Below are positions 1-64,000 of a DNA stretch of 64,000 nucleotides, one piece after another. Origin of the DNA: Clostridia bacterium (lineage in GTDB: Bacteria > Bacillota > Peptococcia > DRI-13 > SM3-B62); assembly GCA_018432615.1 (NCBI GenBank), contig JAHDSQ010000016.1, forward strand, positions 1 to 64,000, in the 5' to 3' direction. Position 1 is the stretch's first letter; each line of letters opens with the position of its first letter. Under the pieces are notes generated by a model. The model saw nothing but the letters and a program-made list of their open reading frames with translations. It was not told the DNA's origin and searched no databases. Both the position numbers and the translations under genes were made by a program.

Positions 1-152
1 ACATTTTTACCACCCCTGACAATGTTGTTATGTGCAAGCTTTTTTAGCCATATCGTGCATTTCCTTTGCACTTAATTATATCATTTTTCAGGGGAAAAGT
101 CTTATTTCATGCGGTTTTGCGGGTTATTCATTAGCCCCTAATTACTAATCAA
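1..152. other. Leader of the 835-residue ORF, no gene
   Basis: No coding sequence is visible. The frame of the downstream ORF is closed by TAG at 132-134, and nothing like a ribosome binding site precedes the ATG at 153. On the minus strand there is a TATAAT-like box followed by a start and only a few codons, which could be the broken 5' end of a transposase gene. That reading is inference; it would explain why the downstream protein looks cut. Confidence 0.3.
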
Positions 153-2660
153 ATGCAAGACCCATCAAACGTAACAATTACAGAGACATTGATAGGTCAT
201 GAGGGTGCTCTGCAAATGGTCTCTATCCTTCTTTTGGAAGATTATAGCTACTTGATAACTGAGAATAAAAGCTTCAGAGATAATTTAAGTAATAACGAAT
301 TATTTGATTTAGTTTGCTTTTCATTATCAAACGTATCACCAAACCCTGCATCTAAATACATACCTTTGGTTAAAAGAATGATAAATTATAATTCAGACTG
401 TTTAAAAAGTGTTGTGAATAAAATTGTTTTTCCGGTATCACGAATTGAGAATCATCCTCTTGGTGCACAGATGTTACATGAGTACCTTATGAGTTTTGAA
501 ACTGCGGGTAAACGTGACATTATATGGTCTGTACCTAGCTATTTAAGGTATCCAGGAGATGCTCATTGGAAATGTTATACAAAAATTGATTTAAATAATA
601 AAAGATATGAATTGTGTAGCGAGGATAAACATAATGGTATTCCCTTAGTCTATGCATGGATGCTAACCACTGTTAATAATATTGAAAGAGTGGGTTATAG
701 GCGAGAACTAGTGAAATGGGCTTTTACGCAACCTTTTGAGTTTTATAAACTGTTCGAGCATACATGGTGCACTAACGATCCTCAGATGAAAGAGGATTTA
801 TTTTCAGTAGCAATGGGGACTGTATTTATGCTTGAAAAAGGACATCCCTGTATTAAATTATTCAGTGATTGGATGATAAAAAATATTTTTGCTTCAGATA
901 AAATTAGTATGCATTATAATTGTGCTATTCGATATTACAGCAGAGCTATTGTTGAACGGTCCTATGCATTTGGTACCGCAAATGATGAGGGTGTAGGTAA
1001 GAGCCGTCCACCATATCATACAAGTGGAACTATCCCTCTAAATCATGAGGCTACTTCTGGTACCCGGATGGGTGGCTTTGGACCAATTGATTATGATTTG
1101 GCAAGATATGTTCTGTGTGATCCTATGGATAGAATGTTTTTTAGCAGCCGAGGTAGTGATAAAACTACTGAAGAGGTTGACTATACATGGTATTTTTCTG
1201 AGAAAGAAATTGAAGATATATTGACTAACGAAGAAATTTTTCTTAAAGAGAAATGTAGAGAAAAATTGAGAGAGAGTCAACTTATATATAAAAAGAAAAG
1301 GAGATTTTGGGATCATCTGGATGATTTGATTGATGACGATACAGATACCAACATTCCAAACTTGAAATCGCCTACTTACAAATACAATAAAGAAGCAGAC
1401 AGCTTCTTGTTAGAACATGCGGGTATTTTGGAAATGGAATCACTTGAACCTAATCAATTTGTTCTATCAGCTGCATATGCTTACATTCTACTACAGGGAT
1501 GGAATGAAGAAGAGTTCTACGGTTGTCCTAATGGAGGTAAACCTGGGGAAGTAATCGGTGTTGATATTGCAATTTTACGCCAGCACCATCCCGCAACTCA
1601 CGGTTCCAAGAGTAGCATAATGACTTTTTGTGAGAAGTATACATGGTGCGCTCGCAATGAAATTTTAGGTTATTTATCAGACCGGTTACCATTTAGAGAT
1701 TTTGAAAGAGCCCCATCATTACTGAACGATTATGGTTTACTTGATGATTTCCCAAATCCAGCGCAAGAATTATATCAAGAAAACCCAGACAGCATTATGG
1801 AAAAAACCTCTTGGTTTATTCCAGAGGAACTATCGCCTTTAATTAACGAAAATATGGGAGAAGATTCCATAAGGAATTGGATAATAAATGCTTCTACTCC
1901 TAATTTTGAAAAATGGATTGATATTCGAGATTTTACCCATGAAATTGCACAAGAGGAGAAAAAGAATTGGATTTCATTATATAGTTTTAATTCTGTATCT
2001 AATACTTTGGGTGGGGAATCACTTATGTGGATTTCTTCAGCAATAATCACAAATGAGCATTTTAAATACTTAAAAAATGACATAATAAATCGAAAAGACT
2101 CTTTAGTTTATAACCTGAGTAATCCTGAAGATCTACATTCATCTACTGAGACTCAATGTTATATAACCCCTAAAGAGATATGCTGGATGAGTTGGAAAAA
2201 TGAGTGTTACAATAAAATCTATAATATTTCTATTGATGATGGTGACTTTGTGGAATATACAATTGATAAGACAGTTGAAGAGTGTACAGCTAATTATCCT
2301 GAATTTGGTGATGTATATTATAAACTACCTTCCCGAATTATACGAGAATTGCTAGGCATATGCGATGGGGATGGGTATAAGTATTATAATGGAGAAAAAC
2401 AGCTTGAAGCAATTAGGTTTGTAGCAGGAGAAAAGTGGCATGACTCACAATCATATTTATGTGTTAATCGCGAAAAACTGCTTTTGCAATTAGAACATCT
2501 TAATTTACAGATTTTTTGGACTGTTAGATTACTCAGACAAGCTACTTCAAAAGCGCTTGAGAAATATCCTAAACTGCGTAGCCGAAATGACAAATGCTGG
2601 TTAGTATGGTTTGAAGATGGAGAGTTAAGAACTCATCTTTTTTCAGAGCAGGTTGATTAA
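153..2660 (+). CDS. Avs/STAND-like ATPase, C-terminal portion (probable fragment)
   Basis: A protein of 835 residues with no Walker A or B motif. Around residues 475-510 it has an aromatic stretch containing KYTWCARNEILGYLSDR, which resembles the KYQW-A-HE-LARL-D stretch in the C-terminal sensor half of large Avs-type STAND ATPases used in anti-phage defence. Other recognisable pieces are the GPIDYDLARYVLCDPMDR stretch (about 310-330) and the very C-terminal VWFEDGELRTHLF. In the family an N-terminal effector and a P-loop ATPase precede this region; both are absent here. The ATG at 153 has no Shine-Dalgarno sequence and a stop lies 21 bases upstream, so this is best read as a 5'-truncated gene, or as a sensor-like protein split from its ATPase. 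The family assignment is from memory and not certain. Confidence 0.5.
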   Translation: MQDPSNVTITETLIGHEGALQMVSILLLEDYSYLITENKSFRDNLSNNELFDLVCFSLSNVSPNPASKYIPLVKRMINYNSDCLKSVVNKIVFPVSRIENHPLGAQMLHEYLMSFETAGKRDIIWSVPSYLRYPGDAHWKCYTKIDLNNKRYELCSEDKHNGIPLVYAWMLTTVNNIERVGYRRELVKWAFTQPFEFYKLFEHTWCTNDPQMKEDLFSVAMGTVFMLEKGHPCIKLFSDWMIKNIFASDKISMHYNCAIRYYSRAIVERSYAFGTANDEGVGKSRPPYHTSGTIPLNHEATSGTRMGGFGPIDYDLARYVLCDPMDRMFFSSRGSDKTTEEVDYTWYFSEKEIEDILTNEEIFLKEKCREKLRESQLIYKKKRRFWDHLDDLIDDDTDTNIPNLKSPTYKYNKEADSFLLEHAGILEMESLEPNQFVLSAAYAYILLQGWNEEEFYGCPNGGKPGEVIGVDIAILRQHHPATHGSKSSIMTFCEKYTWCARNEILGYLSDRLPFRDFERAPSLLNDYGLLDDFPNPAQELYQENPDSIMEKTSWFIPEELSPLINENMGEDSIRNWIINASTPNFEKWIDIRDFTHEIAQEEKKNWISLYSFNSVSNTLGGESLMWISSAIITNEHFKYLKNDIINRKDSLVYNLSNPEDLHSSTETQCYITPKEICWMSWKNECYNKIYNISIDDGDFVEYTIDKTVEECTANYPEFGDVYYKLPSRIIRELLGICDGDGYKYYNGEKQLEAIRFVAGEKWHDSQSYLCVNREKLLLQLEHLNLQIFWTVRLLRQATSKALEKYPKLRSRNDKCWLVWFEDGELRTHLFSEQVD

Positions 2661-2864
2661 ATTAATTATAAAGGAGAGCTATCTTTGAATAATTTAAGCG
2701 GGTCTATCAGTTTATACCATTGAATAAGCACATAAGATGTTTTTGAAAAAAGTGGTATGTGATTCTATATAAATATAAATCAAGGATTAGAGCTATAACT
2801 ATATCGTGGATTGTCAGTAGGTAGTAACCGTTTATAAGAAATAGGGTAGTGGGAGGAGAACCAT
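2661..2864 (+). other. Intergenic, tiny RBS-led ORF
   Basis: A good ribosome binding site (AAAGGAGAG, about 2670-2678) precedes TTG at 2685, but the frame closes after only 12 codons (TGA ending at 2723). It may be the stump of a deleted gene or a leader peptide. The rest is AT-rich with no recognisable feature. Confidence 0.25.
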
Positions 2865-3158
2865 ATGATTTATTCGGTACATTTTTATTATCATAAAAGG
2901 GGCAGTAGAAAAGCTGCCAGCAAGTTTGAAAGCATTGTGTTTGCCAAGAACCAGGGTCATGCGGAAGAATTAGTTAAAAAACTGATTTCTGATTATCCGA
3001 TTGAGGCTGAAGAACCTTTTAGCATTATTGGAGGCTCGGATATAACGTTAGAAGAGATATATAAGGAGTGTCCAGAGCTTATTGGAATAACACCGGAGCA
3101 AGGGTATATTTATAATGAATTCATTCACAGAAATTCTATAAGCAGGTACGTTCGCTAA
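2865..3158 (+). CDS. Hypothetical protein, 97 residues
   Basis: I do not recognise this family. The ORF has a strong ribosome binding site (GGGAGGAG, 8 bases before the ATG). The N-terminal half looks alpha/beta (IYSVHFYYHKRGSRKA, then FESIVFAKNQGHAEELVKKL), similar in feel to small proteins that cap or modulate a partner. There is no signal peptide, membrane segment or cysteine cluster. It sits between the Avs-like fragment and the metallophosphoesterase on the same strand, with gaps of about 200 and 106 bases, so co-transcription is possible but not proven. Confidence 0.6.
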   Translation: MIYSVHFYYHKRGSRKAASKFESIVFAKNQGHAEELVKKLISDYPIEAEEPFSIIGGSDITLEEIYKECPELIGITPEQGYIYNEFIHRNSISRYVR

Positions 3159-3264
3159 AAGTGACTTTTCCATTATTTATATTATAGGAAACTGGTTTTT
3201 TACTGATGGTTTATAATAGCAATAATGAACTAACAAAATTCAAATTTGTATGTGAGGTATATAA

Positions 3265-5151
3265 ATGAAGTGGATACATTTATCGGATTTACATTTCAAT
3301 CCAATGCAAGATGGAACTGATACCAACTATTTGCGAGAAAAGCTCAAGGAGTTCTTAATTGAAAAGAAAGTTCAAGCTGATAAGATTTTTTTAACAGGAG
3401 ATTTTCGGGATGCGAGCAAACAAGCTGACTCTGATGAAAATGCAGAGAAAGTAGTTCAGTATATCCGTGAAATTGCAGGAATTGTAGGAATAGCGGATTC
3501 ACAAAATATTCTCTGTGTTCCTGGAAATCACGATTTGGAGCGACATATAAATAACCGACAAGAACTGATTCGTGATACTAAAAGATCTTACAGAACGCAA
3601 GATGGTACCTTTGAAAATAGAACAGATTTAGTTGGTGCTTTTACATTCTATAGACGAGTTCTTAATCAGCTATATGGTAAAGAGTACACTAATTGTCTTT
3701 TCGACGCTTACAAAGCAAATCCTCATGGAATTTATCATTATTGTGGCTGCAATATTTTGATGATGAACACCGAGTTGTTTGCTGGAGAAATGGTGATAGC
3801 GGGTGATGGTAAGGAACACGAATATGATGCAGGGAAAATAATTGTCGGAAGTAACTATGTTCTTTCGTTACTTTTGAATGTGAAGCAAACTGGCAATCCA
3901 ACAATTGTTTTAGGGCATAGAGGCTTAGAACTGCTTGAAGCAACAGAGCAAAGAAAACTCCTCAGTCTATTCAGGGATAACAGTGTCTGCTTGTATTTGT
4001 GCGGGCATAGTCATAATTTATGGTTTGAAGAATATGGAGATATTCCACAAATCACAGTTGGATGCATTAAAGAAGCCGATGGGGTAAAAGCGGGTTTTAC
4101 AATTGGAGAATTCCACCCTGAAAGCAATACTATCACAATTGCTGCTTTCTCATGGGATAATAACAACTGGAATGACTATTCTCATTTTTCCAAATATGGT
4201 TCAACCTTACTTTTTGATGTTTCTCAGAACGGGTTATTACCTAGTTCAACCTTTCCATTAACCATCAAAATTGTAATAGACGGAAGGGTGCGTCAATTTA
4301 ATTGCCGAGTTCCTGAAAGTGGGATGACATTTGGCGTGGAGAATTCGCCGATGATTTCTGTGGGTACAGGGGACTTAGTGTGTATAATAAGAAACAATCA
4401 ATTCTCAGACTTAATTACATATAATCACAGATTTATTTTATCAAAGGCTATTTGGAAAGTAATTGGGATGGATAATACAACACATGGAGTCACGAAATTG
4501 ACATGCAAGCGGGAGCTAAAAGGCCCATATGATGATTTAGAATTAGGGATTTCCGGTGTTAATCAAATTTCAAAGTTCAAAATCGAATTACTTGCTCCCA
4601 TTAATAGTATCGGCTTAGATCAACAATTGAAATTTATTCCTCATTTGATTAGAGATATAGAGCAGATCAAAGAGGCCAAACTGTGCGTTAGTATCGCCAA
4701 TGAAAGCGTTTTAACTTTTGACGGAAAAACTATTACTGGCGTATCTTTAGGGGAGACTGAGCTAACTGTTTATTGGGATGATGATAAAGATATTTGTGAA
4801 ACCTTTCATGTTGTAGTTGTAAGTGAACCAGTAAAAAATACTTTCTATCGAGTTTATAAACATGACATAACATTTAGCAAAAAATCTTACTATGACTTCT
4901 CAGTCATAACAAGCAATGATGTACATTTTGGCATAGAGAAGTATGTGAATTGTGAATTAGCTGATATGGATGAAGCCTTCGATTTTCATATTGTAAGGGT
5001 AAAGGATGGAACAGTTATTCCTAAAAGTCTCGAGGGTAATTGTGAGATAAAGGTCAACACTTCATGTATGGATATAGGTGAAAAATATTTACTGACGATT
5101 ACCGGCGAAAGTACAATACAGCTTGAATTTAAAGGTGCGGCTCTGTTTTAA
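3265..5151 (+). CDS. Calcineurin-like metallophosphoesterase with long C-terminal region
   Basis: A protein of 628 residues. The first 300 or so residues form a metallophosphoesterase domain with the full metal-binding set: DLH at about 8-10 (HLSDLHF), GD at about 45 (LTGDFRD), GNHD at about 91 and GHSH at about 245. Such enzymes hydrolyse phosphomono- or phosphodiesters with two metal ions. The remaining 320 residues look beta-rich and resemble no family I know; they may be Ig-like modules used for recognition. There is no signal peptide, so it is cytoplasmic. The substrate cannot be read from the sequence. Its position after an Avs-like fragment, at the edge of a mobile element, makes a nuclease or nucleotide-phosphatase role in defence plausible, but that is inference. 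Confidence 0.8.
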   Translation: MKWIHLSDLHFNPMQDGTDTNYLREKLKEFLIEKKVQADKIFLTGDFRDASKQADSDENAEKVVQYIREIAGIVGIADSQNILCVPGNHDLERHINNRQELIRDTKRSYRTQDGTFENRTDLVGAFTFYRRVLNQLYGKEYTNCLFDAYKANPHGIYHYCGCNILMMNTELFAGEMVIAGDGKEHEYDAGKIIVGSNYVLSLLLNVKQTGNPTIVLGHRGLELLEATEQRKLLSLFRDNSVCLYLCGHSHNLWFEEYGDIPQITVGCIKEADGVKAGFTIGEFHPESNTITIAAFSWDNNNWNDYSHFSKYGSTLLFDVSQNGLLPSSTFPLTIKIVIDGRVRQFNCRVPESGMTFGVENSPMISVGTGDLVCIIRNNQFSDLITYNHRFILSKAIWKVIGMDNTTHGVTKLTCKRELKGPYDDLELGISGVNQISKFKIELLAPINSIGLDQQLKFIPHLIRDIEQIKEAKLCVSIANESVLTFDGKTITGVSLGETELTVYWDDDKDICETFHVVVVSEPVKNTFYRVYKHDITFSKKSYYDFSVITSNDVHFGIEKYVNCELADMDEAFDFHIVRVKDGTVIPKSLEGNCEIKVNTSCMDIGEKYLLTITGESTIQLEFKGAALF

Positions 5152-5349
5152 ATCATCTGTCTATAGAAAAAATACCAAATACCATTAACATACTTCGCCT
5201 ACGCTCAAATGATATTTGACAATTGGATCTAGCAAATGTAGTAAGGTGTTTTATATTTCCCATTATGAGTGTAACGGAAACTTAGCTAAGGCCTTGAGAA
5301 ATTAGTGTCTTTTTCTTTCTTATTGAGACCAACTACATAGGTATTACAG

Positions 5350-5378
5350 GCAGGAGTATAACCTCCTGCTTTTTCTTT
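5350..5378 (+). terminator. Rho-independent terminator
   Basis: A perfect 7-bp stem (GCAGGAG / CTCCTGC) with a 6-base loop is followed by a T-rich tail. It lies about 200 bases after the metallophosphoesterase and before the transfer operon, and would insulate the mob genes from upstream transcription. Confidence 0.75.
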
Positions 5379-5417
5379 TTGGCTGGTTGTTATTGAAAAC
5401 AATCGTCGCCCTCTCAA

Positions 5418-5495
5418 AACACAAGACCGCTGTCTTGTGTTGCAGCAAGCACTGAATAATGCTGGCATTATTCGCTTGTCAGGGATAATCCCTGA
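5418..5495 (+). other. Candidate oriT: three perfect hairpins
   Basis: Three perfect inverted repeats lie in 78 bases: AACACAAGAC/GTCTTGTGTT (5418-5441, loop CGCT), GAATAATGC/GCATTATTC (5454-5473, loop of 2, with flanking CAAGC/GCTTG extending the stem) and TCAGGGAT/ATCCCTGA (5479-5495, 1-base centre). None has a T tract, so they are not terminators. They end 27 bases before mobC. Clustered hairpins next to mobC and relaxase genes are the usual form of an origin of transfer. The nic site cannot be assigned from sequence alone. Confidence 0.55.
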
Positions 5496-5522
5496 AACCC
5501 TTAAAAGAACAGGAGGTTATAT

Positions 5523-5894
5523 ATGCTTAAACGAAGCATAAAAGTGACATTTCGTATGAATACTAGAGAATTTCAGCGATTGAAAACTCAGGTGAAGAAA
5601 ACCGGACTTTCCCAGGAAGCTTTTATTCGTTCACTTATAAACGGTTATATACCCAAGGAACTGCCTCCACTCGATTACTACTCCATGATGCGAGAGCTTC
5701 ACGCTATTGGAAACAATTTGAACCAACTTGCGGCTAGGGCCAATGCAACAGGGCATATTGACAAAGCTGTTTTTCAGAATGAAGCAAACCGACTTAGAAG
5801 GGCTGTACAGGATATACAAGAAGCAGTTATATCACCGGAAAGGAGAGAAAGCTATGGCAACGACAGCGATATGGGATGTAACCGACCGCCTTGA
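5523..5894 (+). CDS. mobC: MobC family mobilisation protein
   Basis: A protein of 123 residues. The N-terminus (FRMNTREFQRLKTQVKKTGL) is a ribbon-helix-helix type DNA-binding region, and MMRELHAIGNNLNQLA at about 59-74 is the MobC signature. MobC binds oriT and helps the relaxase open the strands. The ATG is preceded by AGGAGG at good spacing. Its end overlaps the relaxase start by 41 bases, which implies translational coupling. It lies directly downstream of the hairpins proposed as oriT. Confidence 0.9.
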   Translation: MLKRSIKVTFRMNTREFQRLKTQVKKTGLSQEAFIRSLINGYIPKELPPLDYYSMMRELHAIGNNLNQLAARANATGHIDKAVFQNEANRLRRAVQDIQEAVISPERRESYGNDSDMGCNRPP

Positions 5895-7245
5895 CCGGGT
5901 AATTGATTATGCCACCAATCCCAACAAAACAGAGAGCCTTGATTTTTCCAGTCCTGATTTTCAGGGCTTACAGAAGGTGCTGGACTATACACAACAGGAT
6001 GCCAAAACCGAAAAGCAATTCTATATAACGGGAATCAACTGCGACCCGATCACCTCCTGTGAGCAGATGAGCCGGACAAAGCTTCGGTTTCAAAAGACAG
6101 AAGGCATTCTTGCATTTCACGGTTACCAAGCCTTTGCATCGGGAGAAGCCACACCCGAAACCGCTCACGCCATCGGCGTAAAGCTGGCACAGGAGCTATG
6201 GGGCGACCGTTTTGAGGTGGTAGTGTCCACCCACCTTGACAAGCAGCATCTTCACAACCATTTTGTGTTGAATTCCGTATCCTTCATGGACGGCAAGCGG
6301 TATTACGATAATAAGGCTACTTATGCCCTCATGCGGCAGACCTCTGACCGGCTGTGCCGAGAATACTCCCTTTCCGTTATTGAAAACCCAAAGAGGGGAA
6401 AGACAAAGCATTATGCAGAATGGAAGGCCGAAAAGGAAGGTAAGCCCACCTGGAGAGGACAGATCCGGGAGGATGTTGACAGTATGATTGCCGCCTCCAT
6501 GACTTTCACACAGTTTATCGCTACTCTCCGCAAGCAGGGATATGAAGTCAAAACCGGTGTGAAATACATGGCGGTGCGTCCGCCGGGCAAGGAGCGTTTT
6601 GTCAGGCTGAAAACCTTGGGAGATAATTACACTGAGGAAGCCATTAAGCAGCGCATCCTGCAAAACCGCAGCCCAAAGCGGCAGCAAATTCTCCCGGAAC
6701 CTAAACGAAAACGATATATCTTAAAAGGTTCTTTCAAGACAGCGAAGAAAATAACCGGACTGCAGGCTCTTTACTTCCATTACTTATATAAGATGGGGAT
6801 TCTGCCCCGAAAATGTGCGTCCAGCAAAAGGACGCATTTTTTATTGCGGGAGGACCTCCGGCACCTGGAGGAAATCACTGCACAGACCAAGCTGCTTCGT
6901 GCTCACCATATTTCGAGCAAGGAGCAGCTTTTCACATATCAGTCAGTCGCGGAGCAGGAAATGAGCAGACTATATGCCGACCGCAAAGCCCTTTACAACC
7001 GGATACGCCGCTGTAAGGACTATGAGCAGGTAGCGGCATATAAGGAGCAGATTGCCGGACTTTCCAAAAGGCTTTCCCTGCTCCGCAAGGAGGTGAAGCT
7101 CTGTACGGGCATCCTGTCCCGTTCTGAGGAAATGAAGCGGAAGCTGATTCAAGTCAAACAGGAAGAAATCCAACATGGAAAGGAGGAAAAAACTTATGAA
7201 CAACGGAGCCGACGCAGCGGACCAAATCGTAAATATGAGTTTTAA
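5854..7245 (+). CDS. Relaxase / mobilisation nuclease (MOBP type)
   Basis: A protein of 463 residues. The histidine triad HLDKQHLHNHF at about 127-137 matches the metal-binding motif of Relaxase family (PF03432) nucleases, which nick oriT and pilot the transferred strand. The C-terminal third is lysine- and arginine-rich with coiled-coil character. I chose the ATG at 5854, inside mobC, because AAAGGAGAG precedes it; the longer frame from 5728 has no support. The following gene starts before this one stops, so they are coupled. A hairpin plus T run lies inside the coding sequence at 6816-6842. Confidence 0.9.
   Translation: MATTAIWDVTDRLDRVIDYATNPNKTESLDFSSPDFQGLQKVLDYTQQDAKTEKQFYITGINCDPITSCEQMSRTKLRFQKTEGILAFHGYQAFASGEATPETAHAIGVKLAQELWGDRFEVVVSTHLDKQHLHNHFVLNSVSFMDGKRYYDNKATYALMRQTSDRLCREYSLSVIENPKRGKTKHYAEWKAEKEGKPTWRGQIREDVDSMIAASMTFTQFIATLRKQGYEVKTGVKYMAVRPPGKERFVRLKTLGDNYTEEAIKQRILQNRSPKRQQILPEPKRKRYILKGSFKTAKKITGLQALYFHYLYKMGILPRKCASSKRTHFLLREDLRHLEEITAQTKLLRAHHISSKEQLFTYQSVAEQEMSRLYADRKALYNRIRRCKDYEQVAAYKEQIAGLSKRLSLLRKEVKLCTGILSRSEEMKRKLIQVKQEEIQHGKEEKTYEQRSRRSGPNRKYEF
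6816..6842 (+). terminator. Terminator-like hairpin inside relaxase gene
   Basis: A perfect 7-bp stem (TGCGTCC/GGACGCA) with a 7-base loop is followed at once by six T residues, within the relaxase reading frame. It has the form of an intrinsic terminator but may be a coincidence of coding sequence. If active, it would lower transcription of all downstream transfer genes. Confidence 0.35.
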
Positions 7246-7999
7246 AGGAATTGAGGTGTTGGCCAAAATCTCCGGCGAGGGAGCAAAAAACCTGGCCACC
7301 TATCTCTATGCCGTGCTGAAAGACCAGAAAAAGACCAGGGGGAAGACCCGCCTGGAGGGGCTTTTGCGCAGCGGTAAGGAACTGAAAGTCTTTGCAGTTA
7401 AGAACGAAGACTTAAAGAAATTTACTCAGGAGGCCAAGCGCTATGGTGTTCTCTATTGCGCTCTCCGCGACAAAAATGACACTGACGGTATGTGCGACAT
7501 TATGGTGAGGGCGGAGGATGCTTCCAAAATCAACCGTATTGTGGAACGCTTCAAGCTGGCTACTGTGGATACGGCGAGCATCAAGAGCGAAATCGAAAAA
7601 TCCAGACCTGCCAAGGAAGAGGAAAAAACTCCTGTCGAAAAAGGAACGCCCACCGAAAAAAGCACGGATGATTTTCTGGACGAACTCATGGCAAAGCCCG
7701 AACAGCCGGAGCCGGTAAAGGAGCAGCCCGACAACCCAAACCCCACCACGGCGACGACGGAGAAATCCCATCCGTCCGAGCCTATCTCAGAGCACAGCGG
7801 GAAAGCCGCCGGGGGTACTATTGAGCGGCCAAGGAGATCCGTCCGTGAAGAATTGTGGGAAATCAAGGCCGCTCAAAAGGAGCAGGCGGCACAATCCAGG
7901 CGCGAGCCTGCCAGAGAACAGCCAAAGGCCGCAAAACAGAATGTCAAATCCAACAGGTCGCAAACGAAATCCAAAAAACCAAAATCGAAAGCGAGGTAA
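7196..7999 (+). CDS. PcfB family (DUF3801) transfer protein
   Basis: A protein of 267 residues. The first 150 residues follow the PcfB/DUF3801 pattern seen next to relaxase and coupling-protein genes in Gram-positive conjugative elements (GIEVLAKISGEGAKNLATYL, then KRYGVLYCALRDKNDTDGMC). PcfB of pCF10 belongs to the relaxosome and helps dock it to the coupling protein. The C-terminal 120 residues are Glu/Pro/Lys-rich and probably disordered. The ATG at 7196 has AAAGGAGG upstream and overlaps the relaxase end. Confidence 0.8.
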   Translation: MNNGADAADQIVNMSFKGIEVLAKISGEGAKNLATYLYAVLKDQKKTRGKTRLEGLLRSGKELKVFAVKNEDLKKFTQEAKRYGVLYCALRDKNDTDGMCDIMVRAEDASKINRIVERFKLATVDTASIKSEIEKSRPAKEEEKTPVEKGTPTEKSTDDFLDELMAKPEQPEPVKEQPDNPNPTTATTEKSHPSEPISEHSGKAAGGTIERPRRSVREELWEIKAAQKEQAAQSRREPAREQPKAAKQNVKSNRSQTKSKKPKSKAR

Positions 8000-8004
8000 G
8001 CTTT

Positions 8005-8904
8005 ATGAGTAGTTTCGATGATTTGTTCAAACAGGAAAGTGTGCAGCCTGCTTCCCTAAATGACCAGCCCTTTGACAAGGAGGCATGGAAGCAGCAGAAG
8101 CAGGAACAGCGGGAGACGGTTTATTCCATGATTGATGACACGGCGGAAGCCGTGGCTAAGGACGGCACAAAATTTCAGAGCTATCTGGATGTACAAAGCC
8201 GTTTTGACCGTTACAGCGTTGCCAATGCCTTGTTAATCCTTGCTCAGCGGCCGGACGCTACCCGCATAGCGGATTTTGACACTTGGAAGGAGCAAGGTGT
8301 TTACATCCGCAAAAAGGAAAGCGGCTTTTATATCCTGGAGCCGGGCGAGGAGTACAAGCGTGAGGACGGCACCACCGGCCTCAGCTATAACCCTAAAAAA
8401 ATGTTTGATATCACGCAGACCGGGAACAGCCGTAAGGGGGAGACGCCGTCCTATCCCGACGACCGTACCCGCATTAAAGCATTAACGGCCCATTCACCTG
8501 TTCCCATCCGTATCAGCGATTCCCTTCCTGAAGGTACAAACGCCCTGTACCAGCCGGAAGCAAGGGATATTCTAATCCGTAAGGGCATGGCCGCGGGCGA
8601 TATTTTCCGTGCGCTTTCCCAGGAGCTTGCCCATGTGGAAATGGATACGGGAAATGGAAGCTACAACCGTTCTGAATGTGCTTTCCATGCCTACTGTACA
8701 TCATACATGCTCTGCAAGCAGTATGGTGTAAATACGGACGGCTATCGTTTTGACCGTGCTCCCGAAATGCTGGAGAGCATGGATACCCAGGAAATCCGGG
8801 ATGAGCTCTCTGTCATCCGGGATGCCAACTGTGAAATTTCAGGCAGGATGAACCGGGTGCTGGCGCAGCAAAGACAGCAAAAACGGCAGGAGCCGGAACG
8901 TTAG
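8005..8904 (+). CDS. ArdC-like protein with degenerate zincin motif
   Basis: A protein of 299 residues. The N-terminal half (about 40-140) resembles the ArdC-type ssDNA-binding domain (FQSYLDVQSRFDRYSVANAL, then FDTWKEQGVYIRKKE). The C-terminal half matches the metallopeptidase-like domain that follows it, but where active members have HExxH this one has QELAH (about residues 209-213), so the first metal ligand is missing. ArdC-type proteins protect incoming single-stranded DNA or blunt restriction. Here only the DNA-binding role is likely. The ATG at 8005 follows GAGGTAAGC and the PcfB stop. Confidence 0.7.
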   Translation: MSSFDDLFKQESVQPASLNDQPFDKEAWKQQKQEQRETVYSMIDDTAEAVAKDGTKFQSYLDVQSRFDRYSVANALLILAQRPDATRIADFDTWKEQGVYIRKKESGFYILEPGEEYKREDGTTGLSYNPKKMFDITQTGNSRKGETPSYPDDRTRIKALTAHSPVPIRISDSLPEGTNALYQPEARDILIRKGMAAGDIFRALSQELAHVEMDTGNGSYNRSECAFHAYCTSYMLCKQYGVNTDGYRFDRAPEMLESMDTQEIRDELSVIRDANCEISGRMNRVLAQQRQQKRQEPER

Positions 8905-8916
8905 GAGGAATTGCCC

Positions 8917-9102
8917 ATGAAAGAAGAAAGGGTGCTTACCCTGAACGATTACGAATACGGTGTTGTGGTAAACGCTTTAAACGAAATGCGCAACGACCTG
9001 ATTAAAGAAGAACGGCCCACCGACGCAGTGGATGAACTGCTTCTCAAAACCATCGACGCCCCAACCAAAAAAGTAAAACGAAGAAACCATGAAACGCGAT
9101 GA
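8917..9102 (+). CDS. Small conserved transfer-region protein, 61 residues
   Basis: An unnamed short protein that I recall as typical of this spot in CTn/Tn1549-like elements (LTLNDYEYGVVVNALNEMR, then lysine-rich DAPTKKVKRR). It has no membrane segment and is probably helical. AGGAGGAA precedes the ATG by 8 bases; a TTG 6 bases earlier is a poorer start. Its end overlaps the VirD4 gene by 14 bases, so the two are translationally coupled. Confidence 0.7.
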   Translation: MKEERVLTLNDYEYGVVVNALNEMRNDLIKEERPTDAVDELLLKTIDAPTKKVKRRNHETR

Positions 9103-10852
9103 TACCGCAAGGAGTAACCTGATACTCTTTGCGGTTTTTCTAATTCCGGTGGTATGGGCTGCTTTGCTTACCGCTCCTTCCCTGTCGGGTGGACTTCCTG
9201 AAATTCTTGCCAATTTAACGGCGGCAATGAACAACCCGTTTCATATCCAGTGGGTGGACGATTCATTAAAGTGCATCCTGCTGTTTGTTGTCGCCTACGG
9301 GATGGGCATCGGGATTTACCTTTCCACCAAACGCAATTACCGGCGAAGGGAGGAACACGGCAGCGCCCGCTGGGGCGGCGCGGCGGCTGTCAATAAAAAA
9401 TACAGGGATAAGATCCACTTCCGGAATAAAATCCTGACCCAGAATGTCCGTATCGGCCTGGACGGAAGAAAGCACAGACGGAATCTGAATGTGTTGGTAG
9501 TAGGCGGCTCCGGCTCCGGTAAGACGAGATTTTATGCCAAGCCTAACATCATGCAGGCCAACACCTCTTTTGTTGTGCTTGACCCCAAGGGGGAGATCCT
9601 GCGGGACACGGGAAATCTGCTCAAAGCCACGGGCTATGAAATCAAGGTGCTGGATTTAATTAACATGCACTTGTCCCACTGCTACAACCCCTTTTCCTAC
9701 CTGCAGGACGACAAGGACGTGCTAAAGCTGGTGACCAACCTGATTAGAAATACCACGCCCAAAGGCAGTAATACCAACGACCCGTTTTGGGAGCGTTCTG
9801 AAACGGCCCTGCTGGAAGCATTAATCCTGTACCTGCTTTACGAAGCCCCGCCGGAGGAACAAAACTTCCCGATGGTCATGGAAATGATTGCTGCCGCTGA
9901 GGTCCGGGAGGATGATGAAACCTATCAAAGTCCTTTGGATGAATTGTTTGAACGGCTGGAAATGCGGGAGCCGGAGCATTTGGCAGTCAAACAATACAAT
10001 ATCTTCAAGCTGGCGGCAGGCAAGACAGCCAAAAGTATTCTTATAAGCCTGGGTGTGCGGCTGGAGAAATTCAATCTGGCTTCCATTGCCGGAATTACCA
10101 CCACGGACGAGCTGGAGCTGGCCTCCATCGGAGAAAAGAAAACGGCACTTTTCGCCGTCATACCGGACAATGATTCATCTTTTAATTTCATTGTCGGTAT
10201 GCTCTATACACAGCTATTTCAACAGCTATACTTTCTTGCCGACCATATGTACGACGGACGGCTCCCTATTCATGTCCATTTTGTCATGGACGAGTTTTCC
10301 AATGTCGCCCTGCCGGATGAATTTGACAAGCTGCTTTCCACCATGCGGTCCCGTGAAATATCCGTTTCTATTATCCTGCAAAACCTGGCGCAGTTAAAAG
10401 CCTTGTTCAAGGATACCTGGGAATCCATCGTGGGCAACTGTGACGAATTTCTGTACCTGGGCGGTAACGAGCAAAGCACCCATAAGTATGTATCCGAACT
10501 TTTGGGCAAGGAAACCATTGACACCAATTCCTACGGGCAGAGCAAGGGCAGAAACGGCAGCTATTCCACCAATTATCAATTGTCGGGGCGTGAGCTTATG
10601 ACTCCTGATGAAGTGCGAATGCTGGACAACCGCTATGCCCTGTTGTTCATCCGGGGAGAACGGGCGGTGATGGACGACAAATACGATATTTTAAAGCACC
10701 CCAACCTCAAACTGACCGTCGATGGCAACAGCGAAGCTTTCCGTCACGGAGGTACGGAAAACGCCTTGGATTGGAAAACTGTAACCTTAAACGAGAACAG
10801 CGATTACGAGCTTCTCTCTGAGGAAGAGCTCGAAATCTTGTTGCAATCCTGA
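9089..10852 (+). CDS. virD4: VirD4/TraG-type coupling protein
   Basis: A protein of 587 residues. Two membrane segments near the N-terminus (about 10-32 and 58-78) are followed by the P-loop GGSGSGKT (about 138-146), FVVLDPKGE, and VMDEFSNVALP with SREISVSIILQN (about 396-435). This set defines the type IV coupling ATPase that links the relaxosome to the mating channel. Length is normal. It overlaps the preceding small gene and is followed 29 bases later by the VirB2-like gene, within one transfer operon. Confidence 0.95.
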   Translation: MKRDDTARSNLILFAVFLIPVVWAALLTAPSLSGGLPEILANLTAAMNNPFHIQWVDDSLKCILLFVVAYGMGIGIYLSTKRNYRRREEHGSARWGGAAAVNKKYRDKIHFRNKILTQNVRIGLDGRKHRRNLNVLVVGGSGSGKTRFYAKPNIMQANTSFVVLDPKGEILRDTGNLLKATGYEIKVLDLINMHLSHCYNPFSYLQDDKDVLKLVTNLIRNTTPKGSNTNDPFWERSETALLEALILYLLYEAPPEEQNFPMVMEMIAAAEVREDDETYQSPLDELFERLEMREPEHLAVKQYNIFKLAAGKTAKSILISLGVRLEKFNLASIAGITTTDELELASIGEKKTALFAVIPDNDSSFNFIVGMLYTQLFQQLYFLADHMYDGRLPIHVHFVMDEFSNVALPDEFDKLLSTMRSREISVSIILQNLAQLKALFKDTWESIVGNCDEFLYLGGNEQSTHKYVSELLGKETIDTNSYGQSKGRNGSYSTNYQLSGRELMTPDEVRMLDNRYALLFIRGERAVMDDKYDILKHPNLKLTVDGNSEAFRHGGTENALDWKTVTLNENSDYELLSEEELEILLQS

Positions 10853-10881
10853 AAAATTACCTATATGGAGGTATGATTTTT

Positions 10882-11187
10882 ATGAAAATATCCAGAAGAA
10901 CCAAAACGGCTTTTACCCTATACTGCGCACTGGTACTAATAACTGTCCTTTTTACCATACCGGCTTATGCCGCAAATGACCCGATTGAAGTGGTAAACAA
11001 TCTGTCCGACTTCATATTCGGACTGATCCGTGCTATCGGAATGATCTTACTTGGCTTTGGAATCGTGCAGATCGGCCTTTCTCTCAAATCCCACGACCCG
11101 TCTCAGAGAGCAAATGGGTTTCTCACTCTTGCCGGCGGTATCATTATTACCTTTGCCAAAGAGATTTTAAATCTCATTACAGGCTGA
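10882..11187 (+). CDS. VirB2/TrbC-like pilin-type membrane protein
   Basis: A protein of 101 residues. It has a signal peptide (RRTKTAFTLYCALVLITVLF, cleavage likely after PAYA) followed by two hydrophobic helices (FIFGLIRAIGMILLGFGIVQ and GFLTLAGGIIITFAKEIL), the layout of VirB2/TrbC-type subunits in Gram-positive conjugation systems. The ATG at 10882 is preferred over 10873 because GGAGGT ends directly at 10872. It is followed by a stem-loop and then the VirB6-like gene. Confidence 0.8.
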   Translation: MKISRRTKTAFTLYCALVLITVLFTIPAYAANDPIEVVNNLSDFIFGLIRAIGMILLGFGIVQIGLSLKSHDPSQRANGFLTLAGGIIITFAKEILNLITG

Positions 11188-11208
11188 AATGAAGCGCCTC
11201 AAATATAA

Positions 11209-11238
11209 GGGGAACCGGCCGGTAAAAGCCTGTTCCCC
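11209..11238 (+). other. Stem-loop between virB2-like and virB6-like genes
   Basis: A 7-bp inverted repeat (GGGGAAC / GTTCCCC) with a 16-base GC-rich loop and no T tract. It may protect the 3' end of the pilin message or tune relative expression. It is unlikely to be a full terminator. Confidence 0.4.
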
Positions 11239-11265
11239 AAATTTCTTCAAGGAGGTGGTTTTGTT

Positions 11266-12105
11266 ATGTCAAGCGGCAACTGGGTAATCGACAACTTGAA
11301 TAACGCCCTGCAGACATGGAATGAAAAGCTGGCGGAAATCTGGCAGCTTGTGGCCCAATCCCCCACGGAATTTAAAGGAGGAGGCATCTGGAATGTCATT
11401 GTGAATATTCACGGTGCATTGCAGGCCATCGGCCTTGCTCTGCTGGTACTGTTCTTCGTAATCGGTGTGGTTAAAACCTGCGGTAGCTTCGCGGAAGTCA
11501 AAAAGCCCGAACACGCTTTAAAGCTGTTCATCCGCTTTGCCCTAGCCAAAGGCGTGGTGACTTATGGGCTGGACTTGATGATGGCACTGTTTAACATTGT
11601 GCAGGGCATAATCTCTACCATTATGACCAACGCGGGCTTTACGACTACCACCCCAACTGTCCTGCCGGACACAATTATGCAGGCTGTAGAGGATTGCAGC
11701 TTCTTGCAGAGCATACCGCTGTGGGCGGTGACGCTGATCGGAGGTCTGTTCATTACGGTGCTGTCCTTCATTATGATTTTGTCGGTGTACGGGCGGTTTT
11801 TTAAATTATATTTATACACGGCAATCGCCCCCGTGCCTATGGCCTCCTTTGCGGGAGAACCGAGCCAGAGCATCGGCATATCCTTCTTGAAAGGCTATGC
11901 CGCCGTCTGTCTGGAAGGGGCGATCATTGTCCTTGCCTGTGTTATTTTTTCCGTCTTTGCAGTGTCACCACCGGTAGTGGATAGCAGCGCCAACGCCGTT
12001 ACAATGGTGTGGAGCTATGTAGGAGAACTAATTTTCAATATGCTGGTGCTGGTCGGTGCCGTCAAGATGGCCGACCGGGTGGTACGGGAGATGATGGGGT
12101 TGTAA
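11266..12105 (+). CDS. VirB6/TrbL-like channel membrane protein
   Basis: A protein of 279 residues with five or six membrane helices (for example LQAIGLALLVLFFVIGVVKT, WAVTLIGGLFITVLSFIMIL and GAIIVLACVIFSVFAV). Topology and position after the VirB2-like gene match the VirB6-type inner-membrane channel component of Gram-positive type IV systems. AAGGAGGTGG precedes the ATG. Sequence identity to characterised VirB6 proteins is low in general, so the call rests on topology and context. Confidence 0.75.
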   Translation: MSSGNWVIDNLNNALQTWNEKLAEIWQLVAQSPTEFKGGGIWNVIVNIHGALQAIGLALLVLFFVIGVVKTCGSFAEVKKPEHALKLFIRFALAKGVVTYGLDLMMALFNIVQGIISTIMTNAGFTTTTPTVLPDTIMQAVEDCSFLQSIPLWAVTLIGGLFITVLSFIMILSVYGRFFKLYLYTAIAPVPMASFAGEPSQSIGISFLKGYAAVCLEGAIIVLACVIFSVFAVSPPVVDSSANAVTMVWSYVGELIFNMLVLVGAVKMADRVVREMMGL

Positions 12106-12118
12106 TGATATCAGCCGT

Positions 12119-12382
12119 TTATATTTGTTCATATTGTCTCTGTTCCCGCTTGCGCAATATTTTTTTGCGTATGGTCACCACCCAACTCAGTATGACAAGA
12201 CCAAGCATAGCTAAAAAGATTGCTGTCGCCAGTATTTCATGCTCCTGCACAAAGTCCGGAAAAAGAATGGAGACAAAAAGAGCATAGAGCAGTGGTATCC
12301 CAAGCCGTAAGAAAGATGCGATTTTAAACATGGAGTTTAACAGAAGCATTAATAAAAATATGAAAATGGATATGTACATCAT
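12119..12382 (-). CDS. Small membrane protein, antisense in transfer operon
   Basis: A protein of 87 residues with three hydrophobic helices and a basic tail (IRKKILRKREQRQYEQ). I do not recognise the family. It is on the opposite strand to all transfer genes around it, yet has an excellent ribosome binding site (GGAAAGGAGG, 8 bases before the double ATG), which supports it being real. The start at 12382 is chosen for that reason over two upstream ATGs. It could be an inserted accessory gene. Confidence 0.6.
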   Translation of the reverse strand: MMYISIFIFLLMLLLNSMFKIASFLRLGIPLLYALFVSILFPDFVQEHEILATAIFLAMLGLVILSWVVTIRKKILRKREQRQYEQI

Positions 12383-12471
12383 AAATAAACCCTCCTTTCC
12401 TAATTCCATTATCACCCATGGAAAAAGAAAATGGAGGGATATCACAGTGATAAATCAAAAGGAGGTTTTGC

Positions 12472-12669
12472 ATGAAATCGGATCATTACAATAAGCAACT
12501 GGAAAAAGAGAAAGAAAAGCTCAACAAGCTTGCCGATGAAGCCTTGAAAAATGGTATCCCACTTAATCAGCATGTGGCTTTTATGGAGCAGAACCGTAAG
12601 GTTGACGAATTGGTAGTGAGGATACAAAGGGAGAAGGAACGGCGAAAGAAGAACCAACAGGAACGATAA
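12472..12669 (+). CDS. Small charged coiled-coil protein, 65 residues
   Basis: Not recognised by family. It is almost entirely Lys/Glu-rich helix (KQLEKEKEKLNKLADEALK, ending RREKERRKKNQQER-like) and probably forms a short coiled coil. AAAGGAGG precedes the ATG at good spacing. A terminator-like hairpin follows it before prgI. The role in transfer is unknown. Confidence 0.65.
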   Translation: MKSDHYNKQLEKEKEKLNKLADEALKNGIPLNQHVAFMEQNRKVDELVVRIQREKERRKKNQQER

Positions 12670-12684
12670 GGCAAACAACCCCAC

Positions 12685-12711
12685 AAAGCTTCATTGCACG
12701 GAGCTTTTTTT
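12685..12711 (+). terminator. Terminator-like hairpin before prgI
   Basis: An 8-bp stem with one G-T pair (AAAGCTTC / GGAGCTTT) and a 7-base loop is followed by seven T residues. It would separate the 65-residue gene from the PrgI-VirB4 part of the operon, or act as a partial attenuator. Confidence 0.55.
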
Positions 12712-12729
12712 ATTTGGAGGTGATTATAA

Positions 12730-13095
12730 TTGGAAGTTAAAATCAACCGGGAAATCCGGGATTATACGGAAAGTATGTTTTTTGGACTGTCCATGCGGCA
12801 GTTCATTTTTTCTGTACTGGCCGTAGGAATTGCCGTGGGCTTCTATTTCGGTTTGCGGGACTACTTCGGAACTGAAACTGTGAGCTGGATGTGCGTTTTG
12901 GGTGCAGCCCCTTGTGCTGCCCTGGGCTTTATCAAATACCACGGCATGACTGCGGAGCAGTTTTTATGGGCGTATATCAAATCGGAGTTTCTCATACCTA
13001 AAAAGCTGACCTTTTATCCTACCAACGTGTATTACGAAGCATTGAAGCCGAGCATTGAGAAACACGAGAAGGAGGAATACAAAAGCCATGATTAA
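12730..13095 (+). CDS. prgI: PrgI family transfer membrane protein (VirB3-like)
   Basis: A protein of 121 residues. REIRDYTESMFFGLSMRQFIF at the N-terminus, two membrane helices, then a soluble tail are typical of PrgI family proteins, the VirB3-like partners of VirB4 in Gram-positive systems. It starts with TTG after TTTGGAGGTG. It overlaps virB4 by 8 bases, the standard PrgI-VirB4 arrangement. Confidence 0.85.
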   Translation: MEVKINREIRDYTESMFFGLSMRQFIFSVLAVGIAVGFYFGLRDYFGTETVSWMCVLGAAPCAALGFIKYHGMTAEQFLWAYIKSEFLIPKKLTFYPTNVYYEALKPSIEKHEKEEYKSHD

Positions 13096-15424
13096 GACTC
13101 TGCAAAAAATTATGAAGCAGGATAAGGAGAAATTTATAGTCCCCAAGGGCGTCCAGCAGGCTATCCCCATACGCGCCATCTGGCCGGACGGGATTTTTCG
13201 TGTTGGCGGCAAATTTTCAAAATCCTTTCGCTTTGAAGATATAAATTATGCAGTGGCCTCCAAGGAGGATAAGGAAGCTATGTTTTTATCCTATTCGGAG
13301 CTTTTAAATTCCTTTGACAGCGGAGCCACCACTAAAATCACCATCAACAACCGGCGTTTGAACAAAACAGACTTTGAAAACTCTATCCTGATTCCTTTGA
13401 GAAACGACCGGTTGGACGAGTACCGCAGTGAATATAATCAGATGCTAATGGATAAGGCCACCGGCGCAAACAGCATTGTGCAGGATAAATATGTGACAGT
13501 CTCTGTAATGAAAAAGAACATTGAGGAAGCGAGGAATTATTTTTCCCGCATCGGCACCGACCTGATTACCCATTTTTCCCATCTGGGCTCCAGATGTGTG
13601 GAGCTGGATGCCCTTGACCGGCTTAGAATCCTGCACGACTTCTTCCGTTCCGGTGAGGAAACAGATTTTCGTTTTGACCTGTCCGAAACCATGAGAAAAG
13701 GGCACGATTTTAAAGATTATATCTGCCCCGACACCTTTGAGTTTGAAAAAGACCACTTTCGCATGGGCAGCAAATTCGGGCGTGTCATCTTCCTGCGTGA
13801 GTATGCCAGCTACATCAAGGACAGTATGGTATCCGAATTGTGCGATTTAAACCGGAATATGATGTTGTCGCTGGACATTATCCCCATCCCCACCGACGAA
13901 GCTGTGCGGGAGGTGGAGAACCGGCTGCTGGGTGTGGAAACCAATATCACCAACTGGCAGCGCAGGCAGAACCAAAGCAATAACTTTTCCGCCGTGGTGC
14001 CCTATGACATGGAGCAGCAGCGCAAGGAAAGCAAGGAGTTCCTCGATGACCTGACCACCCGTGACCAGCGGATGATGTTTGCCGTACTGACGATGATACA
14101 CGTTGCAGACAGCAAAGAGCAGCTTGACAGTGATACCGAAACTCTGTTGACCACGGCACGGAAGCACCTGTGCCAGTTCTCCGCCCTGACCTATCAGCAG
14201 ATGGATGGCCTGAACACAGTGCTACCCTACGGCTTGCGGAAAATCGACGCCATACGGACACTGACTACTGAGAGCACGGCAGTCTTTATTCCATTCAGGG
14301 CACAGGAGATTGCTCATAGCGGCGGCATCTATTACGGCCAGAATGTTATCAGCAAGAACATGATTATTGCCAACCGTAAGCATTTGTTAAACGGCAACAG
14401 CTTCATTCTGGGGGTGTCCGGCTCCGGCAAGAGCTTTACCGCCAAGAGGGAAATCGTTAATCAGATGCTTGCCAGTGACGACGACATTATATTAATCGAC
14501 CCCGAAAGGGAGTATTCCTCCCTTGTCAAAGCGATGGGCGGTGAGATCATTCACATTTCTGCGACCTCTCCTAATCATATCAACGCAATGGACATGAACA
14601 AGGATTATGGTGATGGTGCAAACCCTGTTATCCTAAAATCTGAATTTGTACTGTCCCTGTGCGAGCAGCTCATAGGCGGACAAAACCTGGGCGCGAAACA
14701 AAAATCCTTGATTGATCGCTGTACGGCAAGTGTCTACCGGAAATATCTGCAAAACAATTTCAAGGGAACACCGCCCACCTTGCAGGACTTTCATGGGGAG
14801 CTTTTAAAGCAGGACGAGCCTGAGTCCCAGGAGATTGCCCTTGCCATAGAATTGTTTACCAGCGGCAGCCTGAACACCTTTGCCAAACACACCAACGTGG
14901 ATGTGAACAACCGCCTGATCTGCTATGACATTCTTGATTTAGGAAAACAGCTCCTTCCCATCGGCATGCTGGTGGTGCTGGACAGCATACTAAACCGTAT
15001 CACGCAAAACCGGGCAAGAGGAAAGAACACCTTTATCATCATTGATGAGATTTATCTGCTGTTTCAGCATGAGTACAGCGCCAATTTCCTGTTCACACTC
15101 TGGAAGCGTGTTAGGAAGTACGGCGCTTTTTGCACGGGCATCACGCAGAATGTAGACGATCTTTTGCAGAGCCATACGGCACGGACCATGCTGGCCAACA
15201 GTGAGTTTATTGTCATGCTCAATCAGGCTTCTACGGACAGAATGGAGCTTGCAAGGCTAATAAATATTTCCGACCTTCAACTTTCCTACATCACAAACGT
15301 GGATGCTGGTAACGGACTCATTAAGGTGGGCAGTTCCCTTGTGCCTTTCAAGGACCAATTTCCGCATAACACCAAGCTCTATAGCTTGATGACCACCAAG
15401 CCGGGAGAGCAGGCGGCAATATGA
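13088..15424 (+). CDS. virB4: VirB4/TraE-type conjugation ATPase
   Basis: A protein of 778 residues. Walker A GVSGSGKS lies at about 441-448, followed by IDPEREYSSL, and Walker B FIIIDEIYLLF at about 648-658. The N-terminal 400 residues match the VirB4 membrane- and partner-binding region. This ATPase energises assembly of the mating channel at the membrane. The ATG at 13088 has GAAGGAGG upstream and overlaps prgI. Length and motifs are complete. Confidence 0.95.
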   Translation: MIKTLQKIMKQDKEKFIVPKGVQQAIPIRAIWPDGIFRVGGKFSKSFRFEDINYAVASKEDKEAMFLSYSELLNSFDSGATTKITINNRRLNKTDFENSILIPLRNDRLDEYRSEYNQMLMDKATGANSIVQDKYVTVSVMKKNIEEARNYFSRIGTDLITHFSHLGSRCVELDALDRLRILHDFFRSGEETDFRFDLSETMRKGHDFKDYICPDTFEFEKDHFRMGSKFGRVIFLREYASYIKDSMVSELCDLNRNMMLSLDIIPIPTDEAVREVENRLLGVETNITNWQRRQNQSNNFSAVVPYDMEQQRKESKEFLDDLTTRDQRMMFAVLTMIHVADSKEQLDSDTETLLTTARKHLCQFSALTYQQMDGLNTVLPYGLRKIDAIRTLTTESTAVFIPFRAQEIAHSGGIYYGQNVISKNMIIANRKHLLNGNSFILGVSGSGKSFTAKREIVNQMLASDDDIILIDPEREYSSLVKAMGGEIIHISATSPNHINAMDMNKDYGDGANPVILKSEFVLSLCEQLIGGQNLGAKQKSLIDRCTASVYRKYLQNNFKGTPPTLQDFHGELLKQDEPESQEIALAIELFTSGSLNTFAKHTNVDVNNRLICYDILDLGKQLLPIGMLVVLDSILNRITQNRARGKNTFIIIDEIYLLFQHEYSANFLFTLWKRVRKYGAFCTGITQNVDDLLQSHTARTMLANSEFIVMLNQASTDRMELARLINISDLQLSYITNVDAGNGLIKVGSSLVPFKDQFPHNTKLYSLMTTKPGEQAAI

Positions 15425-15497
15425 TAAACCATACAAGCCTTAAACGACTGTCCATATTTACGGTCAGCCGTTTATTTATTTGAAGGAGGGAAACACA

Positions 15498-15902
15498 ATG
15501 GAAAATATCCGTTTTTCAAGCAAGGAGCATAAGGATTTTTATTGTCAAATGCTTCTTAAAACCCACAATTTTGACCCTTATCACCGGGCGTTTTTCTATA
15601 CAATGGGAATTTGTGCGGAAACAAGACGCAATATAGACACCCTTTTTGATTTTAAAAATGATGGAATTAATCCGGACGGCCTGTCAGCTCCGTGGCAGAC
15701 CGGCGGTACCCGCCGTTTGTGCCGTTTAGCCTTTAATCTCTGGAACGGCTTTACGGAGGAGGGTAATGAAAACCGTTCCTCCCCCTATGAGTTATTCGAC
15801 TGCGATTTTGCACCCTACTTTTTTGAAGCCATCCGGTTGCGCTATCCTGAATACTGCCGGAACGTAGGACGTACCATCCATATATCTGTGATAGAACGGT
15901 AA
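15498..15902 (+). CDS. DUF6075-like conserved protein
   Basis: A protein of 134 residues. The N-terminus (RFSSKEHKDFYCQMLLKTH) and the LSAPWQTGGTRRLCRLAFNLWN region recall the DUF6075 family, common in clostridial mobile elements and of unknown function. It is cytoplasmic with no motif of known enzymes. GAAGGAGG precedes the ATG. It lies between virB4 and the VirB1-like gene in the same operon. Confidence 0.65.
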   Translation: MENIRFSSKEHKDFYCQMLLKTHNFDPYHRAFFYTMGICAETRRNIDTLFDFKNDGINPDGLSAPWQTGGTRRLCRLAFNLWNGFTEEGNENRSSPYELFDCDFAPYFFEAIRLRYPEYCRNVGRTIHISVIER

Positions 15903-15933
15903 ATCAACAAATTATGAAAAGGAGGTGCGCGCG

Positions 15934-17577
15934 TTGAAAGAAATCAAAACTAAATACACCATAAAAGACATTAAAGTGCTGGATAAAACAATAGATGTTT
16001 CCCACAGGATGAAAAAAGCCTATATCCGCACCAAGGATAAGGCTGAACGTCTTGGACATAACAAGGACGATAACTATGTGGATGAAGCCGAAAGCAGCAT
16101 CCAGGAAAGTATGGAAACTGTTGCCCGAAAAGCCGGATATGCTGTGGGGAATCATGGCAAAAAAACAGTTCAAAAAATAAAGGAACGCCGCGCACCGGAT
16201 ACAAATGCATCGCATTCGGATTTACCTAACGGAGAGGATTCACGGCAGGCTCCCGATAATGAAGCAAAGGAATCCGTGTACCAAAATGGCGTTCCAACTG
16301 AAACAAAACAGGCAGCAAAGCGGAATGCCTCCCCCTTCATAACCAAAGAAACAGGGAAGAAAAGCGTTTCTCAACCCATATCAGAGCCAACAGCAAAACA
16401 TAATGTTATCCAATCCACAGCGAAGAAAACCACAATGAAACAAACCTCAAAACGGAAATTTACTCTATCCAAACCAAGCGAATTGGCAAAACGCAGGTTT
16501 GTTCAAAGCAGAGCGAAACAGCAGCTTTCCCAAGCCGGTGAAGTTCGGACGGTAAGTCACAACTTCAGTGCAATACATTCACAACAAATATCCAAGCCAA
16601 TATCTTCCCAACGCTCCCTTTTTCAACCGGTCAGAAGAGCGGCACCACAGACCTTCCGCGAGTACGGGGAAACAGGCCGCGCCATAAAGCAGTCTGCCAA
16701 AACCGGTGGCAAAACCCTAAAGAAATCTGTTAAGGGTACGATTAAAGCAGCGCAAAAGTCGGTAAAAACAGCCGAACAAACTGCAAAAGTTGCCACAAAA
16801 ACCTCCAAGGCAGCGGCAAAAACCGCTGTCCGCACCGCACAGATTGCTCAAAGAGCAGCACAGGCAACAAGGATGGCAGCAAGAGCGGCGACAGTTTCTG
16901 CAAAGGCGGCATTGAAAGCGGTAATGGCCTCTATCAAAGCAATTATCGCAGCGGCAAAAGGTTTGATTGCCCTGATTACAGCCGGTGGATGGATAGCTTT
17001 TATTATTCTTGTGATATGCCTTGCGGGGCTTTTTACAAGCTCTGTGTTCGGTATTTTCTATTCCAATGAAAGTTCCGGCGAAAACACTCCGGTTATGACT
17101 GAGGTAGTCCAGCAGCTAAATGAGGAATTCACGGCAGAAATTGAGCAGATACAGGATGAAAATTTCCATGATACGCTGGAGATGTCCGACAGCATCACCA
17201 TAATAGGCAATTGGCGGGATATCATGGCGGTCTATGCAGTCAAGGTGGCAACCAACCCGGAAAACGGCATGGAGGTTGCCACTCTTGATGATATAAAGGT
17301 GGGAATTCTACGAGATGTCTTTTGGGATATGAACATAATCGACTATTGGATAGAAACTATTGAGCATGTAGAAACGGTAACATCTACCGATGAGGACGGT
17401 AACGAAACACAGGAAACGGTTACCAGCACTGAGACTATTCTGCATATCAGTTTAATATCAAAATCCTATACGGATATGATTGCAGAATATGATTTCAATG
17501 CGGAACAAGCAGAAATGCTGAACGAATTAATGCAGGATAAATACCAAGAATTATTTATGCGGCTGATCGGCAGTTAA
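15934..17577 (+). CDS. VirB1/CwlT-like transfer protein lacking its hydrolase domain
   Basis: A protein of 547 residues. Residues 1-250 are charged and low-complexity; a long Ala/Lys/Thr-rich helical segment follows (about 265-345), then one membrane helix (about 350-375) and an outside domain of about 170 residues that ends in a KYQELFMRLIGS stop. Homologues in CTn-type elements, as I know them, continue from this outside domain into an NlpC/P60, CHAP or lysozyme domain that opens peptidoglycan for the mating channel. Here TAA comes first, and the next 80 bases do not resume a hydrolase frame. It starts with TTG at 15934 after AAAAGGAGG. Either a natural short form or a truncation. Confidence 0.65.
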   Translation: MKEIKTKYTIKDIKVLDKTIDVSHRMKKAYIRTKDKAERLGHNKDDNYVDEAESSIQESMETVARKAGYAVGNHGKKTVQKIKERRAPDTNASHSDLPNGEDSRQAPDNEAKESVYQNGVPTETKQAAKRNASPFITKETGKKSVSQPISEPTAKHNVIQSTAKKTTMKQTSKRKFTLSKPSELAKRRFVQSRAKQQLSQAGEVRTVSHNFSAIHSQQISKPISSQRSLFQPVRRAAPQTFREYGETGRAIKQSAKTGGKTLKKSVKGTIKAAQKSVKTAEQTAKVATKTSKAAAKTAVRTAQIAQRAAQATRMAARAATVSAKAALKAVMASIKAIIAAAKGLIALITAGGWIAFIILVICLAGLFTSSVFGIFYSNESSGENTPVMTEVVQQLNEEFTAEIEQIQDENFHDTLEMSDSITIIGNWRDIMAVYAVKVATNPENGMEVATLDDIKVGILRDVFWDMNIIDYWIETIEHVETVTSTDEDGNETQETVTSTETILHISLISKSYTDMIAEYDFNAEQAEMLNELMQDKYQELFMRLIGS

Positions 17578-17657
17578 GAAATATTAGACTGTACCTGCAG
17601 AAAATCAAAAGGAATATACCGTGAAGAAAAATATTGAATCATAGGAAAGGTGGAAGA

Positions 17658-17897
17658 ATGGTGAATTTAGAGAAATTAAGGGAAGTGGAATATATAAAGT
17701 GCGTGGATTTACTGACTGAGTTGCTTGATCTGGATGCCGACGCAAAAGAAAAAGTCCATAAGTGCTTTCAAAAGATGGGAATTAAAAATTTTTTTCTGTG
17801 CCTTGAATCGTTGGACTTACCTCCTGAGATTTTCGAGAAGTTAAACAGCATTAAATCCATTATTGATTTAGTTGAGAGAAAAAGGGGGCAGGTATGA
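17658..17897 (+). CDS. Hypothetical protein, 79 residues
   Basis: Not recognised. Mostly helical, with a CVDLLTELLDLDADAKEKVHK segment and no membrane helix or signal peptide. GAAAGGTGG precedes the ATG at 17658. Its stop is adjacent to the radC start, so the two are probably co-translated. Confidence 0.6.
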   Translation: MVNLEKLREVEYIKCVDLLTELLDLDADAKEKVHKCFQKMGIKNFFLCLESLDLPPEIFEKLNSIKSIIDLVERKRGQV

Positions 17898-17898
17898 C

Positions 17899-18603
17899 AT
17901 GAAGCAAGATATACGGCATACTGATAATTTTTTAAAAGGGCTGACAACCTTAACAGGACTGCCCTATAAAAAAGTTCAGCGGTATGTAAAAGAAAATAAC
18001 CCCTTTAACATTCTGGAGCATCCCCGTATCATGGAACCAAATGAAAAGCAGCTTGAAAAGATAGGCTTGCTCAATGAGTTTATTGCCTCGTACAACATTT
18101 TGAAATTCTATGAGAGCAATGAAAAGGTAGTGCTTAATTCATCAACCTTATCAGGTCAGTATTTCTTAGCCCTTTTGGGGGGAATGAAGGATAAAGAAAG
18201 GTTTATGGTGGCTTTTTTAGATAGCGGAAATAATATAATCGAAACAAAAACCATGTCGGAAGGAAGTATCGGACAAACAGCAGTATATCCAAGAGAAATA
18301 TTGAAATATGCTCTTGCCTGTGATTGCAATGCAATGATTTTAGCCCATAATCATCCTGGAGGTTCCAAAAATTTTTCTCCGGAAGATAAGGCACTGACAC
18401 AGAGGATCGTTGATATTTTTCATCCCCTAGAAATAAAAATTTTAGACCACATAATTGTAAGCGGTGTAAGCTATTCTTCCATGGCGGAAAAAGGGATACT
18501 TCCGAATCAATGCAAAGGTACGGCAAATTATGAAGAGATAGCATTAGGCCCAATACCTTTGGAAGAAAAGCGTAATAGGTTTAAATATACACACTCACGT
18601 TAA
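17899..18603 (+). CDS. radC: RadC/JAB-domain protein
   Basis: A protein of 234 residues. The JAB/MPN metal site is intact: HNHPGG (about 153-158) followed by the serine/aspartate of PEDKALTQRI, and the RFMVAFLDSGNNII strand-turn before it. RadC-like proteins are common cargo of plasmids and integrative elements; their biochemical role is unsettled (the original repair phenotype was misassigned). The usual N-terminal helix-hairpin-helix is weak here. GGGGGCAGG precedes the ATG at 17899. Confidence 0.85.
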   Translation: MKQDIRHTDNFLKGLTTLTGLPYKKVQRYVKENNPFNILEHPRIMEPNEKQLEKIGLLNEFIASYNILKFYESNEKVVLNSSTLSGQYFLALLGGMKDKERFMVAFLDSGNNIIETKTMSEGSIGQTAVYPREILKYALACDCNAMILAHNHPGGSKNFSPEDKALTQRIVDIFHPLEIKILDHIIVSGVSYSSMAEKGILPNQCKGTANYEEIALGPIPLEEKRNRFKYTHSR

Positions 18604-18717
18604 TATAAAAAAGCCATCGCAAACCATAAAGAGAGTGGGTAGCTTTGCAGGCCTTGTTTTTGTCCTATATTTTGTGAGGTTTTTTCTTTACCTAAACACA
18701 ACGTCGCTGTTTGTGTA

Positions 18718-18746
18718 TTGACAAATTGGTAAAATTAACATATACT
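18718..18746 (+). promoter_or_regulatory. Sigma-A promoter of the tetR gene
   Basis: TTGACA (18718-18723), a 17-base spacer and TATACT (18741-18746) form a near-consensus vegetative promoter. The palindromic operator begins 4 bases downstream, over the transcription start, which predicts autorepression. Confidence 0.8.
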
Positions 18747-18750
18747 AATT

Positions 18751-18767
18751 ATACCGACGGTCGGTAT
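18751..18767. promoter_or_regulatory. TetR-family operator, copy 1
   Basis: ATACCGACGGTCGGTAT is a perfect 8-1-8 palindrome placed on the start region of the tetR promoter. A sequence with the same outer arms recurs upstream of the phosphotransferase-like gene. Confidence 0.75.
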
Positions 18768-18795
18768 AAAATGTTTAATATTGAGAGGTTTTAAT

Positions 18796-19497
18796 ATGGT
18801 TGAATCATCAAAAAACTATAGCAACAGAAAGAACGAATTTATGATGGCAGCACTGGAGCTCTTTTGCAAGAAAGGGTATGAGAACACGACAATAAACGAT
18901 ATTATCGATGAGTTGAGTGTTTCTAAAGGCGCTTTTTATCACTATTTCGACTCAAAGGAAGACGTTATTGTAGCCTTGGCAAAATATTTTTCAGAGAGAG
19001 CGGCCAAGATAATCAGCGAAATTTTTAAGCGGACAGATTTGTCCGCGGTAGAAAAAATGAACAAGGGTTTTGAATCCATCAACGAATACAAGATAAAAGA
19101 AAGAGAGTACCATTCCAAATTTAAAGCTTCTATTGAAGGTGAAGAAAACCTGAAACTTCAGCACAAAATAGTGTTTTTCATGAAGCAGGATGTAATCCCC
19201 CTGTATGAAGAGCTTATTGGCAAAGGTGTTGAGGAAGACGTTTTTGGAGATCCGGTCAATTCCCATGAGCTTGCAGAGTTTTTTCTTAATACGATTTTTG
19301 ACTTAAACACATCGGTTCACGAGATCGAAAGAGAGCTATATGGTGACAAAAACAAAGGAAACCATCGAGAGCTTCTTAAAAAGCTGGATGAAAAAGTGCG
19401 TTTTTACGAAGTAATGCTGGAAAGGATTTTTCAGTTGCAAAATGGCTCTTTTGATTTACGGACGCCATATTTAAAAAAGGTTAAGGGAGTGGGGTAA
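18796..19497 (+). CDS. TetR/AcrR family transcriptional repressor
   Basis: A protein of 233 residues. The N-terminal helix-turn-helix is typical (ALELFCKKGYENTTINDI, SKGAFYHYFDSKEDV, about 17-60). The remaining 170 residues form the ligand-binding and dimerisation part. It probably represses itself and the downstream enzyme and exporter genes through the two matching palindromes, with release by the drug or metabolite they handle; that is inference from layout. GAGAGG precedes the ATG at 18796. Confidence 0.9.
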   Translation: MVESSKNYSNRKNEFMMAALELFCKKGYENTTINDIIDELSVSKGAFYHYFDSKEDVIVALAKYFSERAAKIISEIFKRTDLSAVEKMNKGFESINEYKIKEREYHSKFKASIEGEENLKLQHKIVFFMKQDVIPLYEELIGKGVEEDVFGDPVNSHELAEFFLNTIFDLNTSVHEIERELYGDKNKGNHRELLKKLDEKVRFYEVMLERIFQLQNGSFDLRTPYLKKVKGVG

Positions 19498-19514
19498 AAA
19501 TTTTTATCCCGAAC

Positions 19515-19531
19515 ATACCGTCGGTCGGTAT
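19515..19531. promoter_or_regulatory. TetR-family operator, copy 2
   Basis: ATACCGTCGGTCGGTAT shares the outer arms of copy 1 (ATACCG and CGGTAT, with the same CGGT core) and lies between tetR and the next gene, 89 bases before its start. A TATATT box at 19529-19534 overlaps it, but I see no good -35 box. Confidence 0.7.
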
Positions 19532-19619
19532 ATTATCCCGAAAAGCAATATTTCATGATATTCTCAAGTGCTGCCGCAGGGGTAATTTTCTGGGCGCAAA
19601 ATGACGGAGGAGGTATTTT

Positions 19620-22289
19620 ATGAAAAGTTTTAAGTTTGTGCGATTTTTAAAAGAAATTGAGAAAAATGATTTGCTCCTGGCCGGAGGAAAAGGAGCAAAC
19701 CTGGGCGAGATGCTCAAGGCCGGTTTGCCCGTGCCGGAGGGCTTTGTTCTGCTGGTGAATTCCTACCAAAGATTTACCGAGTATAACAACCTGGGAAAAA
19801 ATATTGAAAAGCTTCTTGCTGAAACAAATCATGAGCAGCCTGAAGCTGTAAAAGAAGCAACAACGGAAATTAAGAAATGGTTTTTCAGCGGCGAAATACC
19901 GGCGGATATAAAAAAAGAGATCGATGAAATCTACAGGGAATTAGGAGAGCCCCAGGTAGCGGTTCGTTCGTCAGCCACGGCGGAGGATTTGCCAGGGGCC
20001 TCCTTTGCAGGCCAGTACTCCACTTTTTTAAATGTAAAAGGCAAAGAAGCGCTTTATGAATCCATAAAAAAATGCTGGGCTTCATTATGGAATGAAAGAG
20101 CGGTATCCTACCGGGCGAAGCAGAATATCCACAATCAGGATTTAGCTCATGGCGTTGTGGTCCAAAAGCTGGTCAACGCAGAGAAATCGGGAATCCTGTT
20201 CACAGCCAATCCGGTAAACGGAAGAAGAGACGAAATATCACTCAATGCTTCATGGGGCCTGGGAGAGGCCATCGTCGGCGGGGAAGTAGATCCCGACCAG
20301 TGGGTGATTAACAAAAAAACCGGCAAAACAGTGAGGGAATATTCGGCCGTCAAGAAAGTAATGACCATGAGAATAGAGCAAGGCATAGAACTGGTCCCCG
20401 TGGCACCGGAAAAGCAGGAACAAATCACTCTGAATGAAAGGGAAAGAAGAGAGCTTCTGGCTTTGGCCGTAAAGGTGGAAAATCACTATGGAATTCCTCA
20501 GGATATAGAATGGGCCTTTGAAGAGGGCGTATTTTATCTGGTGCAAACCAGGCCTATTACCACTCTGTACCCAATGCCTCAGCCCGAGGATACAGGCGAT
20601 CAGTTAAGGATTTATATGAACCTGATGATGTGGAGACAGGGCATGAGTGGTCCCATTACCCCCATGGGGGTGGAGTTTTTTATCACGGCGGTAAAAAATA
20701 TATTACTCAAAAAAAAGAGCCGCCGGTCGGCGGTATGGCTGAAAAGTTCGGGAGGCAGGATTTTTGCCGATGTTACGGAACTGCTAAGGCTTGAACAGGT
20801 ATTGTCCAGGCTGCGGGAAAATAGAATCCCCGCCCTCTTCGATACCGAACCCATCACCTTCAAAGCCCTGTCCCAGGTTGCTGAGAGAAATCTGTCGGAA
20901 CTCAAGCAGTATAAAAAATCGGTCATTAGCTTATTGTTCGGAATAATCTCAAACCTTGGCTTTGGAATCATCCGGATTAAAATGCTTTCCAGGCTCAGAG
21001 AGATTCACGGAGCAATATCCCCGCGAAAAGCGGCAATAAAGGCTGCCGAATTTGGCCGCAATCAAATTACGGGTCTGAAAGAAAGAAGGAAACGTCTTAA
21101 AACAACAAAAGAGAAACTGCAATTCGTAGAACGCGAGTCCACTACCATCTTTTTCGATATTGGATACGGGATGATCTTCTGGCTTATTCCACCCCTTAAT
21201 GCGTTGCCCCAGGCCGTAAAGATTATAGACAAATATACCGGGGCAAAGGATGCGCATCCAGTTTCAAAAATGGGAGCGGACATAACAGATCTGGATAAGG
21301 TAAAAAGAGCGGTATTCAACAGCGTGACGACTGAAATGGGAATGGACCTTTTGCAAATAGCTGAGAAACTGGACCGTGCCGGGGAGGCCCCCTCGCCTGA
21401 GCACCCGGAAATCAGGCAATTTCTGCTTAAATACGGTCACAGGGCTATTGAAGAAATAGATATCGGAGTGTCCAGGTGGACGGAAGAGCCTATGTATGTG
21501 GTCGATTTAATCCGTTCCTACATTGAGCAAAAAACCTATCGGGAAGGTATCGACCGGTTTTACCGGGACAGAGAGGAAGCCGAGCGGGCAATAAAAAACA
21601 TTACTTCCCACCTGAGAGCAAAAGGAGCCCGTGGGGATGCCAAAAAGGTTGAAAAGCTTCTTAAAATACACAGGGAAATGTTCGGCTACAGGGAACTGCC
21701 CAAGTCCATTCTTGTCCAGGGCATCGGCATCGTTAGAGATGTCCTGAAGGAAATAGGTGAAGAACTGAAGGCCGAAGGCAGGCTGGACGACATAAACGAC
21801 GTATTTTTTGTAACCGTTCGAGATATCAATTCAGGTTCAAGGCTTCAGGAAACGGCAAAGCGGAACCGGGAAGAATACCAAAGAGAGCTGAACAGAACCC
21901 CTGTTCCCCGCGTGATGACCAGCACCGGGGAGACCGTCTATGCTGCCGTTGAAGATGAAAACGCCGATGCCTACAGGGGAATTCCCGCTTCGCCGGGAGT
22001 TTGCGAAGGCCCGGTCAGAATATTGAAGCGCCCCGAAGAAGGCGACAGGCTGAAGAAGGGTGAAATACTGGTGACAGCATCGACAAACCCTGCCTGGACA
22101 CCCCTGTTTCTGAGAATTGGCGGGTTGATCATGGAGACAGGTGCACCCATGTCCCATGGTCCGGTTGTAGCCAGAGAATATGGTGTTCCGGCAATCATTG
22201 GAGTAAAAGACGCGACAGTCAAGCTGCGGGACGGTCAGATGGTCCGCATAAACGGAGAAACGGGTGCGGTCGAGGTTCTAAGCACATGA
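19620..22289 (+). CDS. Rifampin-phosphotransferase / PEP synthase-like enzyme
   Basis: A protein of 889 residues with the three-part layout of rifamycin-inactivating phosphotransferases and PEP synthases. The ATP-grasp domain starts GGKGANLGEM (about 22-31) and has AVRSSATAEDLPGASFAGQY (about 113-132). The middle domain contains FLLKYGHRAIEEIDI followed by SRW, similar to the stretch in Rph enzymes. The C-terminal swivelling domain carries METGAPMSHGPVVAREYG with the phosphate-accepting His at about 846. Rph splits ATP and phosphorylates rifamycins to inactivate them. A small organic substrate is likely, but rifampin itself is not proven. A TetR regulator lies upstream and the exporter overlaps its stop by 4 bases, so this is a resistance-type cassette. 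Confidence 0.75.
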   Translation: MKSFKFVRFLKEIEKNDLLLAGGKGANLGEMLKAGLPVPEGFVLLVNSYQRFTEYNNLGKNIEKLLAETNHEQPEAVKEATTEIKKWFFSGEIPADIKKEIDEIYRELGEPQVAVRSSATAEDLPGASFAGQYSTFLNVKGKEALYESIKKCWASLWNERAVSYRAKQNIHNQDLAHGVVVQKLVNAEKSGILFTANPVNGRRDEISLNASWGLGEAIVGGEVDPDQWVINKKTGKTVREYSAVKKVMTMRIEQGIELVPVAPEKQEQITLNERERRELLALAVKVENHYGIPQDIEWAFEEGVFYLVQTRPITTLYPMPQPEDTGDQLRIYMNLMMWRQGMSGPITPMGVEFFITAVKNILLKKKSRRSAVWLKSSGGRIFADVTELLRLEQVLSRLRENRIPALFDTEPITFKALSQVAERNLSELKQYKKSVISLLFGIISNLGFGIIRIKMLSRLREIHGAISPRKAAIKAAEFGRNQITGLKERRKRLKTTKEKLQFVERESTTIFFDIGYGMIFWLIPPLNALPQAVKIIDKYTGAKDAHPVSKMGADITDLDKVKRAVFNSVTTEMGMDLLQIAEKLDRAGEAPSPEHPEIRQFLLKYGHRAIEEIDIGVSRWTEEPMYVVDLIRSYIEQKTYREGIDRFYRDREEAERAIKNITSHLRAKGARGDAKKVEKLLKIHREMFGYRELPKSILVQGIGIVRDVLKEIGEELKAEGRLDDINDVFFVTVRDINSGSRLQETAKRNREEYQRELNRTPVPRVMTSTGETVYAAVEDENADAYRGIPASPGVCEGPVRILKRPEEGDRLKKGEILVTASTNPAWTPLFLRIGGLIMETGAPMSHGPVVAREYGVPAIIGVKDATVKLRDGQMVRINGETGAVEVLST

Positions 22290-23449
22290 ATAAGAAAAAT
22301 CTGATAATTCTCTTTCTAAGCATGGTCATTGCCACGCTGGGATTTGGAATCGCGCTGACGGTGCTGCCTTTTTTTATCGAAGATCTGGGCGGGGGTGGAA
22401 CTGAATTTGGGATTCTCATGGCGCTTTTCGGCCTCATGCAGTTTCTGTTTGCCCCGGTATGGGGAAAGGTATCGGATAAATATGGCAGAAAACCTATATT
22501 GATTGTGGGAATGATCGGGCTGGTTACCGCCATGTTGTTTTTTGGGTTGGCCAAGGAGATCTGGATGCTTTATGCAGCCCAAATAGCATCGGGAATCTTG
22601 TCAAGCGCAATTTTTCCTGCGGCAATGGCCTATGCCGGCGACAGCAGTGATGAGAACAGCAGAAGCTCTGCAATGGGTAAAATAGGAGCTGCCGCAGGCC
22701 TGGGCAGCATTATAGGCCCCGGTTTGGGCGGGTTATTGGGAGAAATTTCGTTTGCCGTCCCTTTTTTCGCAGCGTCGGGGTTGTGCCTGATAACTTGCTT
22801 TGTCATATTATGGGGGCTCCCCGAATCGCTGTCAATTGAAAAAAGAGCGTCAAAGGTAAAGATAACGGATATCATGGAAGTAAAGAGTATCCGTCAGGCA
22901 ATTTCCGGCCCTCTTGCCTTTTTTCTGTTTATTGCGTTTGCTGTGAATTTCGGCAATTCAAATTTTACCGGCTCGTATGCCTTTTACTCATCGGCAAGGT
23001 TTGATTTTGGGGCCGAAGAAGTAGGCGCTATACTCATGGTGGCAGGCCTGTTTTATGCAATATCTCAGGGTGTGCTGGTAGCTCCGCTGACAAAAAAGCT
23101 GGGTGAAGTTAGGCTGATAAAATTGTCTCTGCTTGGAGCTTCCGTTGGCTTTGTACTGATGCTGCTCGCATATGACTATGCCACTATACTGATAACGGTG
23201 GGACTATTTGTTTTGTTCATTGCCCTGCTGCGCACCGCAACACTTGCAGTTATCTCAAAAAAATCTACGGACAATCAGGGGTCCGCCATGGGCCTGGCAG
23301 AATCCTGTATGAGCCTGGGGAGAATAATTGGGCCTTTGTGGGCCGGATATATATTTGACGTTAATATACTGTACCCTTATTTAAGCGGAGCGTTGTTTTT
23401 TATGTTGATGTTTTTCACCAGTTTAATGCGAGGGAAAAAGGTTCCTTAA
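22286..23449 (+). CDS. MFS multidrug-type transporter
   Basis: A protein of 387 residues with 12 predicted membrane helices. The MFS motif A is clear in the first loop (GKVSDKYGRKP, about 66-76). The N-terminal start overlaps the stop of the phosphotransferase-like gene (ATGA), so the two are coupled and likely act on the same compound: chemical inactivation plus export. Drug/proton antiport is typical of the subfamily; the substrate is unknown. Confidence 0.9.
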   Translation: MNKKNLIILFLSMVIATLGFGIALTVLPFFIEDLGGGGTEFGILMALFGLMQFLFAPVWGKVSDKYGRKPILIVGMIGLVTAMLFFGLAKEIWMLYAAQIASGILSSAIFPAAMAYAGDSSDENSRSSAMGKIGAAAGLGSIIGPGLGGLLGEISFAVPFFAASGLCLITCFVILWGLPESLSIEKRASKVKITDIMEVKSIRQAISGPLAFFLFIAFAVNFGNSNFTGSYAFYSSARFDFGAEEVGAILMVAGLFYAISQGVLVAPLTKKLGEVRLIKLSLLGASVGFVLMLLAYDYATILITVGLFVLFIALLRTATLAVISKKSTDNQGSAMGLAESCMSLGRIIGPLWAGYIFDVNILYPYLSGALFFMLMFFTSLMRGKKVP

Positions 23450-23791
23450 TAGCAAATGCAGTAAATTTTAGGATTAATTTTGTCATTGGATGTATCAGTT
23501 CCTAATGTAGGCAAAGCTTCCGTTTTATGAGTGTTGTTATTTTGTGCGGGTAGTCAAGCTCTCCAAGAATACTTACTCAATCGACTGTTCCAGGCAGCTT
23601 GTAAGGGCGGCGTTGTCGCCGTCCCCTTTGACCTAATCTATATCATCGGACGCAAAAGGTATATAGCTGCCCTGACGCCTCTTTGAATCCATAAAATAGA
23701 TTATACCCATGCGTGTGTCAAAAACCATCGGGGCCGGTAGCGCGAAAGGAGGGATTTATAACAAATAAAAGCTCTATTACGCTTCCCTTTT
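23450..23791. other. Intergenic, no gene seen
   Basis: About 340 bases between the transporter and the convergent XRE gene. It holds a good ribosome binding site (GAAAGGAGGG near 23746) not followed by a normal start codon, so it may be the scar of a deleted gene. GC content is mixed. I see no clear terminator. Confidence 0.3.
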
Positions 23792-24133
23792 TCAGATGTG
23801 GTTTATGTTTTGACGATCTAGAAGGGCCTTTAGTGTAGCTTTAACAACATTGATTTGGTATTCATTACACAGACATAGAAGGTTGTTTAACTGCTCTAAT
23901 TCGCTGCTTTTACTTTCCAGTTCAGGGTAAAAGATCGTATCTGCGGATATACCTAATTCCCGGACAAGCCGGAACAGGAGATCGTAGCTTGGCTTCTTGT
24001 TTTCGTTTTCAATAGACAGCAGATAGCGAGGCGTTATATTCATGGTTTCAGACAACTGTTCTCGCGTTAGTCCTTTGGTTTTTCTGGCGGTCTTTAAGAT
24101 GATGCCAAGCCTATCAAGTTTATATGGTTCCAT
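23792..24133 (-). CDS. XRE-family regulator
   Basis: A protein of 113 residues. A Cro/CI-type helix-turn-helix occupies about 8-65 (LGIILKTARKTKGLTREQL, NITPRYLLSIENENKKPS). The C-terminal 45 residues are a helical tail. GGAGGTGA precedes the ATG. It is divergent from the sigma-like gene across a hairpin-rich region; in Tn1549-like elements a regulator in this position controls excision and transfer. That role is inferred. Confidence 0.85.
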   Translation of the reverse strand: MEPYKLDRLGIILKTARKTKGLTREQLSETMNITPRYLLSIENENKKPSYDLLFRLVRELGISADTIFYPELESKSSELEQLNNLLCLCNEYQINVVKATLKALLDRQNINHI

Positions 24134-24286
24134 CAGTTCACCTCCAATAACATTTTACAGTTCCTATTTAGACGATGAAACGATATGACAGAACCATATA
24201 TATAGGAAGTATTAGAGCGTATTGGCTAAAAAGCCACATAAATAAGGCTTATATAGATTCTAAACAGGATAAAGGTACTACCCGCC

Positions 24287-24316
24287 CAACAAAAAAAACG
24301 CGAGTTTGGCGGGGGA
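24287..24316. repeat. Imperfect hairpin in control region
   Basis: CCCGCCCAAC pairs with GTTTGGCGGG (one mismatch in 10) around an A-rich loop. It is the first of several hairpins in the gap between the XRE regulator and the sigma-like gene. Confidence 0.45.
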
Positions 24317-24341
24317 TTCTTTATGCCTAAATAATCTTCCC

Positions 24342-24375
24342 CCTCCAAACATGCAAGTTTGGAGGATATTTTATG
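24342..24375 (+). terminator. Hairpin with T-rich tail
   Basis: A perfect 9-bp stem CCTCCAAAC / GTTTGGAGG with a 6-base loop is followed by ATATTTTATG. It could end a short leader transcript or the XRE antisense direction. Confidence 0.5.
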
Positions 24376-24405
24376 CTTATTCATTATTCTTCAAGAATTC
24401 AACGG

Positions 24406-24422
24406 CCGCTATTGAATAGCGG
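24406..24422. repeat. 17-bp palindrome
   Basis: CCGCTATTGAATAGCGG is a perfect 8-1-8 palindrome, of a size suited to a dimeric regulator such as the nearby XRE protein. Binding is not shown by the sequence. Confidence 0.5.
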
Positions 24423-24484
24423 TCAGGTGTGATGAAGCGAACATCATTTTATGTACCGTAATCAATGGTAAACTGTTAAAAAAA

Positions 24485-24547
24485 TCCTATTTTGGTCAGG
24501 GGACAAATGCGGCCATCAAATAGAACCGTCAGAACCCCAAAATAGGA
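24485..24547. repeat. Long-range 11-bp inverted repeat
   Basis: TCCTATTTTGG (24485-24495) is exactly matched by CCAAAATAGGA (24537-24547) with 41 bases between. It lies directly upstream of the attenuator and the sigma-like gene. Confidence 0.6.
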
Positions 24548-24576
24548 CATATAAAAACGGATGTGTCGTAAAAGTT

Positions 24577-24607
24577 CATTTGGATTGTATCCAAGTGAGC
24601 TTTTTTT
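24577..24607 (+). terminator. Attenuator-like hairpin upstream of sigma-like gene
   Basis: CATTTGGAT / ATCCAAGTG (9 bp, one wobble, loop of 3) is followed within 3 bases by seven T residues and lies about 90 bases before the sigma-like start. That is the form of a transcription attenuator. A 59-codon ORF (24561-24740) runs through it and overlaps the gene start; I cannot say if it is a leader peptide or chance. Confidence 0.6.
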
Positions 24608-24693
24608 GTCGTATAAAGGGGAACTGTGTCGGATGCCGCTCTCCACCCTCTGTTTTGGTTTTGCACAAAAAAATCAAAATGGAGGTTTGCAAT

Positions 24694-25113
24694 ATGAAAA
24701 AAGTCAATTTACGGGACTATTACCCGTTTTATCAATCTGATTTTTTTATTGAAGTAGCAGACGAAATCGCAGAACTGCTCAAACAGTTTGAACGAAAAGA
24801 GCACGCTAATTTTGAACGTAGGCGAGTTCACAGGGCTTATTACTCACTGGATGCAGGCGACGGGATTGAAAGGGATGTTATCCTTTTGGTATTATCGCCG
24901 CAGGAGATCTACGAGCGAAAACTCAGCTATCAGGAGTTGTACGCCGCTATCAGCAGCCTGCCGGAAAAACAGGCAAAGCGCATTTATGCTCATTTTTTCT
25001 TCAATATGAGCAAAGCGCAAATAGCTAGGATTGAAGGCGTAGACTCAAGCTCCGTAAAGGAGTCCATCGAGAGGGGACTTAAACGTATGGAAAAATTTCT
25101 AAAAAAATTATAG
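24694..25113 (+). CDS. Sigma-70-like regulatory protein
   Basis: A protein of 139 residues. The C-terminal half has the sigma region 4 pattern (ISSLPEKQAKRIYAHFFFN, then SKAQIARIEGVDSSSVKESI, a helix-turn-helix). The N-terminal half is reduced and lacks a clear region 2, as in the small sigma-like factors of Tn916 and CTn elements, which regulate the element itself. TGGAGG precedes the ATG at 24694; the longer frame upstream runs through the attenuator and is not used. Confidence 0.75.
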   Translation: MKKVNLRDYYPFYQSDFFIEVADEIAELLKQFERKEHANFERRRVHRAYYSLDAGDGIERDVILLVLSPQEIYERKLSYQELYAAISSLPEKQAKRIYAHFFFNMSKAQIARIEGVDSSSVKESIERGLKRMEKFLKKL

Positions 25114-25666
25114 GAATGTCCATTCAGACCCCCTCGTTTTGCCTGAAAAATCTGCTGATTGTTAGAGGGACATGGCTACCCCGCCCTCGTTTGCTCTTTG
25201 ACAACCGAATAGGCGTTTTCCGGTACGTTCCCCGTATGTCCTGAGAGGGACAGCCAGATTGCAGGTACGCCATGATCACCTGAACGACATTTGCTGGAGG
25301 CATACAAAGCATCCGCGTCTGCTGTGCATTGGGTGCGGCAAAGGTGCGAGCGATCGATACCCGTGCAATAAATAGGCGATGGTTACATTTAAGGCGATGA
25401 CACATACGAGGGATAATGATACTTCCGTCCAGCCACAGCCCCGCGAAGCGGGAACACGCAATGGGGGCGGCTCGGTGAGAACCACGGAGAGGTGTAATTC
25501 CTATGAAGATGGTCAACCGCCATCTGCCGGACAAAGCCATGAAAAGATAGACCAAAACAGAAATGCAGGTTAGGGGTGCGCTATAATATATGACTATTTG
25601 AAAAAAGCGCATCCCTGATACTGCAAAAAATATAGAAATTAGTGATTGTGAGGACGGAGGGGTTTT
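25114..25666. other. GC-rich region without a clear gene
   Basis: About 550 bases between the sigma-like gene and the small SHOCT-like gene. Open frames exist on both strands but none has a ribosome binding site or a recognisable protein. Composition is richer in GC and CpG than its neighbours. It could be a degenerate gene, a structured RNA or part of the excision control region. Confidence 0.35.
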
Positions 25667-25813
25667 ATGAAAGATAAATTGATTCGATATAGTATGCAAA
25701 TTGCTATGTTGAGGCAATTATTGACCTTGGCTTTGATCACTGAGAAGGAATTTGCATTAATTAAAAATAAGCTTATGCAGGACTATGGCGTAGTTTCAGA
25801 CCTGACATCTTAA
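25667..25813 (+). CDS. SHOCT-like small protein, 48 residues
   Basis: The product starts MKDKLIRYSMQIAMLRQL and continues into ALITEKEFALIKNKLMQDYG, the short-helix pattern of SHOCT domains (L-x-L-I-T-x-x-E-F-x-x-I-K). CGGAGGGG precedes the ATG. Such proteins commonly sit just upstream of large serine recombinases in clostridial elements and may assist integration or excision. It is 76 bases from the recombinase. Confidence 0.75.
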   Translation: MKDKLIRYSMQIAMLRQLLTLALITEKEFALIKNKLMQDYGVVSDLTS

Positions 25814-25889
25814 TTCGTACATTTGTCAGATATTCAATAGATTATTATACTGATTCCGTAATAATAAAAGCTGAAAGGAGGATTTTCTG

Positions 25890-27602
25890 ATGCATGAAGT
25901 TGAAGTAATTAGAGCAAATAGAAAAATATCTGAACGTACAGCAGGGAAGCTGACAGATATTTTGCGTGTTGCTCCTTATGCCAGAGTTAGTACGGATTCA
26001 GAGGAACAATTAAGCAGTTATAAATCACAGGTTGCCTATTATACAGACTTGGTGGAAAAGCGCAAGGATTGGGTTTTGGTAGACATTTATGCAGATGAAG
26101 CGATAACAGGTACACAGGTAACCAAGCGAGAAAATTTTCAGCGTATGATTAACGACTGCATGGACGGAAAAATTGATATGATCATAACGAAGTCCATATC
26201 AAGGTTCGCGAGAAATACCTTGGATACACTGAAATATGTCCGTATGTTAAAGGAAAGAAATATTGCTGTGTTTTTTGAAGATGAGAACATCAACACAATG
26301 ACAATGGACGGCGAATTGCTCCTTGTCATATTAAGCTCCGTTGCCCAGCAGGAAGTTGAAAACATTTCTGCCAACGTAAAAAAAGGCTTAAAAATGAAAA
26401 TGAAGCGCGGTGAGCTGGTTGGATTCCAAAGCTGTTTGGGATACGATTATGATCCTGTTGATAAAAGTATTTCTATTAATGAAGCAGAAGCCCAGGTGGT
26501 GCGCTACATATTTGACCGGTATGTTGCCGGCGCGGGTGCTTATGTTATTGCAAAAGAGTTGACCAGTCTTGGATATAAAACAAGGTATGGTAATGCACAA
26601 TGGCATGATACAACCGTTTTAGGCATTATTAAAAATGAAAAATACAAGGGTGATGTTTTGCAGGGTAAAACATTTACTGTTGATCCTATATCAAAGAGAA
26701 GACTGGATAACTACGGTGAAGAGGATCAATTCTACGTGAAAAATCACCACGAGCCTATTGTCAGTGAAGAAGTCTTTGAAAAGGCTCAGGCGATTTTAAG
26801 CAGGAGAGGCGCTAACCGTCGTGGCGTTGAAAAGGGAAAGCGAGAAAAATACAGCAGAAAATATGCTTTCAGCAGTAAACTGGAGTGTGCCTTTTGCGGA
26901 AGCAATTTATCACGCCGAAATTGGCACAGCGGCACAGTTCATGAAAAAGTGATATGGCAGTGTGTAACAGCTACTAAGAAAGGTAAGAAATACTGTCCGC
27001 CCAGCAAAGCAATTGAAGAAAAGATTCTTGAAGATGCTTTTGTTGAATCATATAGATTGTTATGCGATAATAATTCTGATGTACTGGATGAACTTGTAAA
27101 GAGGATGGAAGCTGTTTTAAAGAGCAATGATTTTCAAAAGCGGCTTGTAAAAGTGGAGAATGAAATTCAAACCATTGAGCAGAAGCGAAACCGGCTGATT
27201 GACCTTCACCTAGAGGAAAAGATAGATAAAGCTGCTTATGAAAAGAAGTACGAAGAGTTTGAATTGATTTTGGATGACCTTCTGAGTGAAAAGGAGCAGT
27301 TGGAGCAGTCTTCCCAAGAAGAAATTGACCTTGGAAAACGGATTGAGCATTTCCGGAAAGTGCTTGAGAAAAATGAGGTTTTAACTACTTTTGATAGGTG
27401 CGTTTTTGAAAGCATTGTTGAGAAGGTTATTATCGGAGAAGTAGATAAGGATGGAAAGCCTAACCCATACAAGCTTACTTTTGTTTATAAAACCGGATTT
27501 TATAATGCTGTGCAGAGCAAAATGCATAAGCAGTTTAAAAAAAAGAGACGGCAAAATGATGTGGTAGATTTGCCTTCCTTTACCTCGGCCGACACATGTT
27601 GA
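25890..27602 (+). CDS. Large serine recombinase of the conjugative element
   Basis: A protein of 570 residues. The resolvase domain has catalytic Ser34 in ARVSTDSEE and SISRFARNT; a Recombinase domain (about 190-290), a zinc ribbon with two CxxC-like pairs (CAFC at about 333) and a coiled coil (about 415-490) follow. The sequence has APYARVST where most relatives have AAYCRVST. It should integrate and excise the element through short attachment cores. AAAGGAGG precedes the ATG. It is the last gene of the element on this side. Confidence 0.92.
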   Translation: MHEVEVIRANRKISERTAGKLTDILRVAPYARVSTDSEEQLSSYKSQVAYYTDLVEKRKDWVLVDIYADEAITGTQVTKRENFQRMINDCMDGKIDMIITKSISRFARNTLDTLKYVRMLKERNIAVFFEDENINTMTMDGELLLVILSSVAQQEVENISANVKKGLKMKMKRGELVGFQSCLGYDYDPVDKSISINEAEAQVVRYIFDRYVAGAGAYVIAKELTSLGYKTRYGNAQWHDTTVLGIIKNEKYKGDVLQGKTFTVDPISKRRLDNYGEEDQFYVKNHHEPIVSEEVFEKAQAILSRRGANRRGVEKGKREKYSRKYAFSSKLECAFCGSNLSRRNWHSGTVHEKVIWQCVTATKKGKKYCPPSKAIEEKILEDAFVESYRLLCDNNSDVLDELVKRMEAVLKSNDFQKRLVKVENEIQTIEQKRNRLIDLHLEEKIDKAAYEKKYEEFELILDDLLSEKEQLEQSSQEEIDLGKRIEHFRKVLEKNEVLTTFDRCVFESIVEKVIIGEVDKDGKPNPYKLTFVYKTGFYNAVQSKMHKQFKKKRRQNDVVDLPSFTSADTC

Positions 27603-27955
27603 GACGGTGGTATTGATGTCACGCACAAAAAATTGATTGGGCTGAAAACCCTTATATATCAATGCTTTTAGCACACATGGGTACAAAACCCATCGAGCGA
27701 AAAACATGATTTTTTTCGGTTCGGGGAAACAAGTCAATAAAGACGGTTTTTAATAGTCAAGTGGTCAGGTTAGATGTCAGTGTTCCGCGAGTGGTCGGGT
27801 TAGATGTCAGCGTTCGCGAGTGGTCAGGTTAGATGTTTTTTCGGAAGTTTTTGAGGTTGTGTGGTCAGGTTGGATATTTTCGGCGGATAAACATATTGAA
27901 TGAGATTATTTGGTTTTATTTCTACAATCTACCTGTAGAAATCACGGGGGTTTTT
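27603..27955. other. Junction region after the recombinase
   Basis: No gene. It contains a CGAAAAA / TTTTTTCG hairpin near 27697-27720, the direct repeats at 27761-27876 and an inverted repeat (TTCTACA / TGTAGAA, 27920-27940) just before the hydrolase gene. The attachment site of the element is expected here, but the 2-3 base core of serine recombinases cannot be identified by eye. Confidence 0.4.
27761..27876 (+). repeat. Four short direct repeats (GTGGTCAGGTTAGATGTCAG type)
   Basis: Copies start at 27761, 27791, 27820 and 27861. The first two share 19 of 20 bases, the third and fourth the first 14-16. Spacing is 30, 29 and 41 bases, and GTTCCGCGA / GTTCGCGA linkers between the first three copies are also alike. 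This resembles multiple transposase-binding sites at IS21-type ends or an iteron array. I see no transposase nearby. Confidence 0.65.
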
Positions 27956-29053
27956 ATGGCATTTTATAACTATCTTTTAATTGCTTTGTTGTTTATTTTA
28001 ATTGGTTTTCTGATTATACCTGTAAAACGAAAACTAATAAAAAAGGGCCGGTTAAAAAGAACTATAAATGTGTTTGCTACTATTATCATTGTTTTTATAA
28101 CATGCACAGTTGTCTTGTTTCCCAATTTAAAAAGCATTCAAACCACAGGGGAATACTCTTATACTTTTAGTATACTGGAATTGACTGATAAATCACGCAT
28201 TGATGAGCATAAAACCGATGGCAGTCATCGGAAAATGTCTGTGCTTGTTTATTATCCACGTGATGACGAAATTGTAAGCAATTCCTGTCCTTTGATTGTA
28301 TTTTCCCACGGAGGTATTTCAACTAAAACAAGCAATCTTTCACTTTATAAAGAACTTGCAAGCCATGGCTATGTGGTTGCCAGCATCGACCATACCTATC
28401 ATGCGTTCAATACGGAAATAGATCGGGAGAAAACACATATCGATTTTGAATATATTAAAGAACTTAATGAGGAAGATTCCCATTTGGACATAGAAAATTC
28501 TTATGCGTGTTTTCAAAGGTGGATGAAGCTTCGTACCGATGATATTAATTTTGTGATTGATACATTCATTGAAAAAGCCATGAATGAAAGTAATTCGTTC
28601 TATCAACTAATTGATGCAAATAGAATCGGTGTTGCTGGGCATTCCCTCGGCGGATCTGCTGCACTCGGGGTTGCGAGACAACGTAGCGACATTAATGCGG
28701 TGATTGCGTTAGAGTCTCCCTATATGTGCGATATTACGGGTGTTGATGGAAATGAATTTACATGGAATACAGAACCCTACCGGTGTGCAGTTATGAACAT
28801 CTATAGTGACAGCGGTTATCCTTTGATTACAACTGACAACAAATATGTACAGAACAAAAATCATTTGTTCAATCAAGGAAACATTGGGTATTATTACATA
28901 GAAGGCAGTAACCATTATACATTGACAGATTTAGTCAGGACATCGCCAATTTTATGTGCGTTGCTTGGCGGGGGGTATAAAAAATCAGGATACGATACTC
29001 TGAAGTTAATAAACCAAAAGAGCCTTGCCTTCTTTGATGAATATCTAAGATGA
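27956..29053 (+). CDS. Membrane-anchored alpha/beta hydrolase (PAF-acetylhydrolase-like)
   Basis: A protein of 365 residues. Two N-terminal membrane helices (about 5-25 and 40-60) are followed by an alpha/beta hydrolase with the oxyanion HGG (SHGGIST, about 120), the nucleophile elbow GHSLGGSA (about 227-234) and a late histidine in GSNHYTLTD. The fold resembles platelet-activating-factor acetylhydrolase and dienelactone hydrolase relatives. An esterase or lipase at the membrane face is likely; the substrate is unknown. GGGGG lies 5 bases before the ATG at 27956; the frame upstream covers the repeats and is not coding. Confidence 0.8.
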   Translation: MAFYNYLLIALLFILIGFLIIPVKRKLIKKGRLKRTINVFATIIIVFITCTVVLFPNLKSIQTTGEYSYTFSILELTDKSRIDEHKTDGSHRKMSVLVYYPRDDEIVSNSCPLIVFSHGGISTKTSNLSLYKELASHGYVVASIDHTYHAFNTEIDREKTHIDFEYIKELNEEDSHLDIENSYACFQRWMKLRTDDINFVIDTFIEKAMNESNSFYQLIDANRIGVAGHSLGGSAALGVARQRSDINAVIALESPYMCDITGVDGNEFTWNTEPYRCAVMNIYSDSGYPLITTDNKYVQNKNHLFNQGNIGYYYIEGSNHYTLTDLVRTSPILCALLGGGYKKSGYDTLKLINQKSLAFFDEYLR

Positions 29054-29153
29054 TATATGAACATTTAAAATGATATACGTTCACGAAGATTGCAGCCGTT
29101 TTGTTAACACGATAAATAACAGAGCATTATGAGCGGGAGGTGCTAAAAACTAT

Positions 29154-29855
29154 ATGAAAATACTAATCGCAGACGACGAGGCTGACATTCGAAACCTGAT
29201 TAAAATAAACCTTGAAGAAAACGGATACACCGTTCTATCAGCACAGAACGGCAAAGAAGCGCTCGATTTGCTATTGTCTGAGGACATACATCTGGCTATT
29301 CTCGACGTAATGATGCCGATTATGGATGGCTTCAATCTTCTGCGCAAAATACGGGAATACAACACTATTCCTGTCATCATGTTGACTGCGAGGACTGACG
29401 ATATGGACAAGGTGCTTGGGTTGGGACTCGGCGCAGATGATTATCTCTCAAAGCCCTTCTCGGTCTCCGAGCTGATTGCGCGTGTAGGCGCGCAGCTGCG
29501 CCGCAGCAACGAATATCTGACGCCGAGAGAAAAATCCGTTACTACCGTTACATATGGGAATTTGTCGATGGATAGAGAAAAATGCTGCGCCTTTAAAGAC
29601 GGAAAACCCATCGAGCTTGGTGCGAAGGAATATAAACTCCTTTTGTATTTCGTGGAAAATCCGGAGCGGGTTTTTACTAAGCGACAGCTATACCATGCCG
29701 TATGGGAGGAAGATTTCTATTACGATGACAATACCATCATGGTGCATATCAGTCGTATCCGCAGCCGCATTGAGGATGATCCGCAGAAGCCAAAATACCT
29801 GAAAACCATTCGCGGTATCGGATATAAACTGCATTATCTCGGTGAGAAGCCATGA
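29154..29855 (+). CDS. OmpR/PhoB-family response regulator
   Basis: A protein of 233 residues. Receiver domain with acid pair D7/D8, phosphoacceptor D51 (AILDVMMP), the conserved T of LTARTDD and K of LSKPF. A winged-helix domain follows from about 135 (GAKEYKLLLYFVENPERVFT). It overlaps the kinase gene start by 4 bases, so the two are a coupled pair of the VanR/VanS type. GGGAGG precedes the ATG. Targets are not given by the sequence; the hydrolase and methyltransferase genes on each side are candidates. Confidence 0.93.
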   Translation: MKILIADDEADIRNLIKINLEENGYTVLSAQNGKEALDLLLSEDIHLAILDVMMPIMDGFNLLRKIREYNTIPVIMLTARTDDMDKVLGLGLGADDYLSKPFSVSELIARVGAQLRRSNEYLTPREKSVTTVTYGNLSMDREKCCAFKDGKPIELGAKEYKLLLYFVENPERVFTKRQLYHAVWEEDFYYDDNTIMVHISRIRSRIEDDPQKPKYLKTIRGIGYKLHYLGEKP

Positions 29856-31234
29856 AAAGTAAATTATCAAGTCAAATCTTAAGAAATTTCTGGGTAATCT
29901 TTTTACTGACAATCCTTGCTACAGTCCTTGCGTTTGTATTGTTATCCGTTGTGAGCATATTTATTTCCGGTTCTCTTGTGAAAAGTCAGTTTTCCGCGAG
30001 TGAAATCATCAAAGAAGATTATAGGCAAATCGATGCATCCGCTGTCGTGGAGAACGGCGGTGGCGTTCAAATTGTTGACAAGGAATACCGTGTTGTTTAT
30101 TCGCACGGGGTCGACACCATCGGAAAAGATCAACTGACCATCCAGGATTTTACCACGTTTTTAACAGAAAGTAAGAGCAAGCCTTACCATTATGATATTA
30201 TTTATCAACCAAAAGGTGAGTTTTGGTTGATTGTTACCTTCCCGACCTCAATACGCCTTGATTTTAAGCTGGTACATAATAAAGATGCTTCCACCGGCGA
30301 TTTCAAACAGGCAGCCGGAGCAATTGCCTTTGTGGTGCTGAGCTATTTGCTCATTCTTGCACTTTTCACTTTTATCTATTCAAGGATTACTGCTGCAAGG
30401 ATTACGGTGCCCCTGAAGAAACTCTGCGACGGCACCAGGCTTTTACGGGAGGGCGATTATTCCGCACGGGTAGATTTGCGCCTGAAAAACGAATTTGCCG
30501 AATTGCAGAATACTTTTAACGAAATGGCTGCACGTATTGAATATGAGATCGCCCTGCGCCAAAAGTCGGAGGAGGATAGGAGAAGGTTGATTCTCGACAT
30601 TTCTCACGACCTTAAGAATCCCCTTTCAAGTATACAAGGTTATGCCGAGATGCTTTGTCAAAAATCAGAATCACCGGAACTGACAGTAATTCATCAAAAC
30701 AGTCAGCGTGCAAACCGACTGCTCAACGAACTGTTTGAGCTATCCAAAATGGATAGCCCTGATTTTGCATTAAAGCCGGTTAAAACAGACATCTGTGAAA
30801 CTCTGCGACAGATATGCGCTGAGATTGTGCCTCAGTTGGAAAGCACTAATTTTAAATATGAATTCAATATTCCTGAGGACAGTATTTACGTTATGCTGGA
30901 CACCGGCCACTTTGGGCGCATCATTCAAAATCTTACGGACAACGCTGTGCGGTATAATCCAAAGGGTACAACCATTTCCGTCAGCCTGACGGTTCAAAAC
31001 AAGACGGTTGTAATTTACTTCAACGATGACGGAGTCGGCATTCCCTCACATCTCGTACATGATATTTTCAAGCCCTTTGTGCGTGTGGATGATTCACGCA
31101 ATTCCCAAACTGGCGGCAGCGGGCTTGGACTTTCCATTGCCAAAAAAATTTCACAGGCGCATGGAGGGAATCTGATTTTGTGTGAAGACGGCAACAAAGG
31201 CTGTAATTTCAAGATAACAATCCCAATAATTTAA
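29852..31234 (+). CDS. Sensor histidine kinase
   Basis: A protein of 460 residues. One membrane helix near the N-terminus (about 12-37), an outside domain of about 110 residues, a second helix (about 155-178), HAMP, then the dimerisation domain with His at about 252 (LDISHDLKNPLSSIQG) and the ATPase domain with N box NLTDNAVRYN, DDGVGI and GGSGLGLSIAKK. All motifs are intact. It senses an outside or membrane signal and phosphorylates the preceding regulator. Confidence 0.93.
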   Translation: MKSKLSSQILRNFWVIFLLTILATVLAFVLLSVVSIFISGSLVKSQFSASEIIKEDYRQIDASAVVENGGGVQIVDKEYRVVYSHGVDTIGKDQLTIQDFTTFLTESKSKPYHYDIIYQPKGEFWLIVTFPTSIRLDFKLVHNKDASTGDFKQAAGAIAFVVLSYLLILALFTFIYSRITAARITVPLKKLCDGTRLLREGDYSARVDLRLKNEFAELQNTFNEMAARIEYEIALRQKSEEDRRRLILDISHDLKNPLSSIQGYAEMLCQKSESPELTVIHQNSQRANRLLNELFELSKMDSPDFALKPVKTDICETLRQICAEIVPQLESTNFKYEFNIPEDSIYVMLDTGHFGRIIQNLTDNAVRYNPKGTTISVSLTVQNKTVVIYFNDDGVGIPSHLVHDIFKPFVRVDDSRNSQTGGSGLGLSIAKKISQAHGGNLILCEDGNKGCNFKITIPII

Positions 31235-31371
31235 GATTAATTTAAGGTTCGTTTCAGCTGTATGACAGGTTCAATTGCTATGATAGTAATGGATCTGAAA
31301 TACAGCTAATTTTTTTATGAAACTTATTACAAGTACGAAATTTGAACCTAAAAATTGTTGAGGTGATATGT
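31235..31371 (+). promoter_or_regulatory. Candidate promoter region of the methyltransferase operon
   Basis: A TTAATTTAAGGTTCGTTT-like stretch (about 31237-31254), of the kind bound as direct half-sites by OmpR-type regulators, precedes a TATGAT box (31279-31284). No strong -35 is seen, as expected for an activated promoter. Control by the adjacent regulator is inference. Confidence 0.35.
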
Positions 31372-31920
31372 ATGAAGCACGAACCATCTCGTTTTGAGAT
31401 GTTTCTGACAAGGCTCGCATTTCTCTTTTATGGTAAGTCTGTCTACAAGATATTTGCAGACCGTCTGCCACTTAACGGAAATGAGCGGGTGCTTGATTTT
31501 GGGTGCGGCATGGGAACGGTTGCACACTATACCGCAAGAAGGCTTACTCACGGACATATAACCTGCCTTGATATTTCCGAGCGGTGGTTAAAAATCTGCC
31601 GAAAAACCCTGCGAGGGTTTTCAAACGCAGACTTTGTTCACGCAGAAACACTGATACTTCCGGCGGATAGTTTTGATTTGGTCTACTGCCACTTCGTTTT
31701 GCACGATGTTGCAGAAGACGCATTGGGGAAGGTTGTCCCTGCGCTGGCAAAGTCACTCAAATCAGGAGGCGCGCTTGTATTCCGAGAACCGTTGAATGAA
31801 GCAGAAAAGCTTGATTTTATAAAGCGGCTGATGCTTCAAAATGAATTATCCCTCAGGGACAGCCGAATCATTGATGTTCCGCTGATGGGCAACGCTCTTG
31901 AGAGCGTCTATATAAAATAG
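31372..31920 (+). CDS. Class I SAM-dependent methyltransferase
   Basis: A protein of 182 residues. Motif I VLDFGCGMGT (about 38-47), an acidic end of strand 2 in CLDIS, and LVYCHFVLHDV for the post-II strand fit the UbiE/Methyltransf_11 group. Small-molecule methylation is likely. GAGGTGAT precedes the ATG at 31372. It begins an operon with the next hydrolase, 17 bases downstream. Confidence 0.85.
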   Translation: MKHEPSRFEMFLTRLAFLFYGKSVYKIFADRLPLNGNERVLDFGCGMGTVAHYTARRLTHGHITCLDISERWLKICRKTLRGFSNADFVHAETLILPADSFDLVYCHFVLHDVAEDALGKVVPALAKSLKSGGALVFREPLNEAEKLDFIKRLMLQNELSLRDSRIIDVPLMGNALESVYIK

Positions 31921-31937
31921 TAATTGGAGGCTAGGTT

Positions 31938-33131
31938 ATGTTTTATATCATATTGTTTTTTATTTTGATCGTTGTAACGGTCATTACACTCGCATTTGGG
32001 TTATTTCAGTTGCTCTTTCGCATCATAGCACAGATTCGAAATAAAGCAAATCCCAAGCAGCTTACCCGACTGAAAAGGACAGCATTATTCTTTGCCGTAG
32101 TGATGGCGATAAACTTCGGGCTGATCGCAATTTCGCAGTTCACCGCATCAACACCCCGTATTATAGATGAAAGCGGAAATACACCTGCAAATAGCATCGC
32201 GGAACTGACAGAGCTTGAGCTAAATGGCAGAAAGCAATGGATAAGCATGAGAGGATGGGATAAAAATGCGCCGGTCCTGCTTTTTTTGGCAGGTGGCCCC
32301 GGCGGCACGCAGATGGCAGCAGTTCGTCATGAACTGGCAGAGCTTGAAAAGCATTTTGTGGTGGTAAACTGGGATCAGCCGGGCTCCGGCAAGTCTTACT
32401 ACGCTGAAAAGATACAAAACATCACCATTGACACATACATTCAAGACGGTTACGCCCTGACAGAGTATTTAAAAGGGCGCTTTTCACAGGAAAAAATCTA
32501 TTTGATCGGTGAATCTTGGGGCAGTGCGTTAGGGATTTTCTTGGTGGATAAATATCCGCAGTCTTACCATTCCTTAATTGGCACGGGACAGATGATCGAT
32601 TTTGCAGAAACCGAGCGGATGGATTATACCAAGGCTATGGAAATTGCTGAAAATAATGGAGATACTGCTCTCGTAAAAAAGCTCAAGGCAAACGGTGAGC
32701 CGCCCTACTACGGTAAACATGTTACATGGAAGAGCGCGGTATATCTTAATTACCTCAGTTCGTATATGGCGAGGAATCCTGATATCCAAAACCCCGGTTA
32801 CAATACCTTAAGGGATATCGGATCTTCTGAATATGGATTGCTTGATAAAATCAATTTTTTCCGCGGAGTAATAAACACTTTTAATGATGTGTATCAGCAG
32901 CTTTACGATATTGACCTAAGAGCTGATTACACAAAGCTGGATGTGCCTGTCTACTTCTTCTTGGGACGGCATGATGTTAATGCTCCTGTGGGACTCGTTG
33001 AGGAATATGAGCGGGTGCTTAACGCGCCAGATAAAGGGATTATATGGTTTGAGCATTCCGGGCACAGCCCATGGATTAATGAGCGAGATAAATTTATCGA
33101 GGAGGTCATGTCATGCTTTTTAGGAAATTAA
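31938..33131 (+). CDS. Alpha/beta hydrolase, proline iminopeptidase-like, membrane-anchored
   Basis: A protein of 397 residues. Two hydrophobic helices at the N-terminus (about 1-25 and 45-65), then an alpha/beta hydrolase with the oxyanion GGPGGTQ, WDQPGSGKS, nucleophile GESWGSA (about 194-200) and the C-terminal SGHSPW histidine. These are hallmarks of proline iminopeptidase-type peptidase family S33 enzymes. It overlaps the lipoprotein gene by 19 bases. Confidence 0.85.
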   Translation: MFYIILFFILIVVTVITLAFGLFQLLFRIIAQIRNKANPKQLTRLKRTALFFAVVMAINFGLIAISQFTASTPRIIDESGNTPANSIAELTELELNGRKQWISMRGWDKNAPVLLFLAGGPGGTQMAAVRHELAELEKHFVVVNWDQPGSGKSYYAEKIQNITIDTYIQDGYALTEYLKGRFSQEKIYLIGESWGSALGIFLVDKYPQSYHSLIGTGQMIDFAETERMDYTKAMEIAENNGDTALVKKLKANGEPPYYGKHVTWKSAVYLNYLSSYMARNPDIQNPGYNTLRDIGSSEYGLLDKINFFRGVINTFNDVYQQLYDIDLRADYTKLDVPVYFFLGRHDVNAPVGLVEEYERVLNAPDKGIIWFEHSGHSPWINERDKFIEEVMSCFLGN

Positions 33132-33544
33132 TTAATAGAAGGAGTGCGGGCAAGATGAGTATAGCCATCTTTTCAGGAGTTCTAACCTTACTGTTTATTT
33201 TTACCCTTTCGGCTTGTATCGGCGCAAAAGGCAGTATTGTGATTCTTGAGAATGGGCGAGGAACGGGCTTCACAATGGATTTAAAGGAATATAATTCTAA
33301 AAGCAAGTGTGAATTATCTCTTGTTAAGGGTGATGTGGTACAAGTGGAGATAGAATGTAAGGAGGGCGAAATTGCTCTTATGGTAAGCGGCAAAAACGGT
33401 AGCGAACCGTATACGGGAAACAACCTTAAATCAGGTATTTTCACTGTAACAGTACCAGAAACGGATGAATATATAATGCGAATAACTGGTAAAAATGCAA
33501 CTGGACAGGTTATGATTAAAAACGTGGGAAGCGCAGTCGAATAG
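33113..33544 (+). CDS. Small lipoprotein
   Basis: A protein of 143 residues. Basic N-terminus, hydrophobic stretch and a lipobox FTLSAC (Cys at about 35) predict a lipid-anchored surface protein. The mature part is beta-rich and of unknown family. GAGGAGGT lies before the ATG at 33113, inside the hydrolase gene, so the two are translated together. A role in anchoring or sensing for the two-component neighbourhood is possible. Confidence 0.75.
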   Translation: MLFRKLINRRSAGKMSIAIFSGVLTLLFIFTLSACIGAKGSIVILENGRGTGFTMDLKEYNSKSKCELSLVKGDVVQVEIECKEGEIALMVSGKNGSEPYTGNNLKSGIFTVTVPETDEYIMRITGKNATGQVMIKNVGSAVE

Positions 33545-33714
33545 ACGATTGTTATTTATCGCAAATTTAAATGCCAGCTACTGCCCTTGAATAAGAGATT
33601 ACGGGAGAAAAATATAGTTAGTCTGTTGACAGATAATCCTGTAATAAATAAATCTTCCTTATATTAAGACGAGCAAGGCAACCTACGTTGTAATTTCGTA
33701 GAGTGCCTCGTTCT
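33545..33714. other. Left prophage boundary region
   Basis: No gene. Imperfect inverted repeats (GAGCAAGGCA against TGCCTCGTTC, enclosing CTACG / CGTAG; 33670-33713) lie directly after the recombinase stop on the minus strand. They may be a terminator or part of the attachment site attL. The exact border cannot be set without an empty-site sequence. Confidence 0.4.
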
Positions 33715-35292
33715 TTATCGGGCTTGTTCATTAACATCAACCGTCACGCCCGATTTAAATTCCACAGTAAATTTGTCCTCATATACTGTGACCTTTTCGA
33801 TCAACCGCCGAATGAGCTGTTCTTCGTATTCAGCAAGGGCGGTGGACTGCTTCTTTAGGAATGTGCTCATATCAGCAATCCGCTTTTTGAGTTCATCACG
33901 GTTGGCGTTTTCAAGCAGTAGCTTCTGCTTCTGGTCACGCATGTGGTGAATCTCATCGCCAACCTTATCATAGTCCGCATTTGATGTTGCCAGCTTTAGA
34001 AGCTCCGTTTGAAGTTCTTCCAGCCGCTTATCGATATCTGCCAAGGCCTTGTCGCTTTCTCGATTTATAACGGTTGCAATATTATCCCGTAGAGTAGTGA
34101 GGAAAGAGTCCTTATCGCAGAGCGTCTGATTAATGGCGGTGACCAGAACTTGCTCGATGGTGCTTTCCAGTACTGTGCGGGCGTCGCAGAACAAACCTGT
34201 GTTTTCCAACCTACTAACACAGCGCCATACGATCGACTTTTTGCCTCTGTTGTTCCAATGCACCCTGCGAAAAACCTCGCCACATTTGCCGCAGATGACT
34301 ATCTGAGCGAAGCAGTGGTTGCTGCTGAAGGTTCTGTTCTTCCCACTCGGGCTTGTGTGGACAATTCGGCGGCGAATAAGCTCTTCCTGCACCTGCATGA
34401 AAACTTCTCGCGGGATAATGGCTTCATGGCTGTTTTCTACATAGTACTGCGGAACGATACCGTTGTTCTTGACCCGCTTTTTTGTAAGAAAATCAACCGT
34501 GTAGGTTTTCTGTAAGAGCGCATCTCCGGTATACTTTTCATTTCGCAGAATATTGTTAATATTACTGGTGTGCCATCTTTCATTGCCTGCTCCGTTTAAG
34601 ATACCATCAGCTTCCAACCCGCGGGCAATCTTCAGCATACTAGCGCCTTCAAGGTATTCTCGGTATATGCGCTTTACGATTTCGGCTTCTTCCGGCACTA
34701 CCACTAATCGCTTATTCTCATCCTTGGTATAACCGAGGAATCGTGCGCAGTTGACTTGTATTTCACCTTGTTGGTAACGATACTGTAAACCCAGCTTCAC
34801 ATTCTGACTCAAGGATTGGCTTTCCTGCTGCGCAAGGGATGCCATAATTGTGAGCATGACCTCGCCCTTGGAATCCATGGTGTTTATGTTTTCTTTCTCG
34901 AAATAGACCGGTATGTTCTTGTCCTTAAGTTGGCGGATATACTTCAAACAGTCCAGCGTGTTTCGCGCAAAGCGGCTGATGGACTTTGTAATGATCATAT
35001 CGATATTACCAGCCATACACTCGTCAATCATGCGGTTGAATTCTTCACGCTTCTTAGTATTGGTACCGGAAATACCGTCGTCCGCAAATATTCCTGCCAG
35101 CACCCAGTCAGGATGACCTTGTATGTATGCGGTGTAATGCTCAATCTGTGTGTCATAGCTGGTAGCCTGCTCCTCGCTGTCTGTGGAAACACGGCAGTAA
35201 GCAGCAACGCGCAGTTTCGGTTTTTCCTCGTCCTTGCTCTTGCGAGCATGCTTCCTTGCCGGAATTACGGTGACATTTTTACTGACTGCCAT
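33715..35292 (-). CDS. Large serine recombinase, third gene of recombinase operon
   Basis: A protein of 525 residues. Catalytic Ser36 in [23 protein letters not shown], a Recombinase domain (about 190-290), zinc ribbon (CGKCGEVF at about 335) and a C-terminal coiled coil. Complete by motifs. GGAGGTG precedes the ATG, which overlaps the end of the 143-residue gene by 14 bases. Probably one half of the prophage integrase. Confidence 0.92.
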
Positions 35293-35710
35293 TCTTGTTC
35301 ACCTCCATTTCAATTAAACTGTAGGCGTATTCTGCCTGCCCGAAGGGGTCGTCGAGTTCCTCTGTTCCTTCTTTCATGCGGAAGGTGGTAGGATAGACGA
35401 CCTCTCTTTCTTGTTTAAACTTTTTGGTACGTCCGAGTCTTTCCGCCCGCATAATTCGTTCCGCCTCGGCAGTGTTGAAAGTGTCTTTGTCAATAATCGG
35501 TGGATAAAACTCATCACCGAGGTATCGGGTATTTCGTAGCATCCTGCCGATACCGGAATGGAAAGCTTTAATACCTGCTTTCTTAGCTGCTGTCGCCAAG
35601 GAATCGCCGCTCAGGTAAGATTGGAACAATGTTTTTATCTGTTCTGCAGCCTCTTTATCAATTACGGCTTTTCCGTTTTCAATACGGTAGCCGAATGGTG
35701 TGTGACTCAT
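35279..35710 (-). CDS. Recombinase-domain protein without catalytic domain
   Basis: A protein of 143 residues. It consists of a Recombinase (PF07508-like) segment only: [21 protein letters not shown], then [18 protein letters not shown]. There is no N-terminal resolvase domain, catalytic serine or zinc ribbon. The ATG follows the stop of the upstream recombinase directly, and its end overlaps the downstream recombinase. I recall stand-alone members of this form in clostridial phages and elements, so it is probably a conserved accessory DNA-binding factor rather than debris. Confidence 0.8.
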
Positions 35711-37273
35711 TTATCTCACCAGCCTTTCTTTCAGTGTAATTCCGCATTTTAATTCGAATCCAATTTCCAATCGGGAATTGACATGAATCCGCTCTACAAA
35801 ACGGGTAAACAATTCACCGTCAAAGCTCTTCAGCATCGATGCCTTGGTAGCATATTGCAACAGAGCGCTGACCTCGCTTAGGTTCTGAAAGTCGTTGTTC
35901 AGAAATCGGGTTATGGATTCCTTTTGACGGCGTAGTCGTTCTGCCTCTTGCAACAATTCATTGTTGCTCTTATTGTAAACGGCAGGCTCAAGATATTTTT
36001 TGGTCATTAGCCCAACCAGTACATTTCGCTGTTCCACATTTTCTTCGAGTTTCTTGTCAATCGCCTGAATGCTCTCCAAAGTATCATCTGAATTCATCCC
36101 ACGCAGACTGATAAGCAACGGCTTGAGGACAAATTCGTGCCCGAATACGAGCTTGTTCATCATGGTAACAAACGCATATTCAATCTCTGACTCCGGCACA
36201 TATTTCATAGAGCATTTTTTGATGTCTGCAATATGAGTGGAGCAGCACCAAGCAATTCGATGTCTTCCGCTTGAGTGACTTCTGCGTTTAAATGTGCCAC
36301 CGCACTGGCCACAGGTGATTTTGCCTGAAAAGGAATAACGGTTCTGATACTTTGTGTTTTGCTTTTCCAGCCCTTTTTCCTTAGCACGCTGATCAATAAT
36401 ATCTTGTGCGGTCTCAAAATCCTCATGACTGACAATCGGCTCGTGATGATTTCGAATTAGATATTGGTCTTTTTCTCCATTGTTGTTATGGCGGTTGAAG
36501 TACTCATCAGTATAGGTCTTTTGAAAAATGACATCACCTGTGTACTTTTCATTACTAACCATCCCGCGTATAGTCGTTGATGTCCAACGACCGCCTTTTT
36601 TGGTCGGTACCTTTCGTCTGTTCAACTCATTAGCAATTTTGTGGGTACCCTTGCCGGACAAAATTTCAGCAAAGATGAAACGGACAATTTTTGCTTGAGA
36701 TTTATTGACAACCATTTCTCCATCCACATTGTCGTAGCCGTAAGGCGGATAGGATATTTTAAATGTACCATTTTGAAATCTGCGCTTTACCGACCATTTG
36801 CTGTTCTCGGAGATGGAGACCGACTCACTTTCAGCCAGTCCACTTAGGATTGACAGCATGAGTTCACTTTCCATTGACCCTGTGTTGATGTTTTCTTTCT
36901 CAAAATAAATGAAAACATCAAGGTCAAGTAGCTTTCTGACCAGTTCAAGACAATCGGTTGTATTTCGAGCAAATCTGCTGATAGACTTCGTTACAATGAG
37001 GTCTATTTTTCTGTCTTCACAGTCTGCAATCATTCGAAGCAACTCAGGCCGCTTTTCCTTTTTTGTTCCGGAGATGCCCTCATCATAATAGAGCCCGGCG
37101 AACTCCCACTCAGGATTTGCATTGATGTAGGATTCATAATGCTTTATTTGAGCATCCAGACTTTCGAGTTGTTCATCGCTGTCGGTAGATACACGGCAGT
37201 AGGCCGCAACCCGCAACTTAGTCTGTTCGGTTAAATTGGCCGTGTTTTGAGCAATTTTCGTTACCTTTTTCAA
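35711..37273 (-). CDS. Large serine recombinase, first recombinase of operon
   Basis: A protein of 520 residues. Catalytic Ser29 in [23 protein letters not shown], Recombinase domain, zinc ribbon (CGQCGGTF at about 320) and coiled coil. It starts with TTG after AGGAGGTG. All motifs are intact and clearly diverged from the 525-residue paralogue, so the pair may act as two different subunits, like CcrA and CcrB of SCCmec. Confidence 0.92.
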   Translation of the reverse strand: MKKVTKIAQNTANLTEQTKLRVAAYCRVSTDSDEQLESLDAQIKHYESYINANPEWEFAGLYYDEGISGTKKEKRPELLRMIADCEDRKIDLIVTKSISRFARNTTDCLELVRKLLDLDVFIYFEKENINTGSMESELMLSILSGLAESESVSISENSKWSVKRRFQNGTFKISYPPYGYDNVDGEMVVNKSQAKIVRFIFAEILSGKGTHKIANELNRRKVPTKKGGRWTSTTIRGMVSNEKYTGDVIFQKTYTDEYFNRHNNNGEKDQYLIRNHHEPIVSHEDFETAQDIIDQRAKEKGLEKQNTKYQNRYSFSGKITCGQCGGTFKRRSHSSGRHRIAWCCSTHIADIKKCSMKYVPESEIEYAFVTMMNKLVFGHEFVLKPLLISLRGMNSDDTLESIQAIDKKLEENVEQRNVLVGLMTKKYLEPAVYNKSNNELLQEAERLRRQKESITRFLNNDFQNLSEVSALLQYATKASMLKSFDGELFTRFVERIHVNSRLEIGFELKCGITLKERLVR

Positions 37274-37333
37274 ATTCTCACCTCCTTAGTCAGTGTGACA
37301 TATTACCTCTGAAACGAAGTTATATCAACGATT

Positions 37334-37573
37334 TCAAGGCATAATCTCGGCTAATAGCGGCGAGAAAGTTTTGCGATTTAATTCGGTTATCTTGTTGAAT
37401 TCCGACAAGGTAATTAAATCTTTCTCAAGCATAGAAGTGAGTATTTGCTGCGCTCTCACATAATCAACTTCGCGCTGCATTTGCTCATGCGGAGTAGCGT
37501 TCACTTCACCATCGATTTTCAGCCCTTCGCCAATAGGGCAACGCATTAACTCAAGTTTCTGTTCATTGAACAC
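37334..37573 (-). CDS. SHOCT-like small protein at head of recombinase operon
   Basis: A protein of 79 residues. The C-terminal half (QQILTSMLEKDLITLSEFNKI) follows the SHOCT helix pattern. It starts with GTG, with AGGAGGTGG 7 bases upstream. As with the 48-residue gene near the other recombinase, it precedes serine recombinase genes and may assist them. The N-terminus is not recognised. Confidence 0.7.
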   Translation of the reverse strand: MFNEQKLELMRCPIGEGLKIDGEVNATPHEQMQREVDYVRAQQILTSMLEKDLITLSEFNKITELNRKTFSPLLAEIMP

Positions 37574-37628
37574 GAGAAACCACCTCCTCGCTATACGGAG
37601 AAAAGTGGAGCGTTTTATACACCTATAA

Positions 37629-37666
37629 ATAAAAAAAGCCCGCAGAGTTTTTACGCTCCGCGGGCT
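37629..37666 (-). terminator. Terminator after the amidase gene
   Basis: On the minus strand AGCCCGCGGAG-type stem (7 perfect pairs, one mismatch, three more) is followed by seven T residues. It lies 13 bases beyond the amidase stop and separates the late lysis genes from the recombinase operon. Confidence 0.85.
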
Positions 37667-37678
37667 TGATAATAGTTA

Positions 37679-38401
37679 TCACGAATACTTAATGAAAGCA
37701 TCCTTAAATCCTGCCGCCTTAACCTTCTTGAGCATGGCGTCAGCATTTGCTTTGACAGAGTATGCACCGACTTGAACTCGGTACAGTTTCTTTGGATCGG
37801 TGGAGGTAGGCGCTTCTATTGCTGACAGCAACTTTTTAACTTCGGCACGGAAAGTATCCATTGACTTCCCGTGTTTAGGAAGCCAGTGCCCGGGGTCGGC
37901 ATGGTTACTGGCGATGCCACGCTTATGCCCTTCGTAATGCCCAATGATCACGCCATCTGCCATTGGGTCGAGCTTGTACTCTTTGCAGAGATAGGCGCAT
38001 AATTCAGTTGCTTCTTTATACACAGCATTGAAGTAGGCAGCATCGGTCAGTCCATCTTCACAAATTTCAAAACTGATATGAGTATCGTTGACTGAGCCTT
38101 TTGAACCGGAGCCACCATGCCAACCTCGATGATTCCACGGCAAGGTCTGATATGTGGCGACTGTTCCGTTCGCCAGCTTTCCGATGAAGGCATGAACACA
38201 GACCTGCCGCCCATCCGGCTTATCCTGATTCCAATGGTTATTATACTGGTTCTTGCCCAACAGACCGTCATCTGGACCCACATAGCGTTTGAGGTTTGGG
38301 TTATTTGCCCCGGTAGAATGCACCATGATACCCTTAGGAGTGATAGTTCGGCCTGCTTTGTAGCAAGCATTGTTGGTCAAAATGAGTTTATGGAGGTTCA
38401 T
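37679..38401 (-). CDS. N-acetylmuramoyl-L-alanine amidase (endolysin)
   Basis: A protein of 240 residues. Amidase_2-type catalytic domain with zinc ligands in MVHSTGA (about 26-32) and HADPGHWLP (about 172-180), plus WNHRGWHGG. The C-terminus (YRVQVGAYSVKANADAML) is a SPOR-like wall-binding module. It cuts the amide link between muramic acid and the stem peptide during phage lysis. Its start overlaps the holin gene by 4 bases. Confidence 0.92.
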   Translation of the reverse strand: MNLHKLILTNNACYKAGRTITPKGIMVHSTGANNPNLKRYVGPDDGLLGKNQYNNHWNQDKPDGRQVCVHAFIGKLANGTVATYQTLPWNHRGWHGGSGSKGSVNDTHISFEICEDGLTDAAYFNAVYKEATELCAYLCKEYKLDPMADGVIIGHYEGHKRGIASNHADPGHWLPKHGKSMDTFRAEVKKLLSAIEAPTSTDPKKLYRVQVGAYSVKANADAMLKKVKAAGFKDAFIKYS

Positions 38402-38811
38402 TTCGTTTCGCCGTCCTTTCCATGAAGCTGTGCCAGCACACCTTTTAACTTTTCAGGCACAGGTAGCCCAATAGCCGTGGCATTCTCAACAAGAGAAATA
38501 CCCTCATTAGCAATGTAGAAGAAGATAATCGCTGTACGAAGTGGTGCTCCCGTGCCGCCGAGCAGGTAAGTGTCAATGAGATGACCAATACCGACCACAA
38601 GAAATAGCACTACCTTCTTGGCGATACCCTGTGCTCCGATTCGGCTGGAAAGTTTCTTCTCCACAATTGCACGAAGCACACCAGTGATGTAGTCGACAAC
38701 CACAAAGGCAATGAGTGCGTAAAGGAAACCGTCTAATCCGCCTAAATACCAGCCAAGGGTTCCTCCAATGGCTGTAAACACAACCTGAATCCAATTCCAA
38801 ATCTCTTTCAT
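38398..38811 (-). CDS. Phage holin (toxin-secretion/lysis holin family)
   Basis: A protein of 137 residues with three or four hydrophobic helices (GTLGWYLGGLDGFLYALIAF, VVDYITGVLRAI, VVLFLVVGIGHLID and a fourth). The DYITGVLRA motif is typical of the holin_4 group. It makes the membrane lesion that releases the endolysin. The ATG at 38811 with AGGAGG upstream is preferred over an upstream ATG. Confidence 0.88.
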   Translation of the reverse strand: MKEIWNWIQVVFTAIGGTLGWYLGGLDGFLYALIAFVVVDYITGVLRAIVEKKLSSRIGAQGIAKKVVLFLVVGIGHLIDTYLLGGTGAPLRTAIIFFYIANEGISLVENATAIGLPVPEKLKGVLAQLHGKDGETK

Positions 38812-38837
38812 TTTCGTTTTCCTCCTGTTTGATTGCA

Positions 38838-38866
38838 TAAAAAACACCTGCTAAAATAAGCAGGCG
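38838..38866 (-). terminator. Terminator between tail and lysis genes
   Basis: Minus strand: CCTGCT / AGCAGG with a 6-base loop, followed by TGTTTTTTATG. It sits just after the GH18 gene and before the holin, so lysis may have its own promoter or depend on read-through. Confidence 0.75.
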
Positions 38867-38891
38867 CTAATGCCGATATGAATGGTCATTT

Positions 38892-41363
38892 TTAACTCTG
38901 TTTTGGGAGTGCCTCCCAAAGCCGCAAGTCTTCCTGACCGAGTGACCATAAGGCAAACCCACGCAAACCCCATCGGTATGCCGCTTCATTTGCCCAGTAG
39001 ACGATCGAATCTACATCTTGGTAGTAGACGATACCAAAACCATCCCCATCGCCGAGGAATATCCTCGAGCACCAGACGTTGATATCGCGCGGTGTGAATT
39101 TTGCAGTATAGTCAGCGTTGCAGGGAATGTATAGCATCGCTGAATGCACGAAGTCGTAGTCCATCGAGATATCCTCACTTCGGGTAGAGTATTCCTCCAC
39201 GTCTGAGGAAAGCGTGAATACCTCGAATTCATTGTCCCATGTCACGTTACTCCGTGCGATTCTGCCGTAAGTTTCGATAGTACCGTTTGGCATCGTCACA
39301 TCAAAGGCTTCATACGGCTCGTAAGTCCAGGCATCGCCTAAACGCAGAAGTTCACACTTGATTTCATTATCCGACCGAATGCCGCAATAACCGCTTGTCA
39401 GTGATACCGTGGCTGTGAAGCGGAGGGTGTTGCTGTTTCCGGAATAGACCCTCACGCGGTTGCCACGTTTCCTCATTTCGATGAGATACATATTGGGGTT
39501 TGTTCGGATGTCGGAGGCGGGTGTTTTAGAGTAAGCTGACCCATAACTGCCGAGCAAAACAGATCCTTGATAGAGTTCCGCTTGCTGCGTGTCAATGTTG
39601 ATACAACAGAAGATGTTGCCGATAAATACCCCAGCGCGCCCGCTTCCGTTATGAGGGAAAGCAAGCCGAGCTCGAAGATGAACATCAGAGAAACTGTCAT
39701 ATCTCCAGGCAAGCTGGCCACTACCTTCCAGCTGTGAGTAAACCCTGCCGGTTGCATATTCATCGCTTCGCCAGACTGCCCAATTGCCTGAAAGCGTAGT
39801 CCAGTAAGTGCTTTGCAGTGTGATGGGGTCCCGGAAGTCCTCATACCACACCAGAGCCGAGTCGGGTTTTCTTCGAAGAATCTCGGTGGTCAGCTTGAAG
39901 CCTTTGTCCGGAACAGCCATATTTCCGTTAACGTCCTTGAAACTGCGCGGTGAGAGTTCAAATGTAGCTGAACCCGCTGAGGGCCGTTCTGAAAACGATG
40001 AGCAAAGACGAAAGCCATATAGTTGTGCGCCAATCACACCGCCATCAACGGTGATGGTGTGTTCTCCTGCCGACAAGCTTCGCCCTTTGGCAAGAGCCAC
40101 CCAGAAGGTGCTTCTCCAATATGGCCACCATAGGCGGCTTTCGTAAAATCCAACCGAGGACCCGTCAAGTGAGATGTTGATACCGTTCTTATCCCAATAC
40201 GGAAAGCAGATACGGACGGCAACATCATAAACTCCCGATTGCGGAAGGGTAAAATCGTAGGTCGATGTACCCGTTTCTGATGAGAGCGTAATCATTCCGT
40301 TGCCAATAGCCACACCCTCTGTATAACTATCCGGCACACCGTCCCGGTCAATATAGATTGTGCCAAACTCCGCCTTTTGTGTTTTTCCGTAGCAAGTTAA
40401 GTATCGTCGACGGTTGTAGGTTTCCCCGATGATAGGGGCTTCTCGGCTGGTTGCATCGCCACCCTCAGCATAATCGTATACCTGAGGGAGCATATACGGT
40501 ACCTGATCGTAATCGTCCCAGTAGGCAAGCCACGGTATCATCGGCTGTGGAGGAGCATTACCCGTGAAGTTATACCCGCCCTCCGCCCATATTTTAGCGG
40601 CATAGTAGGTAAGTGACACTCCACGATATGTCTTGCCGAGGTCGGCAGGGTTTGCATATATCTGCCACTCCCAACCGTAACCCGGCAAACCCATATAAAT
40701 TTTTTGTGGGTTCATTACTCTGGCAGCATAATCATACACACCGACAAGCCAGTCCCTTGGAGAGACAGGACCCGGTGCACTACCAGCCCAAGACATACCG
40801 TAGGACATAATCGCTGCCGTGTCGCAGTACGCATCGAGATCGGCATAGACACACCAGTTCTCACCACCGACCGAGCCTTGGACGCCAGTCATACCGGGCA
40901 AACAGATATTGACCAGTTTGGCGGGATTGTACGCTTTGACGGTTTGGTATATATCGCGAAAGAGAATATTCGCTGCGTCCTTGTTCTCGTATCCGCCGCC
41001 GCGCTCCAAGTCGATATCCACACCAGCGCACCACGGGTATTTCTGCATGATCCGCACTAATTCAGATAGAAACTTAGTCTTTGCACCATTTTCGTTATTC
41101 CGCAGAGCAGTGAATATAGAAGCTGTGCCGTGATTCATCACGGTAAGAAACCAACGAACTTTGGGCCATTTATTGATGTATGGCATCATGCTGGATATCG
41201 ATGTACCTGTTTCGGTTATCGTTCCTGATATGTCCACCTCGAAAGTGAAAATGCCGACGGCTTCAAAACGGTCTCCGTAATTATTCAAGGCTTGGTGCAT
41301 TCGGGTGTTGCCCATGAACGACCATACCATGCATTTCTTTCCCCTAAGATAATCCCTGCTCAT
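38892..41363 (-). CDS. Tail-associated GH18 glycoside hydrolase protein
   Basis: A protein of 823 residues. The N-terminal 340 residues form a glycoside hydrolase family 18 barrel with the catalytic DxDxE in AGVDIDLERGGG (about 113-124), MSYGMSW and a WLAYWDD end. A CBM-like beta domain follows (about 390-460), then a jelly-roll module around 490-660. GH18 enzymes cleave beta-1,4 bonds next to GlcNAc, as in peptidoglycan or chitin-like capsule. In a prophage tail cluster it probably digests wall or surface glycans at entry. Start overlaps the preceding ORF stop (ATGA). Confidence 0.85.
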   Translation of the reverse strand: MSRDYLRGKKCMVWSFMGNTRMHQALNNYGDRFEAVGIFTFEVDISGTITETGTSISSMMPYINKWPKVRWFLTVMNHGTASIFTALRNNENGAKTKFLSELVRIMQKYPWCAGVDIDLERGGGYENKDAANILFRDIYQTVKAYNPAKLVNICLPGMTGVQGSVGGENWCVYADLDAYCDTAAIMSYGMSWAGSAPGPVSPRDWLVGVYDYAARVMNPQKIYMGLPGYGWEWQIYANPADLGKTYRGVSLTYYAAKIWAEGGYNFTGNAPPQPMIPWLAYWDDYDQVPYMLPQVYDYAEGGDATSREAPIIGETYNRRRYLTCYGKTQKAEFGTIYIDRDGVPDSYTEGVAIGNGMITLSSETGTSTYDFTLPQSGVYDVAVRICFPYWDKNGINISLDGSSVGFYESRLWWPYWRSTFWVALAKGRSLSAGEHTITVDGGVIGAQLYGFRLCSSFSERPSAGSATFELSPRSFKDVNGNMAVPDKGFKLTTEILRRKPDSALVWYEDFRDPITLQSTYWTTLSGNWAVWRSDEYATGRVYSQLEGSGQLAWRYDSFSDVHLRARLAFPHNGSGRAGVFIGNIFCCINIDTQQAELYQGSVLLGSYGSAYSKTPASDIRTNPNMYLIEMRKRGNRVRVYSGNSNTLRFTATVSLTSGYCGIRSDNEIKCELLRLGDAWTYEPYEAFDVTMPNGTIETYGRIARSNVTWDNEFEVFTLSSDVEEYSTRSEDISMDYDFVHSAMLYIPCNADYTAKFTPRDINVWCSRIFLGDGDGFGIVYYQDVDSIVYWANEAAYRWGLRGFALWSLGQEDLRLWEALPKQS

Positions 41364-41929
41364 AAGCGCGGATCTCCTTCCATCATTTCTATATATTCAA
41401 GGTAGACCCTCGCCGATTTTCCACTTTCCAGCTTAATCTGATGCTTACTGTCATAAGCGGCGGTATATTGATAAAATCCATCCTTGGATGTGGGACTGCC
41501 ATTTCGTAGACATTCCCTTGCCACAGCTTTTAAGGCAAATTCATCACCCGCATTCACCAACGATGTAAATTTGCACTTATGCGAACCCATGCCCTGTGAA
41601 ATTTCAATGCTTCCTGCCGACATTGGCTGTTTCGGATAGATATATAAATCAAGACCCGCTGAGGTTTCTCCAGTATTAAAAAGGACAAGAGTCGCACTGC
41701 CACGCACCACGGCATTTTGGTAGCGAGGAGTATTTCCGCTACTTCGGAGCATAACGCTGTTGTGGGGCGTATAGCCTGTCAGTTTGTCGCCTTCTTGAAG
41801 TTGAAGGTCGGTATAGTAAATCTCGCCAGTACAGTCGGCTATGAGTGGTCGGATGGTTACGCTAACGATTCGTTTGTCCTGTTTGAGTTTTATTACCTCT
41901 GCAAATCGGATGAAGTTGTTAATGACCAT
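41360..41929 (-). CDS. Tail module protein with TIR-L/P-x-C-TGE repeat domain
   Basis: A protein of 189 residues. Residues 20-55 (SVTIRPLIADCTGEIYYTD, LQLQEG, TGYTPHN) closely parallel the neighbouring 64-residue protein. The rest is beta-rich. No enzyme motif. Probably a baseplate or fibre component. AGGTGG precedes ATG at 41929; GTG at 41938 is less likely. Confidence 0.65.
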   Translation of the reverse strand: MVINNFIRFAEVIKLKQDKRIVSVTIRPLIADCTGEIYYTDLQLQEGDKLTGYTPHNSVMLRSSGNTPRYQNAVVRGSATLVLFNTGETSAGLDLYIYPKQPMSAGSIEISQGMGSHKCKFTSLVNAGDEFALKAVARECLRNGSPTSKDGFYQYTAAYDSKHQIKLESGKSARVYLEYIEMMEGDPRL

Positions 41930-41938
41930 AAGTACCAC

Positions 41939-42133
41939 CTACCCATCGAGAGTCCATTGAATTTCACAGACATGGCCGACCCAGCCCGTTGCAACGACAC
42001 CTGCTTGAAGCATTAGATCGGTGAAAAATACTTCTCCCGTGCAATTCTGTATAACGAGTCGAATGGTGATGGAACGCAGCCTGCCATAACCTTTGGGGGA
42101 TGCATCCCGCGCCACTTGTTGAAAAGATACCAT
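41939..42133 (-). CDS. Short tail-fibre module, 64 residues
   Basis: The product contains SITIRLVIQNCTGEVFFTD and ATGWVGHVCEIQW, the same domain as in the next gene (about half of positions alike by eye). GAGAGGA lies 11 bases before the ATG. It may be an independent small gene, or the detached end of the upstream ORF, since codons for EDGEFA continue past the upstream stop in frame and a 1-base shift would join them. Confidence 0.5.
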   Translation of the reverse strand: MVSFQQVARDASPKGYGRLRSITIRLVIQNCTGEVFFTDLMLQAGVVATGWVGHVCEIQWTLDG

Positions 42134-42150
42134 GCAAATTCACCGTCCTC

Positions 42151-42435
42151 TCAATACAAATCAATAAATCGTGTTTCGGTTGTCCCGTCCTCGTATTCAA
42201 ATACTAGCTCGATACCGACCTGTCCGTTCGTTCCCTTGCTTAGGTTATTCGATCCTATTTGCGCCGATATGGTGTAGTTGCGTCTTGATGCCGGATAAAC
42301 TGTTTGGGCCATACTTTTGGTCATATTCGCTACGCCAACTGCCTTAAAGGAAGCTGTACCAGATACACCGTTTTCAGTATCCACTTCAAAACCGCTATTT
42401 TGCCAATAGGCGAAGCCGTCGTCGGCTCGGGAATT
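42151..42435 (-). pseudogene. Fibre-like domain cut off by TGA from the tail spike
   Basis: After the spike stop at 42436 the same frame stays open for 94 codons and encodes a well-formed domain (ADDGFAYWQNSGFEV, NGVSGTASFKAVG, QVGIELVFEYEDGTTETRF). It has no usable start near its beginning: the first candidate is GTG at 42384, inside the domain and without a ribosome binding site. So it is either the remains of a longer spike protein or is made by TGA read-through. The ORF itself ends with another TGA. Confidence 0.5.
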
Positions 42436-44670
42436 TCACAAATGATTAAAGGGAACCATATCTTTAATTTCCTGCCCAATGAGGTTGCTTTGGTCGAACT
42501 GGTCAGCAATCGTCGAGGAGGAAGAGTCGCCCAGTTCTCTAAGTTTCGTGGAGAGTTCCAGTACGGTTTTCCATGGCTCTTGAAGATTGTACTGGCGGCG
42601 TACAATTCGTGTTTTAATGGTCAGATTCAAATCTCTGTCATCAACGGTTACAATGTCACCTAAATCCCATCGCTCATGCTCATAGCCCGTCAGCACGGAC
42701 AAATCCATCGCCGATAGGACATAGGATACGCGGGGCTTTGCATATTCGGCAAGCCGCATATTGGTAAATTCAAGCATCTGATAGGGGTTTGAAAAATTAG
42801 AACAGTCAAGGGTAGCTACCCGCACCTCGCTTGAATAGCTGAAGTCCTCCAGATATTCCTTGCCGCCGTTAATGGCACTAAAGGTCATGCCGTCTTTACC
42901 GATGGCGTAGAGTCGCGTAACAAGGGATCGAGTATCGACTACACGCTTAATCCCAGTCAAGTTTTTGCGGTAGGCGAAGAGCGCACCGCTGTCTGTCCCG
43001 CTGAATGTCAGTAAATCCACTCGCCTGTCCCGGCTGTGGAACACCAAATCGCCGCCGTGGATGTTTTGCACCATCCGCAGGATGGAGAGTGCGTTCTTTT
43101 CTTGGCATTCCCATGTTCGAAGGGTGATCACATTTACCGTGCCGACTTCCCAGCCTGTACCCGCAAGCGCAAACGCCATTGGGGCAGCGGGCAGGTCGGC
43201 GTTGAATTCAATCGGTTGTTTTTCTGCAGAAAAAGTTAGGTCATAGAATGCCGCTTCCGCATAGACCATTGTGAGTATACTGTTGCCATCCGAGCCTTTT
43301 TCATCAGTCATTGTCCGAATACGATAAACATCCTCAGCAATTTGTACCTGCTTCTCGTTGTCGAGCATTATGCGCTTCGGGTCACTGTAAGGCAACTTGA
43401 ATTCCAAGGTGTCCGCTCCATTGATCTCACCCGTAACTATGATGTCATAAGCATTCTCCAGAACCGTTTCCCACGCTCCGTTCTCATCCAAAATAACAGG
43501 GCGGGCAAACCCCAGTTTCTCATACGGAGATTTGGGGATATCATGAAGCGTTATATCGAGTAGCTTTGGTGTAACCGTTGTATCGCTGGTGGTGAGCGTT
43601 ACCCTGTAGCGGATATATGAACGATTCGGCGAGGTCAGTTCGCCGTTTGTGCCAACTGCCTGCCATGCCGACCAGTTCTGCAGATCATCTGAGGTTGATG
43701 TTTCTATCAGTGAAATGGACGTGACACCCGCGGTGTATTCACTTGTTGCAGATACTCGACCGCTCCCAGCAAGGCTGCATTCGGTGGCAATAGTCGTCAG
43801 TTGGCCGCTTTCGGGGTAGAGATTACCAATTCCCTTACGTAGGGTGACAACCCCCGGCTCAGTTAACGCATCCACGTCACCCGAAGTGTCTCCTCCATTA
43901 GCAAGCATTGCTTGACGGAAGTAGTGAATCAAGTCATCAATAGTTAAATTGCTGTCTGTTTCAAAGAACCACTCATCCAAGCCACCTGCGTAGTAATACT
44001 GGTTTGCGTGCATTCCCATAACAATATCCGCTATACAGGATGGATTCAATGTACCAGTAAATGTTCGCAAAGGGGCTGTCCAAATTTCACCGTCAGCACG
44101 GTTACACAGAACTATCTGAGATGTTTTTTCCGTCACGTTTATGATTGCAGAGAGAAAATACCAACCACCATTGACCATGTTGAATCCAGGTGTTTCGGTT
44201 TGGTCAAGGATAAGCGTTCCTGCTGAATTATAGAGCATCATTCGCGGCCGACCTTGATAGAGGGAGATATAAAAAATAGGCTGACCGGGTCCTTGCCTTG
44301 TATTGAAAAGCGGAATGTAGTTCTGCCCTACGGAATAGGTGGTCGGGTTAATCCAACCGCCGACAGCAATTTTCTCACCGAGATCAAAAAAGAATGTGCC
44401 GTCGTTGGTGGCGACAAGGTACGTTTTTTCTGTGGTCGGATTGTTGATGTTCATTCGGAAATACCGCCCAAACCTGCCGTTTGATAAAGAAGCGGTTGTG
44501 CCGCTCCATCCGGAGACAGTAAAATACCGTCCGTTGGCGGAAGAGTCTGCAAGGCGAGTATTACTATCCGGCGTGGATTCGTTGAAACACCAGAGTGCTG
44601 ATGTTTTTACGGTTGCAGGAATCTCGCCCGTAAAGTCTGTTTGAGAAGTCAATATGGATTTTACCGCCAT
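42436..44670 (-). CDS. Phage tail spike / endopeptidase-type minor structural protein
   Basis: A protein of 744 residues. N-terminal LamG/concanavalin-like domain (about 30-260: RYFTVSGW, GGWYFLSAIINVTEKTSQ, GGLDEWFF), then a beta-rich stretch, then the conserved siphovirus tail-associated region (VILDENGAWETVLENAYD, TMTDEKGSDGNSILTMVYAEA, about 390-680). It sits after Dit at the tail tip and probably binds or digests the host surface. GGAGGTGAGG precedes the ATG at 44670. Normal family members often carry extra C-terminal binding domains; here the frame ends in TGA followed by such a domain. Confidence 0.8.
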   Translation of the reverse strand: MAVKSILTSQTDFTGEIPATVKTSALWCFNESTPDSNTRLADSSANGRYFTVSGWSGTTASLSNGRFGRYFRMNINNPTTEKTYLVATNDGTFFFDLGEKIAVGGWINPTTYSVGQNYIPLFNTRQGPGQPIFYISLYQGRPRMMLYNSAGTLILDQTETPGFNMVNGGWYFLSAIINVTEKTSQIVLCNRADGEIWTAPLRTFTGTLNPSCIADIVMGMHANQYYYAGGLDEWFFETDSNLTIDDLIHYFRQAMLANGGDTSGDVDALTEPGVVTLRKGIGNLYPESGQLTTIATECSLAGSGRVSATSEYTAGVTSISLIETSTSDDLQNWSAWQAVGTNGELTSPNRSYIRYRVTLTTSDTTVTPKLLDITLHDIPKSPYEKLGFARPVILDENGAWETVLENAYDIIVTGEINGADTLEFKLPYSDPKRIMLDNEKQVQIAEDVYRIRTMTDEKGSDGNSILTMVYAEAAFYDLTFSAEKQPIEFNADLPAAPMAFALAGTGWEVGTVNVITLRTWECQEKNALSILRMVQNIHGGDLVFHSRDRRVDLLTFSGTDSGALFAYRKNLTGIKRVVDTRSLVTRLYAIGKDGMTFSAINGGKEYLEDFSYSSEVRVATLDCSNFSNPYQMLEFTNMRLAEYAKPRVSYVLSAMDLSVLTGYEHERWDLGDIVTVDDRDLNLTIKTRIVRRQYNLQEPWKTVLELSTKLRELGDSSSSTIADQFDQSNLIGQEIKDMVPFNHL

Positions 44671-44674
44671 GTCC

Positions 44675-45448
44675 TCACCTCCAACGGCTCTTCGCCTGTA
44701 TTTGCAGTTCTGTAAATGTCGCACCGGTTGCCGTAATGGTTATGATATTCGTTCCTTTGCGGAGAATTGGAAAATTCAACTCTTGAAGCAGAGGCAGACC
44801 ATTATGGAGCGTTTCGCCAGTGCTGTCTACCACCTTGGCAGTAACTAAACCGCTGTCGATGACGAGGGTTTCTCCGGCAGACAAAGGCCCGACAATGCGA
44901 AGTTCTTCGTCATTTGTTTTCAATGACACATAGGTTGATGACCCTGACGGAATGATGCCTTTCAAAAGGAAGACAGGCAATGAGTCTGTATTTCCTTTAC
45001 TCCTCGTGACCGTATTTGTACCTTCTTGGGTTAGTGTAAAACTCTCGTCTGTCAAAGCGTAGGCATGTGGGTCGGGACAGACGAAGTTCAAGTCAAATGC
45101 ACCTGCCGAGCGAATAAGTCGTTCACAATTCACGGCATCCTGCAGTCTCGCTGTGAAATAGCGGTCGGGGACATCGTCAAACACAAGCTGTTTCAGCCCT
45201 TTTTGGGGATCTAACCACTCGGCAAGGCCGTCTAACACTCCAACCAGAGAAGCGAGATTGTACATTGGAGCAATATTACAGCTCACAGTTATGACCCGCT
45301 CTGCGCTATCACTGCCAAAGTCTGCCACACCTGGCTTGCCGGGTATGGAAACAAAGGAATTACGCAAGGGAGGCGAAGCCTGCCAAGAGGTCAGACGAGC
45401 CTTGACGTTCATGCTTTGTGATGAAATTCCGTTGAAAATAAAGCCCAT
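44675..45448 (-). CDS. Distal tail protein (Dit family)
   Basis: A protein of 257 residues. The beginning (MGFIFNGISSQSMNVKA, then VSIPGKPG) and QLVFDDVPDRYFTARLQD are typical of the siphovirus Dit / phage tail family (SPP1 gp19.1-like). Dit forms the hub between the tail tube and the tip. It is adjacent to the tape measure gene, as usual. Complete. Confidence 0.88.
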   Translation of the reverse strand: MGFIFNGISSQSMNVKARLTSWQASPPLRNSFVSIPGKPGVADFGSDSAERVITVSCNIAPMYNLASLVGVLDGLAEWLDPQKGLKQLVFDDVPDRYFTARLQDAVNCERLIRSAGAFDLNFVCPDPHAYALTDESFTLTQEGTNTVTRSKGNTDSLPVFLLKGIIPSGSSTYVSLKTNDEELRIVGPLSAGETLVIDSGLVTAKVVDSTGETLHNGLPLLQELNFPILRKGTNIITITATGATFTELQIQAKSRWR

Positions 45449-45460
45449 GCCAACACCTCC

Positions 45461-47929
45461 TTATGCCGGGCTAAACCGTCCCTGCGCCCGCGAGCCGGTC
45501 TGCATCAGGTTATAAAGTTCCTGTGATATTCTGCGGATGTCATCCTCGCTGCGGACAATCATCTGCTGTATGTTGATGAGCGAAGGCATACCTGATACCG
45601 CCAAGCCGCCATGAATTCCTGTCACATCACCCATATTTATGCCAGGCGTATCAAAAGAGGTGGGGATAGCGTTCTGCATATCTTCTGCGACTTCATCCAT
45701 CGCCCGTTCGAAGCCTACACCGATACCTTGACCCATGTTCTCGCCAAGTCCGGCAAATAAGGTAGAGGGAGAGTGGATACCGAAGAAGTTTTTGATGCCG
45801 TCGACGATCCCTCCGAAGAAACCGGAGATTTTACCCCAAATCCAATCGGCGACATTTGAAATACCCTGCCACAGACCCTTGATTAGGTCGCTACCGACTT
45901 GCACGATTTTACCGATGTTACCGGTGAATCCTTTTACGATGGCGGTAATAATCTGGGGTACCGCTTTTACGATTTCCACGATGATGGTTGGCAGGTTCTT
46001 TATCAAGGACACGAAAAGCCGGATACCCGCCGCCACAAGCTGCGGAATACTCCCGATAATTGCCGTAATAATGGACGATATGATTTGTGGTATCGCCGCC
46101 ACGATAGCTGTAATAATCTGTGGTAGATTTTGAACCAACGATACTAAAAGCTGAATCCCTGCGTCAATAAGATGTGGAATAGATCCGAGGATCGCTGTAA
46201 TTAAACCCTCGATAATTTGTGGTATTGCCGCCACAATTGCTGTGATGATTTCAGGCAAGGCATCTACTAAAGACACGAGAAGTTGAATTCCAGCATCAAT
46301 AATTTGCGGAATAGCCCCAATGATAAAATCTACAATGCCGAGGATAATTGCTGGCAGAGCAGCGATCAATTGAGGTAGTGCATCCAGGATGCCCTGTGCT
46401 AATCCGAGAATCAGTTGAAGGGCGGCATCAAGTATCATAGGCAGGCTTTCAATTAAGCCTTGAACAATTGTGATCACAGCGTTCACTGCTGCCGGTATCA
46501 ACTGTGGAAGTGCATCGGCGATGCCTGTGACGAGAGTGCTTACTAATTGAACCGCTGCATCAATAAGTAATGGAAGGTTATCAATCAGCGCACCCACAAT
46601 GGTCATAACGGCATCCACGGCGGCGGGGATGAGTTCGGGCAAAAGCGTTAAAATCGTTGTCAGCACCTGTGTGAAAAGATCGACTACCGTAGAGAGCAGA
46701 GTCGGAAGCAAATCACCGATTGCCTGTAGTATCCCGTCGAGGGCAGGCGGCAATGCCCTTACGATATTCTCAATAACTGGAACAATGTTTTTCACGACGT
46801 TCTGGAACGCTTCAACCACATTATTAATCAAAAGTCCGACATCAGCATTGGCATTACCCAACCCTGCCATCAAGTTTCCTATAGCCGATTGCATCCCCGC
46901 CATAGAGCCAGCTATTGTTTCCGTGGCTTCCAAAGCGGTCGTTCCTGTGATTCCCATTTCGGTCTGAATGACATGGATCGCTTCCGTCAAATCGGAAAAT
47001 GAAGAGAGGTCGTATTTAATGCCGGATATTTTTTCGGCATCAGCCAAGAGTCGCTCCATTTCAGATTTTGTGCCGCCATAGCCCAGCTTCAGATTATCGA
47101 GCATAGTATAGTTTTGCTTGGCAAAACCCTGATAGGCTGTCTGAATAGCTGACAGATCCGTCCCCATTTTATTGGCATTATCAGCCATATCAGTAATCGC
47201 CATATCCGCAACCTGCGCTGCCTTTGCGGTATCACCGCCGAGGGACTGAATAAGACTTGCCGAAAAGCCCGTGACGGTTTCCATATATTCGTTGGCGGAC
47301 ATACCGGCGGTCTTGAAAGCATTTTCAGCATACTTTTGAACAGACTGCGACGCTTCACCAAAGAGTGTATCAACACCGCCGACCAGTTGTTCGTAGTCCG
47401 CATAGGCGGATATGACTTCTTTGCCAAGTTTGACGGCAGCGGCTCCGGCTGCAACAGCCACCGCGCCCATTGCCACGCCGATGCCTTTGAGGATACCGCC
47501 CAGTTTCTCGAACTTTCCACCAGACTTTTCTGCGCTGTCAGCAGCGTCCTCAAGTTCCTCACCAAGGTCGTCGGCTTCTTCCGCGGATTCTTCTAATTCA
47601 CGCTCCATGTTGTTAAGTTCTGCGTTGGCATTATTGAGGGCAATCTGCCAGTTTTGAGTACGGCGATCATTTTCACCAAAGCTTTCGGATGCATTTCGAA
47701 GAGCGGCTTCAAGGGTGGATATTTTCTCCTTTTGGGCAGCGATTGCTTTATTGAGGACTTCGTTACGGGCAGCAGTAGCCGCTATGGATTTGTCCTGTTT
47801 GTCGAATTCGCTCGTTACCAGCTTCATTTCGCTACCGAGCACTTTGAATGACTGGTTTATATCACGCAATGCGTTTTTAAATTCCTTTTCGCCCTCGACG
47901 CCTATTTTTAACCCAAAATTGTCAGCCAC
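45461..47929 (-). CDS. Phage tail tape measure protein
   Basis: A protein of 822 residues. N-terminal coiled coil (about 5-140), then a TP901-type tape measure core (about 180-370: GVDTLFGEASQSVQKYAENA, GMSANEYMETVTGFSASL). The middle (about 400-680) is a hydrophobic repeat array with a period of about 40-45 residues containing IPQIIDAGIQLLVSLVDALP-type units. It sets tail length; 822 residues suggests a siphovirus tail of roughly 120 nm. The C-terminus is a short alpha-helical/GIHSPS segment. Confidence 0.92.
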   Translation of the reverse strand: MADNFGLKIGVEGEKEFKNALRDINQSFKVLGSEMKLVTSEFDKQDKSIAATAARNEVLNKAIAAQKEKISTLEAALRNASESFGENDRRTQNWQIALNNANAELNNMERELEESAEEADDLGEELEDAADSAEKSGGKFEKLGGILKGIGVAMGAVAVAAGAAAVKLGKEVISAYADYEQLVGGVDTLFGEASQSVQKYAENAFKTAGMSANEYMETVTGFSASLIQSLGGDTAKAAQVADMAITDMADNANKMGTDLSAIQTAYQGFAKQNYTMLDNLKLGYGGTKSEMERLLADAEKISGIKYDLSSFSDLTEAIHVIQTEMGITGTTALEATETIAGSMAGMQSAIGNLMAGLGNANADVGLLINNVVEAFQNVVKNIVPVIENIVRALPPALDGILQAIGDLLPTLLSTVVDLFTQVLTTILTLLPELIPAAVDAVMTIVGALIDNLPLLIDAAVQLVSTLVTGIADALPQLIPAAVNAVITIVQGLIESLPMILDAALQLILGLAQGILDALPQLIAALPAIILGIVDFIIGAIPQIIDAGIQLLVSLVDALPEIITAIVAAIPQIIEGLITAILGSIPHLIDAGIQLLVSLVQNLPQIITAIVAAIPQIISSIITAIIGSIPQLVAAGIRLFVSLIKNLPTIIVEIVKAVPQIITAIVKGFTGNIGKIVQVGSDLIKGLWQGISNVADWIWGKISGFFGGIVDGIKNFFGIHSPSTLFAGLGENMGQGIGVGFERAMDEVAEDMQNAIPTSFDTPGINMGDVTGIHGGLAVSGMPSLINIQQMIVRSEDDIRRISQELYNLMQTGSRAQGRFSPA
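45930..46700 (-). repeat. Tandem repeats inside the tape measure gene
   Basis: At least six related units of about 125-135 bases encode the pattern AAIPQII then LI-AGIQLLVSLV-LPQIITA. Units are similar but not identical, so they arose by old duplication. Copy number would change tail length and hydrophobicity. Confidence 0.6.
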
Positions 47930-47954
47930 TTAAAACACCTCCCTCCGTAAAAAA

Positions 47955-48529
47955 TCAGATGCCATCTGGAATGACATCTTCAATAAACAGTTCGCGCTTT
48001 GGCTTGACCATTCCAAGGAACTGGCGATGGCATTCCCATAGGTCCAGCAATTGTCCAATTGGGGTAAGCCACGTTTCCTCTTCGGAGCGATTCAGATGAA
48101 CCGTACCGTAATATAAAAGTCGGGTAAACAACTCATCGTCGCTTACCCGACCTCGGCGTTTTTTGACTCACTATACTCGCTTTCGATGTTACGAGCCGTT
48201 CCTTTAAACATCGCCTCAGTAATTGCCGACTTATATACCGCCAGTTCAAGTGGCGAGGTGAGCAATTCCACTTCTTCCTCGGTCAGCAAATCTTTTGGTT
48301 TTTCCTTGTTTCGCAGGTTGTGGATGAGGATGGACTGGTTGGCAAGGAGCGTAATCAGCCAAATAATCTCATCCAGAGCCATCTCGAAGTTTTCTGACCT
48401 CATTAACTTCTCTCCCAAGTTGTCCAGCCCGCCGTATCGTTTGGCGATTTCCTTTGTGGCGCGAGTGGATAAAATCAGCTCATATTCTTTGTCGCCGATT
48501 TTGATAACGGCGCTTCGTTCGTTATCCAT
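47955..48529 (-). CDS. Tail assembly chaperone, frameshifted GT product
   Basis: A -1 shift at the heptamer A-AAA-AAC (48158-48164 on the plus coordinates) takes translation from the G frame into an open frame with no start of its own. The fusion would be 191 residues: 124 of G plus 67 of T (RRGRVSDDELFTRLLYYG to ELFIEDVIPDGI). A six-base spacer and a perfect 9-bp stem-loop follow the heptamer. Position between the major tail protein and tape measure genes is the classic G/GT locus of siphoviruses, where the fusion coats the tape measure protein during tail assembly. Confidence 0.85.
48119..48164 (-). promoter_or_regulatory. Programmed -1 frameshift signal
   Basis: Reading the minus strand: slippery AAAAAAC in the phase A-AAA-AAC (48164-48158), spacer GCCGAG (6 bases), then a stem GTCGGGTAA / TTACCCGAC (48151-48143 with 48127-48119, loop of 15). 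The G stop codon TAA lies in the 5' arm of the stem. All three parts of a canonical signal are present. Confidence 0.85.
48143..48529 (-). CDS. Tail assembly chaperone G (unshifted product)
   Basis: A protein of 128 residues. N-terminal beta strand (AVIKIGDKEYELILST) then helices with RYGGLDNLGEKL and EMALDEIIWLITLLANQ, the pattern of tail assembly chaperones of Gram-positive siphoviruses. It ends at TAA four codons after the slippery site. It would be the abundant form, with the GT fusion as a minor form. Start ATG 48529 lies next to the end of the major tail protein gene. Confidence 0.85.
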   Translation of the reverse strand: MDNERSAVIKIGDKEYELILSTRATKEIAKRYGGLDNLGEKLMRSENFEMALDEIIWLITLLANQSILIHNLRNKEKPKDLLTEEEVELLTSPLELAVYKSAITEAMFKGTARNIESEYSESKNAEVG

Positions 48530-48532
48530 GCA

Positions 48533-49132
48533 TTAAACCTCCAAATCCGTGTCAAATTCAGGTTCGTATACTTCCGTATACCAATCACTGGTCACAACCG
48601 GTAGTACATCCACATCATCTTCGTTAACTTCCGCTTTCCATGGATGACGACCATTACCGTCCGGTTTATTGCGTCGGGAAACAGTGCCTTCAATACTTGG
48701 CGTTGAAAAGGTGATACTATCACCCTTGGTGGCAAGATTGGTGGACGGAATGCCGAACTTGACGCGGTAAAGCCAGAAGTAGCGATACTTACCATTCGCT
48801 TTTTTCGCTCGAAATCCAATAGCGACAGGCTCGCCACCATCCTCTGAAGCAGAGATAAGAACACCGTTTTCATCTGTGGTCGCGCCCGTCAGTTTTGCGG
48901 CGACGGTTTTACCAATGTCGTCCACACCAAGGGTCAGTTTGCCGTTCTTGAATTCCTTGATAATTTCGGCGGCACCGTCATCCGCCCAAAGTGTCGCTTC
49001 CGCAAGTTCGATTGATAGTTCAGCTGAGATTGCCTTTGCTAGCATTACCGGAGCGCCGTAGGTTTCGTAACCCGTAGTAGGCGCTTCGGTGATTGGTGCG
49101 TAGTAGAGTTTATCAAGCCCAATTGTAGCCAT
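48533..49132 (-). CDS. Major tail protein
   Basis: A protein of 199 residues. MATIGLDKLYYAPITEAPTT followed by ETYGAPVMLAKAISAEL and LTLGVDDIG, with acidic C-terminus, match the phi13-type major tail tube protein of Gram-positive siphoviruses. CGGAGGAA precedes the ATG at 49132; the longer frame has no support. It polymerises into the tail tube. Confidence 0.88.
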   Translation of the reverse strand: MATIGLDKLYYAPITEAPTTGYETYGAPVMLAKAISAELSIELAEATLWADDGAAEIIKEFKNGKLTLGVDDIGKTVAAKLTGATTDENGVLISASEDGGEPVAIGFRAKKANGKYRYFWLYRVKFGIPSTNLATKGDSITFSTPSIEGTVSRRNKPDGNGRHPWKAEVNEDDVDVLPVVTSDWYTEVYEPEFDTDLEV

Positions 49133-49133
49133 G

Positions 49134-49478
49134 TTAAATTTCCTCCGTTTCGTATTCTTTCGCCACATCGATGGCGTAGTGGTGATAGCCGGTGTCATCC
49201 TCGTGCCCGATATACCGGCGGTCGGTAATAACAAAATCAGCTTGGAGGAGCATCCTCACAAGCTGATTCTTTCTTTGTAAATAGTTGTTTTTACTGAACA
49301 GCGAGATTCTGACTTCGCTTACATCCGCCAGCGGCTTATTATCTCCGTAAACGGCAAAGGTGTCAGTAAGCGGGGTCAGTACCAGGTATTCATCAGGAGG
49401 TATTCCGCTGAAGACGCCTGTTTCGACAGAGATATTTGCGGTTTCAAACAGTGTGTTCAGTTCAGATAATATGCTCAT
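49134..49478 (-). CDS. Tail completion / terminator-type protein
   Basis: A protein of 114 residues, alpha/beta, with VYGDNKPLADVSEVRISLFSK in the centre. Sequence and place between the HK97 gp10-like gene and the major tail protein match the tail completion proteins of HK97-type phages. It overlaps the previous gene by 4 bases. Confidence 0.7.
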   Translation of the reverse strand: MSILSELNTLFETANISVETGVFSGIPPDEYLVLTPLTDTFAVYGDNKPLADVSEVRISLFSKNNYLQRKNQLVRMLLQADFVITDRRYIGHEDDTGYHHYAIDVAKEYETEEI

Positions 49479-49906
49479 AGCTTCTCAATCTCACTTTCCA
49501 GCTTATTGGTCATAGCCTCAATGCAAGCACCTCTTGATCTGCTTTTGGCAGGTTTCAGAAAAGGCTTCGGAGGCTGTCCATGTTTTCCGTATTCGAGGAT
49601 GTTGGCAAGTTTGGCATTGCTGCCGCCGTCAGAGCGCGGCTCTGCAAAGCCTATTTTCACGTTGAAATTACCATCTCTGTCTTGCTTCGCCGGAGATACA
49701 CCAAGCGCAGATTCAAGTTCTCCGGTGGAGTGGCTTTTAACCTTTGTGTTTTTACCGACCACAGAAGAAAGATTGCTTTTTACCTTGTCATATACGACTT
49801 CAGCACCGGCTTCAAGAACCTTCGGTATAATCTCATCGGTCTTTTCAGCCAACCTTGACACTTTGAGCAGGAATTCCTCCGGCATCTTGAAATCGACCTT
49901 AGCCAT
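49475..49906 (-). CDS. HK97 gp10-like head-tail protein
   Basis: A protein of 143 residues. Helical N-terminus, then ALGVSPAKQDRDGNFNVKIGF and a basic C-terminus with YGKHGQPPKPFLKPA, the typical HK97-gp10_like pattern. It takes part in head-tail joining. Start overlaps the head closure gene by 8 bases. Confidence 0.8.
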   Translation of the reverse strand: MAKVDFKMPEEFLLKVSRLAEKTDEIIPKVLEAGAEVVYDKVKSNLSSVVGKNTKVKSHSTGELESALGVSPAKQDRDGNFNVKIGFAEPRSDGGSNAKLANILEYGKHGQPPKPFLKPAKSRSRGACIEAMTNKLESEIEKL

Positions 49907-50225
49907 CAGCGCTCACCGCCAATACTTCAAGATACATTCCTCGGCCCTTTACATTTTCAACCGAGTATATGTTGTAGCGTTTGCCCTCGCAGACGATAAC
50001 ATGGCGGTTGTGAAGAGCAAGTCCGGGAATCGTGCGGAGACGGAACAAGGCATTCACTTCATCTGATCGCGCCATGTTACGCCACTTTTCCGTAGAGTTT
50101 TTCTGCTCAAAATATGCCCTGACTGACGCAAGAGCAGTATCACCATGACTAACAAAACCGTCAGCATCCTTCGTGGGGTCGGTTGAGATAATATCGATGA
50201 ATGTGTTTATTTTTCCAAAACTCAT
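49899..50225 (-). CDS. Phage head closure protein
   Basis: A protein of 108 residues. ASVRAYFEQKNSTEKWRNMA and HNRHVIVCEGKRYNIYSVEN fit the SPP1 gp16 / lambda FII-like head closure (head-tail adaptor) family. It plugs the portal after packaging. Start MSFGKINTFI at 50225 is placed 3 bases after the upstream stop. Confidence 0.8.
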   Translation of the reverse strand: MSFGKINTFIDIISTDPTKDADGFVSHGDTALASVRAYFEQKNSTEKWRNMARSDEVNALFRLRTIPGLALHNRHVIVCEGKRYNIYSVENVKGRGMYLEVLAVSADG

Positions 50226-50227
50226 GC

Positions 50228-50536
50228 TCACACCTTCCAATCCCGGTCAAGTTTAAGAAGAAGGTTGACCGTATTCCATACCTGCTGTCCGGCCTGAACG
50301 TTGTCGGCGAAAAAGCCGCCGGTGCTGCCGTCCCGGCTCTCATAAAAATGGGACGACAGCATAATGACGGCCTGCTCTGTGGTAGGCGGCATAGGATGGT
50401 CCTTGTAGAATTTCTCCGGAAGGTGCTGATAGCTTTCGGCATAGGATACGGCGGCGGTGATGTACATCTGCAGGAGTTCATCGTCCGCCGTATGCTCAAG
50501 AATAAGATTTGCCTTTACTTTTTCAATCAGCGTCAT
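50228..50536 (-). CDS. Head-tail connector protein (gp6-like)
   Basis: A protein of 102 residues. VKANLILEHTADDELLQMYITAA and YKDHPMPPTTEQAVIMLSSHFY are typical of the phage gp6-like connector family that binds the portal. Helical, with no other motif. Confidence 0.8.
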   Translation of the reverse strand: MTLIEKVKANLILEHTADDELLQMYITAAVSYAESYQHLPEKFYKDHPMPPTTEQAVIMLSSHFYESRDGSTGGFFADNVQAGQQVWNTVNLLLKLDRDWKV

Positions 50537-50554
50537 TCCGCCACCGTCCTTTCC

Positions 50555-51178
50555 TTATTCTTCTGTTTCCAGTTCCGCGATGACAACAGTGAATGTGGCT
50601 TCGGGATAACCGGATGACCAGAGAGTGAACGACTTCGGCTGATTTACGATTTCGTCGCACTTCAGCCACATCACAATATCTCCGGCCTGCCCGCCGACAG
50701 CAGCAGCTTCATCTGCATCGGCTGAGGTCAGCTGACTACCGTTATACTTAACTGCCGTGATGGCAGGAAGTCCTGTGGTTATGAGGATGGCAACCCATTT
50801 GTGGGTTCCTTGTGCGGGGGTCGAGCTTTCATACGCAATTAGCCCGTCAACCGGAACAGTGACTGTAATGACATTGTCCTCGATAGTGATGGATTCGACT
50901 TTGTCTTGATTGGCTGTCATATCTTCGCTCAGAGCAGTGGTGACATTAGCAACTGAGACATTCCATGTATCGGGTTTCATCAGTCCTGTGTCCTTCAGTT
51001 TCAAAAGCAGCGCGTTGAGGTCGTCCTTGAGTCCGGCAACATTTGTAGCAGTACTTGCGGCTTGATTCGGTGCAGAAGGAAGCCCCGTTATCGAGGCTCC
51101 CTCCCTAATTTCCAACGTTCCGCCGATAACGGTTTTTTCACCGCTTTGCTCGGTATAGTTCTTTGTGTTGTAACCCAT
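50555..51178 (-). CDS. Head fibre-like decoration protein
   Basis: A protein of 207 residues. Residues 18-65 (GGTLEIREGASITGLPSA, then NVAGLKDDLNALLLKLKD) match the head fibre pattern found right after major capsid genes in Gram-positive phages. The C-terminal half is an all-beta domain (FTLWSSGYPEATFTVVI). A surface decoration role is likely. AGGTGCG precedes the ATG. Confidence 0.65.
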   Translation of the reverse strand: MGYNTKNYTEQSGEKTVIGGTLEIREGASITGLPSAPNQAASTATNVAGLKDDLNALLLKLKDTGLMKPDTWNVSVANVTTALSEDMTANQDKVESITIEDNVITVTVPVDGLIAYESSTPAQGTHKWVAILITTGLPAITAVKYNGSQLTSADADEAAAVGGQAGDIVMWLKCDEIVNQPKSFTLWSSGYPEATFTVVIAELETEE

Positions 51179-51190
51179 GTCGCACCTCCG

Positions 51191-52390
51191 TTACGCTTTT
51201 TGCTGGAGAGCCTTGATGGCCTCCGGCAGAATCAATTTTCCGTCCACACGCTGAGTGGCCATAAAGCCTACCTGACCTGTAGTAGCGAAAAGCTCGTTCA
51301 AACGCTTGAAGGAGCGCCCCTGTCTATCGGCAATCCAATAATACTTGAAATCGCCGAAAGCGATGGTCTTAGCACCGGCTTCAATTGTCGGTACATATGC
51401 AGACGTGTAGACGGGACGGTTTAGGATGGTATCGGGAGTGCCTGCGGTCAGTGAAGGCTGCCACAGATATTGCCCCTGTCCGTCCTTCAGCTTACGAATC
51501 GCCTTAACCGTGGAGTCGTTCATCACGAACACAGCCTTTTTGCGGTAAGGAGATTTCAAGGAATAGAACAGGTCGATAACTTCATCAACAGTTATTGCGG
51601 TAGCGCCTGAGGTAGTGACTCCAAGTTGTGCGCCACCTGTTGCAGCGAAAATACCTGTAGGCTTACCGGAACCGTCGCCCACAAAGAAGGCTTCTTCTTC
51701 CTTAGATCCGATACGGCGGGCAAATTCAGTGCTGATATAGCTCGGTAGATCAAAGACCGAATCGTTGAGCAGTTCATCAGACACCTTAATGAAGGTACCA
51801 AGTTTGTATGCTCCGATAGAGGTCTGACCGAAAACCTCATCGGTATCAGGATAGAGTTCTTCTTCGTCCAGCCATGAGGCAGTACCGTGTGTAGTGACTA
51901 CCGGGATTTTGCGGTCACCGCTGGAGGTCTGAATGATTTTTGCCAGCTTACGGAAAATATTTTCTTCCTCCAAAGACTGTACGAGTGTGCGTTCAAACTC
52001 ATCCGGTACAAGGTAGCCGCCCTCGCTGTCTTCTCCGACTTCCAAAGCGTTTCTAATATCATAATGCGGATTTTTAGAGCGCATCACGTTCCAGAACGCC
52101 TTTTTGTATTCATCTGAAGCTCTCCCTGTTTTGGTATCAGCACCGGGAACGGCGGGTTTTGCTGTTAGAGGTGTGTTCAGTGGCTTTGATAGCTCACGAT
52201 CAAGGGCTTCCTGTTTCTCAAGTCGTTCAATTTCCTTACCAAGAGCTACTACATCGGCTTCCAATTTGTCGTAGGTAGCGGTATCTTCAGCGGAAACCAT
52301 GCCGTCCGTACCGCGTTTGGCGTCGAGGAAAGCTTTAGCAGCTTCCCATGCTTTTGCGCGCTTTTCGCGCAGTTCAAGAATTTTACTCAT
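51191..52390 (-). CDS. Major capsid protein, HK97 fold
   Basis: A protein of 399 residues. N-terminal 90 residues are coiled coil (delta scaffolding domain) followed by a linker. The mature capsid part has GGYLVPDEFERTLVQSLEEEN, AKIIQTSSGDRKIPV and YVPTIEAGAKTIAFGDFKYYWIADR, hallmarks of the HK97 family. Probably cleaved by the adjacent ClpP-type protease. AGGAGGAA precedes the ATG. Confidence 0.95.
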   Translation of the reverse strand: MSKILELREKRAKAWEAAKAFLDAKRGTDGMVSAEDTATYDKLEADVVALGKEIERLEKQEALDRELSKPLNTPLTAKPAVPGADTKTGRASDEYKKAFWNVMRSKNPHYDIRNALEVGEDSEGGYLVPDEFERTLVQSLEEENIFRKLAKIIQTSSGDRKIPVVTTHGTASWLDEEELYPDTDEVFGQTSIGAYKLGTFIKVSDELLNDSVFDLPSYISTEFARRIGSKEEEAFFVGDGSGKPTGIFAATGGAQLGVTTSGATAITVDEVIDLFYSLKSPYRKKAVFVMNDSTVKAIRKLKDGQGQYLWQPSLTAGTPDTILNRPVYTSAYVPTIEAGAKTIAFGDFKYYWIADRQGRSFKRLNELFATTGQVGFMATQRVDGKLILPEAIKALQQKA

Positions 52391-52410
52391 GTGTTTTTCC
52401 TCCTCAAAAT

Positions 52411-53133
52411 TTAGTGTTGAAGTAAAGAAAGCCGCTTCTCAAGCCATTCCGCAGGAGTAGCTTTGGCGACATCAATAGGGGTACTGGTTTTCTGTTTTGA
52501 CAATTTGGGTTTAACCTTGTCAAGTAAAGAGTTTGTTACAGCCCGACGGCTGAAAGCGAATGTCACATCCTCTGCTTGAACACGCTTTTTCTCATCCTCC
52601 AAAATTCCGTCTGCAAACCCAAGTTCTATGGCTTTGTTGGCGTTTAGCCAAGTTTCGGCATCCATAAGGTGGGAGAGTTTTGCTCGTGATTGCCCGGTTT
52701 TCATTTCATAGGCATTGATGATGCTTTCCTTCACCTCCGAGAGCATTGCAATGGCTTTCTGCATTTCCTCACTGTCGCCGATCGCGATAGTCAGTGGATT
52801 GTGTACCATCATGAGAGCGGTAGGGGCCATTAGCACAGTTGTTCCCGCCATCGCAATAACGCTCGCTGCTGATGCGGCAATACCGTCAATCTTGACTGTG
52901 ACCTTGCCTTTGTAGTCCATGAGCATGGCATAAATCTGACTAGCGGCAATACAGTCACCGCCCGGAGAGTTGAGCCAAATAACAATGTCACCCTCACCGG
53001 CATTCAAATCTGCTTTGAAAGCCTTAGGGGTGACATCATCGTCAAACCATGATTCTTCTGCAATCACACCGTCAAGGTAGAGCGTTCGTGTGCCGGATTC
53101 CTCATCCCACACCCAGTTCCAGAATTTCTTCAT
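52411..53133 (-). CDS. ClpP-like head maturation protease
   Basis: A protein of 240 residues. ClpP fold: IVIWLNSPGGD (about 50-60), the catalytic Ser within DGIAASAASVIAMAG (about 83-97), and MMVHNP with the catalytic His (about 108-113). Phage versions remove the scaffold domain of the capsid protein. Overlaps the portal gene by 4 bases; the capsid gene follows. Confidence 0.92.
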   Translation of the reverse strand: MKKFWNWVWDEESGTRTLYLDGVIAEESWFDDDVTPKAFKADLNAGEGDIVIWLNSPGGDCIAASQIYAMLMDYKGKVTVKIDGIAASAASVIAMAGTTVLMAPTALMMVHNPLTIAIGDSEEMQKAIAMLSEVKESIINAYEMKTGQSRAKLSHLMDAETWLNANKAIELGFADGILEDEKKRVQAEDVTFAFSRRAVTNSLLDKVKPKLSKQKTSTPIDVAKATPAEWLEKRLSLLQH

Positions 53134-54392
53134 TCGGTTTCCTCCAATCTTGTTGTATTTGCGAACGCACCTGCGTCCTGTAATTTGGTCATCGCACCGT
53201 TGATAAGGTAGAGATCTCCTCCAAACTCCGCCGGAATGCGATCGAGATTTTCTAGCTCACGGATATCGTTTGCGCTCATCCACCCGTTCTGCCTTGCGGT
53301 TGCATATCCGCTCATGCGGGAAACATAGTCGCCTCGTAGCAAGCCATCTACATTAAACTTAATGAATACGATTGGCTTTTCGCTTTCCATAAGCAGGGCA
53401 CGACACATGGACTGCTCCCAGCGCACTACCCACGGATCGAGCGTGTACTTTACAAACTCAAGCGACTGTTGCTCGATGTTGCTGAATGAGGATTTCTCTA
53501 AGTCAGCAAGCATATGAGGCGGCACTCTGAAAATACGGGCAATTTCGTTTATCTGAAACTTTCGGGTTTCCAAAAACTGTGCCTGCTCGGGCGAGATGCC
53601 TATCGGCTGATACTTCATGCCCTCCTCGAGAACAGCCATACGGTGCGCATTTTGTGAGCCTTGGTAGGCAGCATTCCAGCTTTCTTTGACCTTTTGCGGG
53701 TCCTTTATGGTGCCGGGGTGTTCAAGCACACCGCCCGGTGCTGCTCCGTTTGCGAAAAACTTCGCGCCATATTCCTCAGTCGCAATCGCCAGCCCCACTG
53801 CATTTTTTGCCATAGCTATGGGTGAGTAGCCAATAAGTCCGTCAAAGCCTAATCCCGGTATATGCAAAACTTCGGACGGTGAGAGATATATCTGGCTGTC
53901 ATCACCAAGAGTAGGTGCATCGTCACTAGTACGGGAGTAAAGATAAAACAACCGACCTTTACTGTCGCGGTCAACTGTCATCTTATTCGGCATGAGAGGA
54001 TAGAGAGCGATTACCTCACCACGGGCGTTTCGAATTATCTGTGCATAAGCATTGCCCCATAACAAAAGATGACTCATCAGCGTTTCGCGGAACGCAAATG
54101 AAGTCATCTCAGGGTTCGGTTCATCATGGAGCAGTTTATATAAAGGGTGCTTTAAATATTTCTCTTTACCGCCCGAATCATTATATCTGTACACGTGAAG
54201 CGGCAGCCCCGCCAAGGTTTCAGACAGTATCCTCACACAGGAATAGACCGCTGTCATTTGCATGGCTGTATGTTCGTTAACCGGCTTTCCGGCACTTGTG
54301 TTTCCGAAAAAGAAGCTGTAGCGGCTACCTACAAGTGCATTTTTAGGTTTGTCTCGTGCCTTGAATATTCCTTGTAAGATTCCCATAGACAT
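53130..54392 (-). CDS. Portal protein (HK97 family)
   Basis: A protein of about 420 residues. AMQMTAVYSCVRILSETLAG near residue 45, LLLWGNAYAQIIRNARGEV, FRVPPHMLADLEKSSFSNIE and the late ANDIRELENL motif are typical. Twelve copies form the DNA entry ring. AAAGGAGAG precedes GTG/ATG/ATG in frame at 54395, 54392 and 54386; I use 54392, but 54386 is also possible. Confidence 0.93.
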   Translation of the reverse strand: MSMGILQGIFKARDKPKNALVGSRYSFFFGNTSAGKPVNEHTAMQMTAVYSCVRILSETLAGLPLHVYRYNDSGGKEKYLKHPLYKLLHDEPNPEMTSFAFRETLMSHLLLWGNAYAQIIRNARGEVIALYPLMPNKMTVDRDSKGRLFYLYSRTSDDAPTLGDDSQIYLSPSEVLHIPGLGFDGLIGYSPIAMAKNAVGLAIATEEYGAKFFANGAAPGGVLEHPGTIKDPQKVKESWNAAYQGSQNAHRMAVLEEGMKYQPIGISPEQAQFLETRKFQINEIARIFRVPPHMLADLEKSSFSNIEQQSLEFVKYTLDPWVVRWEQSMCRALLMESEKPIVFIKFNVDGLLRGDYVSRMSGYATARQNGWMSANDIRELENLDRIPAEFGGDLYLINGAMTKLQDAGAFANTTRLEETE

Positions 54393-54404
54393 CACTCTCC
54401 TTTG

Positions 54405-55970
54405 CTAAAAAATAAGCAGACCGCGTTTGTCATAGACACTCTCGCCATTGTCGTTTCCGCAACGAATCGCACGGTCGAGTGCCATAATCGTTGCCACAGC
54501 GCCATCGATTTTTTCAGTTGACTTTTCTTTATCTGCCTTAATATTGCCTGCAGGGTCGGTGCGGATAAAGATGTTGTCCATCATCCAGCGAAGAACAGGA
54601 TGACCGCCATGAGCAATTTTTTGTTCTAGTGTCAGTTTCATCAATTCTTTTGTGGGTGGAGACATATCCTTAAAGCCTTGCCCAAAAGGCACGACTGTAA
54701 AGCCAAGACCTTCAAGGTTCTGCACCATCTGTACAGCCCCCCAGCGGTCAAAGGCTATTTCACGGATGTTATATTTTGTACCGAGTTCCTCGATAAAGGC
54801 TTCGATGAAACCGTAATGCACAACATTGCCTTCAGTTGTTTTGAGGAAACCCTGCTTCTGCCATAAATCATAATTCACATGGTCACGTCGAACACGCAAA
54901 TCAATGTTGTCCTCCGGCATCCAGAAAAACGGCAAAACAGTGTATTTATCATCCTCATCGAGCGGCGGAAAGACCAGCACGAAGGCTGTGATATCAGTGG
55001 AAGAGGAGAGGTCAAGCCCACCATAGCAAACACGCCCTTGCAGGGCTTCCGGGTCAACGGCGAAAGCACAGGCATCCCATTTATCCATTGGCATCCAGCG
55101 TACAGACTGTTTTACCCACTGGTTCAACCGGAGTTGCCGGAAGCTGTTCTCCTCAGCCGGATTTTGCTTTGCACTCTCACAAGCTGCCTTTACCTTGTCT
55201 AATCCTATTGTGATGCCAAGAGAGGGGTTTGCTTTTTTCCATACTTTTGGATCCGTCCAGTCATCCGTTTCCGCAGCCCCAAAGATTACAGGATAAAATG
55301 TTGGATCCGTCTTGCGTCCTGATAGAATATCCAGTGCCTTTTGATGCACTTCATAACAGATGGAGTTCGTATTGTCGCCAGCAGTTGTAATCAAAAAATA
55401 TAGTGGCTGCATTCGGGCATCTCCGCTACCTTTGGTCATCACGTCAAAGAGCTTTCTATTAGGCTGTGTATGCAATTCATCGAAAATAACCCCGTGGGTA
55501 TTGAATCCATGCTTATTTGCCACGTCCGCAGAGAGCACCTGATAAGTACTCTCCGTGGGCATATATACAAGGGTTTTTGTCGATTCAGTTATCTTAACCC
55601 GCTTTGTTAATGCCGGTGATTTACGCACCATCGCCACAGCAACCTCAAACACAATCTTTGCTTGGTTCTTATCCGAAGCACAGCTATATACCTTAGCGCG
55701 CTGTTCGCCATCGCCACAAGTCAACAAAAGTGCAACTGCCGCGGCAAGCTCTGACTTTCCATTCTTTTTTGGTATTTCGATATATGCTGTATTAAACTGA
55801 CGGTAGCCGTTTGGCTTCAGAACACCAAACACATCTCGAATGATTTGTTCCTGCCAATCAATAAGTTCAAAAGGCCGACCGTCCCATATGCCGCTGGTAT
55901 GACGTAAGGCCTGAATGAAAGCGACAGCATAGTCGGCGGCTTCCTTGCAGTAAACGGAATCCTTCATCAT
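54405..55970 (-). CDS. terL: Terminase large subunit
   Basis: A protein of at least 521 residues. The ATPase part has EIPKKNGKSELAAAVALLLT (Walker A variant, about 66-85), VIFDELHTQPNRK (Walker B, about 167-179) and TTAGDN; the nuclease part contains YGGLDLSSSTDITAF and IDGAVATIMALDRAI. It cuts and pumps DNA into the head. The ATG at 55970 has no ribosome binding site, whereas the open frame continues upstream with family-like residues (QKLKKYTPTRF) to a strong AAAGGAGG that is followed 8 bases later by ATA (56004-56006). Confidence 0.93.
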   Translation of the reverse strand: MMKDSVYCKEAADYAVAFIQALRHTSGIWDGRPFELIDWQEQIIRDVFGVLKPNGYRQFNTAYIEIPKKNGKSELAAAVALLLTCGDGEQRAKVYSCASDKNQAKIVFEVAVAMVRKSPALTKRVKITESTKTLVYMPTESTYQVLSADVANKHGFNTHGVIFDELHTQPNRKLFDVMTKGSGDARMQPLYFLITTAGDNTNSICYEVHQKALDILSGRKTDPTFYPVIFGAAETDDWTDPKVWKKANPSLGITIGLDKVKAACESAKQNPAEENSFRQLRLNQWVKQSVRWMPMDKWDACAFAVDPEALQGRVCYGGLDLSSSTDITAFVLVFPPLDEDDKYTVLPFFWMPEDNIDLRVRRDHVNYDLWQKQGFLKTTEGNVVHYGFIEAFIEELGTKYNIREIAFDRWGAVQMVQNLEGLGFTVVPFGQGFKDMSPPTKELMKLTLEQKIAHGGHPVLRWMMDNIFIRTDPAGNIKADKEKSTEKIDGAVATIMALDRAIRCGNDNGESVYDKRGLLIF

Positions 55971-56003
55971 AAAACGAGTTGGTGTGTATTTCTTTAGTTT
56001 TTG

Positions 56004-56021
56004 TATATCAGCCGCCTCCTT
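56004..56021 (-). promoter_or_regulatory. Ribosome binding site with ATA as likely terL start
   Basis: Minus strand AAAGGAGG, then an 8-base spacer, then ATA CAA AAA in the terL frame. No ATG, GTG or TTG lies between the in-frame TGA upstream and the ATG at 55970. Either ATA is used as a rare start, or a G-to-A change has damaged the start. Confidence 0.5.
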
Positions 56022-56028
56022 TCAAAAT

Positions 56029-56105
56029 GGCATAAAAAATGACCTGCCACAGGCAAGCCTTCTAAAAATGTCTGCACGAGAGACAGCCCCTTTCGGGGTG
56101 TTCTC
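56029..56105 (-). other. Two hairpins between small gene and terL
   Basis: Minus strand: a hairpin with a GAAA loop (CCCC-GAAA-GGGG, 56087-56098, partly extended to GAGA/TCTC) and a shorter CCTG-TGG-CAGG hairpin followed by TCATTTTTTATG (56029-56055). The second resembles a weak terminator just before the terL ribosome binding site. Confidence 0.45.
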
Positions 56106-56124
56106 GGCTGTTTTCTATTTTAGG

Positions 56125-56289
56125 TTAGGGTTTTTCCGTTAGTTCGCCATCCACTAAAATATATCGGTGTTCGCATCCCTGCGCGTCCTTGGCGATAATC
56201 CGCAACTCTCCGTTTTCAAAAGCGTTGTAAACCTTCACGAAAGTGTATCCGTCGCCAAGCTGCTCGTCGATGAGTTTTCGGTAGTCCAT
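56125..56289 (-). CDS. Small phage protein, 54 residues
   Basis: The product starts MDYRKLIDEQLGDGYTFVKV and ends ILVDGELTEKP. Alpha-beta in character; the family is not recognised. GAAAGGAG lies 6-7 bases before the ATG, which supports it. It is located between terL and other small genes of the same strand. Confidence 0.7.
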   Translation of the reverse strand: MDYRKLIDEQLGDGYTFVKVYNAFENGELRIIAKDAQGCEHRYILVDGELTEKP

Positions 56290-56317
56290 GTTTTTCTCCT
56301 TTCTTTTAATGTTTGGC

Positions 56318-56530
56318 TTAATCGAGGTTCACAAGACCGTTTTTGTGCTGCGAGACCTCGGCGGGATTAATATCGACCGGCTCGCACATGGCTGCGCTTG
56401 CAAGCCATTTGGTGCCGTCGTTCCAAAGCGGGCGGAGTATTGGGTCGCCCGTGACTTCATGGAAACCGACGATCTTGGCGAGAATGCCGTGGTTGCGAAC
56501 CGTCTGGTTCAGATGAAGTTGGTTTGTCAT
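56318..56530 (-). CDS. Small phage protein, 70 residues
   Basis: MTNQLHLNQTVRNHGILAKI, then GFHEVTGDPILRPLWNDGTK. Unknown family, no motif that I can assign. TAAGGAGGACATC precedes the ATG at 56530. Adjacent to two similar short genes in a cluster of accessory phage genes. Confidence 0.65.
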   Translation of the reverse strand: MTNQLHLNQTVRNHGILAKIVGFHEVTGDPILRPLWNDGTKWLASAAMCEPVDINPAEVSQHKNGLVNLD

Positions 56531-56682
56531 GTTGATGTCCTCCTTATAGTGTGTTTTCCCTTGCGGTAGGTTACATATAGCCATAGAAAACACAGCATAG
56601 CAAGGCAATTACACGATATAAATCGGCATATACTACACAATCTTTGTTGCTCGTAAAACTACTGTAATTGTGTATTTTTCAA

Positions 56683-56907
56683 TTAAATTTTCCGGCATAT
56701 ATCCTCGCCATATACGATATGAAGCGTGCTGCCGTTGTCCCATGAAACCATTATGCTTCCAATGTCATCCACACCCGTGACCGTTCCTTTAGTGCCAATA
56801 GGAGGAGCTTGTATGTCATCCATTTTTATCAGTTCCACACGGCACCCGACGGGATATTGAGCGCGGATACGTTCGACGGTTTCTCTTGAAGGAAATCTAT
56901 TGCTCAT
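56683..56907 (-). CDS. DUF4314 family protein
   Basis: A protein of 74 residues. PVGCRVELIKMDDIQAPPIG, then GTVTGVDDIGSIMVSWDNG, is the DUF4314 pattern of small SH3-like barrel proteins common in clostridial phages. Function unknown. AGGTGGTACAGGTG precedes the ATG at 56907, and its start overlaps the next gene upstream by 11 bases. Confidence 0.8.
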   Translation of the reverse strand: MSNRFPSRETVERIRAQYPVGCRVELIKMDDIQAPPIGTKGTVTGVDDIGSIMVSWDNGSTLHIVYGEDICRKI

Positions 56908-57586
56908 CACCTGTACCACCTTTCGGATTTTTGAATGCGCTGCTGCCGGGGAGGTTTTTCAGCAGGATTTTTCTGCTAACCTTGTATTCGTCACCAATAA
57001 AGCCGAGGGAGAGCAGCCAGCAGCGCATGGCGTACTTTGGATTATCAACCTCACGTTCTTTGGCACTGACTCGCTGCTTTTCTTTTGCCGTTTCACAGAG
57101 CTTCGTTATTAGTGTGGTATAAGTGTGAACCGAATCGCTGTCTAAGTTTCCTTTAAACCACGGGAATCGGAGAGTGTTTTCTGTCTGCTGAATGGGCAAA
57201 TCGGGGGCACCTAATGCTGCCTTGAGTAGCGATTCCTTTGCGGTGACCAGTTTAGCAAGGTTATCAAGCTTTTCAGGAGTGAAGCCCGTCAGCGGCATCT
57301 CAATAACAAGCTCGTCGCCATCATTAGTGTCACTGCCGTCCTTTTCTGCTTCAAAGCCCAACTCATGCAGCCGCTCTATTAGCTTTTCGATTTCCACGCT
57401 ATCACTACGGTTATCAAAGACAACGGTGCCGTCTTTATCAACAGTGAAATAATCAATCTCGTAAGCGAAGCTCGGTGCACCCAAATATTTAGGTTCGGCT
57501 TCCAAAATATCGCCCATTGCCCGAACGAGACGCTTGCGCTCGTCGCCGATAACGTTATATCGGACTACAAATGTGTTATGTTCCAT
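56897..57586 (-). CDS. Phage 'virulence-related' conserved protein
   Basis: A protein of 229 residues. The beginning (MEHNTFVVRYNVIGDERKRL) and VTAKESLLKAALGAPDLPIQ match a conserved clostridial prophage family often labelled virulence protein, without experimental function. Mixed alpha/beta and no enzymatic motif. GAAAGGCGG precedes the ATG at 57586. Confidence 0.7.
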   Translation of the reverse strand: MEHNTFVVRYNVIGDERKRLVRAMGDILEAEPKYLGAPSFAYEIDYFTVDKDGTVVFDNRSDSVEIEKLIERLHELGFEAEKDGSDTNDGDELVIEMPLTGFTPEKLDNLAKLVTAKESLLKAALGAPDLPIQQTENTLRFPWFKGNLDSDSVHTYTTLITKLCETAKEKQRVSAKEREVDNPKYAMRCWLLSLGFIGDEYKVSRKILLKNLPGSSAFKNPKGGTGDEQ

Positions 57587-57653
57587 ACATTTACCGCCTT
57601 TCTGCGTTCTACGCAGGTCATATAGAGCCATAAAATCTGTAGAATAGCAAGCG

Positions 57654-58883
57654 TTATTCTACAGACTTTTTGACATCTCTATATGCAGTTTTTTGTGTAT
57701 CGCGCATAAGGTAAACGTCGGTATCTGAGCCTTTTTGCTCTATGTACCGTTTCACGATAACATCGGCATAGCGCTCATCCAACTCGATCATATAGCAAAT
57801 GCGTCCCGTCTTCTCACAGGCAATGAGAGTGCTGCCGCTGCCGCCGAACGGGTCAAGCACAATGTTGTTTGTCAGCGAGCTGTTCATAATTGGATAGGCG
57901 CACAGTGCCACAGGTTTCATAGTAGGATGATGTTTGCTTTTGGTTGGCCGGTCAAAATTCCATGTCGTGCGCTGTTTACGGTCGGCATACCAGTTGTGAC
58001 CGGCTGTTGGCTTCCAGCCTACTAGAATAGGTTCATGGTTGTATTGATAATCGCAGCGCCCCAAGACCGGTGTATTCTTTATCCATATACAAGTCTGATG
58101 ACAGAAGAAGCCTGCTTCGGTAAATGCTGTCCTGAAGTTGACTGTCTCACGATCAGCGTGGAAAACATAAATGCCGCCACCGTCTACCAACGCATCAAAC
58201 ATACACCGATATGCTGAGAGCAAGAATTCATGGAACTTGGTACTTTCCATATTGTCATTTTTCAGTTTTCCTGCAGTGCCTTTATAGTCCACGTTGTATG
58301 GCGGGTCCGTAATCACGAGATTTACTTGCTGACCGTCCAGCAGCTTTTTATATGTTTCCGCTTTTGTAGCATCGCCGCAGATAAGGCGGTGCCGTCCAAG
58401 CAGCCATATGTCTCCCTGCTTGGAAACTGGTGTTTCAGGTAATGGCTCGTCAAAATCATCCTCTTTGATACCTCCGACTATACTATCCCTGAATAACGCA
58501 TCCATCTCTGCAGCATCGAAACCCGTAAGAGATACATCAAAGCCACTTGCACCGATATCCTTCAAAAGGTCGGTCAAAAGCGGGATATCGAACTCGCCAG
58601 ATATCTTGTTGAGCGCCACATTTAAGGCTTTTTCCTTTTGCTCATCGATGTCCAGCACCACGCAATCCACAACGGTATATCCGAGTGCCACCAATACCTT
58701 GTACCGTTGATGGCCACCGACAATATTGCCCGTGCGTTTATTCCATATGATAGGCTCAACATAACCGAACTCCTCAATGGAGCGGCGTAGCTTTTCATAT
58801 TCAGCATCACCGGGTTTAAGGTCTTTTCGCGGATTGTATGCTGAAGGGTTTAACTTCTCAATTGATAATTTCTGTATATCCAT
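57654..58883 (-). CDS. ParB-like domain fused to DNA methyltransferase (DPPY type)
   Basis: A protein of 409 residues. A ParB/Srx-type domain occupies 1-90 (SAYNPRKDLKPGD, GGHQRYKVLVALGY). The methyltransferase has motif IV DPPY (TDPPYNVDYKG, about 193) before motif I DPFGGSGST (about 344), the beta-class order, with MTHH-like KHHPTMKP. DPPY with this order is most often N6-adenine. It would methylate phage and host DNA. Paralogue of the following gene, one base away. Confidence 0.88.
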   Translation of the reverse strand: MDIQKLSIEKLNPSAYNPRKDLKPGDAEYEKLRRSIEEFGYVEPIIWNKRTGNIVGGHQRYKVLVALGYTVVDCVVLDIDEQKEKALNVALNKISGEFDIPLLTDLLKDIGASGFDVSLTGFDAAEMDALFRDSIVGGIKEDDFDEPLPETPVSKQGDIWLLGRHRLICGDATKAETYKKLLDGQQVNLVITDPPYNVDYKGTAGKLKNDNMESTKFHEFLLSAYRCMFDALVDGGGIYVFHADRETVNFRTAFTEAGFFCHQTCIWIKNTPVLGRCDYQYNHEPILVGWKPTAGHNWYADRKQRTTWNFDRPTKSKHHPTMKPVALCAYPIMNSSLTNNIVLDPFGGSGSTLIACEKTGRICYMIELDERYADVIVKRYIEQKGSDTDVYLMRDTQKTAYRDVKKSVE

Positions 58884-58884
58884 A

Positions 58885-60183
58885 TCATACCTCCAGCTTT
58901 ACAGCAGTCCCACCGGTGAATGTTTCCCAGCGCTTTACGATGAGATCACAGTAGACCGGCGAAATCTCCATCGCATAGCACCTGCGTTCGGTCTGTTCAC
59001 AGGCGATGAGCGTCGTTCCACAGCCCGCGAAAGGTTCAAGTACCACACCGCCACGGTCAGAATGCATTTTAATGCATCGCCACGGCAACTCGACAGGAAA
59101 CATAGCAGGGTGATCTTTATTGGCTCGCACAGTAGATATTTCCCAAATTCCGGCATAGCCCCAGTTTTTACGCTCATCCTTGGTGAGCCGCTTCACAAAC
59201 TTATAGGAATGGCCGGCGAATGCCGAAACCCAAGCAAACTCTTGGTCGTTGTATTCATCAGTTTCCTGCGCAGCCAGCGCCGTGATATATTCGTACTGCT
59301 GCACCGGTTTATTTGTCACAAGGTGATAGGGTGAATTACCGAAATTCATGCCTTGCTTTTTCCAAATGCGAATCCAGATAGGACGAAAGCCGTTGTCAGC
59401 AAATAGTCCAATGCTATACATTTCGGTTGGTTCAATAAACTGGGTACCTGTGGCATATAGGTCTCCGATGTTCCAACAGACAATGTCTGCGTTTTTACAG
59501 ATGTTCTTTATAGCGGGGCGCATCGTTTCAAACCACGGTTCGATCCCGGCTTTTTCATATTCTTTTCCAACGCCGTATGGAGGAGAGGTAACTGCGCACT
59601 GAGCGTGGGCACCGTCCATCAGATGGTCGAAATCCACCTCGATGGTACTGTCGCCGCACAAAAGCCGATGCTGTCCAAGCAGCCAGATATCTCCTGTATG
59701 AGTTCGTGTTTCGCCAACAGCTTCAATGGCTTCCTTTTCTTTGTCTACGTCGAAGTCATCCTGTATAGCTTCCTTCGAGTAAAATTTATTTAGGAGTGCG
59801 TCTACTTCGTCAGCATCAAAACCTGTAAGAGATACGTCAAATGTAGATGCGTCAAACTCTGCCATGAGCGATGCCAGCTTTGCTTCGTCCCAATCGCCCT
59901 GTATTTTATTAAGTGCAAGGTTAAGTGCTTTTTCACGTTTGTCATCAAGCTCAACAATCACGCAGTCGATTTCCGTCTGCCCAAGGTCGAGTAGCACTTT
60001 CAACCGCTGGTGACCTCCAACCACGTTACCGGTGGTCTTATTCCAGATGATCGGTTCCACATAACCGAACTCCGCAATAGAGCGCTTGAGCTTTTCGTAT
60101 TCCTTGTCACCTGGCTTCAGGTCTTTTCGAGGGTTATATGCAGCTGGATCGAGCTTTGCCGCGGGTATCTTTTCAATCAGCAT
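58885..60183 (-). CDS. ParB-like domain fused to DNA methyltransferase (TSPPY type)
   Basis: A protein of 432 residues. ParB-like part at 1-90 (AAYNPRKDLKPGDKEYEKLK, GGHQRLKVLLDLGQ); motif IV TSPPYGVGKEY (about 196) and motif I EPFAGCGTTLIACEQ (about 382), again beta-class order. TSPPY is typical of N4-cytosine enzymes. The ParB parts of this and the next gene are nearly collinear, so they stem from duplication, but the catalytic motifs differ. Start overlaps metK by 11 bases. Confidence 0.88.
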   Translation of the reverse strand: MLIEKIPAAKLDPAAYNPRKDLKPGDKEYEKLKRSIAEFGYVEPIIWNKTTGNVVGGHQRLKVLLDLGQTEIDCVIVELDDKREKALNLALNKIQGDWDEAKLASLMAEFDASTFDVSLTGFDADEVDALLNKFYSKEAIQDDFDVDKEKEAIEAVGETRTHTGDIWLLGQHRLLCGDSTIEVDFDHLMDGAHAQCAVTSPPYGVGKEYEKAGIEPWFETMRPAIKNICKNADIVCWNIGDLYATGTQFIEPTEMYSIGLFADNGFRPIWIRIWKKQGMNFGNSPYHLVTNKPVQQYEYITALAAQETDEYNDQEFAWVSAFAGHSYKFVKRLTKDERKNWGYAGIWEISTVRANKDHPAMFPVELPWRCIKMHSDRGGVVLEPFAGCGTTLIACEQTERRCYAMEISPVYCDLIVKRWETFTGGTAVKLEV

Positions 60184-61336
60184 ATTTCTCAGCCGCCTTT
60201 CTTAACTCCTTATAACAATCCACGTTTTCCCACGGAAAGAGACAGGAATTGAAATGACCATATGTCGCCGTGCTTTCATATATGGCTGTACGTAAACGTA
60301 GCTTTTCAATGATAGCGGCAGGACGCAAATTAAAGACTTCTTGCACAATCAAGGTAAGCTGCTCATCTGTCAGCTTGCTTGTTCCAAATGAAGTGACCGC
60401 TACTGCCACGGGACTTGCCTTACCGATGGCATAAGAAAGAGCGACCTCGCATCTTTCAGCTAAGTCGCTCCACACAATGTTCTTCGCGATATACCGTGCC
60501 ATATATGCGCCGCTGCGGTCAACCTTCGTCGGATCTTTGCCGCAAAGGGCTCCGCCGCCGTGTGACGCAAGACCACCATAAGTATCCACCATGATTTTTC
60601 TGCCCGTCAGTCCTGTGTCAGCAGCGGGGCCGCCCTCTACGAAATGTCCACTGGGGTTAATGAGTATTTCGGTATCATCGTCCATTGGGAAATCCTCAAA
60701 GCATTGCCACAAGACATTATTCATAATATCCGTGCGCAGCTGCTCCTGCGTTTTATTCGCCTCATGCTGGACAGAAATCACCACAGCTTTCACACGTTTG
60801 GGTTTACCATCTTCATATTCGACAGTAACCTGACACTTGCCGTCCGGTAGAATGCCTTTGATGAGTTTACCTTCGCGGCATTCATCAATGCGCTTGGCAA
60901 TGCGATGCGAGAGTACCAGCGGCAAAGGCAAATACTCTCGCGTTTCCTTTGTTGCGTACCCGTATACTGTGCCTTGGTCACCTGCGCCGACAGATCCGTA
61001 AGGATCGCATATGCCGTTTCGCGCTTCAATTGCCGTATCCACACCGGCTGCGATATCCGCACTCTGTCGGTGAACGAATACGAACACAGTAAACTTCCAA
61101 GGATTATACCCGACCTCGCGCAGGACATTCCGCACGATAAACCGAATATCCACTTTTTCGCTACAGGTGATTTCGCCCGCTACGATAATTTTGCCCTTAG
61201 TCGCCATAACCTCGCAAGCTACACGAGAAGCTCTGTCCTTTCTGAGACAAGCATCCAAGATATTGTCGGCAATCAGATCGCAGAGCTTATCCGGATGCCC
61301 TTTGCATACACTTTCTGCTGTTTTGTAAGTTGTCAT
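60173..61336 (-). CDS. metK: S-adenosylmethionine synthetase
   Basis: A protein of 387 residues, full length. Signatures: GHPDKLCDLIADNILDA (about 13-29), GAGDQGTVYGYAT (about 117-129), ADTGLTGRKIMVDTYGG and GGGALCGKDPTKVDRS (about 262-277). It makes SAM from methionine and ATP. It deviates from housekeeping MetK at some positions (ALCGKDP in place of AFSGKDP). Its overlap with a methyltransferase gene implies coupled production of donor and enzyme. Confidence 0.93.
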   Translation of the reverse strand: MTTYKTAESVCKGHPDKLCDLIADNILDACLRKDRASRVACEVMATKGKIIVAGEITCSEKVDIRFIVRNVLREVGYNPWKFTVFVFVHRQSADIAAGVDTAIEARNGICDPYGSVGAGDQGTVYGYATKETREYLPLPLVLSHRIAKRIDECREGKLIKGILPDGKCQVTVEYEDGKPKRVKAVVISVQHEANKTQEQLRTDIMNNVLWQCFEDFPMDDDTEILINPSGHFVEGGPAADTGLTGRKIMVDTYGGLASHGGGALCGKDPTKVDRSGAYMARYIAKNIVWSDLAERCEVALSYAIGKASPVAVAVTSFGTSKLTDEQLTLIVQEVFNLRPAAIIEKLRLRTAIYESTATYGHFNSCLFPWENVDCYKELRKAAEKYAD

Positions 61337-61354
61337 TTCACATTCCTCCGTTTA

Positions 61355-61909
61355 TTATAGTGCGCCCCGACGGGCATTGAGCAACTTTTCCATTGCATCG
61401 TCTTGAGGTGTTACACCGCGATATTCTGTTGTGCAGTTTTCCCGTACCACCTGATAAATCTGGAACCAGATGTTGTTGGCCTGCTTCATGAAATTTTGAG
61501 ACATTGAAACATAGGGGGACGGAATAGCATTGCCGGTGGTGGGGTGCTTAGCAAGGAAGCCAAACTCGCTGATTGCCTGCTCGCACTGGATCCACCGTGC
61601 CACACTCTGAGCGTATTGTTCGATAAGCTGAGTGGTTACTAACTGTGCGCACCCTCGCTCCTTGAGCCATTGCCATGTATTGTTGAAAATCTCCGCCGCC
61701 AGTGTTGTGGAACCGTCTTTCTGTTTCGCGCTAAGATAGCCTCTTGGTTTTGGCATTGATTCTCCGGTAAGCTCCGTCATGTCTGTAAAGTCCATGATGG
61801 TCAACTTTCGATTACCGGGATTGCCATCTAAAATTTTGTCGGCGAGAGCTTTCTTTTTTTGCCCTGAGCCGATTCTTGCACCACCTCTGTTGGTGCCGTC
61901 TTTTGCCAT
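61355..61909 (-). CDS. terS: Terminase small subunit, P27 type
   Basis: A protein of 184 residues. The start (GGARIGSGQKKKALADKILDGNPG) and the WIQCEQAISEFGFLA / MSQNFMKQANNIW helical region match P27-type small terminases. It binds pac or cos DNA and hands it to TerL. GAAGGAGTG precedes the ATG at 61909. Unusually far from terL, since metK and the methyltransferases lie between. Confidence 0.8.
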   Translation of the reverse strand: MAKDGTNRGGARIGSGQKKKALADKILDGNPGNRKLTIMDFTDMTELTGESMPKPRGYLSAKQKDGSTTLAAEIFNNTWQWLKERGCAQLVTTQLIEQYAQSVARWIQCEQAISEFGFLAKHPTTGNAIPSPYVSMSQNFMKQANNIWFQIYQVVRENCTTEYRGVTPQDDAMEKLLNARRGAL

Positions 61910-62002
61910 ATTTATCACACTCCTTCCTGATGGGGGATATTAGCTGTTTGAAACTGCGATTTCTCGCACGAAGCCCCACGCCGTTGTCCGTTTTTAATAG
62001 CT

Positions 62003-62368
62003 TTAGAGATCTGACCGCCCCCACCTGTCGCCGCTCTCTGCAGTAATGCGTGAATGACACGACTTGCACAGCGACATGAGATTACTCACATCATTTGTTC
62101 CTCCGTGACTGAGCGGGAGAATATGATGTACCTCTTCAGCGGGGGTTAAGCGATCAGCTTTTTTACACTCCTCACATAGCGGGTGAGCCTTGATGTAACG
62201 GTCGCGTATGCGTTTCCATGCACGACCATATCTTTTGTTGGTTTCAGGCTCGCGCTGGAAATGATTATAGTGGCGCGTTGCCTGCCGTTGATGTTCCACA
62301 CAATACAAACCATCCGTCAGTTTTGGACAACTGGGGTATCGACACGGCCGCTTTGGTTTCTTTGGCAT
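62003..62368 (-). CDS. HNH endonuclease
   Basis: A protein of 121 residues. CPKLTDGLYCVEH and CEECKKADR for zinc binding, then HHILPLSHGGTNDVSNLMSL and CKSCHSRI, a complete HNH core. In siphoviruses an HNH next to the small terminase takes part in packaging cleavage. GGAGGTGACC precedes the ATG. Confidence 0.9.
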   Translation of the reverse strand: MPKKPKRPCRYPSCPKLTDGLYCVEHQRQATRHYNHFQREPETNKRYGRAWKRIRDRYIKAHPLCEECKKADRLTPAEEVHHILPLSHGGTNDVSNLMSLCKSCHSRITAESGDRWGRSDL

Positions 62369-62390
62369 AGGGTCACCTCCTTGGGCATAA

Positions 62391-62421
62391 CAAAAGCCCC
62401 GGGGGATTTTCCCTCGAGGCT
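62391..62421 (-). terminator. Terminator upstream of the packaging genes
   Basis: Minus strand: an 11-base stem with one mismatch (AGCCTCGAGGG / CCCCCGGGGCT, loop AAAAT) followed by TTTTGTT. It separates the DUF1492-like gene from the HNH-terminase block, so the late block may start from its own promoter. Confidence 0.7.
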
Positions 62422-62484
62422 CTGTTGGATTCTGGTATCCTAAGTATATACTATCACAAAGGGCTACATGACAAACAGTGACAT

Positions 62485-62901
62485 TTACTGCTGAGTTTGC
62501 GGAACTGTAATGTTTTCTATTGCTTCATCGTGAAGTCGGTATACATGGCGCACATTATAACCCATATCAACAGCTATCTGCTCCCAAGTCTTGAAGCAGA
62601 GGTAGCGCAGCTCCAGAAGCGTCTGATGCTCTGTATTATTCACGGTTTTGATGAGCCTGACTATCTCGCGCTTCAGGTCAACGAGCCGATTGATGTCACG
62701 GTTGATTTCCGCTTGCAGGTCGATAATCTTTGCCACAGCATCGGCCATCGTTGATGTGCTACGATTTGGATTGCGAGGCATGCCCGTTAGGGTGTAGGTG
62801 CATTTCGTAGCCAGTTCATTTAGCGAAGCAATCTGCTCTAGCTTGGAATTTATACGCTGGTCGAGCCTGTATGCCTGCCCGAGATATGCTTTAACAGTCA
62901 T
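62485..62901 (-). CDS. DUF1492-like sigma region 4 regulator
   Basis: A protein of 138 residues. N-terminal helices, then LLELRYLCFKTWEQIAVDMGYNV and HVYRLHDEAIENI, a sigma-70 region 4-type helix-turn-helix as in DUF1492/ArpU-like late regulators. It probably activates the late phage genes that follow. Its start overlaps the 73-residue gene upstream by 4 bases. Confidence 0.8.
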   Translation of the reverse strand: MTVKAYLGQAYRLDQRINSKLEQIASLNELATKCTYTLTGMPRNPNRSTSTMADAVAKIIDLQAEINRDINRLVDLKREIVRLIKTVNNTEHQTLLELRYLCFKTWEQIAVDMGYNVRHVYRLHDEAIENITVPQTQQ

Positions 62902-63119
62902 GCCATCACCTCCGCTTTCAGCTTGGCGATGAGCATTTCCGGGTCGATGCTCGTCAGCGCCCCAAACCAGCCGGAACGGAAGAACTGTTCAATACGCCTG
63001 CGCTCATACTGCGCTGAACGGTTGTTGGGATTCATAGAAAGAGTACGCAACGCCTTGCGGTAATCTTTGACCGCCTGAAGAATGATGGCGTTAGCCAGGT
63101 TATTATAATTGTCAATCAT
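62898..63119 (-). CDS. Small phage protein, 73 residues
   Basis: Begins MIDNYNNLANAIILQAVKDY and continues with RRIEQFFRSGWFGALTSIDP. A helical protein that I recall next to DUF1492-type genes in clostridial phages; no function known. TAGGAGCG precedes the ATG at 63119. Confidence 0.7.
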   Translation of the reverse strand: MIDNYNNLANAIILQAVKDYRKALRTLSMNPNNRSAQYERRRIEQFFRSGWFGALTSIDPEMLIAKLKAEVMA

Positions 63120-63210
63120 ATGTGACACGCTCCTAAACTTTATTTTTTGAAGAAGCAGTGTCGCATTGTTAGCATTGTATATGTAAAGCACGGATGCGTT
63201 GTTTTCATAA

Positions 63211-63495
63211 TCATTGCAGGGAGCCGTTTATAACAGCTCGCACCTCGTCAACCGAACGGACTACCGAAGCGGTGCCGCCACAGGCGAGGATTTTACGAAT
63301 AGTTGCCTCTTGCAGTTTTGTTGTTTTGCCGACCGGTGTTTTTACTTCAAATGCGTAAAACTTGCCATCAATACAGGCAACGATATCCGGGATACCCGCT
63401 GTGCCGTATATTCCGCCGTGTTCCTTCCAAGCGAAGCACTTTGGCACAGTTTTTAAATAGCGAAGGATTTTAGATACGATTTCTTTTTCAGACAC
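63211..63495 (-). CDS. VRR-NUC domain nuclease
   Basis: A protein of 94 residues. GIPDIVACIDGKFYAFEVKT (about 33-52) holds the PD-(D/E)xK catalytic residues of VRR-NUC, a Holliday-junction or replication-fork nuclease family of phages. Complete single-domain form. AAGGAGGA precedes the ATG. Confidence 0.9.
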   Translation of the reverse strand: MSEKEIVSKILRYLKTVPKCFAWKEHGGIYGTAGIPDIVACIDGKFYAFEVKTPVGKTTKLQEATIRKILACGGTASVVRSVDEVRAVINGSLQ

Positions 63496-63564
63496 ATGAT
63501 CCTCCTTGTAACTTATTTGCAGCTTGTAACCTCGTAACCTGAAAATATATAGGTGTGCATATAT

Positions 63565-63765
63565 TTACACGCACACACGCGCTCGCGTATGGTGAATTGT
63601 TGCGCTCGCGTGTATACCCATAATTTTTGAAGTTACAAAGTTACAAAAGGTAAGAAAAATCAAATTGTGCTTGTATATAGCGGTTTTTGGGCGTAACTTT
63701 TCTTGTAACTTTTCCTCTTCGGGAAGTTGCGTTTTGGACTGTGAGGTTACATTTACACTGTTCAT
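63565..63765 (-). CDS. Possible small ORF coupled to VapE-like gene
   Basis: A frame of 66 codons whose ATG overlaps the upstream stop (ATGA), which allows coupling, but the composition is odd (CNFVTSKIMGIHASATIHHTRARVCV) and I recognise nothing. The middle is low-complexity and palindromic (GTTACAAAGTTACAAAA-type repeats). Weakly supported. Confidence 0.25.
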   Translation of the reverse strand: MNSVNVTSQSKTQLPEEEKLQEKLRPKTAIYKHNLIFLTFCNFVTSKIMGIHASATIHHTRARVCV

Positions 63766-64000
63766 AGCGGTTCTATCTCTGTGATCTCAAAGCCGGACAC
63801 ATCACATCGAGCCTTCAACAGCTCATAATTGAGTGTCCAAACACGCCGATTTTCTGATCCGATGCGTTTTTGCACATTGCTTTCAAGAAAATAATCCGAG
63901 TGAGCCAGTTGCTTTTTGAATTGTGCGTAGGTCAGTGTTTCGCCGACAACGGCGTAATCCTTGCGGTATTTGGTATATTTGTCATATACGGGGTTGAGCC
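63762..64000 (-). CDS. VapE-like phage protein, C-terminal fragment at window edge
   Basis: The frame runs off the window. The visible last 79 codons encode PVYDKYTKYRKDYAVVGETL and a winged-helix-like QFKKQLAHSDYFLESNVQKR with GSENRRVWTLNYELL, as at the end of virulence-associated E-type (primase-helicase) proteins of clostridial phages. The ATPase domain is outside the window, so the call is tentative. The gene is upstream of VRR-NUC, as is common in these phages. Confidence 0.55.
   Translation of the reverse strand, partial: LNPVYDKYTKYRKDYAVVGETLTYAQFKKQLAHSDYFLESNVQKRIGSENRRVWTLNYELLKARCDVSGFEITEIEPL

What the first reader, a model, noticed from the sequence alone, without database searches (positions are those of the whole stretch)
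48119..48529. Textbook -1 frameshift signal in the tail chaperone gene
The heptamer A-AAA-AAC is in the correct phase of the G frame, with a 6-base spacer and a perfect 9-bp stem-loop. The -1 frame is open for 67 codons, has no start of its own and ends just before the tape measure gene. The TAA of the short product lies within the stem, so termination and structure are linked.
Basis: partly seen in the sequence, partly recalled or inferred. Interest (0 to 1): 0.6.

Follow-up and report, generated by a model that had tools for sequence, protein, structure and literature searches.

The report
Tail-chaperone frameshift signal in a prophage
A viral genome lodged in a Clostridia-type bacterium carries a well-conserved signal that very probably makes some ribosomes slip back one base, so that one gene yields a short and a long tail-building helper protein; this trick is known from many phages, but this large family of it has not been annotated.

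Summary
On the minus strand, A_AAA_AAC (48164-48158) lies in phase at the end of gene G. It is followed by a 6-nt spacer and a perfect 9-bp stem that extends to 14 bp, and the -1 frame is open for 67 codons up to the tape measure gene. Of 246 fetched relatives with both parts, 244 keep the -1 relation and 236 keep A_AAA_AAC. The codon before the slip encodes ten different amino acids yet ends in A in 170 of 171 distinct regions. The hairpin shows strong compensatory change. The extension is under purifying selection and has no early stop. Fold comparison places G with tail assembly chaperones. The best reading is programmed -1 ribosomal frameshifting that makes G and GT, as in lambda. Frameshifting itself was not measured. 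So a link between termination and structure is not needed. This is a new, unannotated family of a known kind (phrog_2115 plus phrog_10988).

The parts
48143..48529 (-). gene G, tail assembly chaperone, 128 aa, short product
   Evidence: phrog_2115 tail protein E 5e-29; fold close to predicted tail assembly chaperones in BFVD; sits between phi13-type major tail protein and tape measure gene
48158..48164 (-). slippery heptamer A_AAA_AAC (zero frame TCA AAA AAC)
   Evidence: sequence; kept in 236 of 246 relatives with both parts
48152..48157 (-). 6-nt spacer
   Evidence: sequence; ungapped in the 86-row alignment
48143..48151 (-). 5' arm of the hairpin, including the TAA stop of G at 48145-48143
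   Evidence: fold, compensatory changes
48119..48127 (-). 3' arm of the hairpin
   Evidence: fold, compensatory changes
48128..48142 (-). inner part: 5 more pairs (48142-48138 with 48132-48128) and 5-nt loop
   Evidence: fold; inner pairs partly kept, with double changes at two of them in 17-20 sequences
47955..48158 (-). -1 frame T extension, 67 codons plus TGA; made only as GT
   Evidence: phrog_10988 (unknown function) E 2e-25; no early stop in 158 relatives, pN/pS 0.20 against 1.2-1.5 in the other frames
48176..48183 (-). weak Shine-Dalgarno-like stretch upstream of the slip site (possible stimulator)
   Evidence: duplex -3.6 kcal/mol; family mean -5.6 against -3.9 elsewhere in G, but little more than the encoded Glu-rich peptide predicts: inconclusive
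48533..49234 (-). major tail protein (context)
   Evidence: TIGR01603 phi13 type, E 4e-27
45461..47929 (-). tape measure protein (context)
   Evidence: phrog_58 E 2e-113

Best explanation
A programmed -1 ribosomal frameshift. Most ribosomes read G to the TAA and make the 128-aa chaperone. A minority, held by the hairpin with AAA in the P site and AAC in the A site, slip back one base (both tRNAs re-pair on AAA AAA), pass the stop out of frame, and add the 67-residue T domain, giving GT of about 191 residues. By analogy with lambda, G coats the tape measure protein and the T part recruits the major tail protein, so the G to GT ratio matters. Shown here: motif, phase, hairpin, their conservation and covariation, coding selection on T, chaperone-like fold of G. 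Inferred: that frameshifting happens, its efficiency, and the roles of G and T.
For: 244 of 246 relatives keep T in the -1 frame relative to G; 236 have A_AAA_AAC; the rest mostly have other valid heptamers (AAAAAAT in 3, CCCAAAC in 1, CCCAAAA directly before TAA in 4). The codon ending in the first A encodes S, P, L, A, Q, T, G, E or V with wobble A in 170 of 171 distinct regions, against 11-30% A for most of these residues elsewhere in G. In-phase A_AAA_AAC occurs elsewhere in G at 4 of 20510 codons. Hairpin: 91.6% of cells paired, 115 double-change cells against 29 in shuffles; slid controls give 30-45% paired. T: no stops, pN/pS 0.20. Spacer of 6 nt is within the 5-8 nt usual for such signals (PMC4066793). 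Gene order and a TAC-like G fold. A divergent copy in the same genome has the same heptamer, a hairpin near the same spacing and a T-like -1 frame.
Against: No expression data. A_AAA_AAC is much less slippery than A_AAA_AAG in E. coli (PMC5009743), so efficiency in Clostridia is unknown. T has no detectable fold match in the PDB. G of this window has no meaningful Pfam or NCBIfam match.
Confidence: 0.96

Rival explanations
1. Transcriptional slippage on the A run makes mixed mRNAs, and the fusion comes from these.
For: There is an A6 run at the shift site.
Against: The run is exactly 6 in 158 of 171 distinct regions, 7 in 8, and only 3-4 in 5 variants that still keep T; selection for polymerase slippage should lengthen it. 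Phase, wobble A and the spaced hairpin have no reason under this model.
Confidence: 0.02
2. T is a separate protein, translated by reinitiation or from an internal start.
For: Public records annotate T as a separate short hypothetical protein; a TTG lies at T codon 10.
Against: No start-like codon in T is conserved (best 58-59%), and conserved residues lie upstream of the starts used in most annotations. The conserved slip motif would be unexplained.
Confidence: 0.02
3. The hairpin is mainly a transcription terminator or attenuator ahead of the tape measure gene.
For: A 14-bp hairpin is followed by TTTTATAT, and 8 bases after the stem hold 5.3 T on average against 4.3 expected from synonymous codons.
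Against: Those bases encode conserved L-[LIFY]-Y-Y and often read CTGATTTTT or CTGCTCTAC, so no clean U run is kept; the terminator scan does not list it; fixed spacing to the heptamer is unexplained. It could be a minor second role.
Confidence: 0.04
4. The stop codon inside the stem is a working part: terminating ribosomes hold the hairpin open and so couple termination rate to frameshifting of the next ribosome.
For: 157 of 171 distinct regions have the stop at this position, and TAA to TGA changes go with matching 3'-arm changes.
Against: 14 regions have the stop elsewhere, with the stem kept in those inspected (L053, L080, L054 group), and L252 has it in the loop. Overlap of two frames and a stem explains the position.
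Confidence: 0.1

Closest known systems
lambda G/GT tail assembly chaperone frameshift (Xu, Hendrix and Duda 2004; reviewed in PMC5009743)
   Same: Same place between major tail protein and tape measure genes, same -1 direction near the 3' end of G, short plus extended product.
   Different: Lambda's heptamer is G_GGA_AAG and its signal is not known for a strong hairpin (from memory); here A_AAA_AAC with a covarying hairpin; direct sequence comparison with lambda was not made.
TP901-1 gpG/gpGT of Lactococcus (PMC4493119)
   Same: Gram-positive siphovirus; -1 slip makes GT; mutants lacking GT make no tails, and a forced fusion is not infectious.
   Different: Heptamer GGGAAAG.
Paenibacillus larvae phages (PMC6003738)
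   Same: Tail assembly genes with AAAAAAG, and possibly AAAAAAC in Dragolir.
   Different: Only tentative in that paper; no conserved structure reported in the passages read.
E. coli dnaX frameshift signal
   Same: A-rich heptamer, hairpin a few nt downstream, purine-rich stretch upstream (dnaX details from memory and PMC5009743).
   Different: Cellular gene, A_AAA_AAG, proven Shine-Dalgarno stimulator; here the upstream element is not established.

Membership tests
Programmed -1 frameshift signal (X_XXY_YYZ type) | Heptamer in phase inside the overlap of the two frames | tested here: met
Programmed -1 frameshift signal (X_XXY_YYZ type) | Motif conserved beyond coding need | tested here: met
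   wobble A kept while amino acid changes
Programmed -1 frameshift signal (X_XXY_YYZ type) | Downstream stimulatory structure at 5-8 nt | tested here: met
   6-nt spacer, covarying stem; stimulation itself not measured
Programmed -1 frameshift signal (X_XXY_YYZ type) | Upstream Shine-Dalgarno-like stimulator (optional in bacteria) | tested here: inconclusive
Programmed -1 frameshift signal (X_XXY_YYZ type) | Fusion protein is made | not testable with these tools
   needs reporter or mass spectrometry
Phage tail assembly chaperone G/GT | Gene order major tail protein - G - T - tape measure | tested here: met
Phage tail assembly chaperone G/GT | G resembles known chaperones in sequence or fold | tested here: met
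   phrog_2115 tail protein; BFVD tail assembly chaperones E 3.5e-5; HK97 2ob9 and YqbN 3klu at only Z 3.1, so the solved-structure part is weak
Phage tail assembly chaperone G/GT | T domain only reached by frameshift and under selection | tested here: met
   no conserved start, pN/pS 0.20
Phage tail assembly chaperone G/GT | G binds tape measure, T binds major tail protein | not testable with these tools
   binding assay needed

The most novel reading that the evidence does not exclude
The stop codon of G sits in the stimulatory stem because termination and hairpin refolding are coupled, so that the GT share responds to termination rate or ribosome traffic.
Probability: 0.08. Interest if true: 0.55.

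Novelty: new member of a known kind. Interest (0 to 1): 0.3.

Why it matters
It gives a likely function to phrog_10988 (unknown function; also in phages placed in Ca. Heliusvirales): it is the T part of a frameshifted tail chaperone. The public records read here list two separate genes and no fusion. The family has hundreds of natural variants, including changed heptamers, moved stops and rebuilt stems, which makes a good test set for how heptamer, spacing and hairpin set frameshift efficiency in Gram-positive bacteria.

Tried and rejected
Rfam found no known RNA family at the site. The upstream Shine-Dalgarno-like element looked strong at first but a synonymous-codon control removed most of the signal (44% of simulated codings as strong). 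The hairpin as terminator was tested and is weak. A search for relatives of the divergent copy L252 in viral contigs found none. Foldseek of G and of T against the PDB gave no significant match. I first thought the group II intron in L003 might be a hairpin-targeting class C intron; its 596-aa protein carries an HNH-like C-terminus by eye, which class C introns lack (from memory), so I dropped that. L253, fetched as a second intron case, is unrelated. Both remaining refusals were coordinate slips of mine, corrected.

Full report
What is there. The minus strand carries a phage head-tail operon: portal and major capsid protein (TIGR01537, TIGR01554), major tail protein (TIGR01603), gene G at 48529-48143, the -1 frame T at 48158-47955, the tape measure gene at 47929-45461, then distal tail protein and tail spike genes. 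G ends TCA AAA AAC GCC GAG GTC GGG TAA. The heptamer A_AAA_AAC is in phase, the spacer is 6 nt, and GTCGGGTAA pairs perfectly with TTACCCGAC. RNA folding gives a longer hairpin, -26.7 kcal/mol, z -7.3.

Is it more than chance? Yes. Of 30 AAAAAAC heptamers in the window this is the only one followed by such a stem; random positions have a perfect stem of 9 bp or more in 10 of 6000 cases, and no random 49-mer of 3000 folds as stably. The much stronger evidence is comparative.

Relatives. Both parts are found in 19 phage records (20 hold at least part of G), including phages filed under Ca. Heliusvirales, Streptococcus phage Javan630 and Erysipelothrix phage phi1605, and in loci fetched from viral contigs by G (80), from genome contigs by G (80) and from viral contigs by T (80) (some contigs appear twice). 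Over all loci, 246 hold both parts; 244 have T in the -1 frame; of the two others one carries an intron (L003) and one has its G frame shifted relative to T (L164). A_AAA_AAC is present in 236. The exceptions are mostly informative: AAAAAAT in L006, L155, L190; CCCAAAC in L059; and CCCAAAA followed at once by TAA in L054, L061, L072, L089. All are X_XXY_YYZ motifs.

The motif itself is selected. Over 171 distinct regions the codon that ends in the first A encodes S, P, L, A, Q, T, G, E or V, and its third base is A in all but one (L059, where the heptamer is CCC AAA C). Elsewhere in G these residues end in A in 11-30% of cases for most, 54% for Glu. AAA makes up 48% of Lys codons and AAC 57% of Asn codons elsewhere, but nearly all here. 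The sequences are related, so no probability is quoted; the variety of amino acids shows many separate substitutions around a fixed wobble base.

The hairpin is selected. In an ungapped alignment of 86 distinct sequences, the 14-pair structure is paired in 91.6% of cells, with 115 cells changed on both sides against 29 in shuffles and 6-35 in slid controls. The outer arm appears in several fully paired versions, for example GTCGGG with CCCGAC, GCCGAG with CTCGGC, GGCGCG with CGCGCC, and GGCGTG with CACGCC. RNAalifold on its own finds the same stem.

T is coding. It has no stop before residue 55 in 158 relatives, median pN/pS 0.20 against 1.2 and 1.5 for the other two frames of the same bases, and no conserved start codon. 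It matches phrog_10988, of unknown function. Its model is a small helical domain without PDB match.

G is a chaperone by context and fold. phrog_2115 is called tail protein. The predicted fold, a beta hairpin followed by helices, matches predicted tail assembly chaperones in BFVD at E 3.5e-5 and 2.1e-4, and others called tail tube protein. Among solved structures, HK97 chaperone 2ob9 and YqbN 3klu appear at Z 3.1, which alone would be weak.

The stop in the stem. The stop is 12 nt after the heptamer in 157 of 171 distinct regions, and TAA to TGA changes go with matching changes in the other arm. But the stop has moved in 14 regions, with the stem kept in those I inspected in the alignment (L053, L080 and the L054 group), and in a divergent third copy in the same genome (L252, G 1489-1893, phrog_2115 E 1e-7) the heptamer TCA AAA AAC is followed by a hairpin with the stop in its loop. 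The -1 frame of L252 aligns with T over 36 columns at E 4.6e-5, probability 68%. So the stop in the stem is common and probably tolerated rather than needed.

Upstream element. A purine-rich stretch 10-18 nt upstream pairs with the anti-Shine-Dalgarno better than the rest of G (-5.6 against -3.9), but random synonymous codings of the same Glu-rich peptide do nearly as well. I leave it as inconclusive.

Known background. G/GT frameshifting is described in lambda and many tailed phages (PMC5009743), in TP901-1 with mutants (PMC4493119), and suggested with AAAAAAC in one Paenibacillus phage (PMC6003738). A_AAA_AAC is much less shifty than A_AAA_AAG in E. coli. GeneTack work measured 6-7% for two tail chaperone genes (PMC3711429); no value can be given here. 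I found no paper on this family, though the library is open-access only.

Verdict. A well-supported, ordinary but unannotated case of a known mechanism: new member of a known kind, interest 0.3.

Noticed in passing
L003 6419-8889 (PV036457.1; L120 is the same sequence in a MAG): A 2471-bp group II intron with its own maturase (Rfam RF00029 E 2.6e-9; TIGR04416) sits inside the T frame about 10 nt after the frameshift hairpin; joining the exons gives FTRLLY/YGTVHLN, so exact splicing would restore T in the -1 frame. G is untouched, so splicing would control GT alone.
   Followed up: partly
L054, L061, L072, L089: One lineage has CCA AAA TAA at the slip site: C_CCA_AAA followed at once by the stop, with the hairpin kept; a natural test of a stop in the next codon.
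   Followed up: partly
window 46001-50000 against L090 and L091: This tail region is 96-98% identical to prophages in Acetanaerobacterium elongatum and Anaerocolumna aminovalerica, hosts I believe to be of different families, which points to recent transfer.
   Followed up: no
L090 about 3114-3420, equivalent to window 47916-47924: The A. elongatum copy has about 300 extra bases near the tape measure start, with a 9-base overlap of the flanks that could be a target duplication.
   Followed up: no
G000:C15:132738-133109 (L251/L002) and G000:C42:95666-95974 (L252): The same genome holds two more G genes, one close and one divergent, with TTA AAA AAC and TCA AAA AAC respectively, each followed by a hairpin.
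   Followed up: yes
window 47979-47957, minus strand: A terminator-like hairpin with a T6 run overlaps the end of T just before the tape measure gene; relatives vary.
   Followed up: partly
L164 (Anaerocolumna sedimenticola): The G frame is out of register with T near the slip site, which suggests a decayed prophage or a sequence error.
   Followed up: no
window 58885-60183, minus strand: One gene joins a ParB-like N-terminus with an adenine-specific DNA methyltransferase C-terminus.
   Followed up: no
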